DNA of 64,000 nucleotides from Bacteroides stercorirosoris (GTDB lineage: Bacteria > Bacteroidota > Bacteroidia > Bacteroidales > Bacteroidaceae). The notes beneath the pieces were generated by a model, which was not told the DNA's origin, did no database searches, and was given only the letters and a program-made list of their open reading frames with translations. Numbering within the stretch: the first letter of the stretch is position 1; each line of letters opens with the position of its first letter. The position numbers and the translations under genes are program-made. The stretch is taken from positions 62,001 through 126,000 of the forward strand of contig NZ_FQZN01000010.1 of NCBI RefSeq assembly GCF_900142015.1. The letters run 5' to 3'. Below, piece after piece: positions 1 to 64,000 of this stretch.

Positions 1-922
1 GGATGAAAACTGGTATAACTACAAGAAGAAGTTTGTTGCATTGAATGCAGACGCAATGCTGAACCTGACCAACCTCTTCTGTGGATACAAGGAAGGTCGT
101 AAGTTCGAGTTCATGTTCTTTGTAGGTCCTACATTGAATATTTCCAACTCTTATAGTACTTGGAATCTTGCTACAAAAACCACCGAAACTGCTAACGCTG
201 ATGGTTCTTTGACTTACAAGCAAGTATTGGATCCTGCCAACAGCTATCCTAAAGATGATAAAGTTCGTTTGTTGGTTGGTGCAAGCTTAGGCTTGGGTGC
301 TAAATACAACATTGATGAGAAATGGGCTATTGATTTGGAAGCTCGTGGTACAGTGTCTCCTTCTGTTTTCGGTTCTGTAAGCGATGCTAAGACTGAAGGT
401 ATTGTAGGTTTGACAGTAGGTGCTACTTATACTTTCGGTGGCAAGAAATTCGTTCCTTGTGGCTCAAGAGTTGATCAGGATGCCATCAACAACGAAGTGA
501 ACAAGTACAGAAGCGAACTTGCACAGGCTCAGGCTGACTTGGCTAACGCTAAGAATGCTTTGGCTAACGCTAAGCCTGTAACTAAGGAAGTAGTGAAAGA
601 AATCGAAGTTGCCGGTCCTCGTGCCATCTTCTTCAAGATTGGTAGCGCTCGTATCGATGATTACGGTTTGGTTAACATCCAGTTGGCTGCTAAGATTCTG
701 AAGGCTAACCCGGATAAGAAGTACAAAGTTGCCGGTTACGCTGACAAGGCTACAGGTAGCGCTTCCTGGAACCAGAAGTTGTCTGAAAAACGTGCTCAGG
801 CTGTTTACGACGCATTGATTAAAGAAGGCGTAAGCAAAGACCAACTCGAACTCGTAGGCTTCGGTGGTACAGCTAACATGTTCGGTAAGAACTATTTGAA
901 CCGCGTAGTAATTCTGGAATAA
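1..922 (+). CDS. OmpA-family outer-membrane protein, 5'-truncated by window edge
   Basis: The reading frame is open from base 2 with no start in the window, so the N-terminus (signal peptide and part of the beta-barrel) is missing. The visible part begins with barrel-like alternating strands, then a coiled-coil linker rich in Ala, Asn and Gln (around bases 475-590), then a C-terminal OmpA domain starting near IFFKIGSARID. That domain normally binds peptidoglycan and ties the outer membrane to the wall; the conserved stretch GYADKATG...LSEKRAQAVYDAL is present. The codons (GGT, GCT, CGT, AAC) look like those of a highly expressed gene, unlike neighbouring operons. A strong hairpin terminator follows. 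Family assignment is secure; the exact role (structural porin versus immunogenic OmpA) is not. Confidence 0.9.
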   Translation, partial: DENWYNYKKKFVALNADAMLNLTNLFCGYKEGRKFEFMFFVGPTLNISNSYSTWNLATKTTETANADGSLTYKQVLDPANSYPKDDKVRLLVGASLGLGAKYNIDEKWAIDLEARGTVSPSVFGSVSDAKTEGIVGLTVGATYTFGGKKFVPCGSRVDQDAINNEVNKYRSELAQAQADLANAKNALANAKPVTKEVVKEIEVAGPRAIFFKIGSARIDDYGLVNIQLAAKILKANPDKKYKVAGYADKATGSASWNQKLSEKRAQAVYDALIKEGVSKDQLELVGFGGTANMFGKNYLNRVVILE

Positions 923-960
923 GATATAAGGATCAAAGAGTTTAAAGCTCTTAATTGAGA

Positions 961-997
961 GAGGGCAGCTAATTAATGTTAGCTGCCCTCTTTGTTT
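961..997 (+). terminator. Rho-independent terminator of the OmpA-like gene
   Basis: A perfect 12-bp stem (GAGGGCAGCTAA, 961-972, pairing with 979-990) closes a 6-nt loop and is followed by TTTGTTTT. It sits 38 nt past the stop codon of the OmpA-like gene. Confidence 0.85.
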
Positions 998-1069
998 TAT
1001 AAAATACGTTGCCGGGGGATAATTCCCTTTCCTGCGGAATCAAATGAGTTGGCAAGGGGACGAAAGTCT

Positions 1070-2047
1070 TCAATATACCAATTTCACATTATCAATCCAA
1101 AGCGAATTACCCGGAGAGCCGATATACGCTCCTCCATGACTGGAAGTGAATTGCAACAATAAATGAGTAGGTACGTCTTCTTCCGTCCCCCACGCTACTT
1201 CTTTCACAGGAACACTCTCACCTTTACTATTTATAGCATAACGTTCCTCTACCTGAAGGCGCATCATGTGTGGCTTATAGGCAGGATCACCGGTGATGTC
1301 ACCGTACATGATTGAATAAGTGGCATTATCACGCCAATCGGGAGTAGTATTGTAATAGCGCACTACCATAGTTCCCACACGCTTGGCAAATATATTGCCA
1401 TCCTTATCCTCCCAACGTTTCTGCAAGAAAAGATTTACCTCCGGAAAGTCTTTACCGTCCACATCGGTTATGCGACTGAAACCGGTAGCGCGTATACGCT
1501 TTTCCCTATCGGACATCTTCACCTTGTAATCAAACTGGACAGCAATGGGCTTCTTGGTAAAAGGAATGCCTGAATCCAACATTTTCTGCGGATTCTTAGT
1601 TCCCTTGATTGGCTCATGCACTGATCCCAAGAACATGGAGCCTGCAGCAAGTACCGTGATATCAACAATTCCCAATACTTTCACACTCTCCATACGGGTA
1701 TCCATGCGTGCACAATAACCATCTCCACGCTTCTCCGGAAACACGGAAGTGTTCGTTTTAGTAATGCCAGCCACGCGCGCCATCACATTGGAAGTTGCCC
1801 ACGGTGAACCGCCCATGTTCTTATAGGCTTTATTCTCACGAATAGTTGCGGTCGGTCCGATGGCATACACATTCTTCATTGCGCCACCGATAATGCCCGA
1901 CTCCTTAATCTGCCGGTCTACCCACTGGTTCATATCGCCGAATGGAATCATCTCCACAGTATGCTGTTGTTGTTGCTGCTGTGCAGATGCCATTCCGCAA
2001 CATAAAAAAGCGGATAGCAAACCATACATACAAATTTTCTTCTGCAT
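1070..2047 (-). CDS. PCMD-domain secreted protein, last gene of sulfonation operon
   Basis: 325 aa when started at the ATG at 2047, which opens a clear signal peptide (MQKKICMYGLLSAFLCCGMASA). A longer frame runs upstream through an AT-rich repeat and is not a credible N-terminus. The mature protein starts with a run of six Gln and resembles the 'putative carbohydrate metabolism domain' (PCMD, beta-sandwich) proteins of Bacteroidota; the C-terminus GNSLWIDNVKLVY is typical of that fold. No catalytic motif can be named. It follows the sulfotransferase gene by 34 nt on the same strand, so it is probably co-transcribed. The function is unknown: it may bind a glycan or another extracytoplasmic ligand. 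Family call moderate, function open. Confidence 0.65.
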   Translation of the reverse strand: MQKKICMYGLLSAFLCCGMASAQQQQQQHTVEMIPFGDMNQWVDRQIKESGIIGGAMKNVYAIGPTATIRENKAYKNMGGSPWATSNVMARVAGITKTNTSVFPEKRGDGYCARMDTRMESVKVLGIVDITVLAAGSMFLGSVHEPIKGTKNPQKMLDSGIPFTKKPIAVQFDYKVKMSDREKRIRATGFSRITDVDGKDFPEVNLFLQKRWEDKDGNIFAKRVGTMVVRYYNTTPDWRDNATYSIMYGDITGDPAYKPHMMRLQVEERYAINSKGESVPVKEVAWGTEEDVPTHLLLQFTSSHGGAYIGSPGNSLWIDNVKLVY

Positions 2048-2056
2048 TTTTTTTAA

Positions 2057-2080
2057 ATTGATAATTGACAATTGACAATT
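2057..2080. repeat. AATTGACAATTGACAATT-type intergenic repeat
   Basis: Short direct repeats of ATTGACA / ATTGATA units fill the 34-nt junction between the sulfotransferase stop and the PCMD start. The same sequence type recurs inside cysN at 3579-3614. Related AT-rich sequence precedes the sulfotransferase start (3189-3260). Confidence 0.6.
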
Positions 2081-2081
2081 A

Positions 2082-3188
2082 CTAAATATCATATTTCCAC
2101 TGTTCCAATGCAAAGCTCCAGTTATCCTGAACCAATTGCACAGTGCGGTCATCATATTTATATTTATTCTTCTTATACCCTTTCTTCCCACCTACATACT
2201 TTTCTATGGCAGCATGAGCTTCCGTAAATCCAGGGATAGACAAATCCCGGTAAATCTGCTCAGTCATTCCCATAGCATCCGCCTCAAAATCCTCAAATTT
2301 TACTTCTATCAGATTACCGGCAGGAATGAATGACTTGTCCACCTCATATTTATGATATAGCTTGGCATAAATAGAAAGAATATTACTCTCCAGTTCTTCA
2401 TTACTGATATCCTGCAACTTCAGCGGTTGAATTGTATTCGTAAAGAAACTGCGGGTACTTTCAAATACCGTATAAGGATTACGCATCAGATAGATGAATT
2501 TTGCATTAGGGAACATCTTTACCAGTTCCTTTACGCGTCCTGTATGCGGAGGATTCTTACTCAGGAACTGCGTTCCATGAGTATTCCACAATGAAATCTT
2601 AATCAACTTGAGAAATACTTCTTCGAACACTTTCAGTTCTTCCTCCGTGATATCATCAAACAACAGATATTTATCTGCATATTCCTGCTGATATTTAGGA
2701 AGAAACCAAAAATTATAATAAGTATAAGGCATCATATTGGCAAGCGCAAACTCTTCTTCCTGTGGCAAATCTACAGCAAGCTCCATATTGTCCGTAGGGC
2801 GCTTATCTGGCATCAGCCAACTCATGTTTTTCTTGAAGAAAGGCTGTCCCCACATCATCAAATGTGGAAAAACCGTCTGATAAGTAGTATTATAGCCAAA
2901 ATGCTTGTCGCATGAAAACACATTATGTACAAAAGTGGTTCCGCTGCGCCAGTGACCGAGAATGAATACCGGGTCGTGCTCTAAAGATTGAGATGCCAAT
3001 TGTTTTTCAAAACGCCCGTTCTGCAAAGGAGCCAAAGTAGAAAGCAAACGGCACACCGCTTTTGTCAGACGATACTTACCTTTATAGGCCGCATCGATTT
3101 CCCGCCCTTGTGTTATGGCATTAAAAGTCTTCCAGTCAGCACCCACTAATGTATTTATAGGGAGCTTATTAAATTCGAGTAAACCCAT
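2082..3188 (-). CDS. PAPS-dependent sulfotransferase
   Basis: 368 aa from the ATG at 3188 (MGLLEFNKLP); an in-frame upstream ATG at 3224 would add 12 residues encoded by intergenic-repeat-like DNA. The 5'-phosphosulfate-binding loop GHWRSGTTF lies at about residues 78-86 and the 3'-phosphate-binding segment IYLMRNPYTVFESTRSFF in the middle, so this is a Sulfotransfer_3-type enzyme moving sulfonate from PAPS to a hydroxyl. There is no signal peptide, so it acts in the cytoplasm. It lies 84 nt after cysN in an operon that makes PAPS and removes PAP. From memory, the equivalent B. thetaiotaomicron gene sits in the same kind of cluster and was reported to sulfonate cholesterol and other sterols; acceptor specificity cannot be read from sequence here. 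Confidence 0.85.
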   Translation of the reverse strand: MGLLEFNKLPINTLVGADWKTFNAITQGREIDAAYKGKYRLTKAVCRLLSTLAPLQNGRFEKQLASQSLEHDPVFILGHWRSGTTFVHNVFSCDKHFGYNTTYQTVFPHLMMWGQPFFKKNMSWLMPDKRPTDNMELAVDLPQEEEFALANMMPYTYYNFWFLPKYQQEYADKYLLFDDITEEELKVFEEVFLKLIKISLWNTHGTQFLSKNPPHTGRVKELVKMFPNAKFIYLMRNPYTVFESTRSFFTNTIQPLKLQDISNEELESNILSIYAKLYHKYEVDKSFIPAGNLIEVKFEDFEADAMGMTEQIYRDLSIPGFTEAHAAIEKYVGGKKGYKKNKYKYDDRTVQLVQDNWSFALEQWKYDI

Positions 3189-3272
3189 AGTTGTTAAGTT
3201 GAGAGTTGAGAATTGAAAGTTCAAAAATTAAAACCCTTAATTCTCAAGTATCATTTATTTAATATTTAATTC

Positions 3273-4736
3273 TTATTTTTTTATTACGACAGTAATTCCC
3301 TGACGTTCCAAGTCCTTCACTGCCTTCTCTATGGCCTCATAATGCTCGGGAGCAATACCCAGTTTTGATAAATCAAGTACAGGAAGGTCCGCAGAAAGAT
3401 GCATATCTTTATCCTCTACCCTATCGATAATCATACCAACGGCGCTGGTGTTATTGGTTATCGGGTCAATCAGGATAAATGCACCTGTAGCCTTATTCTC
3501 TTGATAAGGATCAAAGAACATCTCTTTGGCAGTAGTGAGTACTACCCTGGCTATCTGATTCAGCTGCATCGGCAAAGTGTCCATTGTCAATTGTCCATTG
3601 TCAATTGATAATTGCTCCATGGTATTGACATCCACCTTATATTTGATACTATCAATGCGCGAACGACTCAAGTTAGTAGTTTGCTTGATGAAGAAAGACT
3701 TATTGAGATCCATCGGCTCCTCATCCATCCACACCAGCATTGCTTCGAAGTTACGGTCTACAACAGGCAAATTACCGGGATGTACCAACATTTCTCCTCT
3801 GGACACATCTATTTCATCTTCCAAAGTCAAAGTCACGGACTGGGGAGGGAAAGCATATTCCACTTCTCCATCGTAAGTAACAATACTCTTGATATGTGAT
3901 TTCTTGCCTGAAGGCAATGCCATGACTTCATCTCCCTTACGAACGATACCCGATGCCACTTTACCGCAGAAACCACGAAAATCGAGATTAGGACGCAATA
4001 CATATTGTACCGGGAAACGGAAGTCTGTCAGGTTATGGTCGTTATCAATGTGCACCGTCTCCAGGAAATCGAGCAGAGAGATACCATTATACCAGGGAGT
4101 ACGCTCAGATATTTCCACCACATTATCGCCATCCAACGCTGACAAGGGAATACAAGTTACATCCGGAATACTCAACGGGGCGATAAACGCCTTATAGTCA
4201 TTAACTATTTCATTAAAACGCTCTTCTGAAAAATCTACCAGATCCATCTTGTTAACGGCAAGCACCACATGCTTAATGCCCAATAAAGAAACCAGGAAAG
4301 AATGACGGCGTGTCTGTGTGATGACACCTGTACGCGCGTCTACAAGAATGATCGCCAGATTGGCTGTCGAACCTCCGGTAATCATATTGCGCGTGTACTG
4401 CTCGTGTCCCGGAGTGTCGGCAATGATGAACTTACGGTTATTGGTAGAGAAATAACGATATGCCACGTCAATCGTGATGCCTTGCTCACGTTCGGCTTTC
4501 AAACCATCCAGCAGCAATGCGTAATCAATATGGTCACCGGCATTTCCCATACGTTTGCTGTCACGTTCCAGTGCATCCAACTGGTCCTCATATAATTTCT
4601 TGCTGTCAAACAGCAAACGTCCAATCAGCGTGGATTTTCCATCATCTACCGAACCAGCCGTCAAGAAACGAAGTAAGTCCTTCTGTTCATCTTTATCCAG
4701 AAAAGCCTTAATATCTAATTTAGAGTTATTCTCCAT
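3273..4736 (-). CDS. cysN: Sulfate adenylyltransferase subunit 1 (GTPase)
   Basis: 487 aa from the ATG at 4736; a GTG one codon upstream is less likely. An EF-Tu-like GTPase that, with CysD, couples GTP hydrolysis to adenosine 5'-phosphosulfate formation. Visible G motifs: P-loop [10 protein letters not shown] (about residues 29-38), [12 protein letters not shown] and NKMD; beta-barrel domains follow. A segment near the middle of the C-terminal part, [12 protein letters not shown], is encoded by 3579-3614, a copy of the ATTGACAAT-type intergenic repeat; it looks like an in-frame insertion in a loop (the flanks NTMEQ and LPMQLNQ would otherwise adjoin). The frame is preserved and all motifs are intact, so the protein is probably functional. 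It follows cysD by about 120 nt of hairpin-containing DNA. Confidence 0.95.
3579..3614. repeat. Intergenic-type repeat embedded in cysN
   Basis: 36 bp built from alternating CCATTGTCAATTG units and ATTGATAATTG, the same family as the junction repeat at 2057-2080. It is an exact multiple of three and encodes 12 residues of CysN without a stop. Confidence 0.65.
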
Positions 4737-4770
4737 CACTTTTTTACTTTTTAATTGTCACCTTTAGTCT

Positions 4771-4810
4771 CCTAAACCTGAGCTTTAAACTTCTAAAGGT
4801 CAGGTTTAGG
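4771..4810 (-). other. Intercistronic hairpin between cysD and cysN
   Basis: A perfect 11-bp inverted repeat (CCTAAACCTGA, 4771-4781, with 4800-4810) encloses a second short stem (CTTTA/TAAAG). It sits in the 120-nt cysD-cysN junction and has no U-run, so an RNA processing, stability or attenuation role is more likely than full termination. Confidence 0.5.
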
Positions 4811-4856
4811 ATTCCAATCCTCAGGTTTTAATTTTTAATTCTTTAATTCTTAATTC

Positions 4857-5765
4857 CTAAAAGTACCCCTCACGCTTTTTCTGCTCCATGCTGGCATCCT
4901 GGTCAAAATCGATTACACGGGTAGTACGCTCGCTTTTGGTAGTAGTCATCATTTCTTCTACAATCTTTTCAATGGTGTCAGCATTGCTCTCCACAGCTCC
5001 GGTCAGCGGCCAGCAGCCTAATGTGCGGAAACGTACCATCTTCATTTTTATCTGGTCACGATACTTTTCGGGCAGACGGTCATCATCCGCCATAATCAGA
5101 TTACCGTCCATTTCCACGCAAGGACGTTCTTTAGCATAATACAACGGAACGATGGGAATATTCTCCAAACGAATATATTGCCAGATATCCAGTTCCGTCC
5201 AGTTGCTCAACGGAAACACGCGGATACTCTCTCCTTTATGCACACGGGCATTATAGATATCCCACAACTCCGGGCGCTGGTTCTTCGGGTCCCACTGGTG
5301 AAACTTATCACGGAAAGAAAAGATGCGCTCTTTGGCACGCGATTTTTCTTCATCACGACGTGCACCACCAAAAGCTGCATCAAACTTATACTTATCCAAA
5401 GCACTCAGAAGGGCTTTTGTCTTCATCAGGTCTGTATGTACCTTACTGCCATGAGTGAAAGGTCCCACTCCCGCATGGAAAGCTTCCATATTACTTTCTA
5501 CAATCAGATTCCAACCGTGCTTCTTGGCATATTCATCACGGAACTGGATCATCTCTTTAAACTTCCACTTCGAGTCGATATGCATCAAGGGGAAAGGCAC
5601 TTTACCGGGATAAAAAGCCTTTTCGGCAAGACGAACCATCACCGAGGAGTCTTTGCCTATACTATAGAGCATCACCGGGTTCTCAAATTCCGCAGCCACT
5701 TCACGGATGATATGAATGGACTCGGCTTCGAGTTCCTTCAGATGGCTTAATTTATATTCTTCCAT
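4857..5765 (-). CDS. cysD: Sulfate adenylyltransferase subunit 2
   Basis: 302 aa from the ATG at 5765 ([13 protein letters not shown]), the same length as I recall for E. coli CysD; an upstream in-frame start at 5813 would overlap cysC. It is a PP-loop ATP pyrophosphatase family protein that adenylates sulfate to APS in a complex with CysN. The modified PP-loop [14 protein letters not shown] is at about residues 37-50, and the downstream segment [20 protein letters not shown] is characteristic of CysD. cysC ends 10 nt upstream, consistent with translation from one message. Cytoplasmic. Confidence 0.96.
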
Positions 5766-5775
5766 TTCTATATAA

Positions 5776-6381
5776 TCACTTTTTAATCTGTATCTTCGAT
5801 AAAACAAGGTCAAGCAACTTATTGACTGACTCTTCCAGGCTGAGTACTGAGGTATCCAGCGTCAGTGCCGGATGAACGGGTGCCTCAAACGGCGCGGAAA
5901 TACCCGTAAAGTTTTTAATCTCTCCCCTACGCGCCTTGGCATACAAACCCTTCACGTCTCTACGCTCACATTCACTCAGAGGAGTGCTGACATATATTTC
6001 GAGAAAATCATCCTGTCCGATAATATTAGCCGCCATTTCGCGGATATCATTGTTAGGACTGATGAATGCAGCAATAGTAATAATGCCTGTATCAAGAAAA
6101 AGTTTGGAAACTTCGGCTATACGGCGGATATTTTCTACACGGTCGGCTTCGGTAAAGCCCAGATTATTGTTGATGCCGCTACGGATATTATCTCCGTCCA
6201 GAATGCGGCACAACAAACCGCGTTTGTGCAGTTCACGCTCTAAAGCAATGGCTATTGTACTTTTGCCGGAACCGCTTAATCCGGTAAACCATATCATCAC
6301 ACTATGTTGACCGAGAAGTTCTTCCTTGTCCTCTCTCGACAACATTCTATCAAAAATCGGATATATATTATTATCTGTCAT
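5776..6381 (-). CDS. cysC: Adenylylsulfate kinase
   Basis: 201 aa from the ATG at 6381; a TTG two codons upstream is in frame but unlikely. It phosphorylates APS at the 3' position with ATP, giving PAPS, the donor used by the sulfotransferase of this operon. The P-loop GLSGSGKST lies at about residues 34-42, followed by [20 protein letters not shown] and the ISPNNDIR segment, all standard for APS kinase. The transporter gene stops 8 nt upstream and cysD starts 10 nt downstream. Confidence 0.96.
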
Positions 6382-6389
6382 AATCAAAA

Positions 6390-7943
6390 TTAAAAGGGCC
6401 AGATTAATGGAATCAGGAATATGGATATCAGGAATGATATAATATTCAATGGCAAACCGATGCGGACAAAGTCAGTGAACTTATAATTTCCGATACCTTG
6501 CACAATTAGATTCGTCTGATAACCGATAGGCGTGGAAAAACTGGCAGAAGCAGCCATACAAATCACTACAAAGAATGGCATGGGACTAACTCCCATCTGC
6601 GCAGAAATAGAGAGAGCCAACGGGAAAGCCAATGCAGCAGCGGCATTATTGGTTATCAACTCAGTAAATAGGTTTGTTATGATAAAGACGGCAGCCAGAA
6701 GCACCTGCGGGCCATAATGCTCGGTCATACCGATAATGTAGCTTGCCACCACATCCGCTACACCGGAGTTAACCATCGCTTTACTAATGGCAAAAGCGCA
6801 GGCAATCGTTATCAGAATATCCCAGGATATGTATTTGGTATATTTACGGGCAGGGAATATTTTAGTCCAGGCCATAATAATGGTAGTTACGGAAACAAAG
6901 AAAAACATGTCCAGCTTTATATTAGGAAAAGTCTCCTTCACAGCCGGCAACTCTCCTACCGTAGCACCGGTAATCATCAGTATCAGCAGAATAAGGGCAA
7001 ACCAGCGTTTCCCTTTTCCCGGCACCGGTTCGTTGTCTTTGCCATTAGCCAGCAAAACGAACACGGAAGATTCACCCCAAGTCTGAACGAAAGAGTCATC
7101 CGCCATCACTACCAACGTATCGCCTTCACGCAACACTTCGTTATCCAGATTCTCCGTAATGCTTTGACCGCTTCGCTTGATTTCCTTTACGGCCGCTCCA
7201 TAGTGACGCTGAAAATTGAAATCACCCAGCTTTTTATTGATACCGGGAAAACGGGGGCCTAACACTGCTTCAACCCGATGCAGACTACTGCCCTCATCCT
7301 GGTCATCATCCAGCCTCACTGCATCTTTACGCACATCCGGTAATAGCTTGGAAGAAAACAAAAACAGATAAATGATACCTGCAATGGCAATGAATATCCC
7401 TACTTTTCCCAACTCGAACATAGTGAATCCTTCATAACCGGCTTCCAGTATCATGCCATGCACCACCAAGTTTGTAGAAGTTCCTATCAGGGTACAGACA
7501 CCACCCAAGATTGTCACATAAGAAAGAGGAATAAGAAACTTGGTAGCAGGCAATTTCACCGATTCCGCCCAACGCTTGATAATAGGGGCAAATATGACGA
7601 CAACAGGAGTATTGTTGAGAAAAGCCGAAATAAAAGAAATCGCAGGAAGCATACGTAATTGCGCCTTAAATACTGTCGTTTTGCCCTGAGGAAGCAATTT
7701 TTTGATAACCTGCCCCAAAGCTCCTGACTGACGGATACCTTCACTGACAAGAAACAGCATAGCTACAGTAATCATCCCCTTATTGCTGAACCCTTCCAAC
7801 ATCTCTTTAGGCGACAGAATACCTGCACACAAGAACAGGACTACAACGGAAAAGAGTACCATTCCGGGGCGCATTTTGTCCAGAACCAATGCTACAACCA
7901 TGCCCAGAAGTCCTAAAAGCACGAATAATATCTCAAATGTCAT
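6390..7943 (-). CDS. SLC13/DASS-family anion transporter with TrkA-C domain
   Basis: 517 aa integral membrane protein with about 10-12 hydrophobic segments split by a cytoplasmic TrkA-C (RCK_C) regulatory domain near residues 215-300. The DASS signatures are duplicated as expected: LIGTSTNLVVHG in the first half and FSTPIGYQTNLIVQG in the second, with substrate-site hairpins around LNNTPVVVIFAP and ITNNAAAALAFPLA. Family members carry dicarboxylates, sulfate and similar anions, usually with sodium. Its place between cysQ and cysC argues strongly for sulfate uptake feeding PAPS synthesis. Only one TrkA-C copy is evident, whereas many relatives have two. Confidence 0.88.
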   Translation of the reverse strand: MTFEILFVLLGLLGMVVALVLDKMRPGMVLFSVVVLFLCAGILSPKEMLEGFSNKGMITVAMLFLVSEGIRQSGALGQVIKKLLPQGKTTVFKAQLRMLPAISFISAFLNNTPVVVIFAPIIKRWAESVKLPATKFLIPLSYVTILGGVCTLIGTSTNLVVHGMILEAGYEGFTMFELGKVGIFIAIAGIIYLFLFSSKLLPDVRKDAVRLDDDQDEGSSLHRVEAVLGPRFPGINKKLGDFNFQRHYGAAVKEIKRSGQSITENLDNEVLREGDTLVVMADDSFVQTWGESSVFVLLANGKDNEPVPGKGKRWFALILLILMITGATVGELPAVKETFPNIKLDMFFFVSVTTIIMAWTKIFPARKYTKYISWDILITIACAFAISKAMVNSGVADVVASYIIGMTEHYGPQVLLAAVFIITNLFTELITNNAAAALAFPLALSISAQMGVSPMPFFVVICMAASASFSTPIGYQTNLIVQGIGNYKFTDFVRIGLPLNIISFLISIFLIPLIWPF

Positions 7944-7961
7944 ATATTACACTGTATCTTG

Positions 7962-8783
7962 TTAATTTTTCATTCGCTTGGGTTCAACTACGAACCAGGG
8001 ATTCAACAGATTCTCTTTATTGTAGCAAAGCGGTTCTTCCTTCCCTGCCTGATAGATTTCCATTCCGGCTGCTCGCGCAATGGCATGCCCTGCCGCCGTA
8101 TCCCACTCCATAGTAGGCGCAAAGCGGGGATATACATCCGCTTTCCCTTCCGCCACAAGACATATTTTAATGGAACTTCCACTGGATACAAGTTCTACCT
8201 CCGAATGCAGGCGCTTCATATCCTCAATATAGGCCTCCGTCTCCGGCGACAGATGCGAACGGGAAGCAACGATCACAAAACGGTCCCTGCCGGTCATAGT
8301 CGGCAAGCGGGTAGCAGATGCCATCAATTCTTCCAGCGAGGCATCTCCGCGCGAAGTCACACCGGACAATTTGTATGCGCCTAATTGCTCATCTGCAAAA
8401 TAGAGTTCCTGTTTCACAGGCAGATAAATTACCCCCATTACCGGCACGGAATTATGCACCCACGCAATATTCACCGTAAACTCACCATTCCGCTTGATAA
8501 ACTCTTTAGTCCCGTCCAGCGGATCCACAATCCACAAGGCGTCCCAGCCAGAACGCTCTGCATAGGGCAAATGTTTGCCTTCTTCACTTAAAATGGGGAA
8601 AGGAGTATTGCATAGAAACCCGGTAATAGTTTCATGCGCCTTACGGTCGGCGATTGTTAAGGGGGAGTTATCCGCTTTTCTCTCAATTTCAAAGTCAGAT
8701 GCCGGATCGTTATAGATGGAAAGTATATCCGCACCGGCTTGCAGAGCTGCATCTATCGCGTTTAAAATATATCGTTGTTCCAT
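7962..8783 (-). CDS. cysQ: 3'(2'),5'-bisphosphate nucleotidase
   Basis: 273 aa of the inositol-monophosphatase/FIG superfamily. Metal-binding motifs are visible: EEGK (near residue 68), DPLDGTKEFI and WDTAAGHAIARAAG. The enzyme hydrolyses 3'-phosphoadenosine 5'-phosphate (PAP) to AMP, removing the inhibitory by-product of PAPS-dependent sulfotransfer. It is the first gene of the minus-strand sulfonation operon, 18 nt ahead of the transporter. A FIG superfamily member could also act on inositol phosphate, but the neighbourhood makes PAP the likely substrate. Confidence 0.93.
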   Translation of the reverse strand: MEQRYILNAIDAALQAGADILSIYNDPASDFEIERKADNSPLTIADRKAHETITGFLCNTPFPILSEEGKHLPYAERSGWDALWIVDPLDGTKEFIKRNGEFTVNIAWVHNSVPVMGVIYLPVKQELYFADEQLGAYKLSGVTSRGDASLEELMASATRLPTMTGRDRFVIVASRSHLSPETEAYIEDMKRLHSEVELVSSGSSIKICLVAEGKADVYPRFAPTMEWDTAAGHAIARAAGMEIYQAGKEEPLCYNKENLLNPWFVVEPKRMKN

Positions 8784-8812
8784 ATATGGTATCTATACTT
8801 ATATATAGTGCG

Positions 8813-8820
8813 CAAAATTA
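8813..8820 (-). promoter_or_regulatory. Candidate -7 box of the cysQ-led sulfonation operon
   Basis: On the minus strand TAATTTTG matches the Bacteroides -7 consensus TAnnTTTG, about 30 nt before the cysQ ATG. No good -33 TTTG at 19-21 bp was found; a TTTG occurs at a 16-bp spacing. Confidence 0.45.
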
Positions 8821-8920
8821 AAAACTTTTTCATCCTCAAAAGTTTCCGGCCTTTGTTTTATAACTTCTTTTAAACTACCTAATACATTTATAAGTACTTT
8901 TCACAATCCATGAAACAGAA

Positions 8921-9007
8921 AGAGAGTGTGGCAAAAGTCACTTTGTGCATTCCGGGCGAATAATTATTCTTCCCTACACATAGCGCAACACTTTTGACAC
9001 ACTCTCT
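8921..9007 (-). repeat. 18-bp inverted repeat with 51-nt structured spacer
   Basis: AGAGAGTGTGGCAAAAGT (8921-8938) pairs with 8990-9007 at 17 of 18 positions. The 51-nt spacer holds a central palindrome GAATAATTATTC flanked by GGG/CCC. Placed after the GH109 stop, it may end the PUL 1 transcript, although the U-run on the minus strand is weak. Confidence 0.6.
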
Positions 9008-9089
9008 CAGTCTAAAAACAGCATCTTTTCCGTATAATTCCTATCTCGGATTTCCGGCATTTACCCGATTACTGCTTATACTTATACTT

Positions 9090-10649
9090 TTACTTTATCT
9101 CTTCTTTTGTTGCAGCTGCCCATTCAGCAGCGCCTTTTTCTTTTAGTTTTGCCGTGAAAGCCTTAGCTTTCTCCATAGCAACACTCTCTTCTTCAGGAGA
9201 GGCATAAGCATGCTTATACCCCTTCACCTTATTCCATTCTCCGCGAGTAAAATCCGGGAAAGCAACAGCGGCACAGTTGTTATCCATCGACAATTCTCCC
9301 AATTCTGCCAAACAGCACCATTCAGCCAAATCGTACACATCCATATCCAAAGGAAGACCGTTTTGCAGACAATACACCAGACGGCTATCCATAATGAAGT
9401 CCATACCGCCATGTCCGCCTACCTCTTTTGCCATTTCGCCATATTTCTTCAATATAGGATGCTGATATTTTTCTACCAGAGCTTCCATATCTTTTTTAGG
9501 CATGAAACTATGGGAATTCAGATTATCCACTTCCGGTGCAACTCCCGAAGCACTCATTTGTTTTGCATCCAATGCATATCCTTGTATAGGATATTTATTG
9601 GCAAACCCTTTGGTACCAGTCAGCTGATACAGACGATTATAAGGCTGTGGAGTCATTACATTATGCTGTATTTCAATAACTTTCCCGTTCTCAGTACGAA
9701 TCAGCGTAGTCGTATGGTCACCGTTACGGAAATTTTTACAAGCCTGTCCCGTTCTTTCTTCCACCAACGCTTTGCCTACTACCGATTTAGTGTCCATAGC
9801 AACCAATGTCTTCATGCGGTCACCACGGTGTATATCCAACGCTTGTGCCACAGGACCAAGGCCGTGAGTAGCATATACGTCTCCACGATGTTTCATGTTA
9901 TATTCCAGACGCCAACCCAGTTTATCATTCTCACCATTCTTCCAGTAATGATCCCAGAAAGGTTCCAGATTATGGATATATGCGCCCTGGGCACGAACAA
10001 CTTCACCAAATACGCCTTGCTGCGCCATATTGAGAGTGTTCATTTCAAACCAATCGTAGCAGCAGTTTTCAAGAATCATGCAATGTTTACGAGTTTTCTC
10101 ACTCATGTCTATGAGTGCCCAACATTCTTTCAGGTCCATAGCCGAAGGCACTTCAATAGCCACATTCTTATTATTCTCCATCGCGCACATTGCCACGGGG
10201 AAATGGTGAAGCCAATCGGTAGCTATATAAACCAAATCTATATCATCACGCTTGCACAACTCTTCATACCCCTTTTCGCCTGAATATACGGCAGCTTTAG
10301 GCATGGAAGCCTTTTGCAGATACTTCTGGCAATTCTCAGCCCGTTCCTTTTCATAATCGCATAATGCAACAATCTCTACACCGGGAATGTATGTGAAACG
10401 TTCTACGGCTCCAGGGCCACGCATTCCTAACCCCACAAACCCCACACGTACCGTTTCCATTTTGGGCAAAGCCAGTTCGATGACGCTTGTTTGTCCGGCC
10501 GGACGCTCAGGAGTTTCCACTACAATCGTCCCTTTGTCCCAGTTCCATTTCGTCCCCTTGTCTGAAATCTGTTGTTCCGACGACTTTTGAGTCGTACATG
10601 CAGCCAGCGCAACACATGCACTCAGCAACAAAAATTTAAAATTCTTCAT
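9090..10649 (-). CDS. GH109-family (Gfo/Idh/MocA fold) glycosidase lipoprotein
   Basis: 519 aa with a lipoprotein signal peptide (LLLSACVALAAC, Cys as mature N-terminus). The Rossmann motif VRVGFVGLGMRG appears near residue 71. The conserved blocks LENCCYDWFEM, GVFGEVVRAQGAYIH and THGLGPVAQALDIHRGDRM match GH109 enzymes, which use bound NAD+ to cleave alpha-N-acetylgalactosaminides by an oxidation-elimination route. Last gene of the PUL 1 minus-strand train, 61 nt after the large GH2 gene. It suggests that the target glycan, or a side chain, carries alpha-GalNAc; related Gfo/Idh proteins with other sugar specificity cannot be excluded. The acidic/Lys-rich C-terminal helix is ordinary for the group. 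Confidence 0.8.
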   Translation of the reverse strand: MKNFKFLLLSACVALAACTTQKSSEQQISDKGTKWNWDKGTIVVETPERPAGQTSVIELALPKMETVRVGFVGLGMRGPGAVERFTYIPGVEIVALCDYEKERAENCQKYLQKASMPKAAVYSGEKGYEELCKRDDIDLVYIATDWLHHFPVAMCAMENNKNVAIEVPSAMDLKECWALIDMSEKTRKHCMILENCCYDWFEMNTLNMAQQGVFGEVVRAQGAYIHNLEPFWDHYWKNGENDKLGWRLEYNMKHRGDVYATHGLGPVAQALDIHRGDRMKTLVAMDTKSVVGKALVEERTGQACKNFRNGDHTTTLIRTENGKVIEIQHNVMTPQPYNRLYQLTGTKGFANKYPIQGYALDAKQMSASGVAPEVDNLNSHSFMPKKDMEALVEKYQHPILKKYGEMAKEVGGHGGMDFIMDSRLVYCLQNGLPLDMDVYDLAEWCCLAELGELSMDNNCAAVAFPDFTRGEWNKVKGYKHAYASPEEESVAMEKAKAFTAKLKEKGAAEWAAATKEEIK

Positions 10650-10710
10650 ACATAAATAATTTTTAGTTCCCCCTTCTATAAGGAATATGTTATTTCATAA
10701 TATATAAATT

Positions 10711-14088
<3,378 letters not shown>

Positions 14089-14250
14089 TTATTAAATTTC
14101 ATCTCATCTGGATCAACGCCCTGCTTCTTCTGCCGAAAATGTGTCTGTGACCTATTTATTTCGCACATACCCTGCAGTTTCCGTCCCGAAAAGTCTCTGT
14201 CCGGAGAACATACAAGGTAAATACATTTCCGATATGTTTCAGATGTGTCC

Positions 14251-14280
14251 CAAATATAGATATTATTTTTTTTCTCCAAA
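14251..14280 (-). promoter_or_regulatory. Candidate internal promoter upstream of the LacZ-type gene
   Basis: Minus-strand TATATTTG (14251-14258) matches TAnnTTTG; TTTG at 14277-14280 lies 18 bp upstream, one short of the usual 19-21, and overlaps the 3' end of the preceding GH2 gene. It would leave a 5' leader of about 165 nt before the ATG at 14079. The gap shows no convincing gene. Confidence 0.45.
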
Positions 14281-16971
14281 ACTTTCTTGTTGTATTTCTA
14301 CTTCACGTAATTCATATTTTGAAATCTTTTTCTTTAATCGTAATATTTCCTTCTTCATGGAATCAAGTTCCTCACTATTTATCCCATGAGTTGTAACTTC
14401 CGTTTTCACCTTACTCTGAATCTCAACCGGATTACAGATAAAACGTGCCACAGGCTTCACAGACTCATATTCAAACTCACAAGGAGCAATCGCGTGCACT
14501 CCTTCGCCCAATACCTCTGCACGGATATTTATCTTTCCTGCATTTGTTGTTGCACGAATCAGAGCCGGAGCACTCCCCCAGTGGGCAGGTACAGGATTAC
14601 ATGCAATATCGCAATCCCCTAACAATACAGCCTCACCTGTAACCGTGAAACGCACAGAAGTATTGTTCAACCGTTTCACCGTACCTTTCTCGTCCACAAT
14701 TTCCGCTATCACTGTAACAACATCCGAACCATCGGCACGTAAGGGCAACCCGTCATCATCTACACGAAGACGCAGACTTGCCGGCCGCCAGGAAGGATAC
14801 TTTTTATTCGTTACCACAATTTCACCATTAATCAAGCCCTCCGCCAATATATACACCTCTTTTTGTTTTCCGGCGCGAGCCAAAGCTTTCAAATCCATAA
14901 AATGAAACGCATCCTTAAAAGTGATAATGGGAGCAGGCATTTTGCGCTCATCGGCGGAACGTTGATAAATGTACTTTTTCCCATTCTCAAAAACAGTCAA
15001 ACGCACTTCTTCACAATTAGAATAGACCGTAACGTCTTGGGGTGAAAAAGGCGTCATCTCATTCGCTATATAAACCATGGGACCGTTCTCTGCCGGAAGT
15101 TTATCCAATTTTTCAGAAGGCCTCTGTGCCATAAACATATAATAAGATATCTTAGGTTGCCGAAAAGCATCCATTATTCCACCATAAAACGGTTGAGGGT
15201 GATATCCACGCTGATGATCAAACGCATGCCACAAAGTTCCACCCACATGTGCAGGTTGAGAGGCATAAAGTGTCTCCAAACACGTATAAGCATAGGCAGG
15301 AGAAGCATAATGCACTGCTTGCTGCAACATGGGGCTTTCCCCCCACGAACGATGTACTCTACTATTTGAATTATGGGAATTCCAATCATCTACATTATCG
15401 CCGAACTCCCGAGTGAAGTACATCGTCTCTTCTTTCAACGTACCGGCATTATAAACCGATTTCTTGCCGCCAGATACAGATGTGGGATGAGTATAAATCA
15501 CAGGAAAGCAATCACTTCCCGGTGAACCGGGGTCACAAGCAGAAAGAGCTTGCTCATACGGGTATTCTTCATCAACTATTTTTTTCGCATTATAGGCATA
15601 TTCCTTTGGAAAATGCGTTTCATTTAATACCGGTTCCCACATAAAAGTAGAAGGATGATTACGATCACGACGAACCAGACCACGAATATCAGAGTAAGCC
15701 CTTTCGGAAAAGACAGGTTCATCATTCCAGAATTGCCATCCGGCAACAGCTAATATCGTTAAAATGCCAAACTCGTCGCAGGCATCCAGAAAAGCGGGGT
15801 CATGCGGGTAATGGATACAGCGCACGATACGTACTCCGGCATCACGCAGTTTTTTTGCATCGCGCCAATGCAATGAATTGGGCAGCGCATTACCGATAAT
15901 GGCAAAATCCTGATGACGATTAACCCCTATCAGTTTATCCCGATAGGGTTTATTGTTCAAATATAATCCATCTTCCCCTCTATATTCTATCTTACGAATT
16001 CCTATTTTCTGCGACATTCCATCAATGAAAACGCCGTCTTCACCAGCCAACTTAATTTCTAATTGATGCAAAATGGGAGAGTCAGGTGTCCAAAGCGCCG
16101 GACAATCTACATACAGATTCATGTCGTAATGGTCTGCCTTACCTTTTCGCAACGAAAGACTTTTCACTCCTTTACTAATTTCTTTACCGCAGGCATCCCG
16201 TAACGTCAACAAAAGTTTTCCCTTAAACAATCCTGTCGACTCGTTACGCAGATGAATTTTCACTCCTATTTGAGCCTTATCTTCCGAAACAAAAGGATAA
16301 TGAATAAAAACACCGCCACCCGCAATCTCATCTTCATAATTAGCATCCGTAATATGCACATGACCATGAGCTACCAAGAAACAGTCCCTGTAAATACCTC
16401 CAAAATAAGTAAAGTCCAAAGCTTGCTGAGGTTTACCGGGTAAAAAAGAAGAATCATCACTATTATCCGCACAAATGCTCAACGTATTCTCTCCCTCAAA
16501 ATTCAATCCTTCCGTTATATCTACAATGACGGGTAGATAACCGTTGAAATGTTCTCTAAGTAGTTTTCCGTTAAGCCAGATCCGTGACTTACCCATAATA
16601 CCTTCAAAATGCAGATAAACTTTTTTAGTTTTCAAGTCTTCAGGTACGGAAAAGGTTTTCCTGTACCATGCCTCTCCTTGATAATTAATACTGCCACTAG
16701 CTTCTTCAGGGAGTAGTTCGAGTCCATGCGGTATACTCACAACTTCCCATGAAGAATCATCAAAGTCTCTTTGCCATGCCTCCGGACAACTCCCTTTATA
16801 AAACCGCCATCCCACATTCATGTTATATACTTCGCGGCCACTACCGGCAAGTTCATAAAAACCTGCCGTAGAAAAACGCGACTCACCAGCCTGCACGCCT
16901 AAAGCGAAAAGTTGCAGTAAAAAGAATATCACACAAATCAGCCCGGAAAATATAGTTTTGGTATATTTCAT
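14263..16971 (-). CDS. GH2-family glycoside hydrolase with C-terminal coiled coil, secreted
   Basis: 902 aa with an N-terminal hydrophobic signal segment. Domains: jelly-roll (about 50-205), Ig-like domain (about 210-330), TIM barrel (about 335-640), then Ig-like/invasin-like domains. Likely acid/base E451 in WEPVLNETHF; likely nucleophile E522 in FTREFGDN. It lacks the LacZ small-chain domain, so beta-galactosidase, beta-glucuronidase or beta-mannosidase activity are all possible. The last ~45 residues (from INSEELDSMKKEILRLKKKI) form an unusual charged heptad coiled coil, perhaps for oligomerisation. It follows GH88 by 4 nt, so the two are translationally coupled and probably act on the same oligosaccharide. 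Confidence 0.85.
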   Translation of the reverse strand: MKYTKTIFSGLICVIFFLLQLFALGVQAGESRFSTAGFYELAGSGREVYNMNVGWRFYKGSCPEAWQRDFDDSSWEVVSIPHGLELLPEEASGSINYQGEAWYRKTFSVPEDLKTKKVYLHFEGIMGKSRIWLNGKLLREHFNGYLPVIVDITEGLNFEGENTLSICADNSDDSSFLPGKPQQALDFTYFGGIYRDCFLVAHGHVHITDANYEDEIAGGGVFIHYPFVSEDKAQIGVKIHLRNESTGLFKGKLLLTLRDACGKEISKGVKSLSLRKGKADHYDMNLYVDCPALWTPDSPILHQLEIKLAGEDGVFIDGMSQKIGIRKIEYRGEDGLYLNNKPYRDKLIGVNRHQDFAIIGNALPNSLHWRDAKKLRDAGVRIVRCIHYPHDPAFLDACDEFGILTILAVAGWQFWNDEPVFSERAYSDIRGLVRRDRNHPSTFMWEPVLNETHFPKEYAYNAKKIVDEEYPYEQALSACDPGSPGSDCFPVIYTHPTSVSGGKKSVYNAGTLKEETMYFTREFGDNVDDWNSHNSNSRVHRSWGESPMLQQAVHYASPAYAYTCLETLYASQPAHVGGTLWHAFDHQRGYHPQPFYGGIMDAFRQPKISYYMFMAQRPSEKLDKLPAENGPMVYIANEMTPFSPQDVTVYSNCEEVRLTVFENGKKYIYQRSADERKMPAPIITFKDAFHFMDLKALARAGKQKEVYILAEGLINGEIVVTNKKYPSWRPASLRLRVDDDGLPLRADGSDVVTVIAEIVDEKGTVKRLNNTSVRFTVTGEAVLLGDCDIACNPVPAHWGSAPALIRATTNAGKINIRAEVLGEGVHAIAPCEFEYESVKPVARFICNPVEIQSKVKTEVTTHGINSEELDSMKKEILRLKKKISKYELREVEIQQESFGEKK

Positions 16972-16975
16972 GGAA

Positions 16976-18202
16976 TTACTTTTTTTGCTTACTATTATAT
17001 CTCAATAATGCTTCCAGATAATAATAATCTGCATATACTAAAGGAACATCTATCTCGCTCTCATGAGGAATGCTTCCTACGCTATGCATAAGAATAAAAT
17101 TACAGTTTGTACCTGTTTCCGCCAGATAAGCCGGAGAAGAGAGACTCTTCAATATACGTTCAGCCGCCTGATCATATTTTTCCCCACCAGCCACATAATC
17201 TGCCAACTCCAGAAAAGCCGAAGCAGCAACAGCTGCCGCTGAAGCATCACGCGGTACTTCCTTAAACATCTGCGGGTCATAGTTCCAATCAGGCACATAC
17301 CCTTCCTGTCCGGCATTGAAATCCCAATATGGCACCCCGTCTTCCGGCAAATTAGAATGATTCAGCCAAAAGTCGGCTGTATGTACGGCCATATCCAGAA
17401 AATCTTTTCTTTTTGTCTCACGATAAGCCATCGTATAGCCGTAAATAGCCCATGCCTGTCCACGTGCCCAGGCAGAATTGTCCGAAAAGCCCTGACAAGT
17501 AGCTTTATGAAGTACCTTTCCGGTATCTTCGTCATAATTCACTACGTGATAATTACTGTAGTCTGCACGGAACTGGTTCTTCGCAGTAGTTTCAGCATGC
17601 GTATTAGCAATATGTGCATACACAGAATCTCCTGTTACCTTCGTTGCAAAATACAGAAGTTCCAGATTCATCATATTATCAATGATTACAGGATAGAACC
17701 ATTCATCTATTCCGTTCCACGCTTTTCGATAATTCCATGACTCTATACAACCCGTCTTCTCATTAAAACGGGTACACAGTGAACGGGCAGACTCTACCAG
17801 GATATCTTTATAGTTTTCATTACCGGTCAAACGATACGCATTGCCAAAACTACAGTACATCAGAAAACCGATATCATGGTGATTGGTCAGCTTCTTCAAC
17901 GGTTCAAGAGCTTCGGTCCATTTTATCGCAGCCTCTTTCCAGTCTTCATTACGATTATATTCATACACATACCACAGGCATCCCGGATAGAATCCTTCAG
18001 TCCAATCATTCTTTTTCGTAGTTTTCAATTTTCCGTCTTTGATGGTACGCGGATACTCAGTAGGTTCCGGTATCGCTTTCAACTGAGCGGAAAGTTGCTG
18101 TTCTGCCCGTTCAAAGCCACGAGACACAATATTTTCCTCATTCTTTGTGCCACACGAGCAAAGAACAAGCAAACACAATATCCAAAGTTTATTCATTTTC
18201 AT
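16976..18202 (-). CDS. GH88 unsaturated glucuronyl hydrolase, lipoprotein
   Basis: 408 aa, lipoprotein signal (LCLLVLCSC). An (alpha/alpha)6-barrel enzyme that hydrates the C4-C5 double bond of the unsaturated uronic acid left by a lyase, which releases it from the oligosaccharide. The two key aspartates are visible: D110 in NHHDIGFLMY and D175 in PVIIDNMMNLELL; WARGQAWAIYG and the C-terminal YADYYYLEALLRY are family hallmarks. It should act after the PL8 lyase encoded at the other end of the PUL. Coupled to the GH2 gene 4 nt downstream, and separated from SusD by a hairpin-containing 131-nt gap. Confidence 0.93.
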   Translation of the reverse strand: MKMNKLWILCLLVLCSCGTKNEENIVSRGFERAEQQLSAQLKAIPEPTEYPRTIKDGKLKTTKKNDWTEGFYPGCLWYVYEYNRNEDWKEAAIKWTEALEPLKKLTNHHDIGFLMYCSFGNAYRLTGNENYKDILVESARSLCTRFNEKTGCIESWNYRKAWNGIDEWFYPVIIDNMMNLELLYFATKVTGDSVYAHIANTHAETTAKNQFRADYSNYHVVNYDEDTGKVLHKATCQGFSDNSAWARGQAWAIYGYTMAYRETKRKDFLDMAVHTADFWLNHSNLPEDGVPYWDFNAGQEGYVPDWNYDPQMFKEVPRDASAAAVAASAFLELADYVAGGEKYDQAAERILKSLSSPAYLAETGTNCNFILMHSVGSIPHESEIDVPLVYADYYYLEALLRYNSKQKK

Positions 18203-18269
18203 CCTTAATCCCTTTTACCTAAATAATTATTATTTATTTAATGTATATAATCCATACCGGATAATTAGC

Positions 18270-18311
18270 AGAAAGGCCGCTCTGACTTTTCAATGCAACA
18301 ACGGCCTTTCT
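18270..18311 (-). other. Intercistronic hairpin between susD-like and GH88 genes
   Basis: AGAAAGGCCG (18270-18279) and CGGCCTTTCT (18302-18311) are perfect 10-bp inverted repeats separated by 22 nt, 22 nt past the SusD stop. The U-run on the transcribed strand is poor, so partial termination or 3'-end protection is likelier than full termination. Confidence 0.55.
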
Positions 18312-18333
18312 TTGTCTATATTTACTACACTTG

Positions 18334-20013
18334 CTATTTCCAGCCCGGATTCTGTTCCAATTTATCATTCTTGAAAAGTTCCGTATTAGCAATCGGATAG
18401 AAGTATAACTTATCATCAACAGAACGTGTATCCAATAATTGCCTTGTATATTTTACGTCTGCTTCTTCCTTCGTTATCTTCACTCCATAAATATCCTTCG
18501 AAGCATCCAGTTCTTTCCATCGACGAAGATCCCAAAAACGATGCCCTTCAAAAGCAAGTTCAACTCTACGTTCATTCTTCAGACGTTTCAGAAAATCTGC
18601 CGACGATAAAGTTTCAGACAATGCAGGCATCTTTACTCCATCTCTGCCACGCACCTGATTTACAGCCTGTAATGCAGATATACCACATTTTTCATTCGTA
18701 AATGTAATATCACCATAGGCATTGACCATAGCCTCAGCATAGTTCAGCAATACTTCTGCATATCTGAACAATATCCAGTTGTGATGGGCTTTTGTAGTTG
18801 GCGCACCTGCCTCAAAGCTTACACTACTGTTGACATACTTACGCAAGTAATACCCTGTCGTCGTAGCATTCGTCAATGGTAACCCATTGCTTCCTCCTTC
18901 CCATATTTCCACTTCCTTATCTGCCGGCCATTTCATACTGTTATGAACAATGGTCAGATAAAAACGAGGATCTCTCTGAGCATAAGGATTCTCACGCATG
19001 GCTTCATTATTCCAATCAAAAGGTTCACCGTTATTCATTTCAAACGCGCTTGCCAGATTGTCTGTCGGACAAGTAGATGTCTTCCCGCCTGTCACTCCCA
19101 TGGGAAAGTTAGAAGCTTCAAAACCATTATTTTCTCCGTTAGGACGAGCCCAAATGACCTCCTGGCTTCTATTATTCTGCGCTCCGAACAGATTTGCAAA
19201 ATTCTTATCCAAAGTATATCCCAGAGCAGACTGGTTGCCTATAATTTCATAAGAGGCTTCTGCAGCGGCAATCCATTTACTTTTATCGTTATCCGGATTA
19301 AACAAAGGACTTGCAGCATATAATGCGGCACGAGCTTTCAACGCCAAGGCAACTCCCTTCGTCACACGTCCTGTCTCCTGTTCTTTTCCGAAGTTGGCAT
19401 AACTCACCGGAAGCAGTCTGGCCATTTCCGTACATTCGGAAATAATAAAATCCAAGATTACATCGGCTGATACAGGTTCTGCCTTATTCGCCTCTTCTTT
19501 AGTAACAACTTTTGTTATTAACGGGATATTCCTATAACGCTTCACCAATTCAAAATAGAAGAATGCACGCAAGAAACGAACTTCATATTCATAATTCGGA
19601 TACTCCTTCATCCAGTCTTCATATTCGTCTCCATACTTCCAGTCTTCGAAAGTCAGTCCGACCATATTTTCCAAATAGAAATTGGCATCGTGAATTCCTG
19701 AATAATAGTTGGAAAATTTGTCATCAATCGTAGCATTGGCAGACCAGGTTCCATTTACAAATCTCTGTACCTTTGATGTTCGGTAAACATGTACGGCATC
19801 ATCCGTAGCTGCATCCTGCATCGCTCCGTCAATACTACAGAAATCCTGAGGCAAATAACTATAGACATTCGTTACAAATTGCTTAACACGTGCATAACTT
19901 CCCTGAATCTGCTCTTTTGAATAATAATCCGACTCATTGCAGTCCATGAAATCACAGGCAGCAAATAAAAACAGTGACAGAAATATTATTATATATTTAT
20001 TTATAGATTTCAT
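18334..20013 (-). CDS. SusD-like glycan-binding lipoprotein (PUL 1, pair 2)
   Basis: 559 aa with lipoprotein signal LFLFAACDF. RagB/SusD fold: N-terminal TPR-like region, and the C-terminal motif block with KNERRVELAFEGHRFWDLRRW followed by the closing LEQNPGWK. Such proteins sit on the cell surface as a lid over the partner SusC channel and bind incoming oligosaccharide. The partner is the SusC-like gene 14 nt upstream. It is divergent in sequence from the other SusD of this PUL, so the two pairs probably handle different glycan pieces or different chain lengths. Confidence 0.93.
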   Translation of the reverse strand: MKSINKYIIIFLSLFLFAACDFMDCNESDYYSKEQIQGSYARVKQFVTNVYSYLPQDFCSIDGAMQDAATDDAVHVYRTSKVQRFVNGTWSANATIDDKFSNYYSGIHDANFYLENMVGLTFEDWKYGDEYEDWMKEYPNYEYEVRFLRAFFYFELVKRYRNIPLITKVVTKEEANKAEPVSADVILDFIISECTEMARLLPVSYANFGKEQETGRVTKGVALALKARAALYAASPLFNPDNDKSKWIAAAEASYEIIGNQSALGYTLDKNFANLFGAQNNRSQEVIWARPNGENNGFEASNFPMGVTGGKTSTCPTDNLASAFEMNNGEPFDWNNEAMRENPYAQRDPRFYLTIVHNSMKWPADKEVEIWEGGSNGLPLTNATTTGYYLRKYVNSSVSFEAGAPTTKAHHNWILFRYAEVLLNYAEAMVNAYGDITFTNEKCGISALQAVNQVRGRDGVKMPALSETLSSADFLKRLKNERRVELAFEGHRFWDLRRWKELDASKDIYGVKITKEEADVKYTRQLLDTRSVDDKLYFYPIANTELFKNDKLEQNPGWK

Positions 20014-20027
20014 ATTGTTCTACTTTT

Positions 20028-22802
20028 TTAGAAAGATAAATTAAATCCAAATGCATATTGAGTCATAGTAGGATGCGATGCACCGATAGCCTCCGGATCA
20101 CGGATATCAATTCCATCAATGCAGAACAAGTCATGCGCACGGGCAAAGATTTTCGCTCCACCCAGAAAACCGGTCCTCTTCAACAGTTTTTCCGGAAGTT
20201 TATAGTACATTTCCAATGTTCTCAGCTTCAAGAAAGAGGCATCAGCTACCCACAATGAATTATTGTTATAGTTATTATCCGATCCTGAATAAGTAAGGCG
20301 CGGAAGGGTACCGTTCGGATTTGTCTCGCTCCAGCGGTTCTCATAATAATAAGTAGAAATCGTATTGTTACCTACTATAGGACGATAAATACTTCTTGTA
20401 TCCAACATTTTGCTGTAATTACCTGTGCCTTGAAACAGAGCATACACACCCAGCCCTTTATATTCTGCTCCCAAATCAAACGAATAATAAATTTCGGGAC
20501 ATGTAGAGTTATACCCTAACGCTACCTGGTCATAATCATCTATCCGGTTATCACCGTTCTGATCCTTAAACATCAGATCTCCAGGGCGCACATCACCCAG
20601 GTATTGTTTGACTTCACGATTATCAATCTCTTCCTGTGATTGATAAATCCCCACCACTTCATAACCAAAAAGCTGATTTAAAGAACCTCCTGTACGCTTC
20701 AGATAATCATAAGGACGATATTCTTCATTTTGTTCTATAATCTTGTTGCGTACAAATGAGAACTGCCCGCCTACGTGGTAAGTGAAATTCGAAATCTTAT
20801 CATCCCAGTTCAAAGCAATTTCAACACCTTTATTGTCAACAACCCCGTCATTGGCTTTCGGCACTGACATACCTAATATACCAGAAACCGCATTATTGCC
20901 ACTAACAAGAATGTCCGTACGATGATCATAAAAAGCATCAATAGCCAATGACAATTTATTCCAGGCTTTGAAATCAACTCCGACATTCAGTTTATGAGAC
21001 TTTTCGTATGTCAGTCCCTCAACTCCCAATTGAGTCAGTTTCATGCCACTAATAGAAGTTGGAGTATTCTTAAAAAAGTATGAGCCTCCGCTACCGTAAA
21101 TATCCTGAAACAGGTTTACGTCATAATCAGCACGTCCTGAAATACCATACGAAGCCCTCAATTTCAGGAAGTTCAGCCAGTTGTTCTTCAGAAAACTTTC
21201 TTCCGACAGAATCCAGCCTGCACCAATAGCCGGGAATATTCCCCAACGGTCATCGGGATCGAGTATGCTGGATGCAGAACCGGACAATGACAAATCTACC
21301 AAATAGCGATTATTATATGCATAATGTGCCTGGCCTATTACATCCATAAAAGCGCGTCCCGTATTACGTCCCTTTGACTTTATCTTATCCATGGAATACA
21401 TGAAAGTAGCATTCAAATCATGCTTGCCCCACTTCCTGGCAAGGTTGGCATAGGCCTCAAAGTTGAAGTGAGTGGTAACGGAGCCTACACTTTTTGAATA
21501 GGAGAGTGTACCTTCATTGGCATGAGTTTTAAACTCTTTCTCCCCTGTCTCCAAATCCAGAACAGCCGATTCGTAACCGAAGTTCTTCGTGTTGCTGTCC
21601 CAATAGGCAGCAGTGTTATCCAATGCGACTTTAATACCACCTGTCAGTCCCGGCAACAGAGCCGCCAAATCCTGTTTCAAATGTATATCGGCAAACAAGG
21701 CACGAGTCTGAGAACGGGCGTATCCCTTACCTGAAATATTAGCGACCGGATTATTTCCATAGGTCGTAGTACCTCCCCAAATTCCCCTTTCCGTCTTGAT
21801 GGGAAACGCACCGGCAGGAACTTGGTATATGGCCGTAAAGATATCACCAACCCCTGTTCCCGGACGGTTATGTTCGGAGAAGTTACCCAATAAATTCAAT
21901 TGTACAGTCGTAGTAGGTGAAGCTGTAATATCTAAATTTGTACGAACATTCAGCTTAGAATACTTAAGTTGAGTGGAATACCCATCATTATCTCCGGTGG
22001 GCTGCAAAATGCCACGGTTATCCAGAAAGTTCAACATTGTATAGTAGCTTACAAACTTACCGCCACCACGTGCCGAAAAGGTTATATTATCGCCATAACT
22101 GGCTCCCCGCAGTGTCTCGTCCACCCAATCTACATTAGGATAAAACAACGGATTGGTCTGATTTTTAAAAGCATCCAGTTCTGCCGATGAATAACGCGGC
22201 ATTGAACCGTCATTCTTCATTGCCTCATTCAACGCTGACGCATAAGTATATCCATCCACAAAATCGGGTAAACGCTTCGGAGTAGCCATATTAAACTCAT
22301 AAGAGAAATTGATCTGAGGAGAGGTCAGACTGCCCCGTTTCGTCTTAACTAAAATTACGCCGTTGGCACCACGAATACCGTATAAACTGGTAGCTACGGC
22401 ATCTTTCAGTATGCTGACCGACTCTATTTCTTCCGAACTCAGTTCCTTAAGAGAACGTTCGAAACCATCGACCAATACAAGCGGACTCTTAGAATTCAAA
22501 GTCCCCATTCCACGCACATACATAGTAGCTCCGTCTTCCCAAACCGCACCGGTATTCTGCAACACCTGCAACCCCGGTAGCATACCGAACAACTGATTCG
22601 TGGCATTAATGCTATTCTTATGCGAAAGCTTATCGCTGGTAGCCGTAGAAACGGCACCGGTAACCTCTCTTGCATCATGAGTAATATTGCGGCCATAATC
22701 TATAACCACTTTATCCTTATGAATCGTCAGTGTGTCTACTTGTGCCATCAAGTTGAATGAGCACAGTACACTTGCCAATATGATATTTATCTTTTTATTC
22801 AT
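20028..22802 (-). CDS. SusC-like TonB-dependent transporter lacking the N-terminal extension (PUL 1, pair 2)
   Basis: 924 aa. The signal peptide (MNKKINIILASVLCSFNLMAQ) is followed almost directly by the plug domain; the carboxypeptidase-regulatory-like domain of most SusC proteins is missing. Plug landmarks are MYVRGMGTLNSKSPLVLVDG and YGIRGANGVILVKTKRG; the C-terminus ends with TQYAFGFNLSF, a typical outer-membrane beta-strand. It carries oligosaccharides across the outer membrane using TonB energy together with the following SusD. No obvious EEVVVVGYG-like TonB box is present; a plausible substitute lies near KDKVVIDYGRN. It starts 30 nt after the SusD of pair 1. Confidence 0.93.
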   Translation of the reverse strand: MNKKINIILASVLCSFNLMAQVDTLTIHKDKVVIDYGRNITHDAREVTGAVSTATSDKLSHKNSINATNQLFGMLPGLQVLQNTGAVWEDGATMYVRGMGTLNSKSPLVLVDGFERSLKELSSEEIESVSILKDAVATSLYGIRGANGVILVKTKRGSLTSPQINFSYEFNMATPKRLPDFVDGYTYASALNEAMKNDGSMPRYSSAELDAFKNQTNPLFYPNVDWVDETLRGASYGDNITFSARGGGKFVSYYTMLNFLDNRGILQPTGDNDGYSTQLKYSKLNVRTNLDITASPTTTVQLNLLGNFSEHNRPGTGVGDIFTAIYQVPAGAFPIKTERGIWGGTTTYGNNPVANISGKGYARSQTRALFADIHLKQDLAALLPGLTGGIKVALDNTAAYWDSNTKNFGYESAVLDLETGEKEFKTHANEGTLSYSKSVGSVTTHFNFEAYANLARKWGKHDLNATFMYSMDKIKSKGRNTGRAFMDVIGQAHYAYNNRYLVDLSLSGSASSILDPDDRWGIFPAIGAGWILSEESFLKNNWLNFLKLRASYGISGRADYDVNLFQDIYGSGGSYFFKNTPTSISGMKLTQLGVEGLTYEKSHKLNVGVDFKAWNKLSLAIDAFYDHRTDILVSGNNAVSGILGMSVPKANDGVVDNKGVEIALNWDDKISNFTYHVGGQFSFVRNKIIEQNEEYRPYDYLKRTGGSLNQLFGYEVVGIYQSQEEIDNREVKQYLGDVRPGDLMFKDQNGDNRIDDYDQVALGYNSTCPEIYYSFDLGAEYKGLGVYALFQGTGNYSKMLDTRSIYRPIVGNNTISTYYYENRWSETNPNGTLPRLTYSGSDNNYNNNSLWVADASFLKLRTLEMYYKLPEKLLKRTGFLGGAKIFARAHDLFCIDGIDIRDPEAIGASHPTMTQYAFGFNLSF

Positions 22803-22832
22803 ACTTTTGTTTATCTATGTTTTTCAGATGTA

Positions 22833-24698
22833 TTATTCCCAACCGGGATTTTGTATCAATCCATATCCTTTATTAATTTCATTCTGCGGGAAAGCACTCA
22901 GATACCATTTTTCCGAGAATCCACCGGGATTCCACCAGGCACGGCTTTGTTCTCCTCCCAGAAGCGGAAACTCTTCACAAATATAGCTGCCGTCATTCTT
23001 ATTCTTATAGATATTCAATCCATGCAGGGGAGAAGAGAAATTATCCTTCATCTTCCAGCGGATTAAGTCGAAAAAGCGTACTTCTTCATAGCCAAATTCG
23101 CAAGCACGCTCACGAAGGAGCTCTTTTCTGAATTCTTCCTGGCTCAATCCTCTCTTTAGTCCCTTCATGCCGACACGTGCACGTACTTCATCAACATAAT
23201 GGTAAGCCAGATCATTCGGGCCATTATTATACTCATTCAGGGCTTCCGCATAACTCAAATAAATTTCCGCAATACGCAGATGAGGCCACTGGATGACATG
23301 ACCGTTATACTCGCCCGCACGGTCCAGCCCCCATTTTCTACAAGATATTCCTGTCATCAAAGACTTGGCTGTCACCTGTCCTACATTCCAATCTCTTCCC
23401 GCCGGATAATTTTCCTTATCATCCGGCTTCTCCCTTGTAACGCCAGCCGTTCTACTTTGGAAAAGATCTCCGTCCAATATGAAAGTCTCGGATAAACGGG
23501 GATCTCTATTGATGAACGGATTCTTTGCATGTTCCGGATTATTCCAATCAAAATTCTCTCCGTCAGCAGTCGGGAACATATCAAAATATTCCTTTGTGGG
23601 ACAGATTGCTCCCCAGCGAATAGATTGATTAGTGTAGGGTTGTTGGTTGGCTTTATAGTAATTTTCTCTACGAACAGATATTAAAGTTTCGGTAGTGCCA
23701 CGGTCAAAATAAGCGGCACGGAAAGCATAACGATAGTCGCTGGGATTGACATCTTCTTTTTCGACCAGCTTATAGAAACCATTACTGTCAACAGCTTTAA
23801 AGAAAGCTTCGCAAGCATCCATCGCATGTTTCCAACGTTCACGATCATAATTTCCGAACCATGTCATCAGCGCGTCGGAAGCCGCTCCCTGGAAGTAAGG
23901 CTGATCATTATTAAACAGCGGACTGGCAACAAAGAGCAGCACTCTCGCCTTCAGCCCCATTGCACCGGCCTTCGTCAGACGGCCGTCCCAGTTAGACATC
24001 TCCGCTTCTGATATATGCCAAGGGAACTCCGGACAATCAATAGCTTCGTTCAACAACCTCACGATAAAATCGACTGTTTGTTGTAAAGTGGCCCGGGCAG
24101 GCATTTCCGCTTCATCCGGTGCAATTACTTTGTCCACAATGGGCAAACCGCCATAGTGACGCAACATATGCGCATAATATACCGCTACCATAGTTTTAGC
24201 TTCCGCTTTCAGGCGTTCTTTCTCTGCCTGATCCATATCAGGCACTCTGTCGATATTGGCTACAATTAACCAGGCATTACGGATAGCCGACCACATGTGG
24301 GTTTCATTGTCATTAAAACGAGCTTTAGTAGCCATATACGTCCCTCTCGGTGAGTTTTCCGTACCGGCATTATAGTTACCGGCATAATAGACTTTATTAA
24401 CCCCAGAATATCCCAGATAATCCTGATTCAAATCCGTCAGTCCTTCAATATTTCCCAACCACATCGTATTCCAATAACTATTCGACGTTTCCAGTCCCAT
24501 CGGCAAATATCGATAACTATACCACAAAACCCTGCGGGCATACTCAGCAGTTGAAAAGACCGTGTCGATTGTAACATCCGTGCTGGGGGGCTTTTGCAGG
24601 AATTTATCTCCGAAAGCCAAGTCCTCGCATGCATTGGTAGAAATCAGCAATCCCAGCAGCAACACAATAGCATGAAAATGTTTCTTTATATTTTTCAT
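22833..24698 (-). CDS. SusD-like glycan-binding lipoprotein (PUL 1, pair 1)
   Basis: 621 aa, lipoprotein signal (LLLGLLISTNAC). RagB/SusD family with the usual C-terminal signature LLRERACEFGYEEVRFFDLIRW and terminal LIQNPGWE. Slightly longer than the pair 2 SusD. Surface-exposed partner of the SusC-like transporter encoded 21 nt upstream. Confidence 0.94.
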   Translation of the reverse strand: MKNIKKHFHAIVLLLGLLISTNACEDLAFGDKFLQKPPSTDVTIDTVFSTAEYARRVLWYSYRYLPMGLETSNSYWNTMWLGNIEGLTDLNQDYLGYSGVNKVYYAGNYNAGTENSPRGTYMATKARFNDNETHMWSAIRNAWLIVANIDRVPDMDQAEKERLKAEAKTMVAVYYAHMLRHYGGLPIVDKVIAPDEAEMPARATLQQTVDFIVRLLNEAIDCPEFPWHISEAEMSNWDGRLTKAGAMGLKARVLLFVASPLFNNDQPYFQGAASDALMTWFGNYDRERWKHAMDACEAFFKAVDSNGFYKLVEKEDVNPSDYRYAFRAAYFDRGTTETLISVRRENYYKANQQPYTNQSIRWGAICPTKEYFDMFPTADGENFDWNNPEHAKNPFINRDPRLSETFILDGDLFQSRTAGVTREKPDDKENYPAGRDWNVGQVTAKSLMTGISCRKWGLDRAGEYNGHVIQWPHLRIAEIYLSYAEALNEYNNGPNDLAYHYVDEVRARVGMKGLKRGLSQEEFRKELLRERACEFGYEEVRFFDLIRWKMKDNFSSPLHGLNIYKNKNDGSYICEEFPLLGGEQSRAWWNPGGFSEKWYLSAFPQNEINKGYGLIQNPGWE

Positions 24699-24719
24699 AT
24701 CATTTCTTTTATTTAAGCG

Positions 24720-27700
24720 TTAAAATCCAACCTTTAATCCAAAGTTTATAACTTTCACCAACGGATAGGTGTCTCCGCTAGGATTACTTTCGGGGTCACT
24801 GAAACCTAATGCATCAAACGTCAACAGGTTATAACCGGAAAGAGAGATGCGCAAAGAACTCAGATGAATCTTACTCAAAAGGCTTTGAGGGAAAGAATAA
24901 CCTACTTCCAGGTTTTTCAGACGCACATAAGAAGCGTCACGCAACCATAAATCAGAATCTTTATAATTGTTCGGCTTGCTATTTGTCAACGAAATAGCCG
25001 GTGCCTTTGCTGAGTTTCCCTTCTCCGGCGTCCAGGCATCATCTATCATATACTTCAGCAGAGAGCGATTATTAGTACTTCCAAACGGATAACGGTAAAA
25101 GTCAGCAACCAAACGGGAAGTCTTGAACGCACCTGCCCACGTCATGCTGAAATCCAAACCTTTCCAGGAGAAACCCATTGACAGATTGCCCGTAAGCAAT
25201 GGATAAATAGGATTGCCAATGGCAGAAACATCATTATTATCAATTTTATGGTCTCCGTTCAAATCCTTATACTTCACATCGCCAGCCAAAGGGGTAAAGC
25301 CTTCGCCATGGTCCGGTATGCCACCCTCTTGTCCTTTCAGCGAAGCATAATTTGCCGCTTCCTCTTCCGTAAAGAAACCGTCATATATATACCCGAACTG
25401 CTGTCCGACAGGACGACCTGTCCGGCGCATCCATTCGTAAGGCTGAGGAATTTCATCATTAAACACAATCTTGTTCTTGGCATATCCCCAATTGGTCCCG
25501 ACATGATATCTTACATTCTGTATCTGGTCTTCCCAACGAGCCGTCACCTCGAAACCTTTATTATCAACTTTACCCATATTTACGATAGGCAGACTTACGG
25601 CCAGATAACCGGGATTGATATTACGGGATATCAGAATGTCTTTGCGGTGTTCAATAAAGTAATCGAAAGACGTTTTCAGGCGACTGTCAAAAAAATGCAG
25701 ATCAACGCCATAATTCTGTTTGGCTGCTGTTTCCCAAGTTACGTTCGGATTACCAATCCTCGACTCTTTAGCTCCGACCAATATATTGTTAACTATTGAG
25801 CCGAAACCGTATTTTTCAGTGCTGATTGTATAAGCATCAGGAAGATACAGGAACCTGGAACCGTCGGAAACAATATCATTACCGACAATACCATACGAAC
25901 CGCGTAATTTCAGATAGCTGATATATGGTTTTAAGGATTTCATGAACGGCTCTTCCGAAATGATCCATCCTATAGAACCTGCGGGAAAGAAACCAAAACG
26001 GCTTCCTTCAGCAAAATTCTCGGAACCGTTATATCCAATACTGAAATCTGCCAGATAGCGGGTTTTATAATCATAAGTGGCACGCCCTACAAGGCCTACA
26101 TAACTACGGGGGATACCGGGGAATGACTTATCAGAATAGTAATATTTCATGTTTTGGTTATACATAAACAGAGCAGACACGTTATGAGAACCGAATTTTC
26201 TCTGATAATTCACGGCTGCTTCCAGATACCAGTCACGGGACTGACCGTATTTTTCATCGCTATACCCTAAGGTTTGCATCTCCTGGTTTTTCTTCAACAA
26301 GACTTCACCTCCTTCTCCCAGAAAGGCCTCATAACGGTCAGCACGTCCCTCACGACGCTTAGTTATGCTCACACCACTATTATAAGCACCTTTCACGTGA
26401 GCTTTCAAGCCCTTTGTAAGGAAGTCAAGTTTCTGATCAAGCACAAAGTCAAAGTTCACCACATTATTATCATATGTATTGAAACCTTTTCCATAGTAAG
26501 AGTTCAAGGCATCATACACAGTGCCGAATTTTCCGAATGTCTGCGCATTAACAGTAACCCACTTTCCATCTACAATACCGGGTCCTGCAAAGGGAGCTGT
26601 CCAATATATATCCCTGAACAAACTTTTGACATTTGTAGCCGTACCGTTATTGTAATTAGGCTCACGCCTGTCAGTCAGGCGGCCTCCCAGATTGATTTTC
26701 ATGGAAGTGGTTTTAGTTACATCCACATCCATGTTCACACGGTAGTTGTAGCGGTTGTATTTAAAACCGGTCTTGTGCCCGTGCGTGTCAAACGTTTTAA
26801 AAAGTCCGTCCTGAGTAAACACACCCAGCGAGGCAAAATAGCGAACGCGCTTTGAACCACCTGAAATATTAAAGTTATGCTGAGTCTGTACTGCAGTCTT
26901 TCTTATCAGCATATCAGTCCAGTCTGTGTCCGAATAAATCAAAGGATTGCTGTGCGTGCGGAATGCTTCCACCATTTCGGGAGTAAACGCCAGGTTTTCT
27001 TCTGCCACTCCATCACGCAACTGAGCATTATTGTAAGTCGTTGCGTAATCATAACTATTAGCGAACTCCGGTATACGGGTAGGCAACTGAAGTGCCATAC
27101 TGGTAGAAAAGCTAATCTTAGCTTTGCCTTCCTGTCCGCGTTTGGTAGTGACCAGCACAACACCATTGGCACCGCGCACACCAAATACGGCAGTCGCTGA
27201 TGCATCTTTCAATACCGTAATGTCTTCAATTTCGTTCGGATCCAACTGATAGAACGAGCGTTCCACTCCATCTACAAGCATCAAAGGAGCAGATAAACCT
27301 TCGGTCAGCGAACCCACACCACGCACATAAATCGTAGCATCGTCGGCACCTGGCTGCCCACTGGACTGCACACTGGATAATCCGGGGACTTTTCCACTCA
27401 ATGCATTAGCGATACTGCCCACAGGCGATTTCATGATTTCATCTGATTTCACCGAAGCAATCGCTCCCGTGACTGTTACTTTCTTAGTAGTACCATAAGC
27501 GATGACCTGCACTTCTTCCAGCGTGGTAACATTTTCAGTCAACGTTATCTTCAGTTCCGACTCACCTTTATAGACAATCTCTCTATCCTCGTAGCCTATA
27601 AATGAAACTACAATGGTAGCCCCAATCGGAACCGTCAATGTAAATTCTCCATCCAGATTAGTTGCCATACCATTCTGGGTTCCCTTCACAAATACAGTAG

Positions 27701-27863
27701 CACCGATAACCGGACCCATATCGTCCAGCACAATACCTTTCACTACTTTTGTCTTAGCTTGCTGTGTAATAGCTGTTGACCGGGAATGACTTTCATCCCC
27801 CAAAGCCCTGCCTGAGTGCACGACCAATAAAGCCAACGCGAGTAACCATACTTTGTTTCTCAT
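24720..27863 (-). CDS. SusC-like TonB-dependent transporter (PUL 1, pair 1)
   Basis: 1047 aa with the full layout: signal peptide (ending near SGRALG), carboxypeptidase-regulatory-like domain (about 40-115, VKGIVLDDMGPVIGATVFVKG), TonB box LEEVQVIAYG, plug (YVRGVGSLTEGLSAPLMLVDG; FGVRGANGVVLVTTKRG) and a 22-strand barrel ending VKVINFGLKVGF. First gene of the PUL 1 minus-strand operon, so it should be the most strongly induced product. Upstream lie an operator candidate (27981-28024) and a 22-bp repeat array (28114-28271), with the regulator gene beyond. Confidence 0.95.
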   Translation of the reverse strand: MRNKVWLLALALLVVHSGRALGDESHSRSTAITQQAKTKVVKGIVLDDMGPVIGATVFVKGTQNGMATNLDGEFTLTVPIGATIVVSFIGYEDREIVYKGESELKITLTENVTTLEEVQVIAYGTTKKVTVTGAIASVKSDEIMKSPVGSIANALSGKVPGLSSVQSSGQPGADDATIYVRGVGSLTEGLSAPLMLVDGVERSFYQLDPNEIEDITVLKDASATAVFGVRGANGVVLVTTKRGQEGKAKISFSTSMALQLPTRIPEFANSYDYATTYNNAQLRDGVAEENLAFTPEMVEAFRTHSNPLIYSDTDWTDMLIRKTAVQTQHNFNISGGSKRVRYFASLGVFTQDGLFKTFDTHGHKTGFKYNRYNYRVNMDVDVTKTTSMKINLGGRLTDRREPNYNNGTATNVKSLFRDIYWTAPFAGPGIVDGKWVTVNAQTFGKFGTVYDALNSYYGKGFNTYDNNVVNFDFVLDQKLDFLTKGLKAHVKGAYNSGVSITKRREGRADRYEAFLGEGGEVLLKKNQEMQTLGYSDEKYGQSRDWYLEAAVNYQRKFGSHNVSALFMYNQNMKYYYSDKSFPGIPRSYVGLVGRATYDYKTRYLADFSIGYNGSENFAEGSRFGFFPAGSIGWIISEEPFMKSLKPYISYLKLRGSYGIVGNDIVSDGSRFLYLPDAYTISTEKYGFGSIVNNILVGAKESRIGNPNVTWETAAKQNYGVDLHFFDSRLKTSFDYFIEHRKDILISRNINPGYLAVSLPIVNMGKVDNKGFEVTARWEDQIQNVRYHVGTNWGYAKNKIVFNDEIPQPYEWMRRTGRPVGQQFGYIYDGFFTEEEAANYASLKGQEGGIPDHGEGFTPLAGDVKYKDLNGDHKIDNNDVSAIGNPIYPLLTGNLSMGFSWKGLDFSMTWAGAFKTSRLVADFYRYPFGSTNNRSLLKYMIDDAWTPEKGNSAKAPAISLTNSKPNNYKDSDLWLRDASYVRLKNLEVGYSFPQSLLSKIHLSSLRISLSGYNLLTFDALGFSDPESNPSGDTYPLVKVINFGLKVGF

Positions 27864-27980
27864 AAAATAGATTTTGATTGATATTTATAAACTCTGCACT
27901 TACGATGTAAAGACCTCGATAAGCACAGTGCAAACTAAGCCTAATTCTCAGACTTATACTTTCCCTGCATATATGATACA

Positions 27981-28024
27981 TGTGCACTAATTGTATTTCG
28001 GACAATCTGTGCCACACTTCGGAC
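27981..28024 (-). promoter_or_regulatory. Candidate HTCS operator of the SusC/SusD operon (PUL 1)
   Basis: On the minus strand GTCCGAA occurs twice with a 21-bp period (complement TTCGGAC at 27997-28003 and 28018-28024), and the core TGTGGCACAGATTGTCC (28000-28016) matches 15 of 17 bases of TGTGGCACTAATTGTCC at 32469-32485 upstream of GH105. A third, inverted half-site GTGCACTAATTGT lies at 27982-27994. Shared only by the two promoter regions of this PUL as far as I could see by eye. Confidence 0.6.
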
Positions 28025-28096
28025 GTTTTTTACCCCTATGCACTTACACAATGAACATGATTATCCCTCTCAATCTAAGTAGTATTATCCGTCTCC

Positions 28097-28271
28097 TTAC
28101 GACATAACTTACGTCACCCTACAACGTAACTTCCGTTACCCCACAGGGAAACGCCCGTTACATGCCGAGGTAAAGGTCGTTACATACCGAGGTAAAGACC
28201 GTTACAATAGGGGGTAAAGACCGTTACATCCTGCGGTAAATGCTTTTACATACTGAAGGAAAAGCAATGTA
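28097..28271 (-). repeat. 22-bp tandem array, GTAA-N6-TTAC units (PUL 1)
   Basis: TTAC (GTAA on the minus strand) recurs at 28136, 28158, 28180, 28202, 28224 and 28246, exactly 22 bp apart, with degenerate units at 28114 (TCAC) and 28268. Unit example: GTAACGGTCTTTACC plus a 7-nt spacer. Each unit has an inverted GTAA/TTAC pair. The array starts about 30 nt after the HTCS stop and is in the same orientation as the HTCS gene. Four units match the array at 52772-52859 at about 80 of 88 positions. Confidence 0.85.
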
Positions 28272-28301
28272 AATGCAAGGCATTGATTACTACGGCCTTT
28301 A

Positions 28302-31300
28302 CTAATTTCGTCCCGCTTCCTTTCCATTCGAAGGTTCCTTTCGATAAGCCAACGGAGATACCCCGTAAAAGTCCTTGAAGCATCGACTGAAGTAACGGGG
28401 AGAAGCAAACCCCAATTGATAAGATATCTCCGATATATTATATTGAGGGGCTTCCTGTAACATCCGCAACGCTTCTTCCAATTTCAGTTTTAAAGTAAAC
28501 TCATTGGGAGTGAGCCCTACCACTTCTTTCAGACGGGCAAACATTTTACTACGCCCCATATTCAGTTCGGAAGCCAACATACTCATATCAAAGTCCGGAT
28601 TATCAAAATTACGTTTTATAATTCTTGTTGCTTTATCCAGCAATTCCTGATCCACTACATTCAAAATTCCAGTTTCCGGAATTGCCGTTACTTCAACCTG
28701 TGCCACTTTACCGAGCAATTTTTTTCTACTCTTCAACAAATTACCGCAACGGGTTAATAGCAATTTCACATTAAACGGTTTTGTGATATAATCATCCGCA
28801 CCAAACATATACCCTTCTATCGTGCAATCTTCCGAAGTTTGTGCCGTAAGCAATACTACCGGCATATATGCCAGTTCCAGACAGTTCTTAATTTTATAGC
28901 ACATTTCCTTACCGGACATCACCGGCATCATCACGTCGCTGACCACAATATCCGGATGCCACTGTTGCGCCATTTCAAAGCCCACTTGCCCGTTAGTAGC
29001 CTTATACACCGTGTATGTGGGCGAAAAGATGCTCACCAGCATTTCCAACACTTCTTCATCATCTTCAACAAGCAGCACACGCGGCATTCCTTCATTTTTG
29101 TCTTCTATCATATCCAGGTCTGCCTCACTCCTTTCCATCGTATCGTTCAGCAACGTTATTTCATCCATAAGCATATCCTGATGATCAGAGAAAGCCCTTA
29201 CCGTCTTTTCATACTCCAATTCTTCCCGTGTGAAGTGTCCGTTCCCAACAGGCAGACATATCCTGAAAGTACTTCCTTCCCCCAGCACGCTATCTACTTT
29301 TATTACTCCCTTATGCGCATCCACTATCCCTTTAAGCAGGGCTAACCCTATGCCACTGCCCATGAGCCCTTTACCGGAGTATTCATCCCCCACCTGATAG
29401 AAACGTTCGAATATCTTTTGCTTGTCGTCCGGAGAAATCCCACAACCGGTGTCCGCCACCGCTATCTCAACCATCCGCTGCTGCCGTCTAACAGAAACCT
29501 TTATACTTTTTCCTTCCGGGGTATACTTAAATGCGTTCGACAGCAAATTAAAGACTACCTTCTGCATCTGCACCGGATCGAACCATAAATCAATCTCTTC
29601 TCCCGTATTTTCAAATGCGTACTCTATATTCCTTTTACGGGCAAAATCGGCAAACAACCGATAGATGTCTTGCACAAAAGAGACTGCTTCCACACGCTCC
29701 ACTTTCAGTTTCATGAAGCCTTGCTCCTGTTTACGGAAGTCCAGCAATTCCGTTATGAGAAGACGTAGATTAATCGCATTCTTATGTATTCCATGCAAGC
29801 GCTTGTTTACGGCAGGAGCCAGTTTCTCCATTTGCAACAGCATCTCTACCTGGCCAATTATCAAAGTCAACGGAGTACGGAATTCATGTGAAATATTTGT
29901 GAAGAAACGCAGTTTCACTTTGTTTACCTCTTCTATCCGCTCTTTCTCATTCTTTTCTTCAGCCAACGACAAAGCCAACGCCCTGCGTGCCATCTTCACC
30001 CGCCAGAAACTGTAAACAATGCCCGCAACCACAAGAAAGTACAACAAAAATGCCCAAAACGTAGCAAACCAAGGACGATGTATCGTTATATCAAGCCTTA
30101 TTTCCTGGCCTTCTTCATTTCTCACCTTAGTTCCCGATTCACGCACTTTCAACACATAATTGCCCGGAGCCAAATTTGTATAATTCACGCGCAACTGGTC
30201 TGTCAAAATCCAATCTTTATCAAAACCTTCCAATTTATAAAGGTATTCATCTTTTCCTTCCAGTTCCACGTAATTGGAACTGGAAAAATCAATCATGATA
30301 TTATTTTGCCCGGCAGAAAGGTCCAAATGTTTTGTAAATGACAGGGATTGGGACAACACACCCGAACCATCATCAGGAGAAACCTTCACGTTATTGATGT
30401 AAAGATTGGAGAAATAGAATCCGGACGCACCGCCTTCATTCTCCTGATACAAATCCTTCTCTCTGAATGCAATCATTCCATCCACTCCTCCCATATAAAT
30501 CCGATCATCATCGGCCATCAGAATACCACCACCCTCGGCCACTGCCGAAATGCCGCCCTTAAGCCCCAATTCAATAGAATATATAGAATAATTAAAGGGA
30601 GAATAAATAGAAAAACCCTCATCGCAGGTTATCAAAATATTATTCATATGTGTTTCTGCCAGATTATAGCAAAAATCGCTCAGAAGATGGCTATTCTTTT
30701 TTGTATAATGTTTCCAGTTCCCCGTTTCATGACTATAGGAATATACACCATCTCCCAAGGTAGCAATATAAACCGTCCCGTCAGCCGCTTCCATTATCTG
30801 GGTTATCCGGGTACCGGCAGTAGTGCCTCCCTCCAACTTGATGCATTCCAGCTGATCCCAATTCCCTGTTTTCATCCTGTAAAGTTTGAAATCGGCCGCC
30901 AACCAGATGTATCCTCTCGAATCCATCTCAAACGTCAGGAAAAGGCGTTCTTTACTAAGTAACTGAAACTCATTCCGTTCCGGATGAATTCGCCAAAAGC
31001 CGTTACGGGCAGTTACATACAACCAACCATTTTTAAATAAAGAATGATAGATGATATGATTCGGTCCTTCTCCTGTCTGCCTGTAATGGTCCAGATAATG
31101 ATAGAAACGGGCGCTTTTTCTGTCATAACAGCTTATTCCCCCAGTATATGTGCCAATATATACCCGGTCGTGTTGCCTGTCATAACTCAGTGTTTTTATA
31201 TTATTGTGCAGAACGGAATTCTTCCCGGCAGAGGTGTAATAAGTAAAAGTTCCGGTCGCTCTGTTCAGTAAGTTCACCCCGCCCCCATCCGTGCCAATCC

Positions 31301-32345
31301 ACAGATTATGGTCCTTATCTTCAACCATCTGCCCCACAATAGGGAAGTTCAGACAATGATTATTGACGTTATCATGAGGGTAATACAAAAATACGTCTTT
31401 CGACTGATTGAAATAATTAACGCCGCCATAATAAGTACCCACCCAGATAGTGCCTTGCCTGTCTTTATAAAGCGAGAAAACAGACTGATGCTCCAAAGAA
31501 CCCGGATGATAGTCGGGCCGATAAACGCGATATGTATCCAGATAAGGATTATAGACTTGCAGCCCTTCAAAGGTGCCAAACCAAATATTCTGCCGTTCAT
31601 CCTCCACAAAACCTCGTATTTGCAAACTTACGACACGTGTGGGCGAATGCTCTTCCTTTATTAACTTTCCATCCCGACCCACCTTATATAATCCTTTCAT
31701 TCGCGAAGCAATCCACAGCTCCTTACGGCTACTCACAAATAATTTAAAGATTTCAATATCAGGCAACACACATTTTAATTCATCCCCCACCAATACATAT
31801 AAGCCGTTTGCCGTTCCTATCCATATCTTCTCACCCATTTTTTCCATGCACATGACAGTGGCAGTACCCAACTTGCGATAAAAATGCAATGAATCCTCCT
31901 CCGAGTCATATCTGAACAAAGAGTCACGAATGGTACACCACACCTCTTTGTCTAAAACTGCCAAAGCACCGACGCCTGTCGGAATGACCTTCCGAAACGC
32001 TTCCTTACGGATATCATACTTTATCAGAGACCCGCTATTTATCATCAGAACATTCCCCTGCGAATCGCCCACAATCTCGTTGACGACCCCATTAATAAGC
32101 CCTTTTTCCCAGTGCTGATTATTAATAATGTCATAAGACTTATATCTGGAAATCTGATTGCCGTCATAGACATTCACACCTTCATTCGTTCCGAACCACA
32201 TCCGTCCTAAAGTATCCTGATAAATAGAAAGTACGGAAGGGCTGGAAAGTCCGTCTTTCATTGTCAATTTCTTAAAATACTGTCCATGTGATTCCGCACA
32301 CAATAATATCAACGCAAATAACGATATATATCTAAGTCGGCTCAT
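28302..32345 (-). CDS. Hybrid two-component system regulator (HTCS), PUL 1
   Basis: 1347 aa from the ATG at 32345 (MSRLRYISLFALILLCAESHG, a signal peptide); an upstream frame to 32465 is not needed. Order: periplasmic two-propeller sensor with Reg_prop repeats (about 25-690), Y_Y_Y domain (about 705-775), one membrane segment (FWAFLLYFLVVAGIVYSFW), histidine kinase with phospho-acceptor H~821 in NISHEFRTPLT and HATPase motifs NLLSNAFKYTPEG and DTGCGI, receiver domain with Asp ~1138 in VVSDVMMPVM, and an AraC-type DNA-binding domain ending LAYRKEPSNGK. It should sense an oligosaccharide in the periplasm and switch on the flanking operons. Encoded between the SusC/D operon and the divergent GH105-PL8 operon. 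Confidence 0.96.
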   Translation of the reverse strand: MSRLRYISLFALILLCAESHGQYFKKLTMKDGLSSPSVLSIYQDTLGRMWFGTNEGVNVYDGNQISRYKSYDIINNQHWEKGLINGVVNEIVGDSQGNVLMINSGSLIKYDIRKEAFRKVIPTGVGALAVLDKEVWCTIRDSLFRYDSEEDSLHFYRKLGTATVMCMEKMGEKIWIGTANGLYVLVGDELKCVLPDIEIFKLFVSSRKELWIASRMKGLYKVGRDGKLIKEEHSPTRVVSLQIRGFVEDERQNIWFGTFEGLQVYNPYLDTYRVYRPDYHPGSLEHQSVFSLYKDRQGTIWVGTYYGGVNYFNQSKDVFLYYPHDNVNNHCLNFPIVGQMVEDKDHNLWIGTDGGGVNLLNRATGTFTYYTSAGKNSVLHNNIKTLSYDRQHDRVYIGTYTGGISCYDRKSARFYHYLDHYRQTGEGPNHIIYHSLFKNGWLYVTARNGFWRIHPERNEFQLLSKERLFLTFEMDSRGYIWLAADFKLYRMKTGNWDQLECIKLEGGTTAGTRITQIMEAADGTVYIATLGDGVYSYSHETGNWKHYTKKNSHLLSDFCYNLAETHMNNILITCDEGFSIYSPFNYSIYSIELGLKGGISAVAEGGGILMADDDRIYMGGVDGMIAFREKDLYQENEGGASGFYFSNLYINNVKVSPDDGSGVLSQSLSFTKHLDLSAGQNNIMIDFSSSNYVELEGKDEYLYKLEGFDKDWILTDQLRVNYTNLAPGNYVLKVRESGTKVRNEEGQEIRLDITIHRPWFATFWAFLLYFLVVAGIVYSFWRVKMARRALALSLAEEKNEKERIEEVNKVKLRFFTNISHEFRTPLTLIIGQVEMLLQMEKLAPAVNKRLHGIHKNAINLRLLITELLDFRKQEQGFMKLKVERVEAVSFVQDIYRLFADFARKRNIEYAFENTGEEIDLWFDPVQMQKVVFNLLSNAFKYTPEGKSIKVSVRRQQRMVEIAVADTGCGISPDDKQKIFERFYQVGDEYSGKGLMGSGIGLALLKGIVDAHKGVIKVDSVLGEGSTFRICLPVGNGHFTREELEYEKTVRAFSDHQDMLMDEITLLNDTMERSEADLDMIEDKNEGMPRVLLVEDDEEVLEMLVSIFSPTYTVYKATNGQVGFEMAQQWHPDIVVSDVMMPVMSGKEMCYKIKNCLELAYMPVVLLTAQTSEDCTIEGYMFGADDYITKPFNVKLLLTRCGNLLKSRKKLLGKVAQVEVTAIPETGILNVVDQELLDKATRIIKRNFDNPDFDMSMLASELNMGRSKMFARLKEVVGLTPNEFTLKLKLEEALRMLQEAPQYNISEISYQLGFASPRYFSRCFKDFYGVSPLAYRKEPSNGKEAGRN

Positions 32346-32387
32346 AGTAATATAGTGCTTAAGATTAATCCACGTGCATAGTGTTTG

Positions 32388-32418
32388 CAAAATTATCCAA
32401 AAGAGTTCAAATAACAAT
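32388..32418 (-). promoter_or_regulatory. Promoter of the PUL 1 HTCS gene
   Basis: Minus-strand TAATTTTG (32388-32395) fits TAnnTTTG; ATTG (32415-32418) lies 19 bp upstream as a -33 element. It gives a leader of about 35-40 nt before the ATG at 32345. Confidence 0.55.
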
Positions 32419-32457
32419 GTACTCTTCACTCCTTTTTTACATCCTGTCATGTCAAAT

Positions 32458-32489
32458 CCGTCCATTTTTGTGGCACTAATTGTCCATTC
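32458..32489 (+). promoter_or_regulatory. Candidate HTCS operator of the GH105-PL8 operon (PUL 1)
   Basis: GTCCATT occurs at 32460 and 32482 (22-bp period) around TGTGGCACTAATTGTCC (32469-32485), the same arrangement found upstream of the PUL 1 SusC gene (CGTCC, 5-6 nt, TGTGGCAC..ATTGTCC). Confidence 0.6.
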
Positions 32490-32512
32490 GGATCCGCTAT
32501 GGATAATATGAT

Positions 32513-32543
32513 TCTGAGTTATTGAGAAAAACGGGTATCTTTG
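32513..32543 (+). promoter_or_regulatory. Candidate promoter of the GH105-PL8 operon
   Basis: TATCTTTG (32536-32543) matches TAnnTTTG, with TCTG (32513-32516) 19 bp upstream as a weak -33. The ATG at 32560 lies 17 nt beyond. A -7 closer to the operator was not evident. Confidence 0.45.
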
Positions 32544-32559
32544 CTCTTGATTTTAATAC

Positions 32560-33681
32560 ATGAAAAAAGATATGAAACGTTTAATCATTTATTCCATTTT
32601 ATCCATCGCTGCCATATATACGTATGGGCAGAGCAATTTCAGCAAAACAGATGTAAAATCCATAATGAAACGTGTTGCCGACTGGCAGATAGCCAATCCG
32701 GCAAAGGGACATGAGCATGATGACCTCAACTGGACATATGCCGCACTCTATATGGGAATGATAGATTGGGCTGAATTAACGGAGAAAGAAGACGGAGACA
32801 GTTCTTACTATGAATGGTTGATGAAAATTGGCCGTCGCAATGCCTGGCAAGTAGGGAAATACATGTATCATGCGGATCATATAGCTGTAGGGCAGGTATT
32901 TCTGGATATGTACCAGAAGTATCACGACCGCAACATGCTGCTTCCCACACTGGCACGCACGGAATTCGTCATCAATCACCCGTCAGCCAGCACATTGGAA
33001 CTGGACTACAGGAACATGAGCAGTTTAGAACGTTGGTCATGGTGCGATGCCTTATTTATGGCTCCCCCCGTATATGCCAAAATGTATATGCTGACAAACG
33101 ACTGGAAATACATCGAATTCATGAACCGGGAATATAAGGCAACTTACGACTATTTGTTTGATAAAGAAGAAAAACTGTTCTACAGAGATCACCGCTATTT
33201 CAAACAAAAAGAAGCCAATGGCGCAAAAGTATTCTGGGGACGCGGAAACGGCTGGGTTTTGGGAGGTCTTTGCGAAATTCTGCAAACCCTGCCACGCAAC
33301 AACATGTACCGCCAGTTCTATCAGGATTTATTCATCACCCTATCCGAGCGCATAGTCCAGTTGCAAGGCAAAGACGGATATTGGCATGCAAGCCTTCTGG
33401 ATCCGGACTCTTATCCTTCTCCCGAAACAAGTGCCACAGGATTCATCGTATATGCATTAGCTTATGGTGTTAATGAAGGGTTATTGGATAAAACAGCTTT
33501 CATGCCCGTCATCGAAAAAGGATGGAAAGCACTGGTAAAAGCCGTAGAAAAAGATGGAAAGCTGGGTTATGTACAGCCCATCGGTGCTGACCCGAAGAAA
33601 GTAACCCGTGAAATGACGGAGGTGTATGGTGTGGGAGCATTCCTTTTGGCCGGAAATCAGATATATAAAATGGCTGAGTAG
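32560..33681 (+). CDS. GH105 unsaturated uronyl hydrolase, secreted
   Basis: 373 aa; the signal peptide ends near IYTYGQ (a start at the second Met, 32572, is equally possible). An (alpha/alpha)6-barrel protein of the YteR/RhiN family: catalytic Asp D163 in WCDALFMAPP, with D106 in HADHIAVGQ as second conserved acid, and WGRGNGWVLGGL. GH105 enzymes remove 4,5-unsaturated galacturonic or glucuronic acid from lyase products. Having both GH105 and GH88 in one PUL suggests two different unsaturated-uronate linkages. First gene of the divergent operon, 45 nt ahead of PL8. Confidence 0.92.
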   Translation: MKKDMKRLIIYSILSIAAIYTYGQSNFSKTDVKSIMKRVADWQIANPAKGHEHDDLNWTYAALYMGMIDWAELTEKEDGDSSYYEWLMKIGRRNAWQVGKYMYHADHIAVGQVFLDMYQKYHDRNMLLPTLARTEFVINHPSASTLELDYRNMSSLERWSWCDALFMAPPVYAKMYMLTNDWKYIEFMNREYKATYDYLFDKEEKLFYRDHRYFKQKEANGAKVFWGRGNGWVLGGLCEILQTLPRNNMYRQFYQDLFITLSERIVQLQGKDGYWHASLLDPDSYPSPETSATGFIVYALAYGVNEGLLDKTAFMPVIEKGWKALVKAVEKDGKLGYVQPIGADPKKVTREMTEVYGVGAFLLAGNQIYKMAE

Positions 33682-33726
33682 AAAAAAGATAATTATCATA
33701 TATAAACTAATAACGTTGAAAACAAT

Positions 33727-35877
33727 ATGAAAATCACAGTTCATCTTATTATATTGTTCATCATGAGCAGTATGATATCGGCAAAGGCAAATGCAGTGGC
33801 CAACCTCAATCCTCCGGGCAACAACAACGACTTTGAAGTATTGATGCAAAAAATCAGGACTGACTTCGCCAAGAACCCTTCCATTGACGAAGCCCTGAAG
33901 AAATACAATGAGGCTGACGGATCATTTACAGATGTGGATTATGGCAGCATACAGCGAACCAATTGGCCTCCTTTGGAACACATCGACCGCCTGTACAATT
34001 TCGTATTCGCATACACCAATCCGAGTAATAAACATTATAAGGACGAGAATCTCTTTATCAAAATACAGCAAGGACTGGAATACTGGCATGAGCGCAATCC
34101 CTGGTGTCATAACTGGTGGTACAATCAAATTGCCGAGCCCCAACGCCTGGGAGTATTACTGATACAAATGCGGACAGGAGCAAAACAGTTGAACAAGGAA
34201 TTGGAAAATAAAATACTGGAAAGAATTAAAACAGACGGAGGAGATCCCGCCAAATGGACAGGAGCTAACCGCACGGACATTGCCCTGCACTGGATATATC
34301 GTGCATGTCTTTCTGAAAATGAAGCAGACTTGAAATTTGCCCTCGAAAATGTTTATAATCCAATTGTATATACCACAAAAGAAGGGTTTCAGCATGACAA
34401 CAGTTACTTCCAGCACGGACAACAACTCTATATCGGTGGATACGGAGATGAAATTCTGAAAGGGGTAACTCAAATAGCCATGTACACCAAAGGTACCCAA
34501 TATGCAATTCCGCAAGACAAGTTAGCCCTACTAAGCAAATTCATGCGCGAAACCTATTATTCTACCATACGCGGTCAATACATGTTGTTTGACGTGTTAG
34601 GAAGAGGCGTAAGCCGTCCCGGAGTCACCAAAAAGGCACACACAGCACTATTTGCCAAACGCATGGTTGAACTGGACCCGGAGCATGCCAATGAATTTAA
34701 AGAAATCATTGCCCGCCTGAACGGCAAACAGCCTGCCAATTATGCGCTGGCAGCAAAACATACTCACTATTTCCGGGGAGATTATACCTTGCACGTACGT
34801 CCCACTTATACTTTTGACGTGCGTATGGTATCTACCCGCACAGCCCGTTGCGAATATGGAAATGGAGAAAACCTAAAGACCTACTTCATGTCCGACGGAT
34901 GTACCAATATAGTAGTCGATGGAAACGAATATGATGAAATCTTCCCCGTCTGGAACTGGACTCGCATTCCCGGAACAACCGCTCCGCAAGTTGATGAAAT
35001 CCCTATGGCAGCCAGTGATTGGCAGACTCCCGGAACATCAACCTTTGCCGGAGGCGTATCCGACAGCCTATGCGGAGCATCAGTCTATTCCTACACAGAC
35101 TCGTATGCCGGAATCAATACAAGCGCACGCAAAGCATGGTTCTTTTTCGATGATGAAGTAGTATGTCTTGGGGCAGGCATACACTCCACATCACCGCACC
35201 CCATATTCACAACTATCAATCAATGCCTGTCTTCTGCTGAGAGTGCCTTAGTCTGCCAGAAAGGAAAAATCTCCGATATCAACGAGGGAACTTTCAATTA
35301 CAGCTCTCCCGAGTGGATCCTACACAACAAAGTAGGATATTTACTGCCGGACGGACAACAAGTAGTTGCAACCAACCAACTGCAAACAGGAAGTTGGTAC
35401 GATATTAATCATTCCACTTCCAAAGGTGCCATACAGAAAAAAGTATTCACTCTATGTTTGAATCATGGCATTACACCGGAACTGGCAACTTATGCCTACA
35501 TTGTTGTGCCCGGCATTCAATCCGCCGAGGAGATGAAGAACTACCGACGCAAAAACAATGTCGAAATTTTAGCCAATACAGAAAATGTACAAGTAGTAAG
35601 AAATAAAAAGGCTGGTATCTGGCAGATGGTATTTTATAATGCAGGAGAATTCACCAGCAAAGACATGACAGTAAGAACAAACAAAGGTTGCACTTTGATA
35701 ATCAAGAACATAGATAAAGATAAAGCTGAAGTTCATATTGCCGACCCTGCACAATCCCAGTCCGGCATAGTCGTAAATATTTATAGCAAAAAACGTTCGG
35801 GAACCGTTAATTGCGACTTCAGCAATAGCGATGTCTATGCCGGACGTACCCAGGCATTTAAGATTCAACTTAAATAA
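33727..35877 (+). CDS. PL8-family polysaccharide lyase (hyaluronate/chondroitin/xanthan lyase type), secreted
   Basis: 716 aa with a signal peptide (cleavage near SAKANA). N-terminal (alpha/alpha) toroid (about 35-370) and C-terminal beta-sandwich domains. PL8 motifs: HNWWYNQIAEPQRLG (about 128-142), N181 in TGANRTD, H230 and Y239 in YFQHGQQLYIGGYG, R293 and R297 in LGRGVSR. The spacings H-Y (+9), H-R (+63) and H-R (+67) equal those I recall for chondroitin AC lyase, so the catalytic set is complete. It cleaves a uronic-acid polysaccharide by beta-elimination, leaving unsaturated ends for GH88 and GH105. Which polysaccharide (chondroitin, hyaluronan, xanthan or another) cannot be told. A strong terminator follows. 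Confidence 0.9.
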   Translation: MKITVHLIILFIMSSMISAKANAVANLNPPGNNNDFEVLMQKIRTDFAKNPSIDEALKKYNEADGSFTDVDYGSIQRTNWPPLEHIDRLYNFVFAYTNPSNKHYKDENLFIKIQQGLEYWHERNPWCHNWWYNQIAEPQRLGVLLIQMRTGAKQLNKELENKILERIKTDGGDPAKWTGANRTDIALHWIYRACLSENEADLKFALENVYNPIVYTTKEGFQHDNSYFQHGQQLYIGGYGDEILKGVTQIAMYTKGTQYAIPQDKLALLSKFMRETYYSTIRGQYMLFDVLGRGVSRPGVTKKAHTALFAKRMVELDPEHANEFKEIIARLNGKQPANYALAAKHTHYFRGDYTLHVRPTYTFDVRMVSTRTARCEYGNGENLKTYFMSDGCTNIVVDGNEYDEIFPVWNWTRIPGTTAPQVDEIPMAASDWQTPGTSTFAGGVSDSLCGASVYSYTDSYAGINTSARKAWFFFDDEVVCLGAGIHSTSPHPIFTTINQCLSSAESALVCQKGKISDINEGTFNYSSPEWILHNKVGYLLPDGQQVVATNQLQTGSWYDINHSTSKGAIQKKVFTLCLNHGITPELATYAYIVVPGIQSAEEMKNYRRKNNVEILANTENVQVVRNKKAGIWQMVFYNAGEFTSKDMTVRTNKGCTLIIKNIDKDKAEVHIADPAQSQSGIVVNIYSKKRSGTVNCDFSNSDVYAGRTQAFKIQLK

Positions 35878-35915
35878 ATAAGACCTTAAAAAATCAACTG
35901 ACACAATCCCCCAAA

Positions 35916-35967
35916 AGAAGCCTCAACCCAAGTTGCCCCCCTCAACCGGTTGAGGCTTCTCTATTTT
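35916..35967 (+). terminator. Terminator of the GH105-PL8 operon
   Basis: A perfect 13-bp stem AGAAGCCTCAACC (35916-35928) with GGTTGAGGCTTCT (35948-35960), 19-nt loop, followed by CTATTTTTT. Confidence 0.85.
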
Positions 35968-35980
35968 TTACCTTATAAAC

Positions 35981-36014
35981 AGAAAAAAGGCAGTAACTTC
36001 CCAGCTACTGCCTT
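35981..36014 (-). terminator. Terminator of the SPOR lipoprotein gene
   Basis: A 9-bp stem AAGGCAGTA (35987-35995) with TACTGCCTT (36006-36014). On the minus strand it is followed by six T residues, fitting termination after the gene that ends at 36064. Confidence 0.75.
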
Positions 36015-36063
36015 ATTTTGAAAGAGAAAACTCCCTTTCTATAATTACCAAAAAGAATTCTAT

Positions 36064-36570
36064 TTATTTAAGACGATACAGCAACCAAGCACTCTGGAAG
36101 TCCTTACGATTAGAATACTTAGATTTGAAAGCATCACGCGCGTCAGCTGCAGAAGCTCTGTCAGCGAAAGTGCTAACAATCACACGATACATAGCTGCAT
36201 CCGGATTAAAGGCGATAACTGCGCTATAACCTTCCTTATCCAGAAAATCCTTCAGGCTTTCAGCATTGGCTTTCACGCTAAAGCTACCGCAAACCACGCT
36301 ATAGTCTTTCAAACCACCAACACCCGATACAACCTCAACTTTCTCCTGACGTACACCAGCAGTTGCAACAGGCACACTTTCTACTACCTTGGCTTCAACC
36401 GGAGCACTGACTACCGGAGATACTTCTACCGGTTCGGTAGTCTGAGGTTCAGCCAACTCTTGTTGCTTTGCCTTCTCATATGCTTTTTTATAAGCGCTTT
36501 CACTTGATTTACAAGAAGAGAATGCCAATACAACGCACAATCCCATTCCTAAAATGGCTAATTTTTTCAT
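36064..36570 (-). CDS. SPOR-domain lipoprotein
   Basis: 168 aa from the ATG at 36570 (an ATG two codons upstream is also in frame). Lipobox in LAFSSCKSS. A short helical stretch (SAYKKAYEKAKQQELAE), then a low-complexity Val/Pro/Glu linker, then a C-terminal SPOR domain (about 95-168: YSVVCGSFSVKANAESLKDF ... YRVIVSTF). SPOR domains bind denuded peptidoglycan, often at the division site. It is transcribed alone, with its own terminator downstream. Confidence 0.88.
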   Translation of the reverse strand: MKKLAILGMGLCVVLAFSSCKSSESAYKKAYEKAKQQELAEPQTTEPVEVSPVVSAPVEAKVVESVPVATAGVRQEKVEVVSGVGGLKDYSVVCGSFSVKANAESLKDFLDKEGYSAVIAFNPDAAMYRVIVSTFADRASAADARDAFKSKYSNRKDFQSAWLLYRLK

Positions 36571-36622
36571 AATCATATTGTTTTTGTTAATAATTTCTAT
36601 GTCTATTCTTTAAATACTCTAC

Positions 36623-37033
36623 TCAATATTTACGGAATATATAGTGAATTCCTGCGTATTCCAAACGGAGGGATGAAGAAGTCAGTTCTTCCATTGTAAA
36701 CGTCCGTTCTCCATTCTCCCACCCCATATACAATGCATAGTTTTCTTCCTCTATGCTTTCAGGCAGCAAAATAATAGAAATTTTATCTCCTTTCAAAGAA
36801 TAATTCCCAAAAAACGTTTGATAGCCACCATTTTTCAACAAACAGATGGCTGAAAAGCTGCCTTTCTGAAAATTATAGAAGATACTATCCTGACGCTCCA
36901 CGGAACCGTCAGCATATTGATATTGCCTCAATTGCCACTTATTGTCCAAATCGCCGTCCGTATTACTACAAGCAACCAGTATAAGTGCTATCAACCCGAT
37001 AATCAGAAATATCTTTTTTTTCTGTATTCTCAT
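36623..37033 (-). CDS. Small lipocalin-like lipoprotein
   Basis: 136 aa from the ATG at 37033 (MRIQKKKIFLIIGLIALILVAC), giving a clean lipoprotein signal; a start at 37069 would add 12 residues without purpose. The mature part resembles the small lipocalin-like Bacteroides families (DUF4847-like): NKWQLRQYQYADGS, then YNFQKGSFSAICLL and GNYSLKGDKISIIL as beta-strands. Ligand unknown. It precedes the SPOR gene by about 50 nt on the same strand, so co-transcription is possible. Confidence 0.7.
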   Translation of the reverse strand: MRIQKKKIFLIIGLIALILVACSNTDGDLDNKWQLRQYQYADGSVERQDSIFYNFQKGSFSAICLLKNGGYQTFFGNYSLKGDKISIILLPESIEEENYALYMGWENGERTFTMEELTSSSLRLEYAGIHYIFRKY

Positions 37034-37268
37034 GTAGCTCATATTCCGAATAATAGGACAAATGTACACGGAACAATCAAGCTGAACGTTACTCTTGTAG
37101 TTAAATTTAATTAAACGAATAAAATGATAAAACTGTGAGGAGGAGAATAGTCGAATTTAATTCGTCATGATGTAGACAGAGGTGTTATTTTCCCCCTATG
37201 ACACCTCTCTATTGTAGAAATGACTTTCACAGGCGTTTCTTATTTCACAGCCTGCCTATCGGGATATA

Positions 37269-37400
37269 CTTCATTGCCTACTTTCTCTTCGTTGCACTAT
37301 AGTATACTTTGCGGATAACTATAGTCAAACGCAAGGATAACTATAGTGTTCCTTGCGAATAACTATAGTTAAACGAAAAGAAAGTAGGCAATGAAGAAAA
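37269..37400. repeat. Palindromic 22-bp-period array with AACTATAGTT cores
   Basis: Four internal units start at 37291, 37313, 37335 and 37357, each exactly 22 bp, sharing (G)ATAACTATAGT; AACTATAGTT is itself a perfect palindrome. The array is enclosed by 25-bp inverted repeats (37269-37293 and 37372-37396, 24 of 25 matching, core TTCATTGCCTACTTTCT). The total is about 130 bp. It shares the 22-bp period and palindromic cores, but not sequence, with the GTAA/TTAC arrays near the HTCS genes. Confidence 0.8.
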
Positions 37401-37459
37401 TCTGAATGGGTAATGAAAGAAGTCCAAACAGCATCCTGACAAAGAATATCCGACTCACA

Positions 37460-37588
37460 TTATTCATTTAATGTAACTTTACTTGTTTTGCGTTGTTTAA
37501 TACGATTATACAACTTAACAAAGAACAAAACAACATAATTGAACTCATAAAGGGGAGACATGTAATAATAATCAAATTTAGTCTTCAT
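37460..37588 (-). CDS. Possible 42-aa small protein
   Basis: An ATG frame from 37588 to a TAA at 37460. The product is short, aromatic then basic: MKTKFDYYYMSPLYEFNYV followed by a hydrophobic stretch (VLFFVKLY) and NRIKQRKTSK, which could be a short membrane-associated peptide. It has no recognised family and no clear Shine-Dalgarno, but a well-formed promoter lies 26 nt upstream (37614-37645). It could equally be an untranslated or regulatory transcript. Confidence 0.4.
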   Translation of the reverse strand: MKTKFDYYYMSPLYEFNYVVLFFVKLYNRIKQRKTSKVTLNE

Positions 37589-37613
37589 AGTGCAATATTT
37601 TATGAGGTTTTCC

Positions 37614-37645
37614 CAAATATAGCTTATTATTTTGAGAAAAACAAA
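37614..37645 (-). promoter_or_regulatory. Bacteroides-type promoter ahead of the small frame
   Basis: Minus-strand TATATTTG (37614-37621) exactly fits TAnnTTTG, with TTTG at 37642-37645, a 20-bp spacing. Both boxes and the spacing match the consensus. Confidence 0.65.
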
Positions 37646-37759
37646 TAAAAATGAATGAAAACAGCGGAGAAAACACCAGTCCTCAGCACCTGACCAAGTA
37701 AAAAAATAAATATATCAAAAAAAAAGAAGTTAAGCGAACAACTATTCAAAGAAAAATGT

Positions 37760-37767
37760 TAGTTTTG
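37760..37767 (+). promoter_or_regulatory. Candidate -7 box of the YtxH operon
   Basis: TAGTTTTG fits TAnnTTTG, 37 nt before the YtxH ATG. A full AAAGGAG Shine-Dalgarno follows at 37791-37797, unusual for Bacteroides genes, which mostly lack one. Confidence 0.5.
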
Positions 37768-37803
37768 TAGTATTAACCTCTTTAAAATAGAAAGGAGAAC
37801 ATT

Positions 37804-38010
37804 ATGAAAGGATTAAATGTACTTGCAGCTTTTTTGGGCGGTGCAGCAGTAGGCGCAGCCCTCGGTATTTTATTTGCTCCCGAAAAAGGAGAAGACACTC
37901 GTCACAAAATCGCAGAAATCCTCCGCAAGAAAGGTATTCGCCTGAACCGTACCGAAATGGAGAACCTGGTAGACGAGATTGCAGCTGAAATTAAAGGCGA
38001 AGCCGAATAA
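37804..38010 (+). CDS. YtxH-domain small membrane protein
   Basis: 68 aa. N-terminal Gly/Ala-rich membrane segment (LAAFLGGAAVGAALGILFAPEKG, of which the APEKG turn is the YtxH hallmark) followed by an amphipathic helix. YtxH proteins are small stress-associated envelope proteins of unknown mechanism. It is preceded by a strong Shine-Dalgarno and leads a three-gene operon with a holin-X-like protein and a basic protein, an arrangement like E. coli yqjD-yqjE-yqjK. Confidence 0.85.
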   Translation: MKGLNVLAAFLGGAAVGAALGILFAPEKGEDTRHKIAEILRKKGIRLNRTEMENLVDEIAAEIKGEAE

Positions 38011-38039
38011 ATCAATTCTACAAAAAAAACAGAGCCACT

Positions 38040-38402
38040 ATGATGTTTGCAGACGATAAAAGCATTGACACTCTCCAACAATTATTCTTCGAGGTCAAGA
38101 AGTATCTGAAACTACAGAAAGAATACACCCAACTGGAGATAACCGAAAAATTATCAATCCTGCTTTCCGCCTTGATTTTACTCTTGGTGGTAATTACCCT
38201 TGGCATGGTGGCACTGTTTTATTTGTCGTTTGCTTTGGCTTACATTTTAGATCCGCTCGTGGGCGGACTGACGGTAAGTTTCAGTATCATAGCCTGTTTC
38301 CACATTCTGCTGATTTTATTAACAATTATTTTCCGCAAACAACTCATCATTAATCCGATGGTAAGCTTCATTGCGGGACTGTTCTTTGATAATAACAAAT
38401 GA
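38040..38402 (+). CDS. Holin-X / YqjE-like membrane protein
   Basis: 120 aa with two long hydrophobic segments (about 48-77 and 83-107) after a soluble N-terminal helix. It fits the phage-holin-superfamily (Holin_X, DUF1469-type) proteins, which in chromosomes are usually not phage genes. It lies 29 nt after the YtxH gene. The role is likely membrane or stress related; no holin activity should be assumed. Confidence 0.75.
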   Translation: MMFADDKSIDTLQQLFFEVKKYLKLQKEYTQLEITEKLSILLSALILLLVVITLGMVALFYLSFALAYILDPLVGGLTVSFSIIACFHILLILLTIIFRKQLIINPMVSFIAGLFFDNNK

Positions 38403-38409
38403 TTTCATC

Positions 38410-38670
38410 ATGAATAATACGCCCGATACAACCTCCATCACCCTTGAAAGCATTGCGCAACGAAAACAAGAAGTGCGTAAGAAATTGCATTTGCAGAAAC
38501 AGATAATGACGGATACGGCCAGAGACCTGTTCGCCCCGCTTGCTCCTGCAGCCGACAAAGGTAACGCCATCATGCGTGCTTTCAATACAGGTATGGCCGT
38601 CTTTGACGGAGTAATGCTGGGATTAAGAATGATGAAAAGAGTCAGAAGGATGTTCAGTTCCAAGAAATAA
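38410..38670 (+). CDS. Small basic protein, third gene of the YtxH operon
   Basis: 86 aa from the ATG at 38410 (MNNTPDTTSITLES), 7 nt after the stop of the preceding gene. A helical, Lys/Arg-rich protein; the middle (NAIMRAFNTGMAVFDGVMLGLRMMKRV) is amphipathic. By position and character it parallels YqjK of the E. coli yqjDEK operon, although I cannot claim homology by eye. A bidirectional terminator follows. Confidence 0.7.
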   Translation: MNNTPDTTSITLESIAQRKQEVRKKLHLQKQIMTDTARDLFAPLAPAADKGNAIMRAFNTGMAVFDGVMLGLRMMKRVRRMFSSKK

Positions 38671-38684
38671 CAAAATCAAAAAAA

Positions 38685-38718
38685 ATGGCTGCGCTTCAAT
38701 GAAACGCAGCCATCTTTT
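38685..38718. terminator. Bidirectional terminator between YtxH operon and manA
   Basis: Stem ATGGCTGCG (38685-38693) with CGCAGCCAT (38705-38713), preceded by an A-run and followed by CTTTTTAT, so it can serve both convergent transcripts. Confidence 0.85.
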
Positions 38719-38735
38719 TATCAAATCGTAGCATT

Positions 38736-39713
38736 TTATACGTACGTTTCGAGTAGCTTCACGCTACCGCCTTCTTCGGGCACAATCGTAACTTCCTGCG
38801 TGGATGCAGGCAGCAACACTGTCTCTCCGGCACGGAGCGTGATTTCATTCTGGCTGTCATCCGTAAGGCGGCATGCACCTTCCACACAAATGAAAATCAC
38901 AAATGAGTCCAGTTCAGAATAGTCACATGTGATTTCTTCCGTCATGTCATAAAGAGAAGTCGTGAAGTAAGGGCTGGCAACCAATTCCACCGGTTCATTC
39001 TCCAGGTGGTCGTACTCAGTACGGAAATCATCCTGCACATCGGTAAAGTTAATAGCCTCGGTAGCCTGGGTCGTGTGCAATTCACGGGATTTTCCTTCCT
39101 TATCTTTCCGGTTGTAGTCGAAAATACGATAAGTGATGTCCGAAGTCTGCTGAATTTCGGCAACAAAAGCACCGGCTCCGATACCATGTACACGTCCTGC
39201 AGGAACATAGAACACATCCCCCGGTTTCACATCGCACGTTTGCAGCACTTCAGCAAATGTCCCGTTATAAACTCTTTCCTTATATTCCTTCGGAGTAATT
39301 TGCTCGGAAAAGCCGGAAATCAGCTTTGCCCCTTTATCCGCAGAAACCACATACCACATTTCATTCTTGCCGAAAGAGTTGTGGCGTTTTCTCGCCAGTT
39401 CGTCTCCCGGATGCACCTGGATAGACAAATCCAACCTGGCATCAATGAACTTTATTAACAAGGGAAATTTGGTGCCGAAACGAGAATAATTCACTTCGCC
39501 GACCAGTTCCTGACGGTATTTTCCCACCATCTCTGGGAGCGTAAGCCCTTTGTCAGGGCCATTGGCAACAACAGACTCGTTGTTTTCTACAGCCGAGATT
39601 TCCCAGCTTTCGCCTACTCCGGATAGCGTTTCATTCAATTGCTTAAAAGCAATAATTTTGTCGCCTCCCCAAAGCGTTTGCTTCAGAATAGGCTCGAATT
39701 TCAAAGGATACAT
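38736..39713 (-). CDS. manA: Mannose-6-phosphate isomerase, class I
   Basis: 325 aa, short bacterial type I enzyme interconverting mannose-6-phosphate and fructose-6-phosphate. Zinc-site motifs are visible: SIQVHPGDELARKRH (Gln and His ligands, about residues 96-110), KNEMWYV (Glu ligand) and GRVHGIGAG (His ligand). It is cytoplasmic. It stands alone, divergent from the galactose operon, with a -7 candidate at 39771-39778. Confidence 0.93.
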   Translation of the reverse strand: MYPLKFEPILKQTLWGGDKIIAFKQLNETLSGVGESWEISAVENNESVVANGPDKGLTLPEMVGKYRQELVGEVNYSRFGTKFPLLIKFIDARLDLSIQVHPGDELARKRHNSFGKNEMWYVVSADKGAKLISGFSEQITPKEYKERVYNGTFAEVLQTCDVKPGDVFYVPAGRVHGIGAGAFVAEIQQTSDITYRIFDYNRKDKEGKSRELHTTQATEAINFTDVQDDFRTEYDHLENEPVELVASPYFTTSLYDMTEEITCDYSELDSFVIFICVEGACRLTDDSQNEITLRAGETVLLPASTQEVTIVPEEGGSVKLLETYV

Positions 39714-39770
39714 TCGTAGTTTTTGTTAGAGCTTTAAATAAAAATGTTACATTTTTTTAGATTAACGCGA

Positions 39771-39778
39771 CAAACTTA
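39771..39778 (-). promoter_or_regulatory. Candidate -7 box of manA
   Basis: Minus-strand TAAGTTTG fits TAnnTTTG, about 58 nt before the manA ATG. No clear -33 box was found at the standard spacing. Confidence 0.45.
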
Positions 39779-39878
39779 CAAAAAATATCAATTCGCCTCG
39801 TAAATGTTAAACGCTAAACTTTCCTAAAATGTTCTTCACATTTCAAGATAAACACTTGGGAGTACGGAAGAATTTCTT

Positions 39879-39886
39879 TTTATTTG
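39879..39886 (+). promoter_or_regulatory. Weak -7 candidate of the galactose operon
   Basis: TTTATTTG differs from TAnnTTTG by one base, and CTTG lies 19 bp upstream. It sits 20 nt before the preferred galM ATG at 39907, supporting that start over the in-frame ATG at 39829. Confidence 0.35.
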
Positions 39887-39906
39887 CAAGAAATTTAAAT
39901 TATACC

Positions 39907-41010
39907 ATGGATATGATAAACACCGTGTCAACAGAAAGTAACTTGTCTGGTTTAAACAAGGAAGACTTTCAAAAAGATATAAATAACAAGAAAACTGATT
40001 TATTTATTCTGAAAAACGCTCAGGGAATGGAAGTTGCAGTAACTAACTACGGATGCGCCATCCTTTCCATTATGGTACCCGACAAAAAAGGGAAATACGC
40101 CAACGTGATTCTGGGTCACGATAGTATAGACCATGTAGTCAATAGCCCCGAGCCTTTCCTCAACACAACTATCGGACGCTATGGCAACCGCATCGCCAAA
40201 GGAAAGTTCACTCTCTACGGCGAAGAGCACAATCTGACAATCAACAACGGGCCAAATTCCCTGCACGGCGGACCCACAGGTTTCCACGCCAGAGTATGGG
40301 ATGCTGTTCAACCGGACCCGACAACCGTTGTCTTCAACTATACATCCGCCGATGGTGAAGAGGGCTTCCCCGGAAATCTGGAAGTAGAAATGACTTATCG
40401 CCTGGAAGATGAAACCAACGCACTGGTTATCGAATACCGGGCTACCACTGACAAGGCAACAGTCGTTAATCTCACCAACCACGGTTTCTTCAATCTGGCA
40501 GGAATTGCCAATCCCACCCCTACGGTTCTGAACCATATCATTACTATCAACGCTGATCATTATACTCCCATTGACGAAGTGTCCATCCCGACTGGAGAAA
40601 TCCTGAAGGTAGAAGGTACTCCTATGGACTTCCGCACGCCGCATGCAATCGGTGAACGCATTGATGACAAGTTCCAGCAATTAGTGAATGGTGCCGGTTA
40701 TGACCATTGCTATGTATTGAATAAAACGGAAAGTGGCGAATTAAGCCTTGCCGCTACTTATACGGAACCGGAAAGCGGACGTACCATGGAAGTATATACC
40801 ACAGAGAACGGTGTGCAGCTTTACACAGGAAACTGGCTGGGCGGCTTTGCCGGTGCACACGGAGCAACTTTCCCCGCACGAAGTGCCGTTTGCTTCGAAG
40901 CCCAATGTTTCCCCGATACTCCTAATAAACCACACTTCCCGTCGGCAGTATTGCTTCCGGGCGACGAATACCAACAAGTAACCATTTACAAGTTCGGTGT
41001 ACAAGAATGA
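39907..41010 (+). CDS. galM: Aldose 1-epimerase (galactose mutarotase)
   Basis: 367 aa from the ATG at 39907; the frame extends to 39829 but that part would be upstream of the likely promoter and has no signal character. Converts beta- to alpha-galactose so that galactokinase can use it. Motifs: TIGRYGNRIAKGKF, NNGPNSLHGGPTGFHARVWD (substrate His), TNHGFFNL and the catalytic Glu region VCFEAQCFPDTPNKPHF. First gene of galM-transporter-galK; the next gene starts 44 nt later. Confidence 0.92.
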   Translation: MDMINTVSTESNLSGLNKEDFQKDINNKKTDLFILKNAQGMEVAVTNYGCAILSIMVPDKKGKYANVILGHDSIDHVVNSPEPFLNTTIGRYGNRIAKGKFTLYGEEHNLTINNGPNSLHGGPTGFHARVWDAVQPDPTTVVFNYTSADGEEGFPGNLEVEMTYRLEDETNALVIEYRATTDKATVVNLTNHGFFNLAGIANPTPTVLNHIITINADHYTPIDEVSIPTGEILKVEGTPMDFRTPHAIGERIDDKFQQLVNGAGYDHCYVLNKTESGELSLAATYTEPESGRTMEVYTTENGVQLYTGNWLGGFAGAHGATFPARSAVCFEAQCFPDTPNKPHFPSAVLLPGDEYQQVTIYKFGVQE

Positions 41011-41054
41011 ATATAACTAACCTAATTTTATAAACTAATAATTTATTAAAAACC

Positions 41055-42401
41055 ATGACACAACAAAAACAGAACGGTAATCTTGTCGCTATTATTACCA
41101 TGTTCTTTATTTTTGCGATGATTTCCTTCGTTACCAATCTTGCTGCACCGTTCGGTACAATCTGGAGAAATGAATATGCAGGTTCGAACACTTTGGGTAT
41201 GATGGGAAATATGATGAACTTCCTGGCATATCTGTTTATGGGAATCCCTGCCGGTAACATGCTCGTTAAGATCGGTTACAAGAAAACGGCATTGATTGCA
41301 ATGGCAGTAGGTTTCCTCGGTTTGTTCACACAATACCTCTCCAGCTTGTTTGGAGCAGATGCCGAAGTTTTTGCTTTCGGTGAGTATGTTATCAAATTAA
41401 ATTTCATCATCTATCTGTTGGGTGCATTCATCTGCGGTTTCTGTGTATGTATGCTTAACACAGTGGTGAACCCGATGTTGAACCTCCTTGGTGGTGGTGG
41501 CAACAAAGGTAACCAATTGATTCAAACCGGTGGAGCTCTTAACTCTTTGTCCGGTACGTTGACTCCGTTGTTCGTAGGCGCTTTGATAGGTACAGTAACT
41601 GTAAAGACAGCCATGTCAGATGTTGCTCCTCTCCTCTTCGTAGCAATGGGAGTATTCGTAGCTGCATTTATCGTAATTTCATTTGTTGCCATTCCTGAGC
41701 CCCATCTTCAGAAAGGTGGAATGAAAAAAGAAAAATTCTCCCACAGTCCTTGGAGTTTCCGTCACACTGTATTGGGTGTAGTTGGTATCTTCATCTATGT
41801 AGGTATCGAAATTGGTATACCGGGAACTTTGAACTTCTATCTTGCCGACCCAAGTGATAAGGGTGCCGGAATTCTGACGAACGGTGCTGCTATCGGTGGT
41901 GCTATTGCTGCCATCTATTGGCTGTTGATGCTTGTGGGACGTACTGCAAGTAGTGCCATCAGTGGTAAGGTTTCCAGCCGCACACAGTTGATCGTTGTAT
42001 CTGCTACTGCTATCGTTTTCGTATTGATTGCTATCTTCACTCCGAAAACTGTAACAGTTTCAATGCCGGGTTACACTGTAGGTGAAGGTTTCATGATGGC
42101 ACAAGTACCAGTCAGCGCATTATTCCTTGTATTGTGCGGTCTTTGTACTTCTGTAATGTGGGGTGGTATCTTCAACCTGGCAGTAGAAGGATTAGGAAAA
42201 TATACAGCACAGGCATCCGGCATTTTTATGATGATGGTTGTGGGTGGTGGTGTACTGCCGTTGATTCAGCAAAGCATCTCTGACTCTGCAGGCTATATGG
42301 CCAGCTACTGGCTGATTATCGTAGCTCTTGCTTATCTGCTGTTCTACGGCTTGGTAGGCTGCAAAAACGTAAACAAAGACATCCCTGTAGATGATAAATA
42401 A
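41055..42401 (+). CDS. MFS sugar transporter, glucose/galactose (FHS/FucP-like) type
   Basis: 448 aa, about 12 membrane helices. Conserved N-half features of the fucose-galactose-glucose:H+ symporter group are visible (NFLAYLFMGIPAGNMLVKIGYKK; NTVVNPMLNLLGGGGNKGNQ). Lying between galM and galK, it is most likely the inner-membrane galactose importer. High use of GGT, GCT and GTA codons hints at strong expression. Confidence 0.88.
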   Translation: MTQQKQNGNLVAIITMFFIFAMISFVTNLAAPFGTIWRNEYAGSNTLGMMGNMMNFLAYLFMGIPAGNMLVKIGYKKTALIAMAVGFLGLFTQYLSSLFGADAEVFAFGEYVIKLNFIIYLLGAFICGFCVCMLNTVVNPMLNLLGGGGNKGNQLIQTGGALNSLSGTLTPLFVGALIGTVTVKTAMSDVAPLLFVAMGVFVAAFIVISFVAIPEPHLQKGGMKKEKFSHSPWSFRHTVLGVVGIFIYVGIEIGIPGTLNFYLADPSDKGAGILTNGAAIGGAIAAIYWLLMLVGRTASSAISGKVSSRTQLIVVSATAIVFVLIAIFTPKTVTVSMPGYTVGEGFMMAQVPVSALFLVLCGLCTSVMWGGIFNLAVEGLGKYTAQASGIFMMMVVGGGVLPLIQQSISDSAGYMASYWLIIVALAYLLFYGLVGCKNVNKDIPVDDK

Positions 42402-42455
42402 TAACTAACAAGAGTATAGGTAATTAATTTATTCACTTATAAATTTGAAAATATC

Positions 42456-43610
42456 ATGGATATAGAACACGTAAGAAGCCGTTTCATCAAGCATTTTGAC
42501 GGAACAACAGGAGCAGTTTACGCTTCTCCGGGACGCATCAACCTCATTGGTGAGCATACAGACTATAACGGTGGTTTTGTATTCCCCGGAGCAATCGACA
42601 AAGGCATGGTTGCTGAAATTAAGCCGAATGGCACTGACATAGTGAAGGCTTATTCCATCGATTTGAAGGACTATGTAGAGTTCGGTTTGAAGGAAGAAGA
42701 CGCTCCCCGTGCAAGCTGGGCAAGATATATCTTCGGTGTATGCCGTGAGATGATTAAGCGTGGCGTTGATGTAAAGGGCTTCAATACAGCTTTTTCCGGT
42801 GATGTGCCTTTGGGTGCAGGTATGTCTTCATCTGCCGCTTTGGAGAGTACGTATGCTTATGCATTGAACGATCTGTTCGGTGACAACAAGATAGACAAGT
42901 TTGAACTGGCTAAAGTGGGACAAGCTACTGAACATAACTACTGCGGTGTAAACTGTGGTATTATGGACCAATTCGCTTCCGTATTTGGCAAGCAAGGTAG
43001 CCTTATCCGTCTGGACTGCCGTTCACTGGAGTATCAATACTTCCCATTCGATCCGCAAGGCTATCGTCTGGTATTGGTAGACTCCGTAGTTAAGCATGAA
43101 TTGGCTTCTTCAGCATACAACAAGTGTCGTCAAAGTTGCGAAGCTGCTGTTGCCGCTATCCAGAAAAAACATCCGCACGTAGAATTCCTGCGCGACTGTA
43201 CAATGGAGATGTTGCAAGAGTCAAAAGCTGAAATCAGCGAAGAAGACTTCATGCGTGCAGAGTATGTAATCGAAGAAATCCAACGCGTACTCGATGTTTG
43301 TGATGCTTTGGAAAGAGGTGATTACGAAACTGTAGGCCAGAAAATGTATGAGACACATCATGGTATGAGCAAACTTTACGAAGTTAGCTGCGAAGAACTC
43401 GACTTCCTGAATGATCTTGCATTTGACTGCGGAGTAACAGGTTCACGTGTGATGGGCGGTGGCTTCGGTGGTTGCACAATCAACCTGGTGAAAGAAGAGT
43501 TGTATGATACATTCATCCAGAATGCCAAAGATAAATTCAAAGAAAAGTTCGGCAGAAGCCCGAAAGTTTACGATGTAGTTATCAGCGACGGTGCACGCAG
43601 ATTAGTTTAA
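42456..43610 (+). CDS. galK: Galactokinase
   Basis: 384 aa GHMP kinase making galactose-1-phosphate from alpha-galactose and ATP. Signature motifs: galactokinase box GRINLIGEHTDYNGG (about 26-40), ATP-binding GDVPLGAGMSSSAALE (about 115-130) and C-terminal GSRVMGGGFGGCTINLV. 54 nt after the transporter gene. A terminator follows. With no galT or galE nearby, the rest of the Leloir pathway must be elsewhere. Confidence 0.95.
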   Translation: MDIEHVRSRFIKHFDGTTGAVYASPGRINLIGEHTDYNGGFVFPGAIDKGMVAEIKPNGTDIVKAYSIDLKDYVEFGLKEEDAPRASWARYIFGVCREMIKRGVDVKGFNTAFSGDVPLGAGMSSSAALESTYAYALNDLFGDNKIDKFELAKVGQATEHNYCGVNCGIMDQFASVFGKQGSLIRLDCRSLEYQYFPFDPQGYRLVLVDSVVKHELASSAYNKCRQSCEAAVAAIQKKHPHVEFLRDCTMEMLQESKAEISEEDFMRAEYVIEEIQRVLDVCDALERGDYETVGQKMYETHHGMSKLYEVSCEELDFLNDLAFDCGVTGSRVMGGGFGGCTINLVKEELYDTFIQNAKDKFKEKFGRSPKVYDVVISDGARRLV

Positions 43611-43631
43611 AAACAATCCAACTCAATTTAA

Positions 43632-43671
43632 AAGGGCGTCTTCCCATCACGGGGAGACGCTCTTATCTTTT
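43632..43671 (+). terminator. Terminator of the galactose operon
   Basis: AAGGGCGTCTTCCC pairs (with G-U pairs) with GGGGAGACGCTCTT around 43632-43664, followed by ATCTTTTC. Confidence 0.7.
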
Positions 43672-43737
43672 CAGCCTTTTTCAAATAAACTAATTAACTA
43701 ACCTAATCTAACCTTCAGTATATTCTAATATCTAAAC

Positions 43738-44727
43738 CTATTGCACTCCTTCTGTTGTCATCTGAATCCGCTTCATGGTTCCGTCTTCATTGTAATACAA
43801 ACAATCAATGCACACAGAACGCCTATAGCTTCCTCCTGCGGGGTTAATTCCGCCATTGTGATAGATGAAGTACCAATCGCCTTTAAATTCGATGATCGCC
43901 TGATGATTGGTATTTGAATTACCGGCTATTTCATTCAGTATTCCTTTATATTCCCAAGGCCCGATGATACTACGGCTCATTGCATAGCAAATCTTCTCGG
44001 GAAACTCAGATGCGTAAGAAAGGTAGTACCAGTCGCCACGCTTATGTATCCAGGGGGCTTCCGTAAAACGAGGCAGATCTACATAAACAATCGGACCATC
44101 CAGTTCAATCATATTCTTCTTTAACTTGGCATAATAGCACTGGGTATTACCCCAATACAAATAAGCTTGTCCGTCATCGTCTATAAAGACTGTCGGGTCA
44201 ATATCATCCCAGTAGATTTTAGTTCGCTCTGTAGTCATATCATTGGTAATTAAAGCAGAGCCACGGGCATCGACAAAAGGACCGAGCGGTGAATCGGCAA
44301 CAGCCACACCAATAGACTTTCCGGGAACATCCTTATGCTCCACGGTAACATACCAATAGAACTTACCGTCACGTTCGATTACCTGGCTTGCCCATGCTTC
44401 CCCCTTCGCCCAAGAGAAATCTTTTGCTTTCAAGGGTACGGGATGTTCCGTCCATGTCTTCATGTCGGATGAAGAAAAGACGCACCAGTCATTCAGGAGA
44501 TAATGCTCAGCCGGTGGCGGGCACTCATCATGTCCGGCATAGATGTACACCTTACCATCATGCACCATCGCACCGGGATCAGCCGTATATTTGTATTTGA
44601 TAATCGGATTACCATCAGCTACAAAAGTGGTATCTCTTTGTGCTGATAGCCCTTGTGAGGCTACCAGTACAAAAGAAATCACCCAAAATCTAACCTTATT
44701 AACTCTAAATCTATCCATTAGTTTCAT
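43738..44727 (-). CDS. GH43 family arabinan-degrading enzyme, secreted
   Basis: 329 aa single-domain five-bladed propeller with a signal peptide ending near GLSAQ. Catalytic acids: base D50 in KYTADPGAMV, pKa-modulating D177 in DDIDPTVFIDDDGQ, and acid E223 in FTEAPWIHK. Most likely an alpha-L-arabinofuranosidase acting on arabino-oligosaccharides, since it is co-encoded with GH51 and another GH43; xylosidase activity is possible from sequence alone. Its ATG overlaps the GH51 stop by 4 nt (ATGA), so translation is coupled. Confidence 0.88.
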   Translation of the reverse strand: MKLMDRFRVNKVRFWVISFVLVASQGLSAQRDTTFVADGNPIIKYKYTADPGAMVHDGKVYIYAGHDECPPPAEHYLLNDWCVFSSSDMKTWTEHPVPLKAKDFSWAKGEAWASQVIERDGKFYWYVTVEHKDVPGKSIGVAVADSPLGPFVDARGSALITNDMTTERTKIYWDDIDPTVFIDDDGQAYLYWGNTQCYYAKLKKNMIELDGPIVYVDLPRFTEAPWIHKRGDWYYLSYASEFPEKICYAMSRSIIGPWEYKGILNEIAGNSNTNHQAIIEFKGDWYFIYHNGGINPAGGSYRRSVCIDCLYYNEDGTMKRIQMTTEGVQ

Positions 44728-46706
44728 CCTTTTTTGAAGATATAAACAGCAAATGTCTTCGGTTCCAACTCTACATTCAACACTTGCCCATCAATGGCAA
44801 CCGGAGTTTCCTGCGGTTGAATGGCAGACGGCTGCTCAATCGTATTATCTTTGTCAGGATCAGCCGAACGAAGTTTAATGCAACGTCCACCGGACAGTAT
44901 ATCCTGTTTCTTCAATCCTTCAAACTTCAAAGACAGAGGTTGGGCCTTATCGGAAGTATTGGCCACCTTTACTATAATTTCATTCTTATCCTTATCATAG
45001 ACCGCACTTGCAAACAGTCCATTCTGATCTTCGGCACCTGTTACAGCCTTCTTATTCATCGTCAAAGAAAGCACATTAGTGCCCTTGTGATGCCCATAGA
45101 GTTGCTGCACATAGTAACTTACAGTACGGACAGAGTTGAGATTATCAAACCAAATCATATCCGGGCGCCATTGCCATCCTTCCACATGAGCAAACAAAGG
45201 AGCATAAGTGGCCATGTGTACAATATCTGCATTGCGCTCTAATCCGGTCATAAATGCAGCTTCAAGCAGAGCGGCATTAAAATGGTTCCATTTCTTCCCC
45301 TTACCATGACAAGCATATTCTCCTGCAAACACTTTCGGACCTTTACGGTCATAGTTATCATAACGTGCCCCCTCATTCAGGAACCAGTTTTCGGGACGAT
45401 AGAAATGTTCATCCACCAAGTCAACCTTCAGGCGTTTCATTTCCGGCCATAGATATTCGAATTGTTTTCCTTCAGAGTCCGGGCCGGAGCTTCCGATAAT
45501 CTTGATATCCGGATAGGCTTTACGAATAGCCTTGATAAATGGTTCGAGATGCTCCGGGTATTCCGGTCCCCATTGCTCATTGCCTATACCAATGAATTTC
45601 AGGTTGAACGATGCAGGGTGTCCCATATCGGCACGCAGTTTTCCCCATTTCGTGGTCACATCCCCATTGGCAAATTCAATCAGATCAAGAGCATCCTGCA
45701 CATAGCTATCCAAATCGCAAACAGCCACATGCGCCTCTGCATCTGAATTCTGGAACTGGCAAGACAGACCGCAACTCAGCACAGGAAGCGGCTCTGCTCC
45801 TATTTCCTCCGAAAGCTGGAAGAACTCAAAGAATCCCAATCCGTAGCTTTGGAAATAATCGGGATAGAAACGATGCGGGAAAGTATATTCCCAACGGTTC
45901 TCATTCAACGGACGGTTCTCTACCGGACCTACAGACTTCTTCCAGTCATAGCGTGTAGCTAAATCTGTCCCTTCTACAATACATCCACCGGGAAAGCGGA
46001 ACACACCCGGCTTGATATCAGCCAAAGCTTGCGCAAGGTCTTTACGCAAACCATTCTCATGTCCTTTCCAGGTATCGACCGGGAAAAGAGAGACATGCTC
46101 CAAATCAACCGTACCCTTTGATGCCAGGAAAATACGAAGAGTCGACTTCGAATCAGTTATACCTGGTTTTAGGATAACCTGATACTTTTTCCATTCTTTC
46201 GAATCAACCGTCAATGTCTCAGTAGCAAAAGCATGGTGTTCACCCATAGATTTAGTATCTACAAGTTCAATACGGATTTTTTCGGATGTTCCGCCTTGGG
46301 GCAAACGTGCCCATACAGAGAAGCGATACTCCTCTCCTGCTTTTACACCGATACCGAAGAAACCTTCATTATCCAATCCCGTATGCTTATGCGGATGCCC
46401 CGGGTCAGCCAGGCGGACATAGTGCGGATTCCTTTCAAAAGGACCGTCATCTTGAAGCGTTACATTACCAAAGGTTTTCCATCCCATCAGATGTTGCGGG
46501 AACTCAAACGAACGGTTCTTCACTAACTCGGCATAAAGTCCGCCGTCAGCGGCATAATTGATATCCTCAAAGAACAGCCCATACATAGTAGGCTGAATCT
46601 CTGCGCCTAATTTCTTGGTTTGTATCACAAACTCATTGGTTTGTGCCTGAAGCGCCATACCTGCGGTAAGGGTCAGCGCCGCTAATAATCCAGTGTATCT
46701 TTTCAT
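44724..46706 (-). CDS. GH51 alpha-L-arabinofuranosidase, secreted
   Basis: 660 aa, signal peptide MKRYTGLLAALTLTAGMALQAQ. A carbohydrate-binding-like beta-sandwich (about 75-210) is inserted near the N-terminus, then a TIM barrel, then a C-terminal beta domain. Acid/base E377 in IGIGNEQWGPEY and nucleophile E463 in VFAGEYACHG; VFRFPGGCIVEGTD is the usual GH51 strand. It removes arabinofuranosyl side groups or short-chain ends. The middle gene of a GH43-GH51-GH43 operon, 25 nt after the upstream GH43. Confidence 0.94.
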   Translation of the reverse strand: MKRYTGLLAALTLTAGMALQAQTNEFVIQTKKLGAEIQPTMYGLFFEDINYAADGGLYAELVKNRSFEFPQHLMGWKTFGNVTLQDDGPFERNPHYVRLADPGHPHKHTGLDNEGFFGIGVKAGEEYRFSVWARLPQGGTSEKIRIELVDTKSMGEHHAFATETLTVDSKEWKKYQVILKPGITDSKSTLRIFLASKGTVDLEHVSLFPVDTWKGHENGLRKDLAQALADIKPGVFRFPGGCIVEGTDLATRYDWKKSVGPVENRPLNENRWEYTFPHRFYPDYFQSYGLGFFEFFQLSEEIGAEPLPVLSCGLSCQFQNSDAEAHVAVCDLDSYVQDALDLIEFANGDVTTKWGKLRADMGHPASFNLKFIGIGNEQWGPEYPEHLEPFIKAIRKAYPDIKIIGSSGPDSEGKQFEYLWPEMKRLKVDLVDEHFYRPENWFLNEGARYDNYDRKGPKVFAGEYACHGKGKKWNHFNAALLEAAFMTGLERNADIVHMATYAPLFAHVEGWQWRPDMIWFDNLNSVRTVSYYVQQLYGHHKGTNVLSLTMNKKAVTGAEDQNGLFASAVYDKDKNEIIVKVANTSDKAQPLSLKFEGLKKQDILSGGRCIKLRSADPDKDNTIEQPSAIQPQETPVAIDGQVLNVELEPKTFAVYIFKKG

Positions 46707-46731
46707 GGTTTTAAAATAAAATTATAATTGG

Positions 46732-48219
46732 TTATTTAGTTCTTTTTCCCCATACGGAGCGCCCACGGCTATCCAGTCCTGTAAAGAGGACAGTTTCTGT
46801 TTCATTCTCCCAGTCGTGCCCGGCAAACACAATCAGGTTCTTCACCACTTCTCCATTGAGTGTCAGTTGTAAGGATTGGTCTTCTTTGGCAAAATCCCAG
46901 GTTCCTTTATCCTCTCCTAACTTTCCATCTTTCTCCAGATATAAGAGGTGGGACATGTTCCATTCTTCATCTTGCAGTTCACCTTCACCCCACAATATCT
47001 GTCCTGCTTCCAGTTTGCGTTCATACAGAGGTTCCTGTACACGGATAATTTCCCACTCGCCCACTAAATCTGCCGCAGAGAACTCCCGGGGTTTACTATC
47101 AGCATAACGTTCAGGCGATACGACAGGCCATCCATCTTTAGTAAAAAAGACTTGTCGCACATGGAGATCCATCATCTGGTTTTGCGGTGACAAGCGTCCC
47201 TGATGAGCCATGAAATATTGTCCGTCATCTGAAGTGAACACAGCACAATGCGCTGTGCCTGCCCAACCCGGATGGTTCTTGAAACGGTAAGGAGCTGTCA
47301 GGATAGGAAAGTTATTCGTCGTATCTTTCAGCTCTTTGCCGAAGTAATCAATAAACGGACCTTCCGCTTTGTCTGAACGTCCCACACGTACATTATAGGT
47401 TGTCATCAACGGATCATAGGACACAAACAGATAGTATTCTTTCAAATCCGGATTATAGATAATTTCCGGAGCTTCCAGATTATCCTTTTTATAATTGGCG
47501 CGACGGGCTACCAGATGCCCCCTGTCACCATCCAGCATAGGAAGACCGGTTTCCGGATTCAGTTCCACACAATACAGACCACCGAAGAATGAACCGTAAT
47601 GCATCCACCACTTACCGGTTGAAGGGTCTACAGTGATACTGGGATCGATAGCATTCATGGCTGTCGTATCATCTGTCTTAACAGCACACCCGGCCAACGT
47701 CCAAGGGCCTTCGGGCGAATCTGATTCTGCCAATCCGATATAGGATGTCTTTCGTCCGAAAGCCGACACGCAGTAATACAATCTATACTTATTATTATAG
47801 GGAATGATATAAGGTGCCCAGACATTTGTCGCCCCATGCCCTCCTGCATGAGAGCGCACCCACTCTACCGCTTCCTGCGGAATCTCGGGCAATGCCCAAC
47901 CCAGAAATTCCCAATTCACCAGGTCTTTGGAACGACGCATCTGAATAAAGCCCAAAGGCACACCCTTTTCTTTGGCTTCTTTACGATTTTCCCGGAAGAT
48001 AGCATCCGTGGAATACATATAGTAATAATCGCCTATCTTACGGCAAGACGGATCGTGTACATTGTAAGCACCCCATGAACGGTAATTCTCCATGGAAGAT
48101 AGTGAAGAGTAATCATCTGCCCACGGATTAGGTGAAGCAGTAGGGATAAAGACAGAAGAGGTGCAACCGACAAACAGGCTGCTCATTAGTAGTACAGTTA
48201 CGTGTAGTAAGTTTCTCAT
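46732..48219 (-). CDS. GH43 endo-arabinanase-like lipoprotein
   Basis: 495 aa from the ATG at 48219 (MRNLLHVTVLLMSSLFVGC, lipoprotein signal); an ATG at 48249 is in frame but upstream of the -7 box. Five-bladed propeller (about 45-370) with D56 in NVHDPSCRKIG, D192 in NAIDPSITVDPS and E249 in DNLEAPEII, plus a C-terminal beta-barrel (about 390-495). The HYGSFFGGLY segment and large size fit endo-1,5-arabinanases. The lipid anchor suggests a surface or outer-membrane location. First gene of the operon; the operator and promoter are at 48247-48304. Confidence 0.88.
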   Translation of the reverse strand: MRNLLHVTVLLMSSLFVGCTSSVFIPTASPNPWADDYSSLSSMENYRSWGAYNVHDPSCRKIGDYYYMYSTDAIFRENRKEAKEKGVPLGFIQMRRSKDLVNWEFLGWALPEIPQEAVEWVRSHAGGHGATNVWAPYIIPYNNKYRLYYCVSAFGRKTSYIGLAESDSPEGPWTLAGCAVKTDDTTAMNAIDPSITVDPSTGKWWMHYGSFFGGLYCVELNPETGLPMLDGDRGHLVARRANYKKDNLEAPEIIYNPDLKEYYLFVSYDPLMTTYNVRVGRSDKAEGPFIDYFGKELKDTTNNFPILTAPYRFKNHPGWAGTAHCAVFTSDDGQYFMAHQGRLSPQNQMMDLHVRQVFFTKDGWPVVSPERYADSKPREFSAADLVGEWEIIRVQEPLYERKLEAGQILWGEGELQDEEWNMSHLLYLEKDGKLGEDKGTWDFAKEDQSLQLTLNGEVVKNLIVFAGHDWENETETVLFTGLDSRGRSVWGKRTK

Positions 48220-48246
48220 AATATCAGCAAATAATAATTTCTGTTG

Positions 48247-48304
48247 CAAAAATACGCCCCGCCGGATGTCGGAAGGTGGACAAACGGATATTTAAGGTGG
48301 ACAA
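48247..48304 (-). promoter_or_regulatory. HTCS operator and promoter of the GH43-GH51-GH43 operon
   Basis: On the minus strand TTGTCCACCTT occurs twice with a 21-bp period (complement AAGGTGGACAA at 48273 and 48294). 26 bp after the TTTG of the proximal copy lies TATTTTTG (48247-48254), a TAnnTTTG box. No -33 TTTG is present at 19-21 bp, as expected for an activator-dependent promoter. The same repeat, period and 26-bp distance occur at 53055-53116. Confidence 0.75.
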
Positions 48305-48337
48305 TCAATCAATTATGGTAAAAAAGCATATGCTAAA

Positions 48338-48369
48338 TTTTAAAACTACCGGATAATCTTCTAACTTTG
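48338..48369 (+). promoter_or_regulatory. Promoter of the PUL 2 HTCS gene
   Basis: TAACTTTG (48362-48369) fits TAnnTTTG with TTTT (48338-48341) 20 bp upstream. Leader of about 15 nt before the ATG at 48390. It has a near-consensus -33, unlike the activated promoters, fitting constitutive low expression of the sensor. Confidence 0.55.
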
Positions 48370-48389
48370 TTTTAATAATACGAAACAAT

Positions 48390-51300
48390 ATGAAAAGTCA
48401 CTCCTTTATATACCTTATCATATATAGTTGTTTTATTATGTCCGTATCCTTACAGGCACAAGAACATTTTGCAGATCGGTACAATGTTTCTTATATCACC
48501 ATGGATGACGGATTACCTCACAATTTCATCGATGACATTTATAAAGACACCCGTGGCTTTCTGTGGATATCCACTGCCGGAGGCGGACTGTCACGCTATG
48601 ATGGCTATGAATTCATTCATTTCAATCCCAACACTCCTCACTGCAAACTCAAGAGTAACTTTATCCACAATGTATATGAAGACAGATTCCACCGTCTTTG
48701 GATCGTATCCGAAGGAGGCACAGATATTATCGACTTATCCACTCTACAATCTGTAGTACCCAATGACCCTAAAGGACTTTTGCCCCGGTTTATAAATCAC
48801 CCCACCTATATCGTCATTCTTGATTCGCAAGGTTGCATCTGGCTGCAATGCGACAATGCACTTCACCGGATAACTTTCGATGCCGAAGGTGGCATAGATA
48901 CATTATCCACATTAGATTTACCTAAACAGGATGAACCGGACCTTATATTAAAAGATATCGACGAAGATGGCAAGATATGGACCGGTATCAATGGTACTAT
49001 CTATAAAATAACCCCGACACCACAGGGACAGTTAGAAAAAAGTTCTATATCAGAGCAACTAACTTTTTGGCCTGGCATATATTTCAAGGACATGATAGCC
49101 AAAGAAAATGAAGTCTGGATAGCTACACACGTAGGATTGTTCCGTTACAACAAGAACAACAATACAAGAAAACTGTATGAGAATATTCAGAATGACCCTC
49201 ATTCTTTATCGCAAAACTATCTGACCAATCTTGCCATCACCGATGATAAACAGTTGATTGCAGGAACTTTACGCGGAGCCAACATCTACAATCCTATCAC
49301 CGATAACTTCGAACGCCTTACTCATAGTTCAACCAGTAACAGCCTGTTGAACAGCAACTTTATTAATTGTATAAGAGTAGACGGGCAGCACATCTGGTTC
49401 GGCACTGAAAGTGGTGGAATCAATAAACTGACTCCGAAACGCTTGGTGATACACAATTACCAACATGATAAAGAAAATCCCGCAAGCTTGTCCGACAACC
49501 CGGTAAATGTCATTTATGAAGATAAAGAAGGCAGTTTGTGGGTAGGCACAGTAGAGGGAGGACTGAATCTGAAAAAACAAGGAACCGAACAGTTTATCCA
49601 TTACAGATGGGAACGTGGTGAGATAAGCCATAACTCAGTCAGCAGTCTGGTCAATGACAACCAAGGCCGACTATGGGTAGGTACCTGGGGTGGCGGAATC
49701 AACATAATGAATCCTAAAGCACCGAATCGTCCCCTCCAAGTGATATATACACACCCGGAAACAGGATTTCCATTATTCTTCATAGCAGTACTCGTTTATG
49801 ACCCTACCAATAATGGAATGTGGATAGGCGCCAATCGAGGACTCTTTTTCTATGATATGGCAACCCAAAAGTTCATTTCCCCTTTTGCTAACCGTATGGC
49901 AGAAAACATCCGCGGTTGTCTCGGCGCCATTATCGACAAAGAAAATAAGCTGTGGGTAGGTTCTACGGAAGGAGTCTACATCATAGATCTTAATACCCGA
50001 TCTCCCCAGTCAAAGGAAGGAGAATTCCAGCATCGTCACTTAAACTATAAGCTCGATAATCCCCAATCGGGACTGATAGAGAAAATCAGTTGTTTTTGCG
50101 AAGCTAAAGATGGTACATTATGGCTGGGCAGTAATGGATATGGCATATATAAACGGATAATTGATAAGCAAGGCAAAGAAAAATTCATATCTTATAATAC
50201 GGACCAAGGTTTAATCAACAACAATGTACGAAGTCTGGAAGAAGATATCAATGGAAGTATCTGGATAGGAACTAATAACGGACTTTCCTGCTTCCACCCA
50301 AACGAGAACCGCTTCACCAATTACACCAAACAAGATGGCTTTCCGGATGCACAATTCTATTGGAATGCCTCATACCGTTCTTCGGACGGTACACTCTATT
50401 TCGGCAGCGTAGCAGGACTGACAGCCATCGATAGCAATCTGCCTGTTGTGAGTGTTCAACCTGCCAACATACGCTTCACGCGGTTGAGAATCGGAAATGA
50501 AAATATCCTGCCCGGCAATAAATATCTCCCCAAAGACATTGCCGTAACTCAGGAAATAAAACTCCATGAGAAAGAGAAGTCCTTCTCGTTGGAATTCTCC
50601 GCCTTGAATTTTGAACCGGATAATACAGCCACTTATAGCTACCGCCTACTTGGTTTTGAAGACAAATGGGTACAGGCACCCGGAAACAGACGGTTTGCAA
50701 GCTACACCAACTTGCGTCCGGGTAGCTATACCCTACAAGTGAAATATACACCGGATGGAGGAGACGGGACAGAGAACATGGCAGAGCTAAAGGTCACCAT
50801 CCTACCCTATTTTTATAAAACAACTTGGTTCATATTGCTTCTTGTAGTTTTGGCACTACTTGCCACTTGGCAAACTTACCAATGGCGCATACGAAACTTC
50901 AAACGCCAGCGGGAGTTATTGCACCGCACCGTGGAAGAACGCACCTACCAACTGGAACAACAAAAACAATTATTAGAGAACCAGACGGAAGAACTCTCCC
51001 GACAGAATAGGATGCTGACACTGCAAAATGAGAAAATCACCCGGCAAAAAGCACAATTGAGCCGTATGGCACGCAAAGTACAAGAATTGACATTAGACAA
51101 GATAGCTTTCTTCACTAACATAACGCATGAATTCCGGACACCGATAACTTTAATTATCGGCCCTATCGAGCGTGCACTAAAACTAAGTTATAATCCGCAG
51201 GTAATAGAACAGTTAAACTTCGTGGAACGTAACTCCAAATATCTGCTATCTCTTGTCAACCAACTGATGGATTTCCGGAAAATAGAATCCGGTAAGCTTA

Positions 51301-52652
51301 ATATCGTTGCGACAAAAGGTGACTTTGTGAGTTTTATACATTCATTGCTTACTCCTTTTGAAGTATTTGCCGGAGAACGGAATATTTCAATAAAACACTA
51401 TTTCCACATGAAAAGTTCCGAAATCTTCTTTGATGAAGAAGCGATGCACAAGGTTATTACCAATCTGCTAAGCAATGCCATTAAATTTACACCGGATGGC
51501 GGAAGCATATCCATATATATAGCCACCCTTCCGGCTAAAGACGATAAAGAAGAAAAACTTTATCTCTGCGTCAGTGACACGGGAACAGGTATTCAAGAGC
51601 CAGACACCGCACAAATATTCAACCGTTTCTATCAATCCAAGAAGCAAGCGAAATATCCTGTATACGGCCAAACGGGTACAGGAATCGGGTTATATCTTTG
51701 CAAACGCATCGTGAAGATGCACGATGGAGAAATCTGCGTTCGTAATAACCATACTATCGGCTGCTCCTTCCGCATCCTACTCCCACTTCCAAAAGAAGAA
51801 AACATAAGCGACCAACTGATCGTTGAGAACAATATACCACCGGCAGCAACAACGGAAAAGAATGAATTACCCAAAGAACGACTGGCCCTGACCATTCTTG
51901 TAGTGGAAGATAATGCAGACATGAGAGGATACATCCGTTCCATTCTCCGTGATTATTATAATGTACTCGAAGCTACCAACGGGGCAGAAGCCCTTGATGT
52001 ATTGAACAACCAGTCGGTAGATTTTATCATCAGCGACCTGATGATGCCCGTAATGGATGGTATAGAGCTATCGCGCCGGGTCAAAGAAGCATTTGCCATC
52101 TCACATATCCCCTTCCTGATGCTGACCGCAAAGACCTCACCGGAAACCCGACTGGAAAGTTACCGCACGGGCGTAGACGAATATTTACTAAAACCTTTCG
52201 ATGAAACTCTGTTACTGACCCGTATCGAAAACATCCTGGATAATCGCAGACGCTACCAACGGAAGTTCAAGACGAACATGGATGTGGAAGCACTGAATAT
52301 AGAGGAGGAATCCGGTGACAAAAAATTCATCAACCAAGTGATGGAAGCCATAAAAGAACACTATAAAAACCCTTACTTTGAAGTAAGTGATTTCAGTGAG
52401 GCCGTTGGAGTCAGCAAAAGTCTACTGAATAAAAAGCTTCAAAGCCTCATCGGGCAATCTGCGGGACAATTCATACGTAACTACAGATTAAACACCGCCC
52501 GTGAACTACTCCTCAAAAACCGGGAAACCAAACAGATGAATATTGCTGAAATAGCGTATGAAGTAGGCTTTAATGACCCGAAATACTTTGCCCGTTGTTT
52601 CAGCAAGCAATTCAATATGACACCCAGTGAACTGATGAATAACGAGGAATAG
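48390..52652 (+). CDS. Hybrid two-component system regulator (HTCS), PUL 2
   Basis: 1420 aa. Signal peptide (to about LQAQ), Reg_prop double propeller sensor (about 35-725), Y_Y_Y domain (about 735-800), membrane segment (WFILLLVVLALLATW, about 815-830), a coiled coil of about 70 residues rich in Gln/Glu, histidine kinase with H~913 in NITHEFRTPIT and NLLSNAIKFTPDGG/DTGTGI, receiver with Asp ~1216 in FIISDLMMPVMDG, and AraC-type HTH ending FNMTPSELMNNEE. Gene position matches the arabinan-PUL regulator of B. thetaiotaomicron, which senses arabino-oligosaccharides. It likely binds the 21-bp direct repeats found upstream of both flanking operons. Confidence 0.96.
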   Translation: MKSHSFIYLIIYSCFIMSVSLQAQEHFADRYNVSYITMDDGLPHNFIDDIYKDTRGFLWISTAGGGLSRYDGYEFIHFNPNTPHCKLKSNFIHNVYEDRFHRLWIVSEGGTDIIDLSTLQSVVPNDPKGLLPRFINHPTYIVILDSQGCIWLQCDNALHRITFDAEGGIDTLSTLDLPKQDEPDLILKDIDEDGKIWTGINGTIYKITPTPQGQLEKSSISEQLTFWPGIYFKDMIAKENEVWIATHVGLFRYNKNNNTRKLYENIQNDPHSLSQNYLTNLAITDDKQLIAGTLRGANIYNPITDNFERLTHSSTSNSLLNSNFINCIRVDGQHIWFGTESGGINKLTPKRLVIHNYQHDKENPASLSDNPVNVIYEDKEGSLWVGTVEGGLNLKKQGTEQFIHYRWERGEISHNSVSSLVNDNQGRLWVGTWGGGINIMNPKAPNRPLQVIYTHPETGFPLFFIAVLVYDPTNNGMWIGANRGLFFYDMATQKFISPFANRMAENIRGCLGAIIDKENKLWVGSTEGVYIIDLNTRSPQSKEGEFQHRHLNYKLDNPQSGLIEKISCFCEAKDGTLWLGSNGYGIYKRIIDKQGKEKFISYNTDQGLINNNVRSLEEDINGSIWIGTNNGLSCFHPNENRFTNYTKQDGFPDAQFYWNASYRSSDGTLYFGSVAGLTAIDSNLPVVSVQPANIRFTRLRIGNENILPGNKYLPKDIAVTQEIKLHEKEKSFSLEFSALNFEPDNTATYSYRLLGFEDKWVQAPGNRRFASYTNLRPGSYTLQVKYTPDGGDGTENMAELKVTILPYFYKTTWFILLLVVLALLATWQTYQWRIRNFKRQRELLHRTVEERTYQLEQQKQLLENQTEELSRQNRMLTLQNEKITRQKAQLSRMARKVQELTLDKIAFFTNITHEFRTPITLIIGPIERALKLSYNPQVIEQLNFVERNSKYLLSLVNQLMDFRKIESGKLNIVATKGDFVSFIHSLLTPFEVFAGERNISIKHYFHMKSSEIFFDEEAMHKVITNLLSNAIKFTPDGGSISIYIATLPAKDDKEEKLYLCVSDTGTGIQEPDTAQIFNRFYQSKKQAKYPVYGQTGTGIGLYLCKRIVKMHDGEICVRNNHTIGCSFRILLPLPKEENISDQLIVENNIPPAATTEKNELPKERLALTILVVEDNADMRGYIRSILRDYYNVLEATNGAEALDVLNNQSVDFIISDLMMPVMDGIELSRRVKEAFAISHIPFLMLTAKTSPETRLESYRTGVDEYLLKPFDETLLLTRIENILDNRRRYQRKFKTNMDVEALNIEEESGDKKFINQVMEAIKEHYKNPYFEVSDFSEAVGVSKSLLNKKLQSLIGQSAGQFIRNYRLNTARELLLKNRETKQMNIAEIAYEVGFNDPKYFARCFSKQFNMTPSELMNNEE

Positions 52653-52749
52653 GAACTTCACATCAGTAAATAAAACAAGAGTGGGTTATACATCCGCTTA
52701 CGCAAACAACGAGCATCCATTAGTAAGCTAATATTCAACACATTGCATT

Positions 52750-52925
52750 TACACACAATTTACTTCATAATGTAAAAGCATTTACCGCCGGATGTAACGA
52801 CCTTTACCACCTATTGTAACGCTCTTTACCTCGGTATGTAACGGTCTTTACCTCGGCGTGTAAATGGAGTTACTGTATGGGGTTAACAAAGTTACCATTT
52901 GGGGTAAACAGAATTTCCATGATAG
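52750..52925 (+). repeat. 22-bp tandem array, GTAA-N6-TTAC units (PUL 2)
   Basis: Units start at 52772, 52794, 52816, 52838 and 52860 (GTAA), and degenerate ones at 52750, 52882 and 52904, all exactly 22 bp apart. Example: GTAACGGTCTTTACCTCGG. TTAC stands 10 bp after GTAA in every good unit. In the same orientation relative to the HTCS gene as the PUL 1 array, and with the same unit order (first unit GTAAAAGCATTTACC in both). Confidence 0.85.
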
Positions 52926-53054
52926 GAACAGAACATTCCCTCATAAGATGGAACATCGGGACAGTAAGGAATGATATCCGGTTGAGCAAAAGCATCTTAA
53001 AAGATCTCATATAAGTCAACTATTATAATAATTGTAGTTTTTACACTTATATAC

Positions 53055-53116
53055 TCGTTTGTCCACCTCTAATATTCGTTTGTCCACCTCTAAAAGCATG
53101 TATGAGCGTACTTTTG
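53055..53116 (+). promoter_or_regulatory. HTCS operator and promoter of the LamG-SusC/SusD operon (PUL 2)
   Basis: TCGTTTGTCCACCTCTAA is repeated exactly at 53055-53072 and 53076-53093 (21-bp period). From the TTTG of the second copy, 26 bp lead to TACTTTTG (53109-53116), a TAnnTTTG box, with no -33 TTTG. The leader to the ATG at 53177 is about 55 nt. Confidence 0.8.
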
Positions 53117-53176
53117 CATCACTACTTAATATATGAATGTAGTAATACTAATTGTTGAACCATTAATATCTGTATT

Positions 53177-55396
53177 ATGAAGACAAGAAAATGGCCGGCT
53201 ATATGCCTGGCAATTCTTACGCTATGTATGGGGTCTTGTCAGGATTGGGGACAAATGAACCCAATTCCAGGACATCAAGTTTTACCTAAACTTGAGCTGG
53301 TTGCCAATCTGACATTCGATGATGAAAAACTAAACCCCGAAGAGATCCAAACATTCGCCTATCCTGATGGCGACATTCCTTCTTTATTTACTGATGAAAC
53401 GCTCGGACAAGTACTCCAATTTGAAGGAGGTTATGCACGTATCTTTAATCCTTTAAATAAGGTGAAAGTACAAGACGGCGTTTCACTGACTTTCTGGATG
53501 AAACAAGCCATTCCTGAAGAAGATGAAGATGCATCTACTTTTGAACAAGATGTAACGGGAGCTATTTTCTCATTTGAAAATGCAAACTCCACTCAACGCA
53601 TGTTTTTCACAGCAAACGGTTGGCTACATTATGAAGGTGTGGATGGCAGCTACGAAGACAACAACCCGGCAGATGCCAAAACCGGATTGATGAGTGCCGG
53701 TGAGTGGCACTATGTAGCAATATCCGTTAAGAATAACGGCTATTTTGTGTATGTAGACGGATTAAAGAAAATAGAGAAAACCGTCTCTGACTTCGATTGC
53801 TCAAAAATCGTTCAGTTCATGGCGTCCGTACCTTATCTATATATAGGATACGGTTCGGACACCGAGAATCAGAAGTGGCTGCTCGATGACCTGTCCGTTT
53901 ATCGGAATACGATAACAAACGCAGAAATCGCAGTGCCGAAGAAAGGCGGAGACAGCAGTGTCGAAGGTGGCGAGCTTTATCCCGGCCAAGTTTTCTTCAG
54001 CGATTTTGAAAGAGAAAACGATGGTACAACTATTTATGGTAAGGGTAGCTTCATTGATTTCGGAGGCAACTTTGGTCGCGTATTCCAAAATGTGGGTGGC
54101 GCTCAACGCTCCAATTATTTAATACTGCCCGAAGATGTCCTTTCTCATTCAGCGGAAACCAAAGAATTGAGCATCGGTGTATGGGTGAATGCTGCCAATG
54201 CAGGCGCTTCTGCCGATTATATGTGGGCTCCACTATTTTCAGCCTATGCCTCTGGTCCTGCTACAGATAATGGCACTCCCATGTTTATCTGCCAATATAG
54301 AGGTATTCTGCAAGTGAACTGTAATGGTTGGTGTGACTTTACAGATGCACAAAATACAAACCATGTCAATGGAGTCTACCACGATGCTACAGACTGGTTA
54401 GCCGATAAAGGTTGGCACTATTATACAGTTACGCTGACTGAGACCAATGCCAAAGTATACTTTGATGGAGTACTGAAAAATGAATGGAATGTTAGCGGTT
54501 CCGGTGACGGAAATGTAATTGGCGGCTTATTCTCCAACGGAAGTGATTTAAAATACATCTGTCTGGGAGGTAACCAAGCATGGAATTGGGGAGATAATGA
54601 CCCAGGATTCATGTTCGACGATATTGCCATTTATAATAAAGCGTTGACTAAAGCAGAAATCGATAATATCATTGCCTATAAAAAACTACCGACTCCAACG
54701 TATTTCAACGACTTTGAAAAAGGTGTAGGCAATGCCACAATCTACGGTGCAGGAACTATCGAACGTCCTGGCGGCGCATGGGGGAATGTATTCCAGAATG
54801 TAGGAGGCGCACTACGCTCTAATTATTTAGTGTTGCCCGAAGATGCCCTCTCTCATACTGCTGATACAAAACAATTGACTGTAGCCGTTTGGGTAAATTC
54901 TGAAAATGCAGGGGCTTCTACTGATTACATGTGGGCTCCGTTGTTCATGGCATACGGTTCAGGACCAGCCACTGATAATGGTGCGCCGATGTTGGCCTGC
55001 CAATACAGGGGGGTACTGCAAGTTAACTGTAGTGGTTGGTGCGACTTTACAGACGCACAGAATACAGCAGGTGTCAATGTGGCTTATCATGATGCCACAG
55101 ATTGGCTTGCCGATAAAGATTGGCATTTGTATACTGCCGTGTTCACTGAAACCAACGCTAAAGTCTACTTCGACGGTGTGCTGAAGAATGAATGGAATGT
55201 TTCGGGCTCAGGCGACGGGAATGTTATTGCAGGTTTGTTCTCTAACGGAAGCGACTTGAAATATATCTGCCTGGGAGGCAATCAAGCATGGAACTGGGGA
55301 GACAATGATCCGGGCTTTGCTTTCGACCACATTTCTATTTACAACGTAGCTTTAACTCAGGAACAAATTAAAGTTCTGGTTAGCCGTAAGAAATAA
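53177..55396 (+). CDS. Surface lipoprotein with three LamG/concanavalin-like domains
   Basis: 739 aa, lipoprotein signal (LAILTLCMGSC). Three laminin-G-like beta-sandwiches: about 45-255, 270-495 and 510-735. Domains 2 and 3 are an internal duplication, about 75% identical by eye; GGNQAWNWGDNDPGF and NEWNVSGSGDGNVI are identical in both, while the DNA differs at many third positions. There are no glycosidase motifs, so it is probably a surface glycan-binding protein that captures polysaccharide for the SusC/SusD pairs. First gene of the operon, 28 nt before SusC. An alternative is a catalytic LamG enzyme, but no acidic catalytic pair stands out. Confidence 0.8.
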   Translation: MKTRKWPAICLAILTLCMGSCQDWGQMNPIPGHQVLPKLELVANLTFDDEKLNPEEIQTFAYPDGDIPSLFTDETLGQVLQFEGGYARIFNPLNKVKVQDGVSLTFWMKQAIPEEDEDASTFEQDVTGAIFSFENANSTQRMFFTANGWLHYEGVDGSYEDNNPADAKTGLMSAGEWHYVAISVKNNGYFVYVDGLKKIEKTVSDFDCSKIVQFMASVPYLYIGYGSDTENQKWLLDDLSVYRNTITNAEIAVPKKGGDSSVEGGELYPGQVFFSDFERENDGTTIYGKGSFIDFGGNFGRVFQNVGGAQRSNYLILPEDVLSHSAETKELSIGVWVNAANAGASADYMWAPLFSAYASGPATDNGTPMFICQYRGILQVNCNGWCDFTDAQNTNHVNGVYHDATDWLADKGWHYYTVTLTETNAKVYFDGVLKNEWNVSGSGDGNVIGGLFSNGSDLKYICLGGNQAWNWGDNDPGFMFDDIAIYNKALTKAEIDNIIAYKKLPTPTYFNDFEKGVGNATIYGAGTIERPGGAWGNVFQNVGGALRSNYLVLPEDALSHTADTKQLTVAVWVNSENAGASTDYMWAPLFMAYGSGPATDNGAPMLACQYRGVLQVNCSGWCDFTDAQNTAGVNVAYHDATDWLADKDWHLYTAVFTETNAKVYFDGVLKNEWNVSGSGDGNVIAGLFSNGSDLKYICLGGNQAWNWGDNDPGFAFDHISIYNVALTQEQIKVLVSRKK

Positions 55397-55424
55397 CCTT
55401 TATTCTAATATAAATTAACGCAAT

Positions 55425-58400
55425 ATGAAAGAAAAGAAACATCAAACAACACCAAGATTCAAGTGTATTGGCATGTTGTTGACGCTTGCCCTGATACTGA
55501 TAGGCCAGGTAGCCCAGGCTCAATCAAAACAAGTAACAGGCGTTGTGAAGGATGCCACAGGAGAGACTGTCATAGGTGCCAGCGTACTTGAAAAAGGTAC
55601 ACCAAGCAATGGTACGATTACCGATATGGACGGTAACTTCAAGCTAACTGTCAGCAACGGCAATGCCACACTGCAGATTTCGTTCGTTGGCTATCAAACA
55701 CAAGAGATCAGCCTGAACGGGAAAAGCTCCATTGCCGTAACATTGAAAGAAGACTCAGAAATGCTGGAAGAAGTTGTGGTAGTAGGTTATGGTGCACAGA
55801 AAAAAGAGAGTGTCATTGGTGCTATCTCTCAGGTATCATCCAAAGACTTATTGTCTACTCCCGCCGCCAACGTATCACAAGCTATTGCCGGTAAGATTCC
55901 CGGTGTAATCACTTCACAGACTTCCGGTGCGCCGGGTGCTGATGATGCCCAGATCTTTATCCGTGGCCGCGCCACCTTTGCAGGCGATGCGCAACCGCTT
56001 ATCTTAGTAGACGGTGTGGAACGTGCTTTCTCGCAAATCGCTCCCGATGACATTGAAACCATCTCTGTATTGAAAGATGCTTCAGCAACAGCTGTTTACG
56101 GTGTGCGTGGTGCAAATGGTGTAATGTTGATTACTACTAAGCGTGGTAAGGAACAGAAACCGGAAGTGAGCTTGACTGCTAACTGGCAGATTCAAAGCCC
56201 TACACGTGGAGATACTTACCTGAACTCATATCAGTCCGTTGTACTACTTGAAGAAGCTTTGCGCAACGATGGAATAAACTCATGGTACAGCGATAATGAT
56301 ATTGAGATGTATCGTAAATCAGTAACCGGACAATTGAGCGGGGTAGACGCCATGCTCTATCCCAACGTAAATTGGTATGATGAGGTGCTTAACAGTACAG
56401 CTCCTGCACAACGTTACAACGTAAGTATTCGTGGAGGTACGAAACGTATGCGATACTATGCTTCCGGAGAATTCTACGACCAGACTTCTATGTATAAAAA
56501 CCTGAGTAACGATGCGTATGGAAACAAATCAAGCCTGAACTTCCGCCGTTACGCTTTCCGTGCCAATACCGATTTCTTCTTGACGAAAGATTTGACTTTC
56601 TCGGTAAACTTCGGTACACGCTTTGAGGAACGCAGAGGCCCCAAGACTACAGAAAGAGGCGACTACAGTGAAGTATTCTATGAAATCAATCATACTCCGG
56701 GCTGGATATTCCCTGTAGCTTATGAAGTACAAAGTGGCGAAACTACCCGCTCACTCTATGGCGGTAGTTCACAGTATCAGAATAACATCGTAGCTGCATT
56801 GGCAGAAGGAGGTTATTACCGTTCAGTAAACACTATTAATGAAACAAACTTCATTGTAGATTATAAATTGGATTGGCTCACTGAAGGTTTAAGTGTGAAA
56901 GGCATGTTGTCGTTCGACTATGAAAACGAACATCGCAGAAATTATACCAAGAATTTCGCCACCTACGAATTAAACAATCGTGATAATTATAATTCTATTG
57001 ATGCTTACAATAAATTCAACACTGATACCGAATTAGCTTATGGTTCTTCTTTCACCTCTATCTATAAACTCTATATGGAGGCTCAGGTGAATTATGCACG
57101 CAAGTTCGGTAAACATGATGTAACCGGTATGATGCTATATATGCAGAATGATTATCGTAATAAAGCTGAACTGGCAGAACGTTATCAAGGTATCGTGGGT
57201 CGTGTTACTTATGGTTATGATGACCGTTATTTGTTTGAGTTCAATGCCGGTTATAACGGTTCCGAGAACTTTATGAAAGGTAAACGTTTCGGTTTCTTCC
57301 CCTCCGTATCTGTGGGATGGCGTATCACCAACGAAGAATTCATGAAAGGTACACAAGATTGGTTGAACAACCTGAAACTTCGTGCTTCTTACGGTCAGGT
57401 AGGTAATGACATATATAAAATAAATGGCACCAAACAACGCTTCCTGTATGAACAGAAATGGAGCCAGATTGGTAATGACTACCGATATGGAGAAACCTGG
57501 CAATCCGGTATTTATGAATCTCAATATCCTAACTATGGTGTTACATGGGAACGTGCCCATAAATATAACCTCGGTTTGGAATTTGGATTGTGGAACGGCC
57601 TGCTGAGTGGTAATCTTGACCTCTTCTACGAGAAGCGTAACGACATTCTGACACAGTATCTCACTCGTCCGCAATGGGTTGGAGTGGCCATGGCAGCTGC
57701 CAACTTGGGAAAAACGAAGAACAGCGGTTACGAAATCGAACTGAAACATGCCAACCACATCGGTAAGGATTTCAACTACACAGTGGGACTGACTTACTCT
57801 CACGCCAAAAACGAAATCCTCATGATGGACGAACCAGACTTGAAAACAGATTATCGCAAGCGTGAAGGTCATCCTATCAATCAGTACTTTGGTCTGGTAT
57901 GTGATGGATTCATCACACAAGCCGACATTGACGGTGGAAAGCTTCCGGTGTCCAAACTTGGTGAAAACGTAGGAGTAGGAGATTTGAAGTATCGTGATAT
58001 GAATGGTGACGGACTGATTGATGAACGTGACGAGACCTTCATCGGCTACAGTGATATTCCGGAAAACACGTACGCGCTGTCATTGGGAGCTAATTACAAG
58101 AACTGGGGATTCAGCGTTATGTTTCAGGGCGTGAATCACGTAAGCCGCTATTATGACGCTGAAGCAATGTTCGCTTTTGTAAATGGAGGTAAGGTGAAAG
58201 AACATCATCTGGACCGTTGGAATCCTTCCAAAAGTGAAGCTGAAAACTTAGCAAATGCCAAATATCCACGTCTTCACTATGACAGCTACGGCAATCATAA
58301 CCAACGCGGAAACTCATTCTTCCTGAAAAACGGTGCATTCATGCGACTGAAAAATATAGAACTGAGCTACACCTTGCCTACTTTGTGGGCCAAGAAAGTA

Positions 58401-58547
58401 GGGATGAGCGACTGCCGCCTCTATGTAAATGCCAACAATCTGATTACCTGGGATGACTTGGATGGCCTGACCGATCCGGAAAGCAACGGTTCAAACCGCT
58501 ATCCGATTATGAAAACCGTAAACTTTGGTGTAAACATTAAATTCTGA
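55425..58547 (+). CDS. SusC-like TonB-dependent transporter (PUL 2, pair 1)
   Basis: 1040 aa with the complete layout: signal region (to about VAQAQ), carboxypeptidase-regulatory-like domain (about 37-105, VTGVVKDATGETVIGASVLEKG), TonB box EEVVVVGYG, plug (IFIRGRATFAGDAQPLILVDG; YGVRGANGVMLITTKRG) and a beta-barrel ending MKTVNFGVNIKF. Takes up oligosaccharides through the outer membrane together with the SusD encoded 7 nt downstream. Confidence 0.95.
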   Translation: MKEKKHQTTPRFKCIGMLLTLALILIGQVAQAQSKQVTGVVKDATGETVIGASVLEKGTPSNGTITDMDGNFKLTVSNGNATLQISFVGYQTQEISLNGKSSIAVTLKEDSEMLEEVVVVGYGAQKKESVIGAISQVSSKDLLSTPAANVSQAIAGKIPGVITSQTSGAPGADDAQIFIRGRATFAGDAQPLILVDGVERAFSQIAPDDIETISVLKDASATAVYGVRGANGVMLITTKRGKEQKPEVSLTANWQIQSPTRGDTYLNSYQSVVLLEEALRNDGINSWYSDNDIEMYRKSVTGQLSGVDAMLYPNVNWYDEVLNSTAPAQRYNVSIRGGTKRMRYYASGEFYDQTSMYKNLSNDAYGNKSSLNFRRYAFRANTDFFLTKDLTFSVNFGTRFEERRGPKTTERGDYSEVFYEINHTPGWIFPVAYEVQSGETTRSLYGGSSQYQNNIVAALAEGGYYRSVNTINETNFIVDYKLDWLTEGLSVKGMLSFDYENEHRRNYTKNFATYELNNRDNYNSIDAYNKFNTDTELAYGSSFTSIYKLYMEAQVNYARKFGKHDVTGMMLYMQNDYRNKAELAERYQGIVGRVTYGYDDRYLFEFNAGYNGSENFMKGKRFGFFPSVSVGWRITNEEFMKGTQDWLNNLKLRASYGQVGNDIYKINGTKQRFLYEQKWSQIGNDYRYGETWQSGIYESQYPNYGVTWERAHKYNLGLEFGLWNGLLSGNLDLFYEKRNDILTQYLTRPQWVGVAMAAANLGKTKNSGYEIELKHANHIGKDFNYTVGLTYSHAKNEILMMDEPDLKTDYRKREGHPINQYFGLVCDGFITQADIDGGKLPVSKLGENVGVGDLKYRDMNGDGLIDERDETFIGYSDIPENTYALSLGANYKNWGFSVMFQGVNHVSRYYDAEAMFAFVNGGKVKEHHLDRWNPSKSEAENLANAKYPRLHYDSYGNHNQRGNSFFLKNGAFMRLKNIELSYTLPTLWAKKVGMSDCRLYVNANNLITWDDLDGLTDPESNGSNRYPIMKTVNFGVNIKF

Positions 58548-58554
58548 TAGAAAC

Positions 58555-60330
58555 ATGAAGAAAGCATTATTATACAGTATATTCGCCCTTGGTATTGCCT
58601 CCACTACCCTAACCTCCTGCGAGGATATATTCGGTGGCTTCCTTGACAAACAACCCAGCAATGAGTTGACCGGCGAACAAGTGTTCAGTGATTGGAATCT
58701 GACGGTACAGTTCCACCTCGACACTTACAATTTCCTGCGCCACGGTGCAGGTCGCATCAGTACTACTTGGCTAGATGCAGCAACCGATTTGGCTGAGACT
58801 TCCTATGGGAATGGTGTAAGAACCTCTTTCAATATCGGTAACTTCTATGGAGGTTCGGGTGCATCCGAACTGGTTGATACTTGGGAACACTACTATCGCG
58901 GCATCCGCAAATGCAATATGCTTCTCACCCGCATAGAAGAAGTGCCCCAAAACCCTGCCGACAGCGAAGACAAATATAATAGAGACAAAAAGAACTATAT
59001 AGCGGAAGCCCGCTTCCTGCGCGCATACTTTTACTGGGAACTGTTTCTGCGCTACGGTCCTATCCCCATTGTGACAGAAGTGCTTGACCCTAACGGCGAT
59101 TTGATGAGTAAATATACGACTCGTCCCACGACAAAAGAGTATGTAGTAGACTTTATTTTAGAGGAACTCAAAAGCTGTGAAGGTAATTTATTGGATTATG
59201 AAACAGCATGGGCATCAAGTACTGCAGGACGCATCGGTCAGCCTATGGCATGCGCACTCCGGTCACGCATTATGCTCTTCATGGCAAGTCCGCGCTATAG
59301 TAGCGAATCTGGTATCACTTGGCAACAGGCTGCTGATGTTGCCAAAGAATTCATTGACACCTATGGAGCAAACTTTGCATTGTTCAATGCTAAAGATGCT
59401 ACCGGTGCCACTTTAGGAATAGAGAACTATACCAATGCACTGCTGAGAACCGCCTATCAAGGTAGCAACAAGGAAGTTATCTTCTACCGAAATGATGACA
59501 AGCAGAATTGGGGCAATATAAAAAATGACACACCGGTAGGTGAAGGAGGAAACGGTGGTCTTTGCCCGTCACAGAATCTGGTGGATATGTACGACATGGT
59601 GGACGGTTCTTCTCCCTTTAGCGAGTATGATGCTACCGGCGCCCCGGTATATACCGGCAATTCAATGATTCCCGCCATCAACCCGGCAAGCGGTTACAAT
59701 GATGCCCAACCGTGGAGCAATCGCGATCCGCGTCTGGCTGCCACAGTTCTCTATCAAGGAGCTGAATGGGGTAGCGGAAGCATTGACGTAAGATTTGGAA
59801 TGCGTGACAACCCAAGAGGTAATGCAAACTCTACTCCTACAGGATACTATGTACGCAAGTATATTCCCGAATCAATTCTTAGCGTTGAACATTCCGGAAC
59901 AGCCTATCGCCTGTGGACTATCATTCGCTATGCTGAAATCATGATGAACTATGCAGAAGCTATGAATGAAGTGAACGGCCCTTGCAGTGAAGTGTATTCC
60001 ATGCTCGACCAAATACGCGAACGCGCAGGTATCTCAGGCAGCGTGGCAAACCGCACCGACTTGAATACCAAAGATAAGATGCGCAACTTCATCCATAAAG
60101 AACGCACCATCGAATTTGCATTCGAAGAGCATCGCGCATGGGATGTTCGGCGCTGGAATGTAGCAACTGAAGCGTTATCACGTGACATCTACGGAGTGAA
60201 TGTGGCTGAAAATGGAGCCATCACACGTAAAGTAGCCCAAAAACGCGTATTCGAAGATAAAATGTATCTCTATCCGATACCTGAGGGAGAATACTGGAAG
60301 ACGAACATTGAAAATAATCCAGGCTGGTAA
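58555..60330 (+). CDS. SusD-like glycan-binding lipoprotein (PUL 2, pair 1)
   Basis: 591 aa, lipoprotein signal (ASTTLTSCEDIFGG). RagB/SusD family: N-terminal helical region, C-terminal FIHKERTIEFAFEEHRAWDVRRW signature and the final IENNPGW. Partner of the SusC-like protein upstream. Confidence 0.94.
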   Translation: MKKALLYSIFALGIASTTLTSCEDIFGGFLDKQPSNELTGEQVFSDWNLTVQFHLDTYNFLRHGAGRISTTWLDAATDLAETSYGNGVRTSFNIGNFYGGSGASELVDTWEHYYRGIRKCNMLLTRIEEVPQNPADSEDKYNRDKKNYIAEARFLRAYFYWELFLRYGPIPIVTEVLDPNGDLMSKYTTRPTTKEYVVDFILEELKSCEGNLLDYETAWASSTAGRIGQPMACALRSRIMLFMASPRYSSESGITWQQAADVAKEFIDTYGANFALFNAKDATGATLGIENYTNALLRTAYQGSNKEVIFYRNDDKQNWGNIKNDTPVGEGGNGGLCPSQNLVDMYDMVDGSSPFSEYDATGAPVYTGNSMIPAINPASGYNDAQPWSNRDPRLAATVLYQGAEWGSGSIDVRFGMRDNPRGNANSTPTGYYVRKYIPESILSVEHSGTAYRLWTIIRYAEIMMNYAEAMNEVNGPCSEVYSMLDQIRERAGISGSVANRTDLNTKDKMRNFIHKERTIEFAFEEHRAWDVRRWNVATEALSRDIYGVNVAENGAITRKVAQKRVFEDKMYLYPIPEGEYWKTNIENNPGW

Positions 60331-60348
60331 TCTTAAATCGAATATATT

Positions 60349-63300
60349 ATGTATAACAATATGAATCATATAATGAACAAACTGGCAGGAATCAGCAAAT
60401 TCCTGTTGTTGGGAGTCCTGATTATCCTATCCGGTACAGTCCGGGCACAGGACGAACAGATATTAAAAGGGCGTATCTTAGATCCTGACGGTACCCCAAT
60501 TCCGGGAGCTATTGTGAACGTGACCGAGCAGAGCCGCATAGCTCTGTCTGATGATAACGGTTTCTTCAGTTTGAAGAATGTAAAAGTAGGCGATGAACTC
60601 TGCGTAAGTAGCATAGGCTACAAGAATACTACGGCTACAGCCGAATTTGATGATAACTTCAAAATTGTGATGGAACCTGACATAGACGAATATCTACACA
60701 CAATGCCAATAGCTTTCACCCGCAAACCAAAGAAGTTTATGACTGAATCCACCTCGGCAGTAGCTGGTGAAAAGCTACAGAAGTATCCCATTACGGTGCT
60801 CCAGAATGCATTTTCTTCTACTGTTACAGGTATGGAGACTTATGAGTGGTCCAGCGAACCGGGATGGACGGAAACCGCCATGTATATCCGCGGTATACGT
60901 ACCATGAACTCCGGTGCCCGCAATCCGCTAATAATTGTAGACAATGTAGAACGCGACCTTTCATTTCTCGACGCTTTCCCCATTGAGAATATCACTATTC
61001 TGAAAGATGCAGCCGCAACAGCCATCTATGGTATGCGCGGTGCCAATGGTGCCATTCTGGTAACCACGAAACGCGGTGAAACAGGAAAGACGAAGATAGA
61101 CTTCACGCAAGAAGTAGGTTTCCAGATGTTGAGCAACAAAATGGAAAACCAGAATGCATATAACAAAGCACTGACTACCAACCGGGTACTCTATCTGGAT
61201 GGAAGCAATCCACAATACTCGGATGAACAAATTGAAATGTATCGTCGTGTGACTGCCGGTGAAGAACTGGAAGGTATAGACCGATACCGGTACTTCAATA
61301 CGAACTGGTTTGATGAGTTGTATCGCGACATGGCTCCTACCTATAAAACAAATATGCAGATCAGTGGCGGAAGCAGCCGTGCACGTTACTATGTATCATT
61401 CTCATATCTCCGCCAAGAAGGTATGTGGAATTCCAAATGGACGGAATATAATGACAAATTCAGTACCCAGCACGTTTTGAACCGCTATAACCTGCGCTCC
61501 AATCTGGACATTGACGTAAACAAGTATCTGAATGTATCATTGGACCTGGGTGGACGTATCGATAATATCTCTCAGCCCCGTACCGGTGTATTCTCATTGG
61601 TAACGTTCGGTGCAGTAGAAGCCGACCCGATGGCTCCTGTTTACACACCCAACGGAGAATTGTACTCCAAGAACACAGCTCAGAATCCTGCACGTTTGTT
61701 AGGTTCATCCGGACAGGACAAAAACCGTCGTCGTAACTTGTATTCTACCGTTAATGTGACAGGCGACCTGTCCGAACTGGTGAGAGGACTGAAAGCAAAC
61801 GTAACAGTTAGTTTTGATGCCTTTGATGTATTTCAATCTACTCAGGATAACAGTGTGAATTCTTACGAGTACGATTACATGAATATGAACGTAAAAGATC
61901 CGTCACAGTTTGAATACAAACAAACTACCAAGTATTCTGCTTTGACCAACCCATCTGCCAATGAACGCGCCAACTACTACAATTTTAATTTCAATGCCGG
62001 TTTCAGCTATAACCGGTCATTTGGGAAACATGCTGTAGATGCCCGCGCCTTCATACGTACATATCAGAATATGGAAAACGTACGCGACGCTAACAACCAT
62101 GATGTAGGCAAGCTTTCGTCCAACCGTTTCTTGTCATACAACGGACAGGCAACTTATGTATATGATAACAAGTATATCCTTTCTGGAAACTTTTCGCGGA
62201 TGGCCAGTGATAACTACGCACCGGAAGACCGCTGGGGAAATTTCTACGGAGCCTCTCTTGGTTGGGTAGCTTCAGAAGAAGCATGGTTGAAAAACAAGAA
62301 TATCAGCCTGCTGAAACTACGCGCTTCATTCGGTCACGTTGGTCAATCTTCTACGGGCAGTAATCGTTACCCCTACCAAAGTACTTTTGGAACAAGTACC
62401 GGTTATAGCTTTGGAACTTCCAATACAGGCGTAGGCGGGGTGGCAGAAACCCTCTCCGGCAATCACAACAATAAATGGGAACTCTCTGATATGCTTAATG
62501 TCGGCGTAGATTTCGACTTCTGGCATAAGAGACTCTACGGCTCATTCGACGCGTTCAAGGAATGGCGTTCCAATATTCTTGTAACCCGTTCCAATACTCC
62601 CAGCCTTTTGGGTATCGGTGTAGCACAAGATGCCTATGGAAAAGCCGAAACCAAAGGTATGGAGTTAACAATCGGACATCGTAACCGCATTGGTAAAGTG
62701 ACTTATTTCTTGGAAGGCATGCTGACTTGGAATACCAACAAGATTACCGAAATGGACGAAACGGAACCGAATGTAGAGTGGCAGCGCAAGACTGGTAAAC
62801 GGATATTTGAATACACTTCTGTAGCCGGACTTTATGAAAATGTATTCAACGGAACAGTAGGTGGTTGGAATATTTATAAGTTCCAACAATGGGCAAGCGA
62901 TCCCAACCTGATTGCTACCAGTCAACAAGATGCTATCGATCATCCGGAAAAATATCCGTATAATACGGCTGCAGGTAGTGCAAAAAGGCAAGATCTCGGT
63001 ACAGCTGTTTTCAAAGATTTGAACGGTGACCGCCAAATTGATGAAAATGACATGATTCCGAGTGGTTATACCATTATCCCCGAAATAACTCCTTCCTTGT
63101 CTTTTGGTGTTGAATATGCAGGTTTTGATTTACAGGCAACGCTCACGGCATATCTGAATCGTTCAGTATTCATCTCACCTGCCATGACTTGGTCTCCTTG
63201 GGGACACCAGGCAACTCATGAAATCACTAAGGCATGGGGATACTACACGGATGATCCGAATGACCCTCGAAACGTCAATGCAACCTATCCGCGTCCCACG

Positions 63301-63594
63301 TATGCTGGATTCAATCCTATTGACAGTGAAAGAAGTACTAACACTTATATGAATGATATCTGGATAGTTAATGGAAATTATCTGTCACTACGCAACATTG
63401 AACTCGGATACTCTTTGCCCAAAAGACTGATTGCAAAAGCCGGTATGACCAAATGCCGTATCTACTTTAGCGGATACAACTTATTCAACTGGAGTCACTT
63501 ACCTGATAATCTGGATCCGGAAAAGCCTATGAGTTACACATGGTGGTATCCTAAGACCCGCACATTCTCTTTTGGTATAAACGTTGGTTTCTAA
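60349..63594 (+). CDS. SusC-like TonB-dependent transporter (PUL 2, pair 2), atypical TonB-box region
   Basis: 1081 aa; in-frame ATGs at 60349, 60361 and 60373 are all possible, the last giving the tightest signal peptide (MNKLAGISKFLLLGVLIILS). Carboxypeptidase-regulatory-like domain (about 38-110, LKGRILDPDGTPIPGAIV), plug (MYIRGIRTMNSGARNPLIIVDN; YGMRGANGAILVTTKRG) and barrel ending RTFSFGINVGF. Where EEVVVVGYG would stand the protein reads LHTMPIAFTRKPKKF, so the TonB contact is degenerate or different. Its SusD partner begins 19 nt downstream and leaves the window. Confidence 0.93.
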   Translation: MYNNMNHIMNKLAGISKFLLLGVLIILSGTVRAQDEQILKGRILDPDGTPIPGAIVNVTEQSRIALSDDNGFFSLKNVKVGDELCVSSIGYKNTTATAEFDDNFKIVMEPDIDEYLHTMPIAFTRKPKKFMTESTSAVAGEKLQKYPITVLQNAFSSTVTGMETYEWSSEPGWTETAMYIRGIRTMNSGARNPLIIVDNVERDLSFLDAFPIENITILKDAAATAIYGMRGANGAILVTTKRGETGKTKIDFTQEVGFQMLSNKMENQNAYNKALTTNRVLYLDGSNPQYSDEQIEMYRRVTAGEELEGIDRYRYFNTNWFDELYRDMAPTYKTNMQISGGSSRARYYVSFSYLRQEGMWNSKWTEYNDKFSTQHVLNRYNLRSNLDIDVNKYLNVSLDLGGRIDNISQPRTGVFSLVTFGAVEADPMAPVYTPNGELYSKNTAQNPARLLGSSGQDKNRRRNLYSTVNVTGDLSELVRGLKANVTVSFDAFDVFQSTQDNSVNSYEYDYMNMNVKDPSQFEYKQTTKYSALTNPSANERANYYNFNFNAGFSYNRSFGKHAVDARAFIRTYQNMENVRDANNHDVGKLSSNRFLSYNGQATYVYDNKYILSGNFSRMASDNYAPEDRWGNFYGASLGWVASEEAWLKNKNISLLKLRASFGHVGQSSTGSNRYPYQSTFGTSTGYSFGTSNTGVGGVAETLSGNHNNKWELSDMLNVGVDFDFWHKRLYGSFDAFKEWRSNILVTRSNTPSLLGIGVAQDAYGKAETKGMELTIGHRNRIGKVTYFLEGMLTWNTNKITEMDETEPNVEWQRKTGKRIFEYTSVAGLYENVFNGTVGGWNIYKFQQWASDPNLIATSQQDAIDHPEKYPYNTAAGSAKRQDLGTAVFKDLNGDRQIDENDMIPSGYTIIPEITPSLSFGVEYAGFDLQATLTAYLNRSVFISPAMTWSPWGHQATHEITKAWGYYTDDPNDPRNVNATYPRPTYAGFNPIDSERSTNTYMNDIWIVNGNYLSLRNIELGYSLPKRLIAKAGMTKCRIYFSGYNLFNWSHLPDNLDPEKPMSYTWWYPKTRTFSFGINVGF

Positions 63595-63613
63595 CCTTTC
63601 AATAAACAAGATT

Positions 63614-64000
63614 ATGAATATGAAAAAGTTTATAAAATATATAGCAATAGCGCTGTTAGCATCCGGAACTTCTTCCTGCAGCGACTTTCTGGAAAAGGAA
63701 GTGGACTTGACCCTCTCCGAGGAGCAAGTATTCAGAAGCTACGAAAACACCCGTGGTTTCTTAGCCAATATTTACACTTATTTACCGGACGCTTTTGTTG
63801 GCTACACAGATGGACAATTCCGAAGCGCATCCCGCGATTGCATGACCGATAACGCTTTAGGTTGGTGGTCAGTACTGTATTATGGCAGTGTACTTACAGA
63901 TGGTTATTCAGCTATTAACCACCCGTTCGCCAATGACTTTTGGCCCAAAAACAGCAGAGCTATCCGGGCATCAAATCTATTCCTAAAGAATGTTCGCGAA
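63614..64000 (+). CDS. SusD-like lipoprotein, 3'-truncated by window edge (PUL 2, pair 2)
   Basis: 129 codons are open to the end of the window from the ATG at 63614 (or 63620). Lipoprotein signal IALLASGTSSCSDFLEKE, followed by a SusD-like start (SEEQVFRSYENTRGFLANIYTYLPD). Partner of the preceding SusC. The C-terminal signature lies outside the window. Confidence 0.9.
   Translation, partial: MNMKKFIKYIAIALLASGTSSCSDFLEKEVDLTLSEEQVFRSYENTRGFLANIYTYLPDAFVGYTDGQFRSASRDCMTDNALGWWSVLYYGSVLTDGYSAINHPFANDFWPKNSRAIRASNLFLKNVRE

Follow-up and report, generated by a model that had tools for sequence, protein, structure and literature searches.

The array of 22-bp palindromic units that follows the HTCS gene of PUL 1 is probably the body of a MITE-like relic that was spread by an ISL3-type transposase and whose half-sites and phase seem to have since been kept by selection, with no part in HTCS or PUL control. 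That it is a dispersed repeat without a tie to HTCS is near certain, and an origin of the element as a MITE is likely. The reading that we favour is that of a MITE with a palindromic minisatellite nested inside, of the BrickBuilt kind but a different variant.

Within the window, that is the whole 64,000-nt stretch of Bacteroides stercorirosoris DNA analysed here, two arrays of GTAA-N6-TTAC-N8 units run at an exact 22-bp period, far above chance. The two-unit pattern GTAA-N6-TTAC-N8-GTAA-N6-TTAC has seven matches in the window, all inside these arrays, and none in 100 dinucleotide shuffles, and Tandem Repeats Finder independently gave a period of 22. The initial annotation, made from the sequence alone, had reported both arrays, the second in PUL 2 and in opposite orientation, and both are real, each with seven phased units (Table 1). 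Its estimate of about 80 matching bases in 88 agrees with the 81 of 88 measured over the best 88-bp stretch (137 of 175 over the 175-nt common core), and it was right that the array is not a CRISPR, the 8-bp spacers being related to each other among units and copies. The bounds it had drawn located the first array correctly but stopped short, as the common element of about 175 nt runs beyond them to about 28295 with a distinct non-array tail.

Table 1. Coordinates of the arrays, the modules of the element and nearby direct repeats in the window, and of two array-bearing elements in B. fragilis
Feature	Position	Strand	Description
Array 1	28104..28249	+	seven 22-bp GTAA-N6-TTAC-N8 units, 5 perfect
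175-nt core of copy 1	28121..28295	+	common to all 18 genomic copies; gap-free multiple alignment
Non-array tail of copy 1	about 28250-28295		within the 175-nt core; ends in TGATAATCAG-like sequence
Degenerate outer end of copy 1	28060..28103	+	decayed units by eye; no terminal inverted repeat detectable
Array 2	52772..52917	-	seven 22-bp units, 5 perfect; inverted relative to array 1
175-nt core of copy 2	52726..52900	-	tail module at 52726-52771
21-bp direct repeat, PUL 1	27997..28024		TTCGGAC twice, between array 1 and susC gene; separate from the element
21-bp direct repeat, PUL 2	53051..53093		CGTTTGTCCACCTCTA twice; separate from the element
B. fragilis element	1834021-1834318		298 bp; TIR-flanked array
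B. fragilis element	4917058-4917316		259 bp; TIR-flanked array

Searching its own genome with array 1 gave 19 matches at 18 places, one element being matched twice. All 18 copies align gap-free over 175 nt. Compared with their consensus, the outermost ten positions at either end excluded, they are free of short indels and differ by whole units in two cases (loci L012 and L017; L and G are our handles for loci and genomes). In two relatives, G303 and G290, short indels inside the array are present in four of 25 matches (L198, L200, L204 and L207). One end is formed by a fixed tail, GGTAAATRYAAT followed by TGATAATCAG-like sequence, which by eye can also be made out in Parabacteroides; towards the opposite end the element fades out. 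All own copies are intergenic, with a largest gene overlap of about 4 nt, and among the 80 arrays in the matches listed from named-genome loci none overlaps a gene by more than 30 nt (genes around arrays were called with a purpose-written simple script). The 18 own copies are therefore short, multicopy, non-coding and intergenic, as MITEs are, and the 'dispersed repeat' that the initial annotation had given as its fallback can be specified as a MITE-like element.

Its regulatory reading, as an element of the HTCS-controlled operon or as insulation between regulator and activated operon, fared differently. The regulators flanking both window arrays are indeed HTCS proteins (Reg_prop, Y_Y_Y, HisKA, HATPase, receiver and AraC-type HTH), and the claim that the two arrays occupy the same relative place holds in so far as both lie between the HTCS stop and the next operon, but the array of PUL 2 is followed first by a LamG-domain gene (53177-55396) and then by the susC-type gene. 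This LamG-domain gene carries an internal 300-nt direct repeat (75% identity, 54080-54379 and 54788-55087). HTCS genes are 2 of the 36 flanking genes, while their share of the genome is about 0.9% if it has 5000 genes (p 0.04); this is no independent test because the window holds both cases. Enrichment beside HTCS genes, proposed at the outset as a check, is not what the survey returned: the copies are dispersed, only the window's two have an HTCS gene as immediate neighbour and none of the other 16 own copies does, L142 and L152 having an HTCS-related gene one gene further away. Conversely, 42 of the 44 Y_Y_Y (HTCS-like) matches in the genome have no array alongside, so that a role in insulation is unsupported. 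In the named collection, six immediate flanking genes at five of the 80 listed arrays cluster with HTCS proteins, though most fall well short of HTCS length. In G303 the array at the PUL 2 site is a decayed one.

The likely operators are also separate from the arrays. In the accessible part of PMC3878776, HTCS motifs are described as two regulator-specific direct repeats about 21 bp apart at the target promoter. Their period of about 21 bp is similar to the 22 bp of the array, but those operators comprise two direct sites at the promoter that the regulator targets, whereas the array is palindromic and mostly lies away from HTCS genes. Candidates of the published form are present in both PULs, upstream of their operons, as separate 21-bp direct repeats (Table 1), and these are probably the HTCS operators of their PULs. 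The candidate operator region of PUL 2 also matches, in inverted orientation, 52 nt at 48274-48325 (75%) in front of the HTCS gene, which may reflect autoregulation. On the neighbour survey and the array-free HTCS-like genes we rejected a role of the array in HTCS or PUL control, and consider its reading as a regulatory or insulating element very improbable; the array has no specific role there.

Evidence for mobility comes from Bacteroides fragilis Q1F2, in which copies still resemble each other outside the array on either side (L024 against L076, 249 bp at 84.7%) and the element ends form inverted repeats of about 22 bp, TTCATCCGRYAAATGCGTAGTT, so that the element measures roughly 260-300 bp. 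This terminal inverted repeat (TIR), searched with up to three mismatches, has 11 matches in the genome and its reversed control has none; nine of the 11 flank a 22-bp array, at seven of the 14 array places. At the 11 array places measured, the TIR match averages 16.9 of 22 on the tail side (11.9 in shuffles) and 15.4 on the outer side (11.8), and in seven of them the tail-side TIR stands exactly 63 bp from the array end. In G331, another genome of the genus, nine inverted pairs of the exact TIR span 1291-1292 bp, and each of the nine contains an ISL3-family transposase frame of 409-417 aa without stops. The 22-bp TIR of this insertion sequence is identical to that of one array-bearing B. fragilis element; unlike the array element it encodes a transposase, and G331 has no 3-unit GTAA-TTAC array. 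An ISL3 remnant in G318 lies at the same offset from a TIR (19 bases) as in G331. Because the same TIRs flank the array in one genome and an ISL3 transposase in another, we take the B. fragilis array to be the body of an ISL3-type MITE; the TIR in common with an autonomous element, expected of a MITE, has been found only for TIRs of the B. fragilis type.

At the 18 own copies no TIR is detectable (mean best match 11.6 of 22 at the tail, 12.0 in shuffles), and the MITE reading for the window copies consequently rests on homology of array and tail. Beside window-type arrays the TIR appears in single cases (20 of 22 at L196 in G303, one mismatch at L333 in G343); it was found in only one of ten G303 arrays and is on average not above chance in 13 G290 and 8 B. 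oleiciplenus arrays. Of two TIR-like sites in the own genome, neither coincides with an array or has any of the genome's nine ISL3 matches beside it. A cognate-type ISL3 transposase (above 230 bits) was present in only one of the nine array-positive genomes searched (G430). A derivation of the array units from the TIR was rejected, as the similarity between the G331 TIR and the B. fragilis unit is not significant (p 0.19); of the TIR variants only that of G287 fell under p 0.02, for three of the five strings tested. At G287 C46:48339-48762 and G334 C5:6788-7206, in genomes without 3-unit GTAA-TTAC arrays, lie inverted TIR pairs separated by about 420 bp, which may be MITEs of the same ISL3 type with other contents.

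The distribution of the arrays is patchy. The 4-unit pattern has at least 80 loci in a public genome collection, and those among the matches listed are all from Bacteroidales (Bacteroides, Parabacteroides, Tannerella, Alloprevotella and further relatives). With the 3-unit pattern, 10 of 100 genomes of the genus were positive, the own included (seven with 14-50 matches and three with 1-4), as were 2 of 151 in the family draw, again including the own, and 1 of 247 in the order draw, which is the own genome; such exact-pattern counts miss decayed arrays. The reversed pattern gave no match in the genus, family and order searches. Only a minority of Bacteroidales thus have related arrays, and a genome usually has either many or none; unit and spacer sequences are by eye alike within a genome and different between genomes. 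A plasmid origin was rejected, no plasmid record matching, and so was a phage origin, two phage records matching weakly, each near one record end; the 3-unit pattern is present in two viral contigs.

Six of the 18 own copies (window copy 1, L140, L145, L146, L149 and L153) have flanks that match an array locus in G303 or G290, and the flanks of window copy 2 weakly match a decayed array locus in G303. The positions of L143 and L147 are common to B. oleiciplenus and an uncultured Bacteroides, that of L142 to the same uncultured Bacteroides and that of L145 to B. timonensis. When the 11 own copies with unmatched flanks were queried by joined flanks in four relatives, no clean empty site was found; G343 gave an occupied spacing at L143 and L147, and four locus comparisons gave no clean junction, the intergenic DNA being too divergent to read. 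No target-site duplication was found at the flanks of the B. fragilis elements, inspected by eye.

Orthologous sites allow the array to be compared with its surroundings. Of twelve orthologous pairs, nine show less change in the array than in the non-coding DNA beside it and three show more (window copy 1 against L183 of G303, 17.8% vs 13.1%, and L147 twice), with 3 gaps in arrays against 82 in non-coding DNA. Seven pairs were kept; of the five left out, three had aligned poorly (L140 twice and L153 once) and two were second comparisons, of L145 and of L147. In the seven kept pairs the arrays had no indel and the neighbouring non-coding DNA 27 (p 0.0003). The substitution rate of the whole array is about equal to that of the neighbouring DNA (62 of 1000 columns and 148 of 2117), and within the array half-site columns had changed in 8 of 384 cases (2.1%) as against 54 of 616 (8.8%) for the other columns (p 0.00001). 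Three of the seven partners (L042, L023 and L069) came from a search whose pattern admits intact half-sites only; when the test is confined to the four pairs found by BLAST, indels stand at 0 against 25 (p 0.005) and half-site changes at 6 of 224 (2.7%) against 28 of 360 (7.8%; p 0.010). When four further pairs from BLAST were included, the decayed G303 array among them, the indel result weakened (p 0.053) and the half-site result stayed (p 0.002). That half-sites and 22-bp phase change less than their surroundings suggests binding by a putative protein, and that something may still read half-sites and spacing after insertion. The DNA binding platform of the initial annotation may accordingly be right, although on balance we doubt that the array is bound by a protein.

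The same constraint would fit a dispersed host regulatory or architectural site, such as a nucleoid-protein or chromosome-organising array, which is under selection and not mobile and to which the ISL3-type ends in B. fragilis are secondary. The absence of short indels from the 18 own copies, the array positions in common with other species (L143, L147 and L142) and the placement of the 14 B. fragilis arrays, no different from uniform round the chromosome (Kolmogorov-Smirnov p 0.50), would agree with it as well. We nevertheless consider such a site unlikely, given that 90 of 100 genomes of the genus have no 3-unit match, that the B. fragilis TIRs stand at a nearly fixed distance from the array, and that many array positions have no counterpart even in close relatives, the matches in G303 or G290 being confined to the six copies named above and the weak one at PUL 2.

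The gaps that hold the arrays are co-directional in 12, convergent in 5 and divergent in 1 of the own cases. Among the 80 listed arrays of the named collection, 62 have both flanking genes (36 co-directional, 19 convergent and 7 divergent gaps) and 18 lack a flank. Own and listed loci together give 24 convergent against 8 divergent gaps (p 0.007), a comparison of loci that are not independent because some are orthologous; in the own genome alone, 5 against 1 is not significant (p 0.22). A convergent excess is expected if insertions near promoters are lost. It would also be consistent, as would the frequent location of arrays after gene ends, with a structured RNA or bidirectional terminator at gene 3' ends, like repetitive extragenic palindromes. 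The folding data do not bear this out, nor the dispersed structured RNA suggested at the outset: both strands fold about equally, only mildly better than shuffles (mean z -1.9 and -2.2), the fold of the alignment is weak and Rfam gave no match at gathering thresholds. Moreover, terminator-like matches are near chance in both window regions (1 vs 0.5 expected and 0 vs 0.5), and several copies lie beside a separate hairpin (by eye), so that we regard an RNA or terminator as quite improbable.

Some features of the neighbourhood vary by locus. A different repeat of about 165-175 bp stands in inverted orientation on the two sides of the L145 array, its copies 84% identical, and in three genomes arrays stand upstream of a gene that we take from its sequence to be type I methylase-like (L036, L087 and L060, of which two are probably the same orthologous locus). 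The idea that a gene next to the array acts in trans as its partner was rejected: the recurrent neighbours are orthologous loci and what we presume, by recognition from sequence, to be sensor-regulator, sigma-factor-like and methylase-like genes, with no consistent candidate.

For comparison, BrickBuilt of Porphyromonas gingivalis is, in the accessible part of PMC4596501, a MITE with a nested 23-nt minisatellite and 19 intergenic copies in a single genome. It resembles the present element in its Bacteroidales host, its intergenic location, a tandem unit of similar length, imperfect repeats, and a leader and tail with short terminal inverted repeats, these last being seen here in B. fragilis and in single copies of G303 and G343; a distinct leader and tail round the repeats are present here too. 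As far as that description extends, the two differ in the unit, which here is 22 bp (by Tandem Repeats Finder; the multi-locus array scan required that period) with a palindromic GTAA-N6-TTAC core, and, compared by eye, in the TIR, which in BrickBuilt is like GAGACCTTTGCA and most similar to P. gingivalis ISPg1 and here is TTCATCCGRYAAATGCGTAGTT, common to an ISL3-family insertion sequence. The present element occurs in several genera and its TIRs, unlike those of BrickBuilt, are not detectable in the window's genome; long stem-loops are reported for BrickBuilt and only mild folding is seen here. The paralogous FopS sRNAs of B. thetaiotaomicron (14 copies) are likewise multicopy, of Bacteroides and mostly intergenic (9 of 14), with a PUL-related function. 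Compared by description only, they are transcripts of about 65-70 nt with a seed region, the accessible part of PMC11697453 describing no 22-bp palindromic array. Like the Crp-like motif wwwTATGTTnTAnAACATAwww, they were set aside on reading. A literature search, with subscription literature outside its reach, found no earlier printed description of the repeat, and the accessible part of PMC5771137 holds nothing on it.

The 22-bp period itself reaches beyond the GTAA family. A sequence-blind scan of Bacteroides and other Bacteroidales for any palindrome repeated three times at periods of 12-45 found six arrays at 22 (44 being a multiple) in 464 kb of the own genome, window included, three at 22 in 400 kb of G316, which is without GTAA arrays, and one at 22 across 368 kb taken from a further 20 genomes of the genus. 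G264 and G303, scanned over 200 kb each, together gave one array at 19, one at 22 and one at 24, and in 324 kb from 20 other Bacteroidales two at 23 and one at 33. Bacteroides gave 13 arrays in total, of which 11 are at 22; these 11 represent at least six sequence families and include three of the GTAA family that prompted the scan; loci chosen for carrying arrays gave one further array each at 41 and 42. The preference of Bacteroides for 22 bp is strong, not absolute, and palindromic arrays at L349:19818 (24 bp) and at L284:8234 and 9650 (23 bp) are among the exceptions to it. Unrelated families at this one period are ACTATAGT, TGCCA-TGGCA, CTCAT-ATGAG, GAAAC-GTTTC, CTAT-ATAG and GTAA-TTAC. 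The window has such an unrelated array at 37263-37402, with four ACTATAGT units between the arms of a 41-nt inverted repeat (88% complementary), and another ACTATAGT array lies at L244:13942. At L210 of G317, a site orthologous to the own L143, a different 22-bp palindromic array (TTCAGTCGTATACTGAA, about four units) by eye takes the place of the GTAA-TTAC element. Several unrelated palindromic minisatellites at one period might point to a shared Bacteroides factor, and we tentatively suggest, as a conjecture that may well prove wrong, a host DNA-binding or transposition factor that reads alternating inverted half-sites about 11 bp apart, the families changing and the geometry staying.

In the mechanism that we propose, a small non-autonomous element, in which 22-bp palindromic units form a minisatellite between an outer end and a conserved tail, would have been spread in trans by an ISL3 transposase of the G331 type, and the window copies would be old relics with decayed ends. 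After insertion the GTAA/TTAC half-sites and the 22-bp phase would have been kept by selection, a step for which the evidence is moderate. Such retention would be explained most simply by a putative dimeric DNA-binding protein that occupies successive palindromes on one helix face. On this reading as a MITE-like relic, a conspicuous repeat of gut Bacteroides moves from polysaccharide regulation to the world of mobile elements; annotators might otherwise mistake such arrays for PUL regulatory sites. The TIR and the ISL3-type source become testable handles, and the sequence-blind rule that palindromic arrays lie mostly at 22 bp makes the putative DNA-binding factor searchable.
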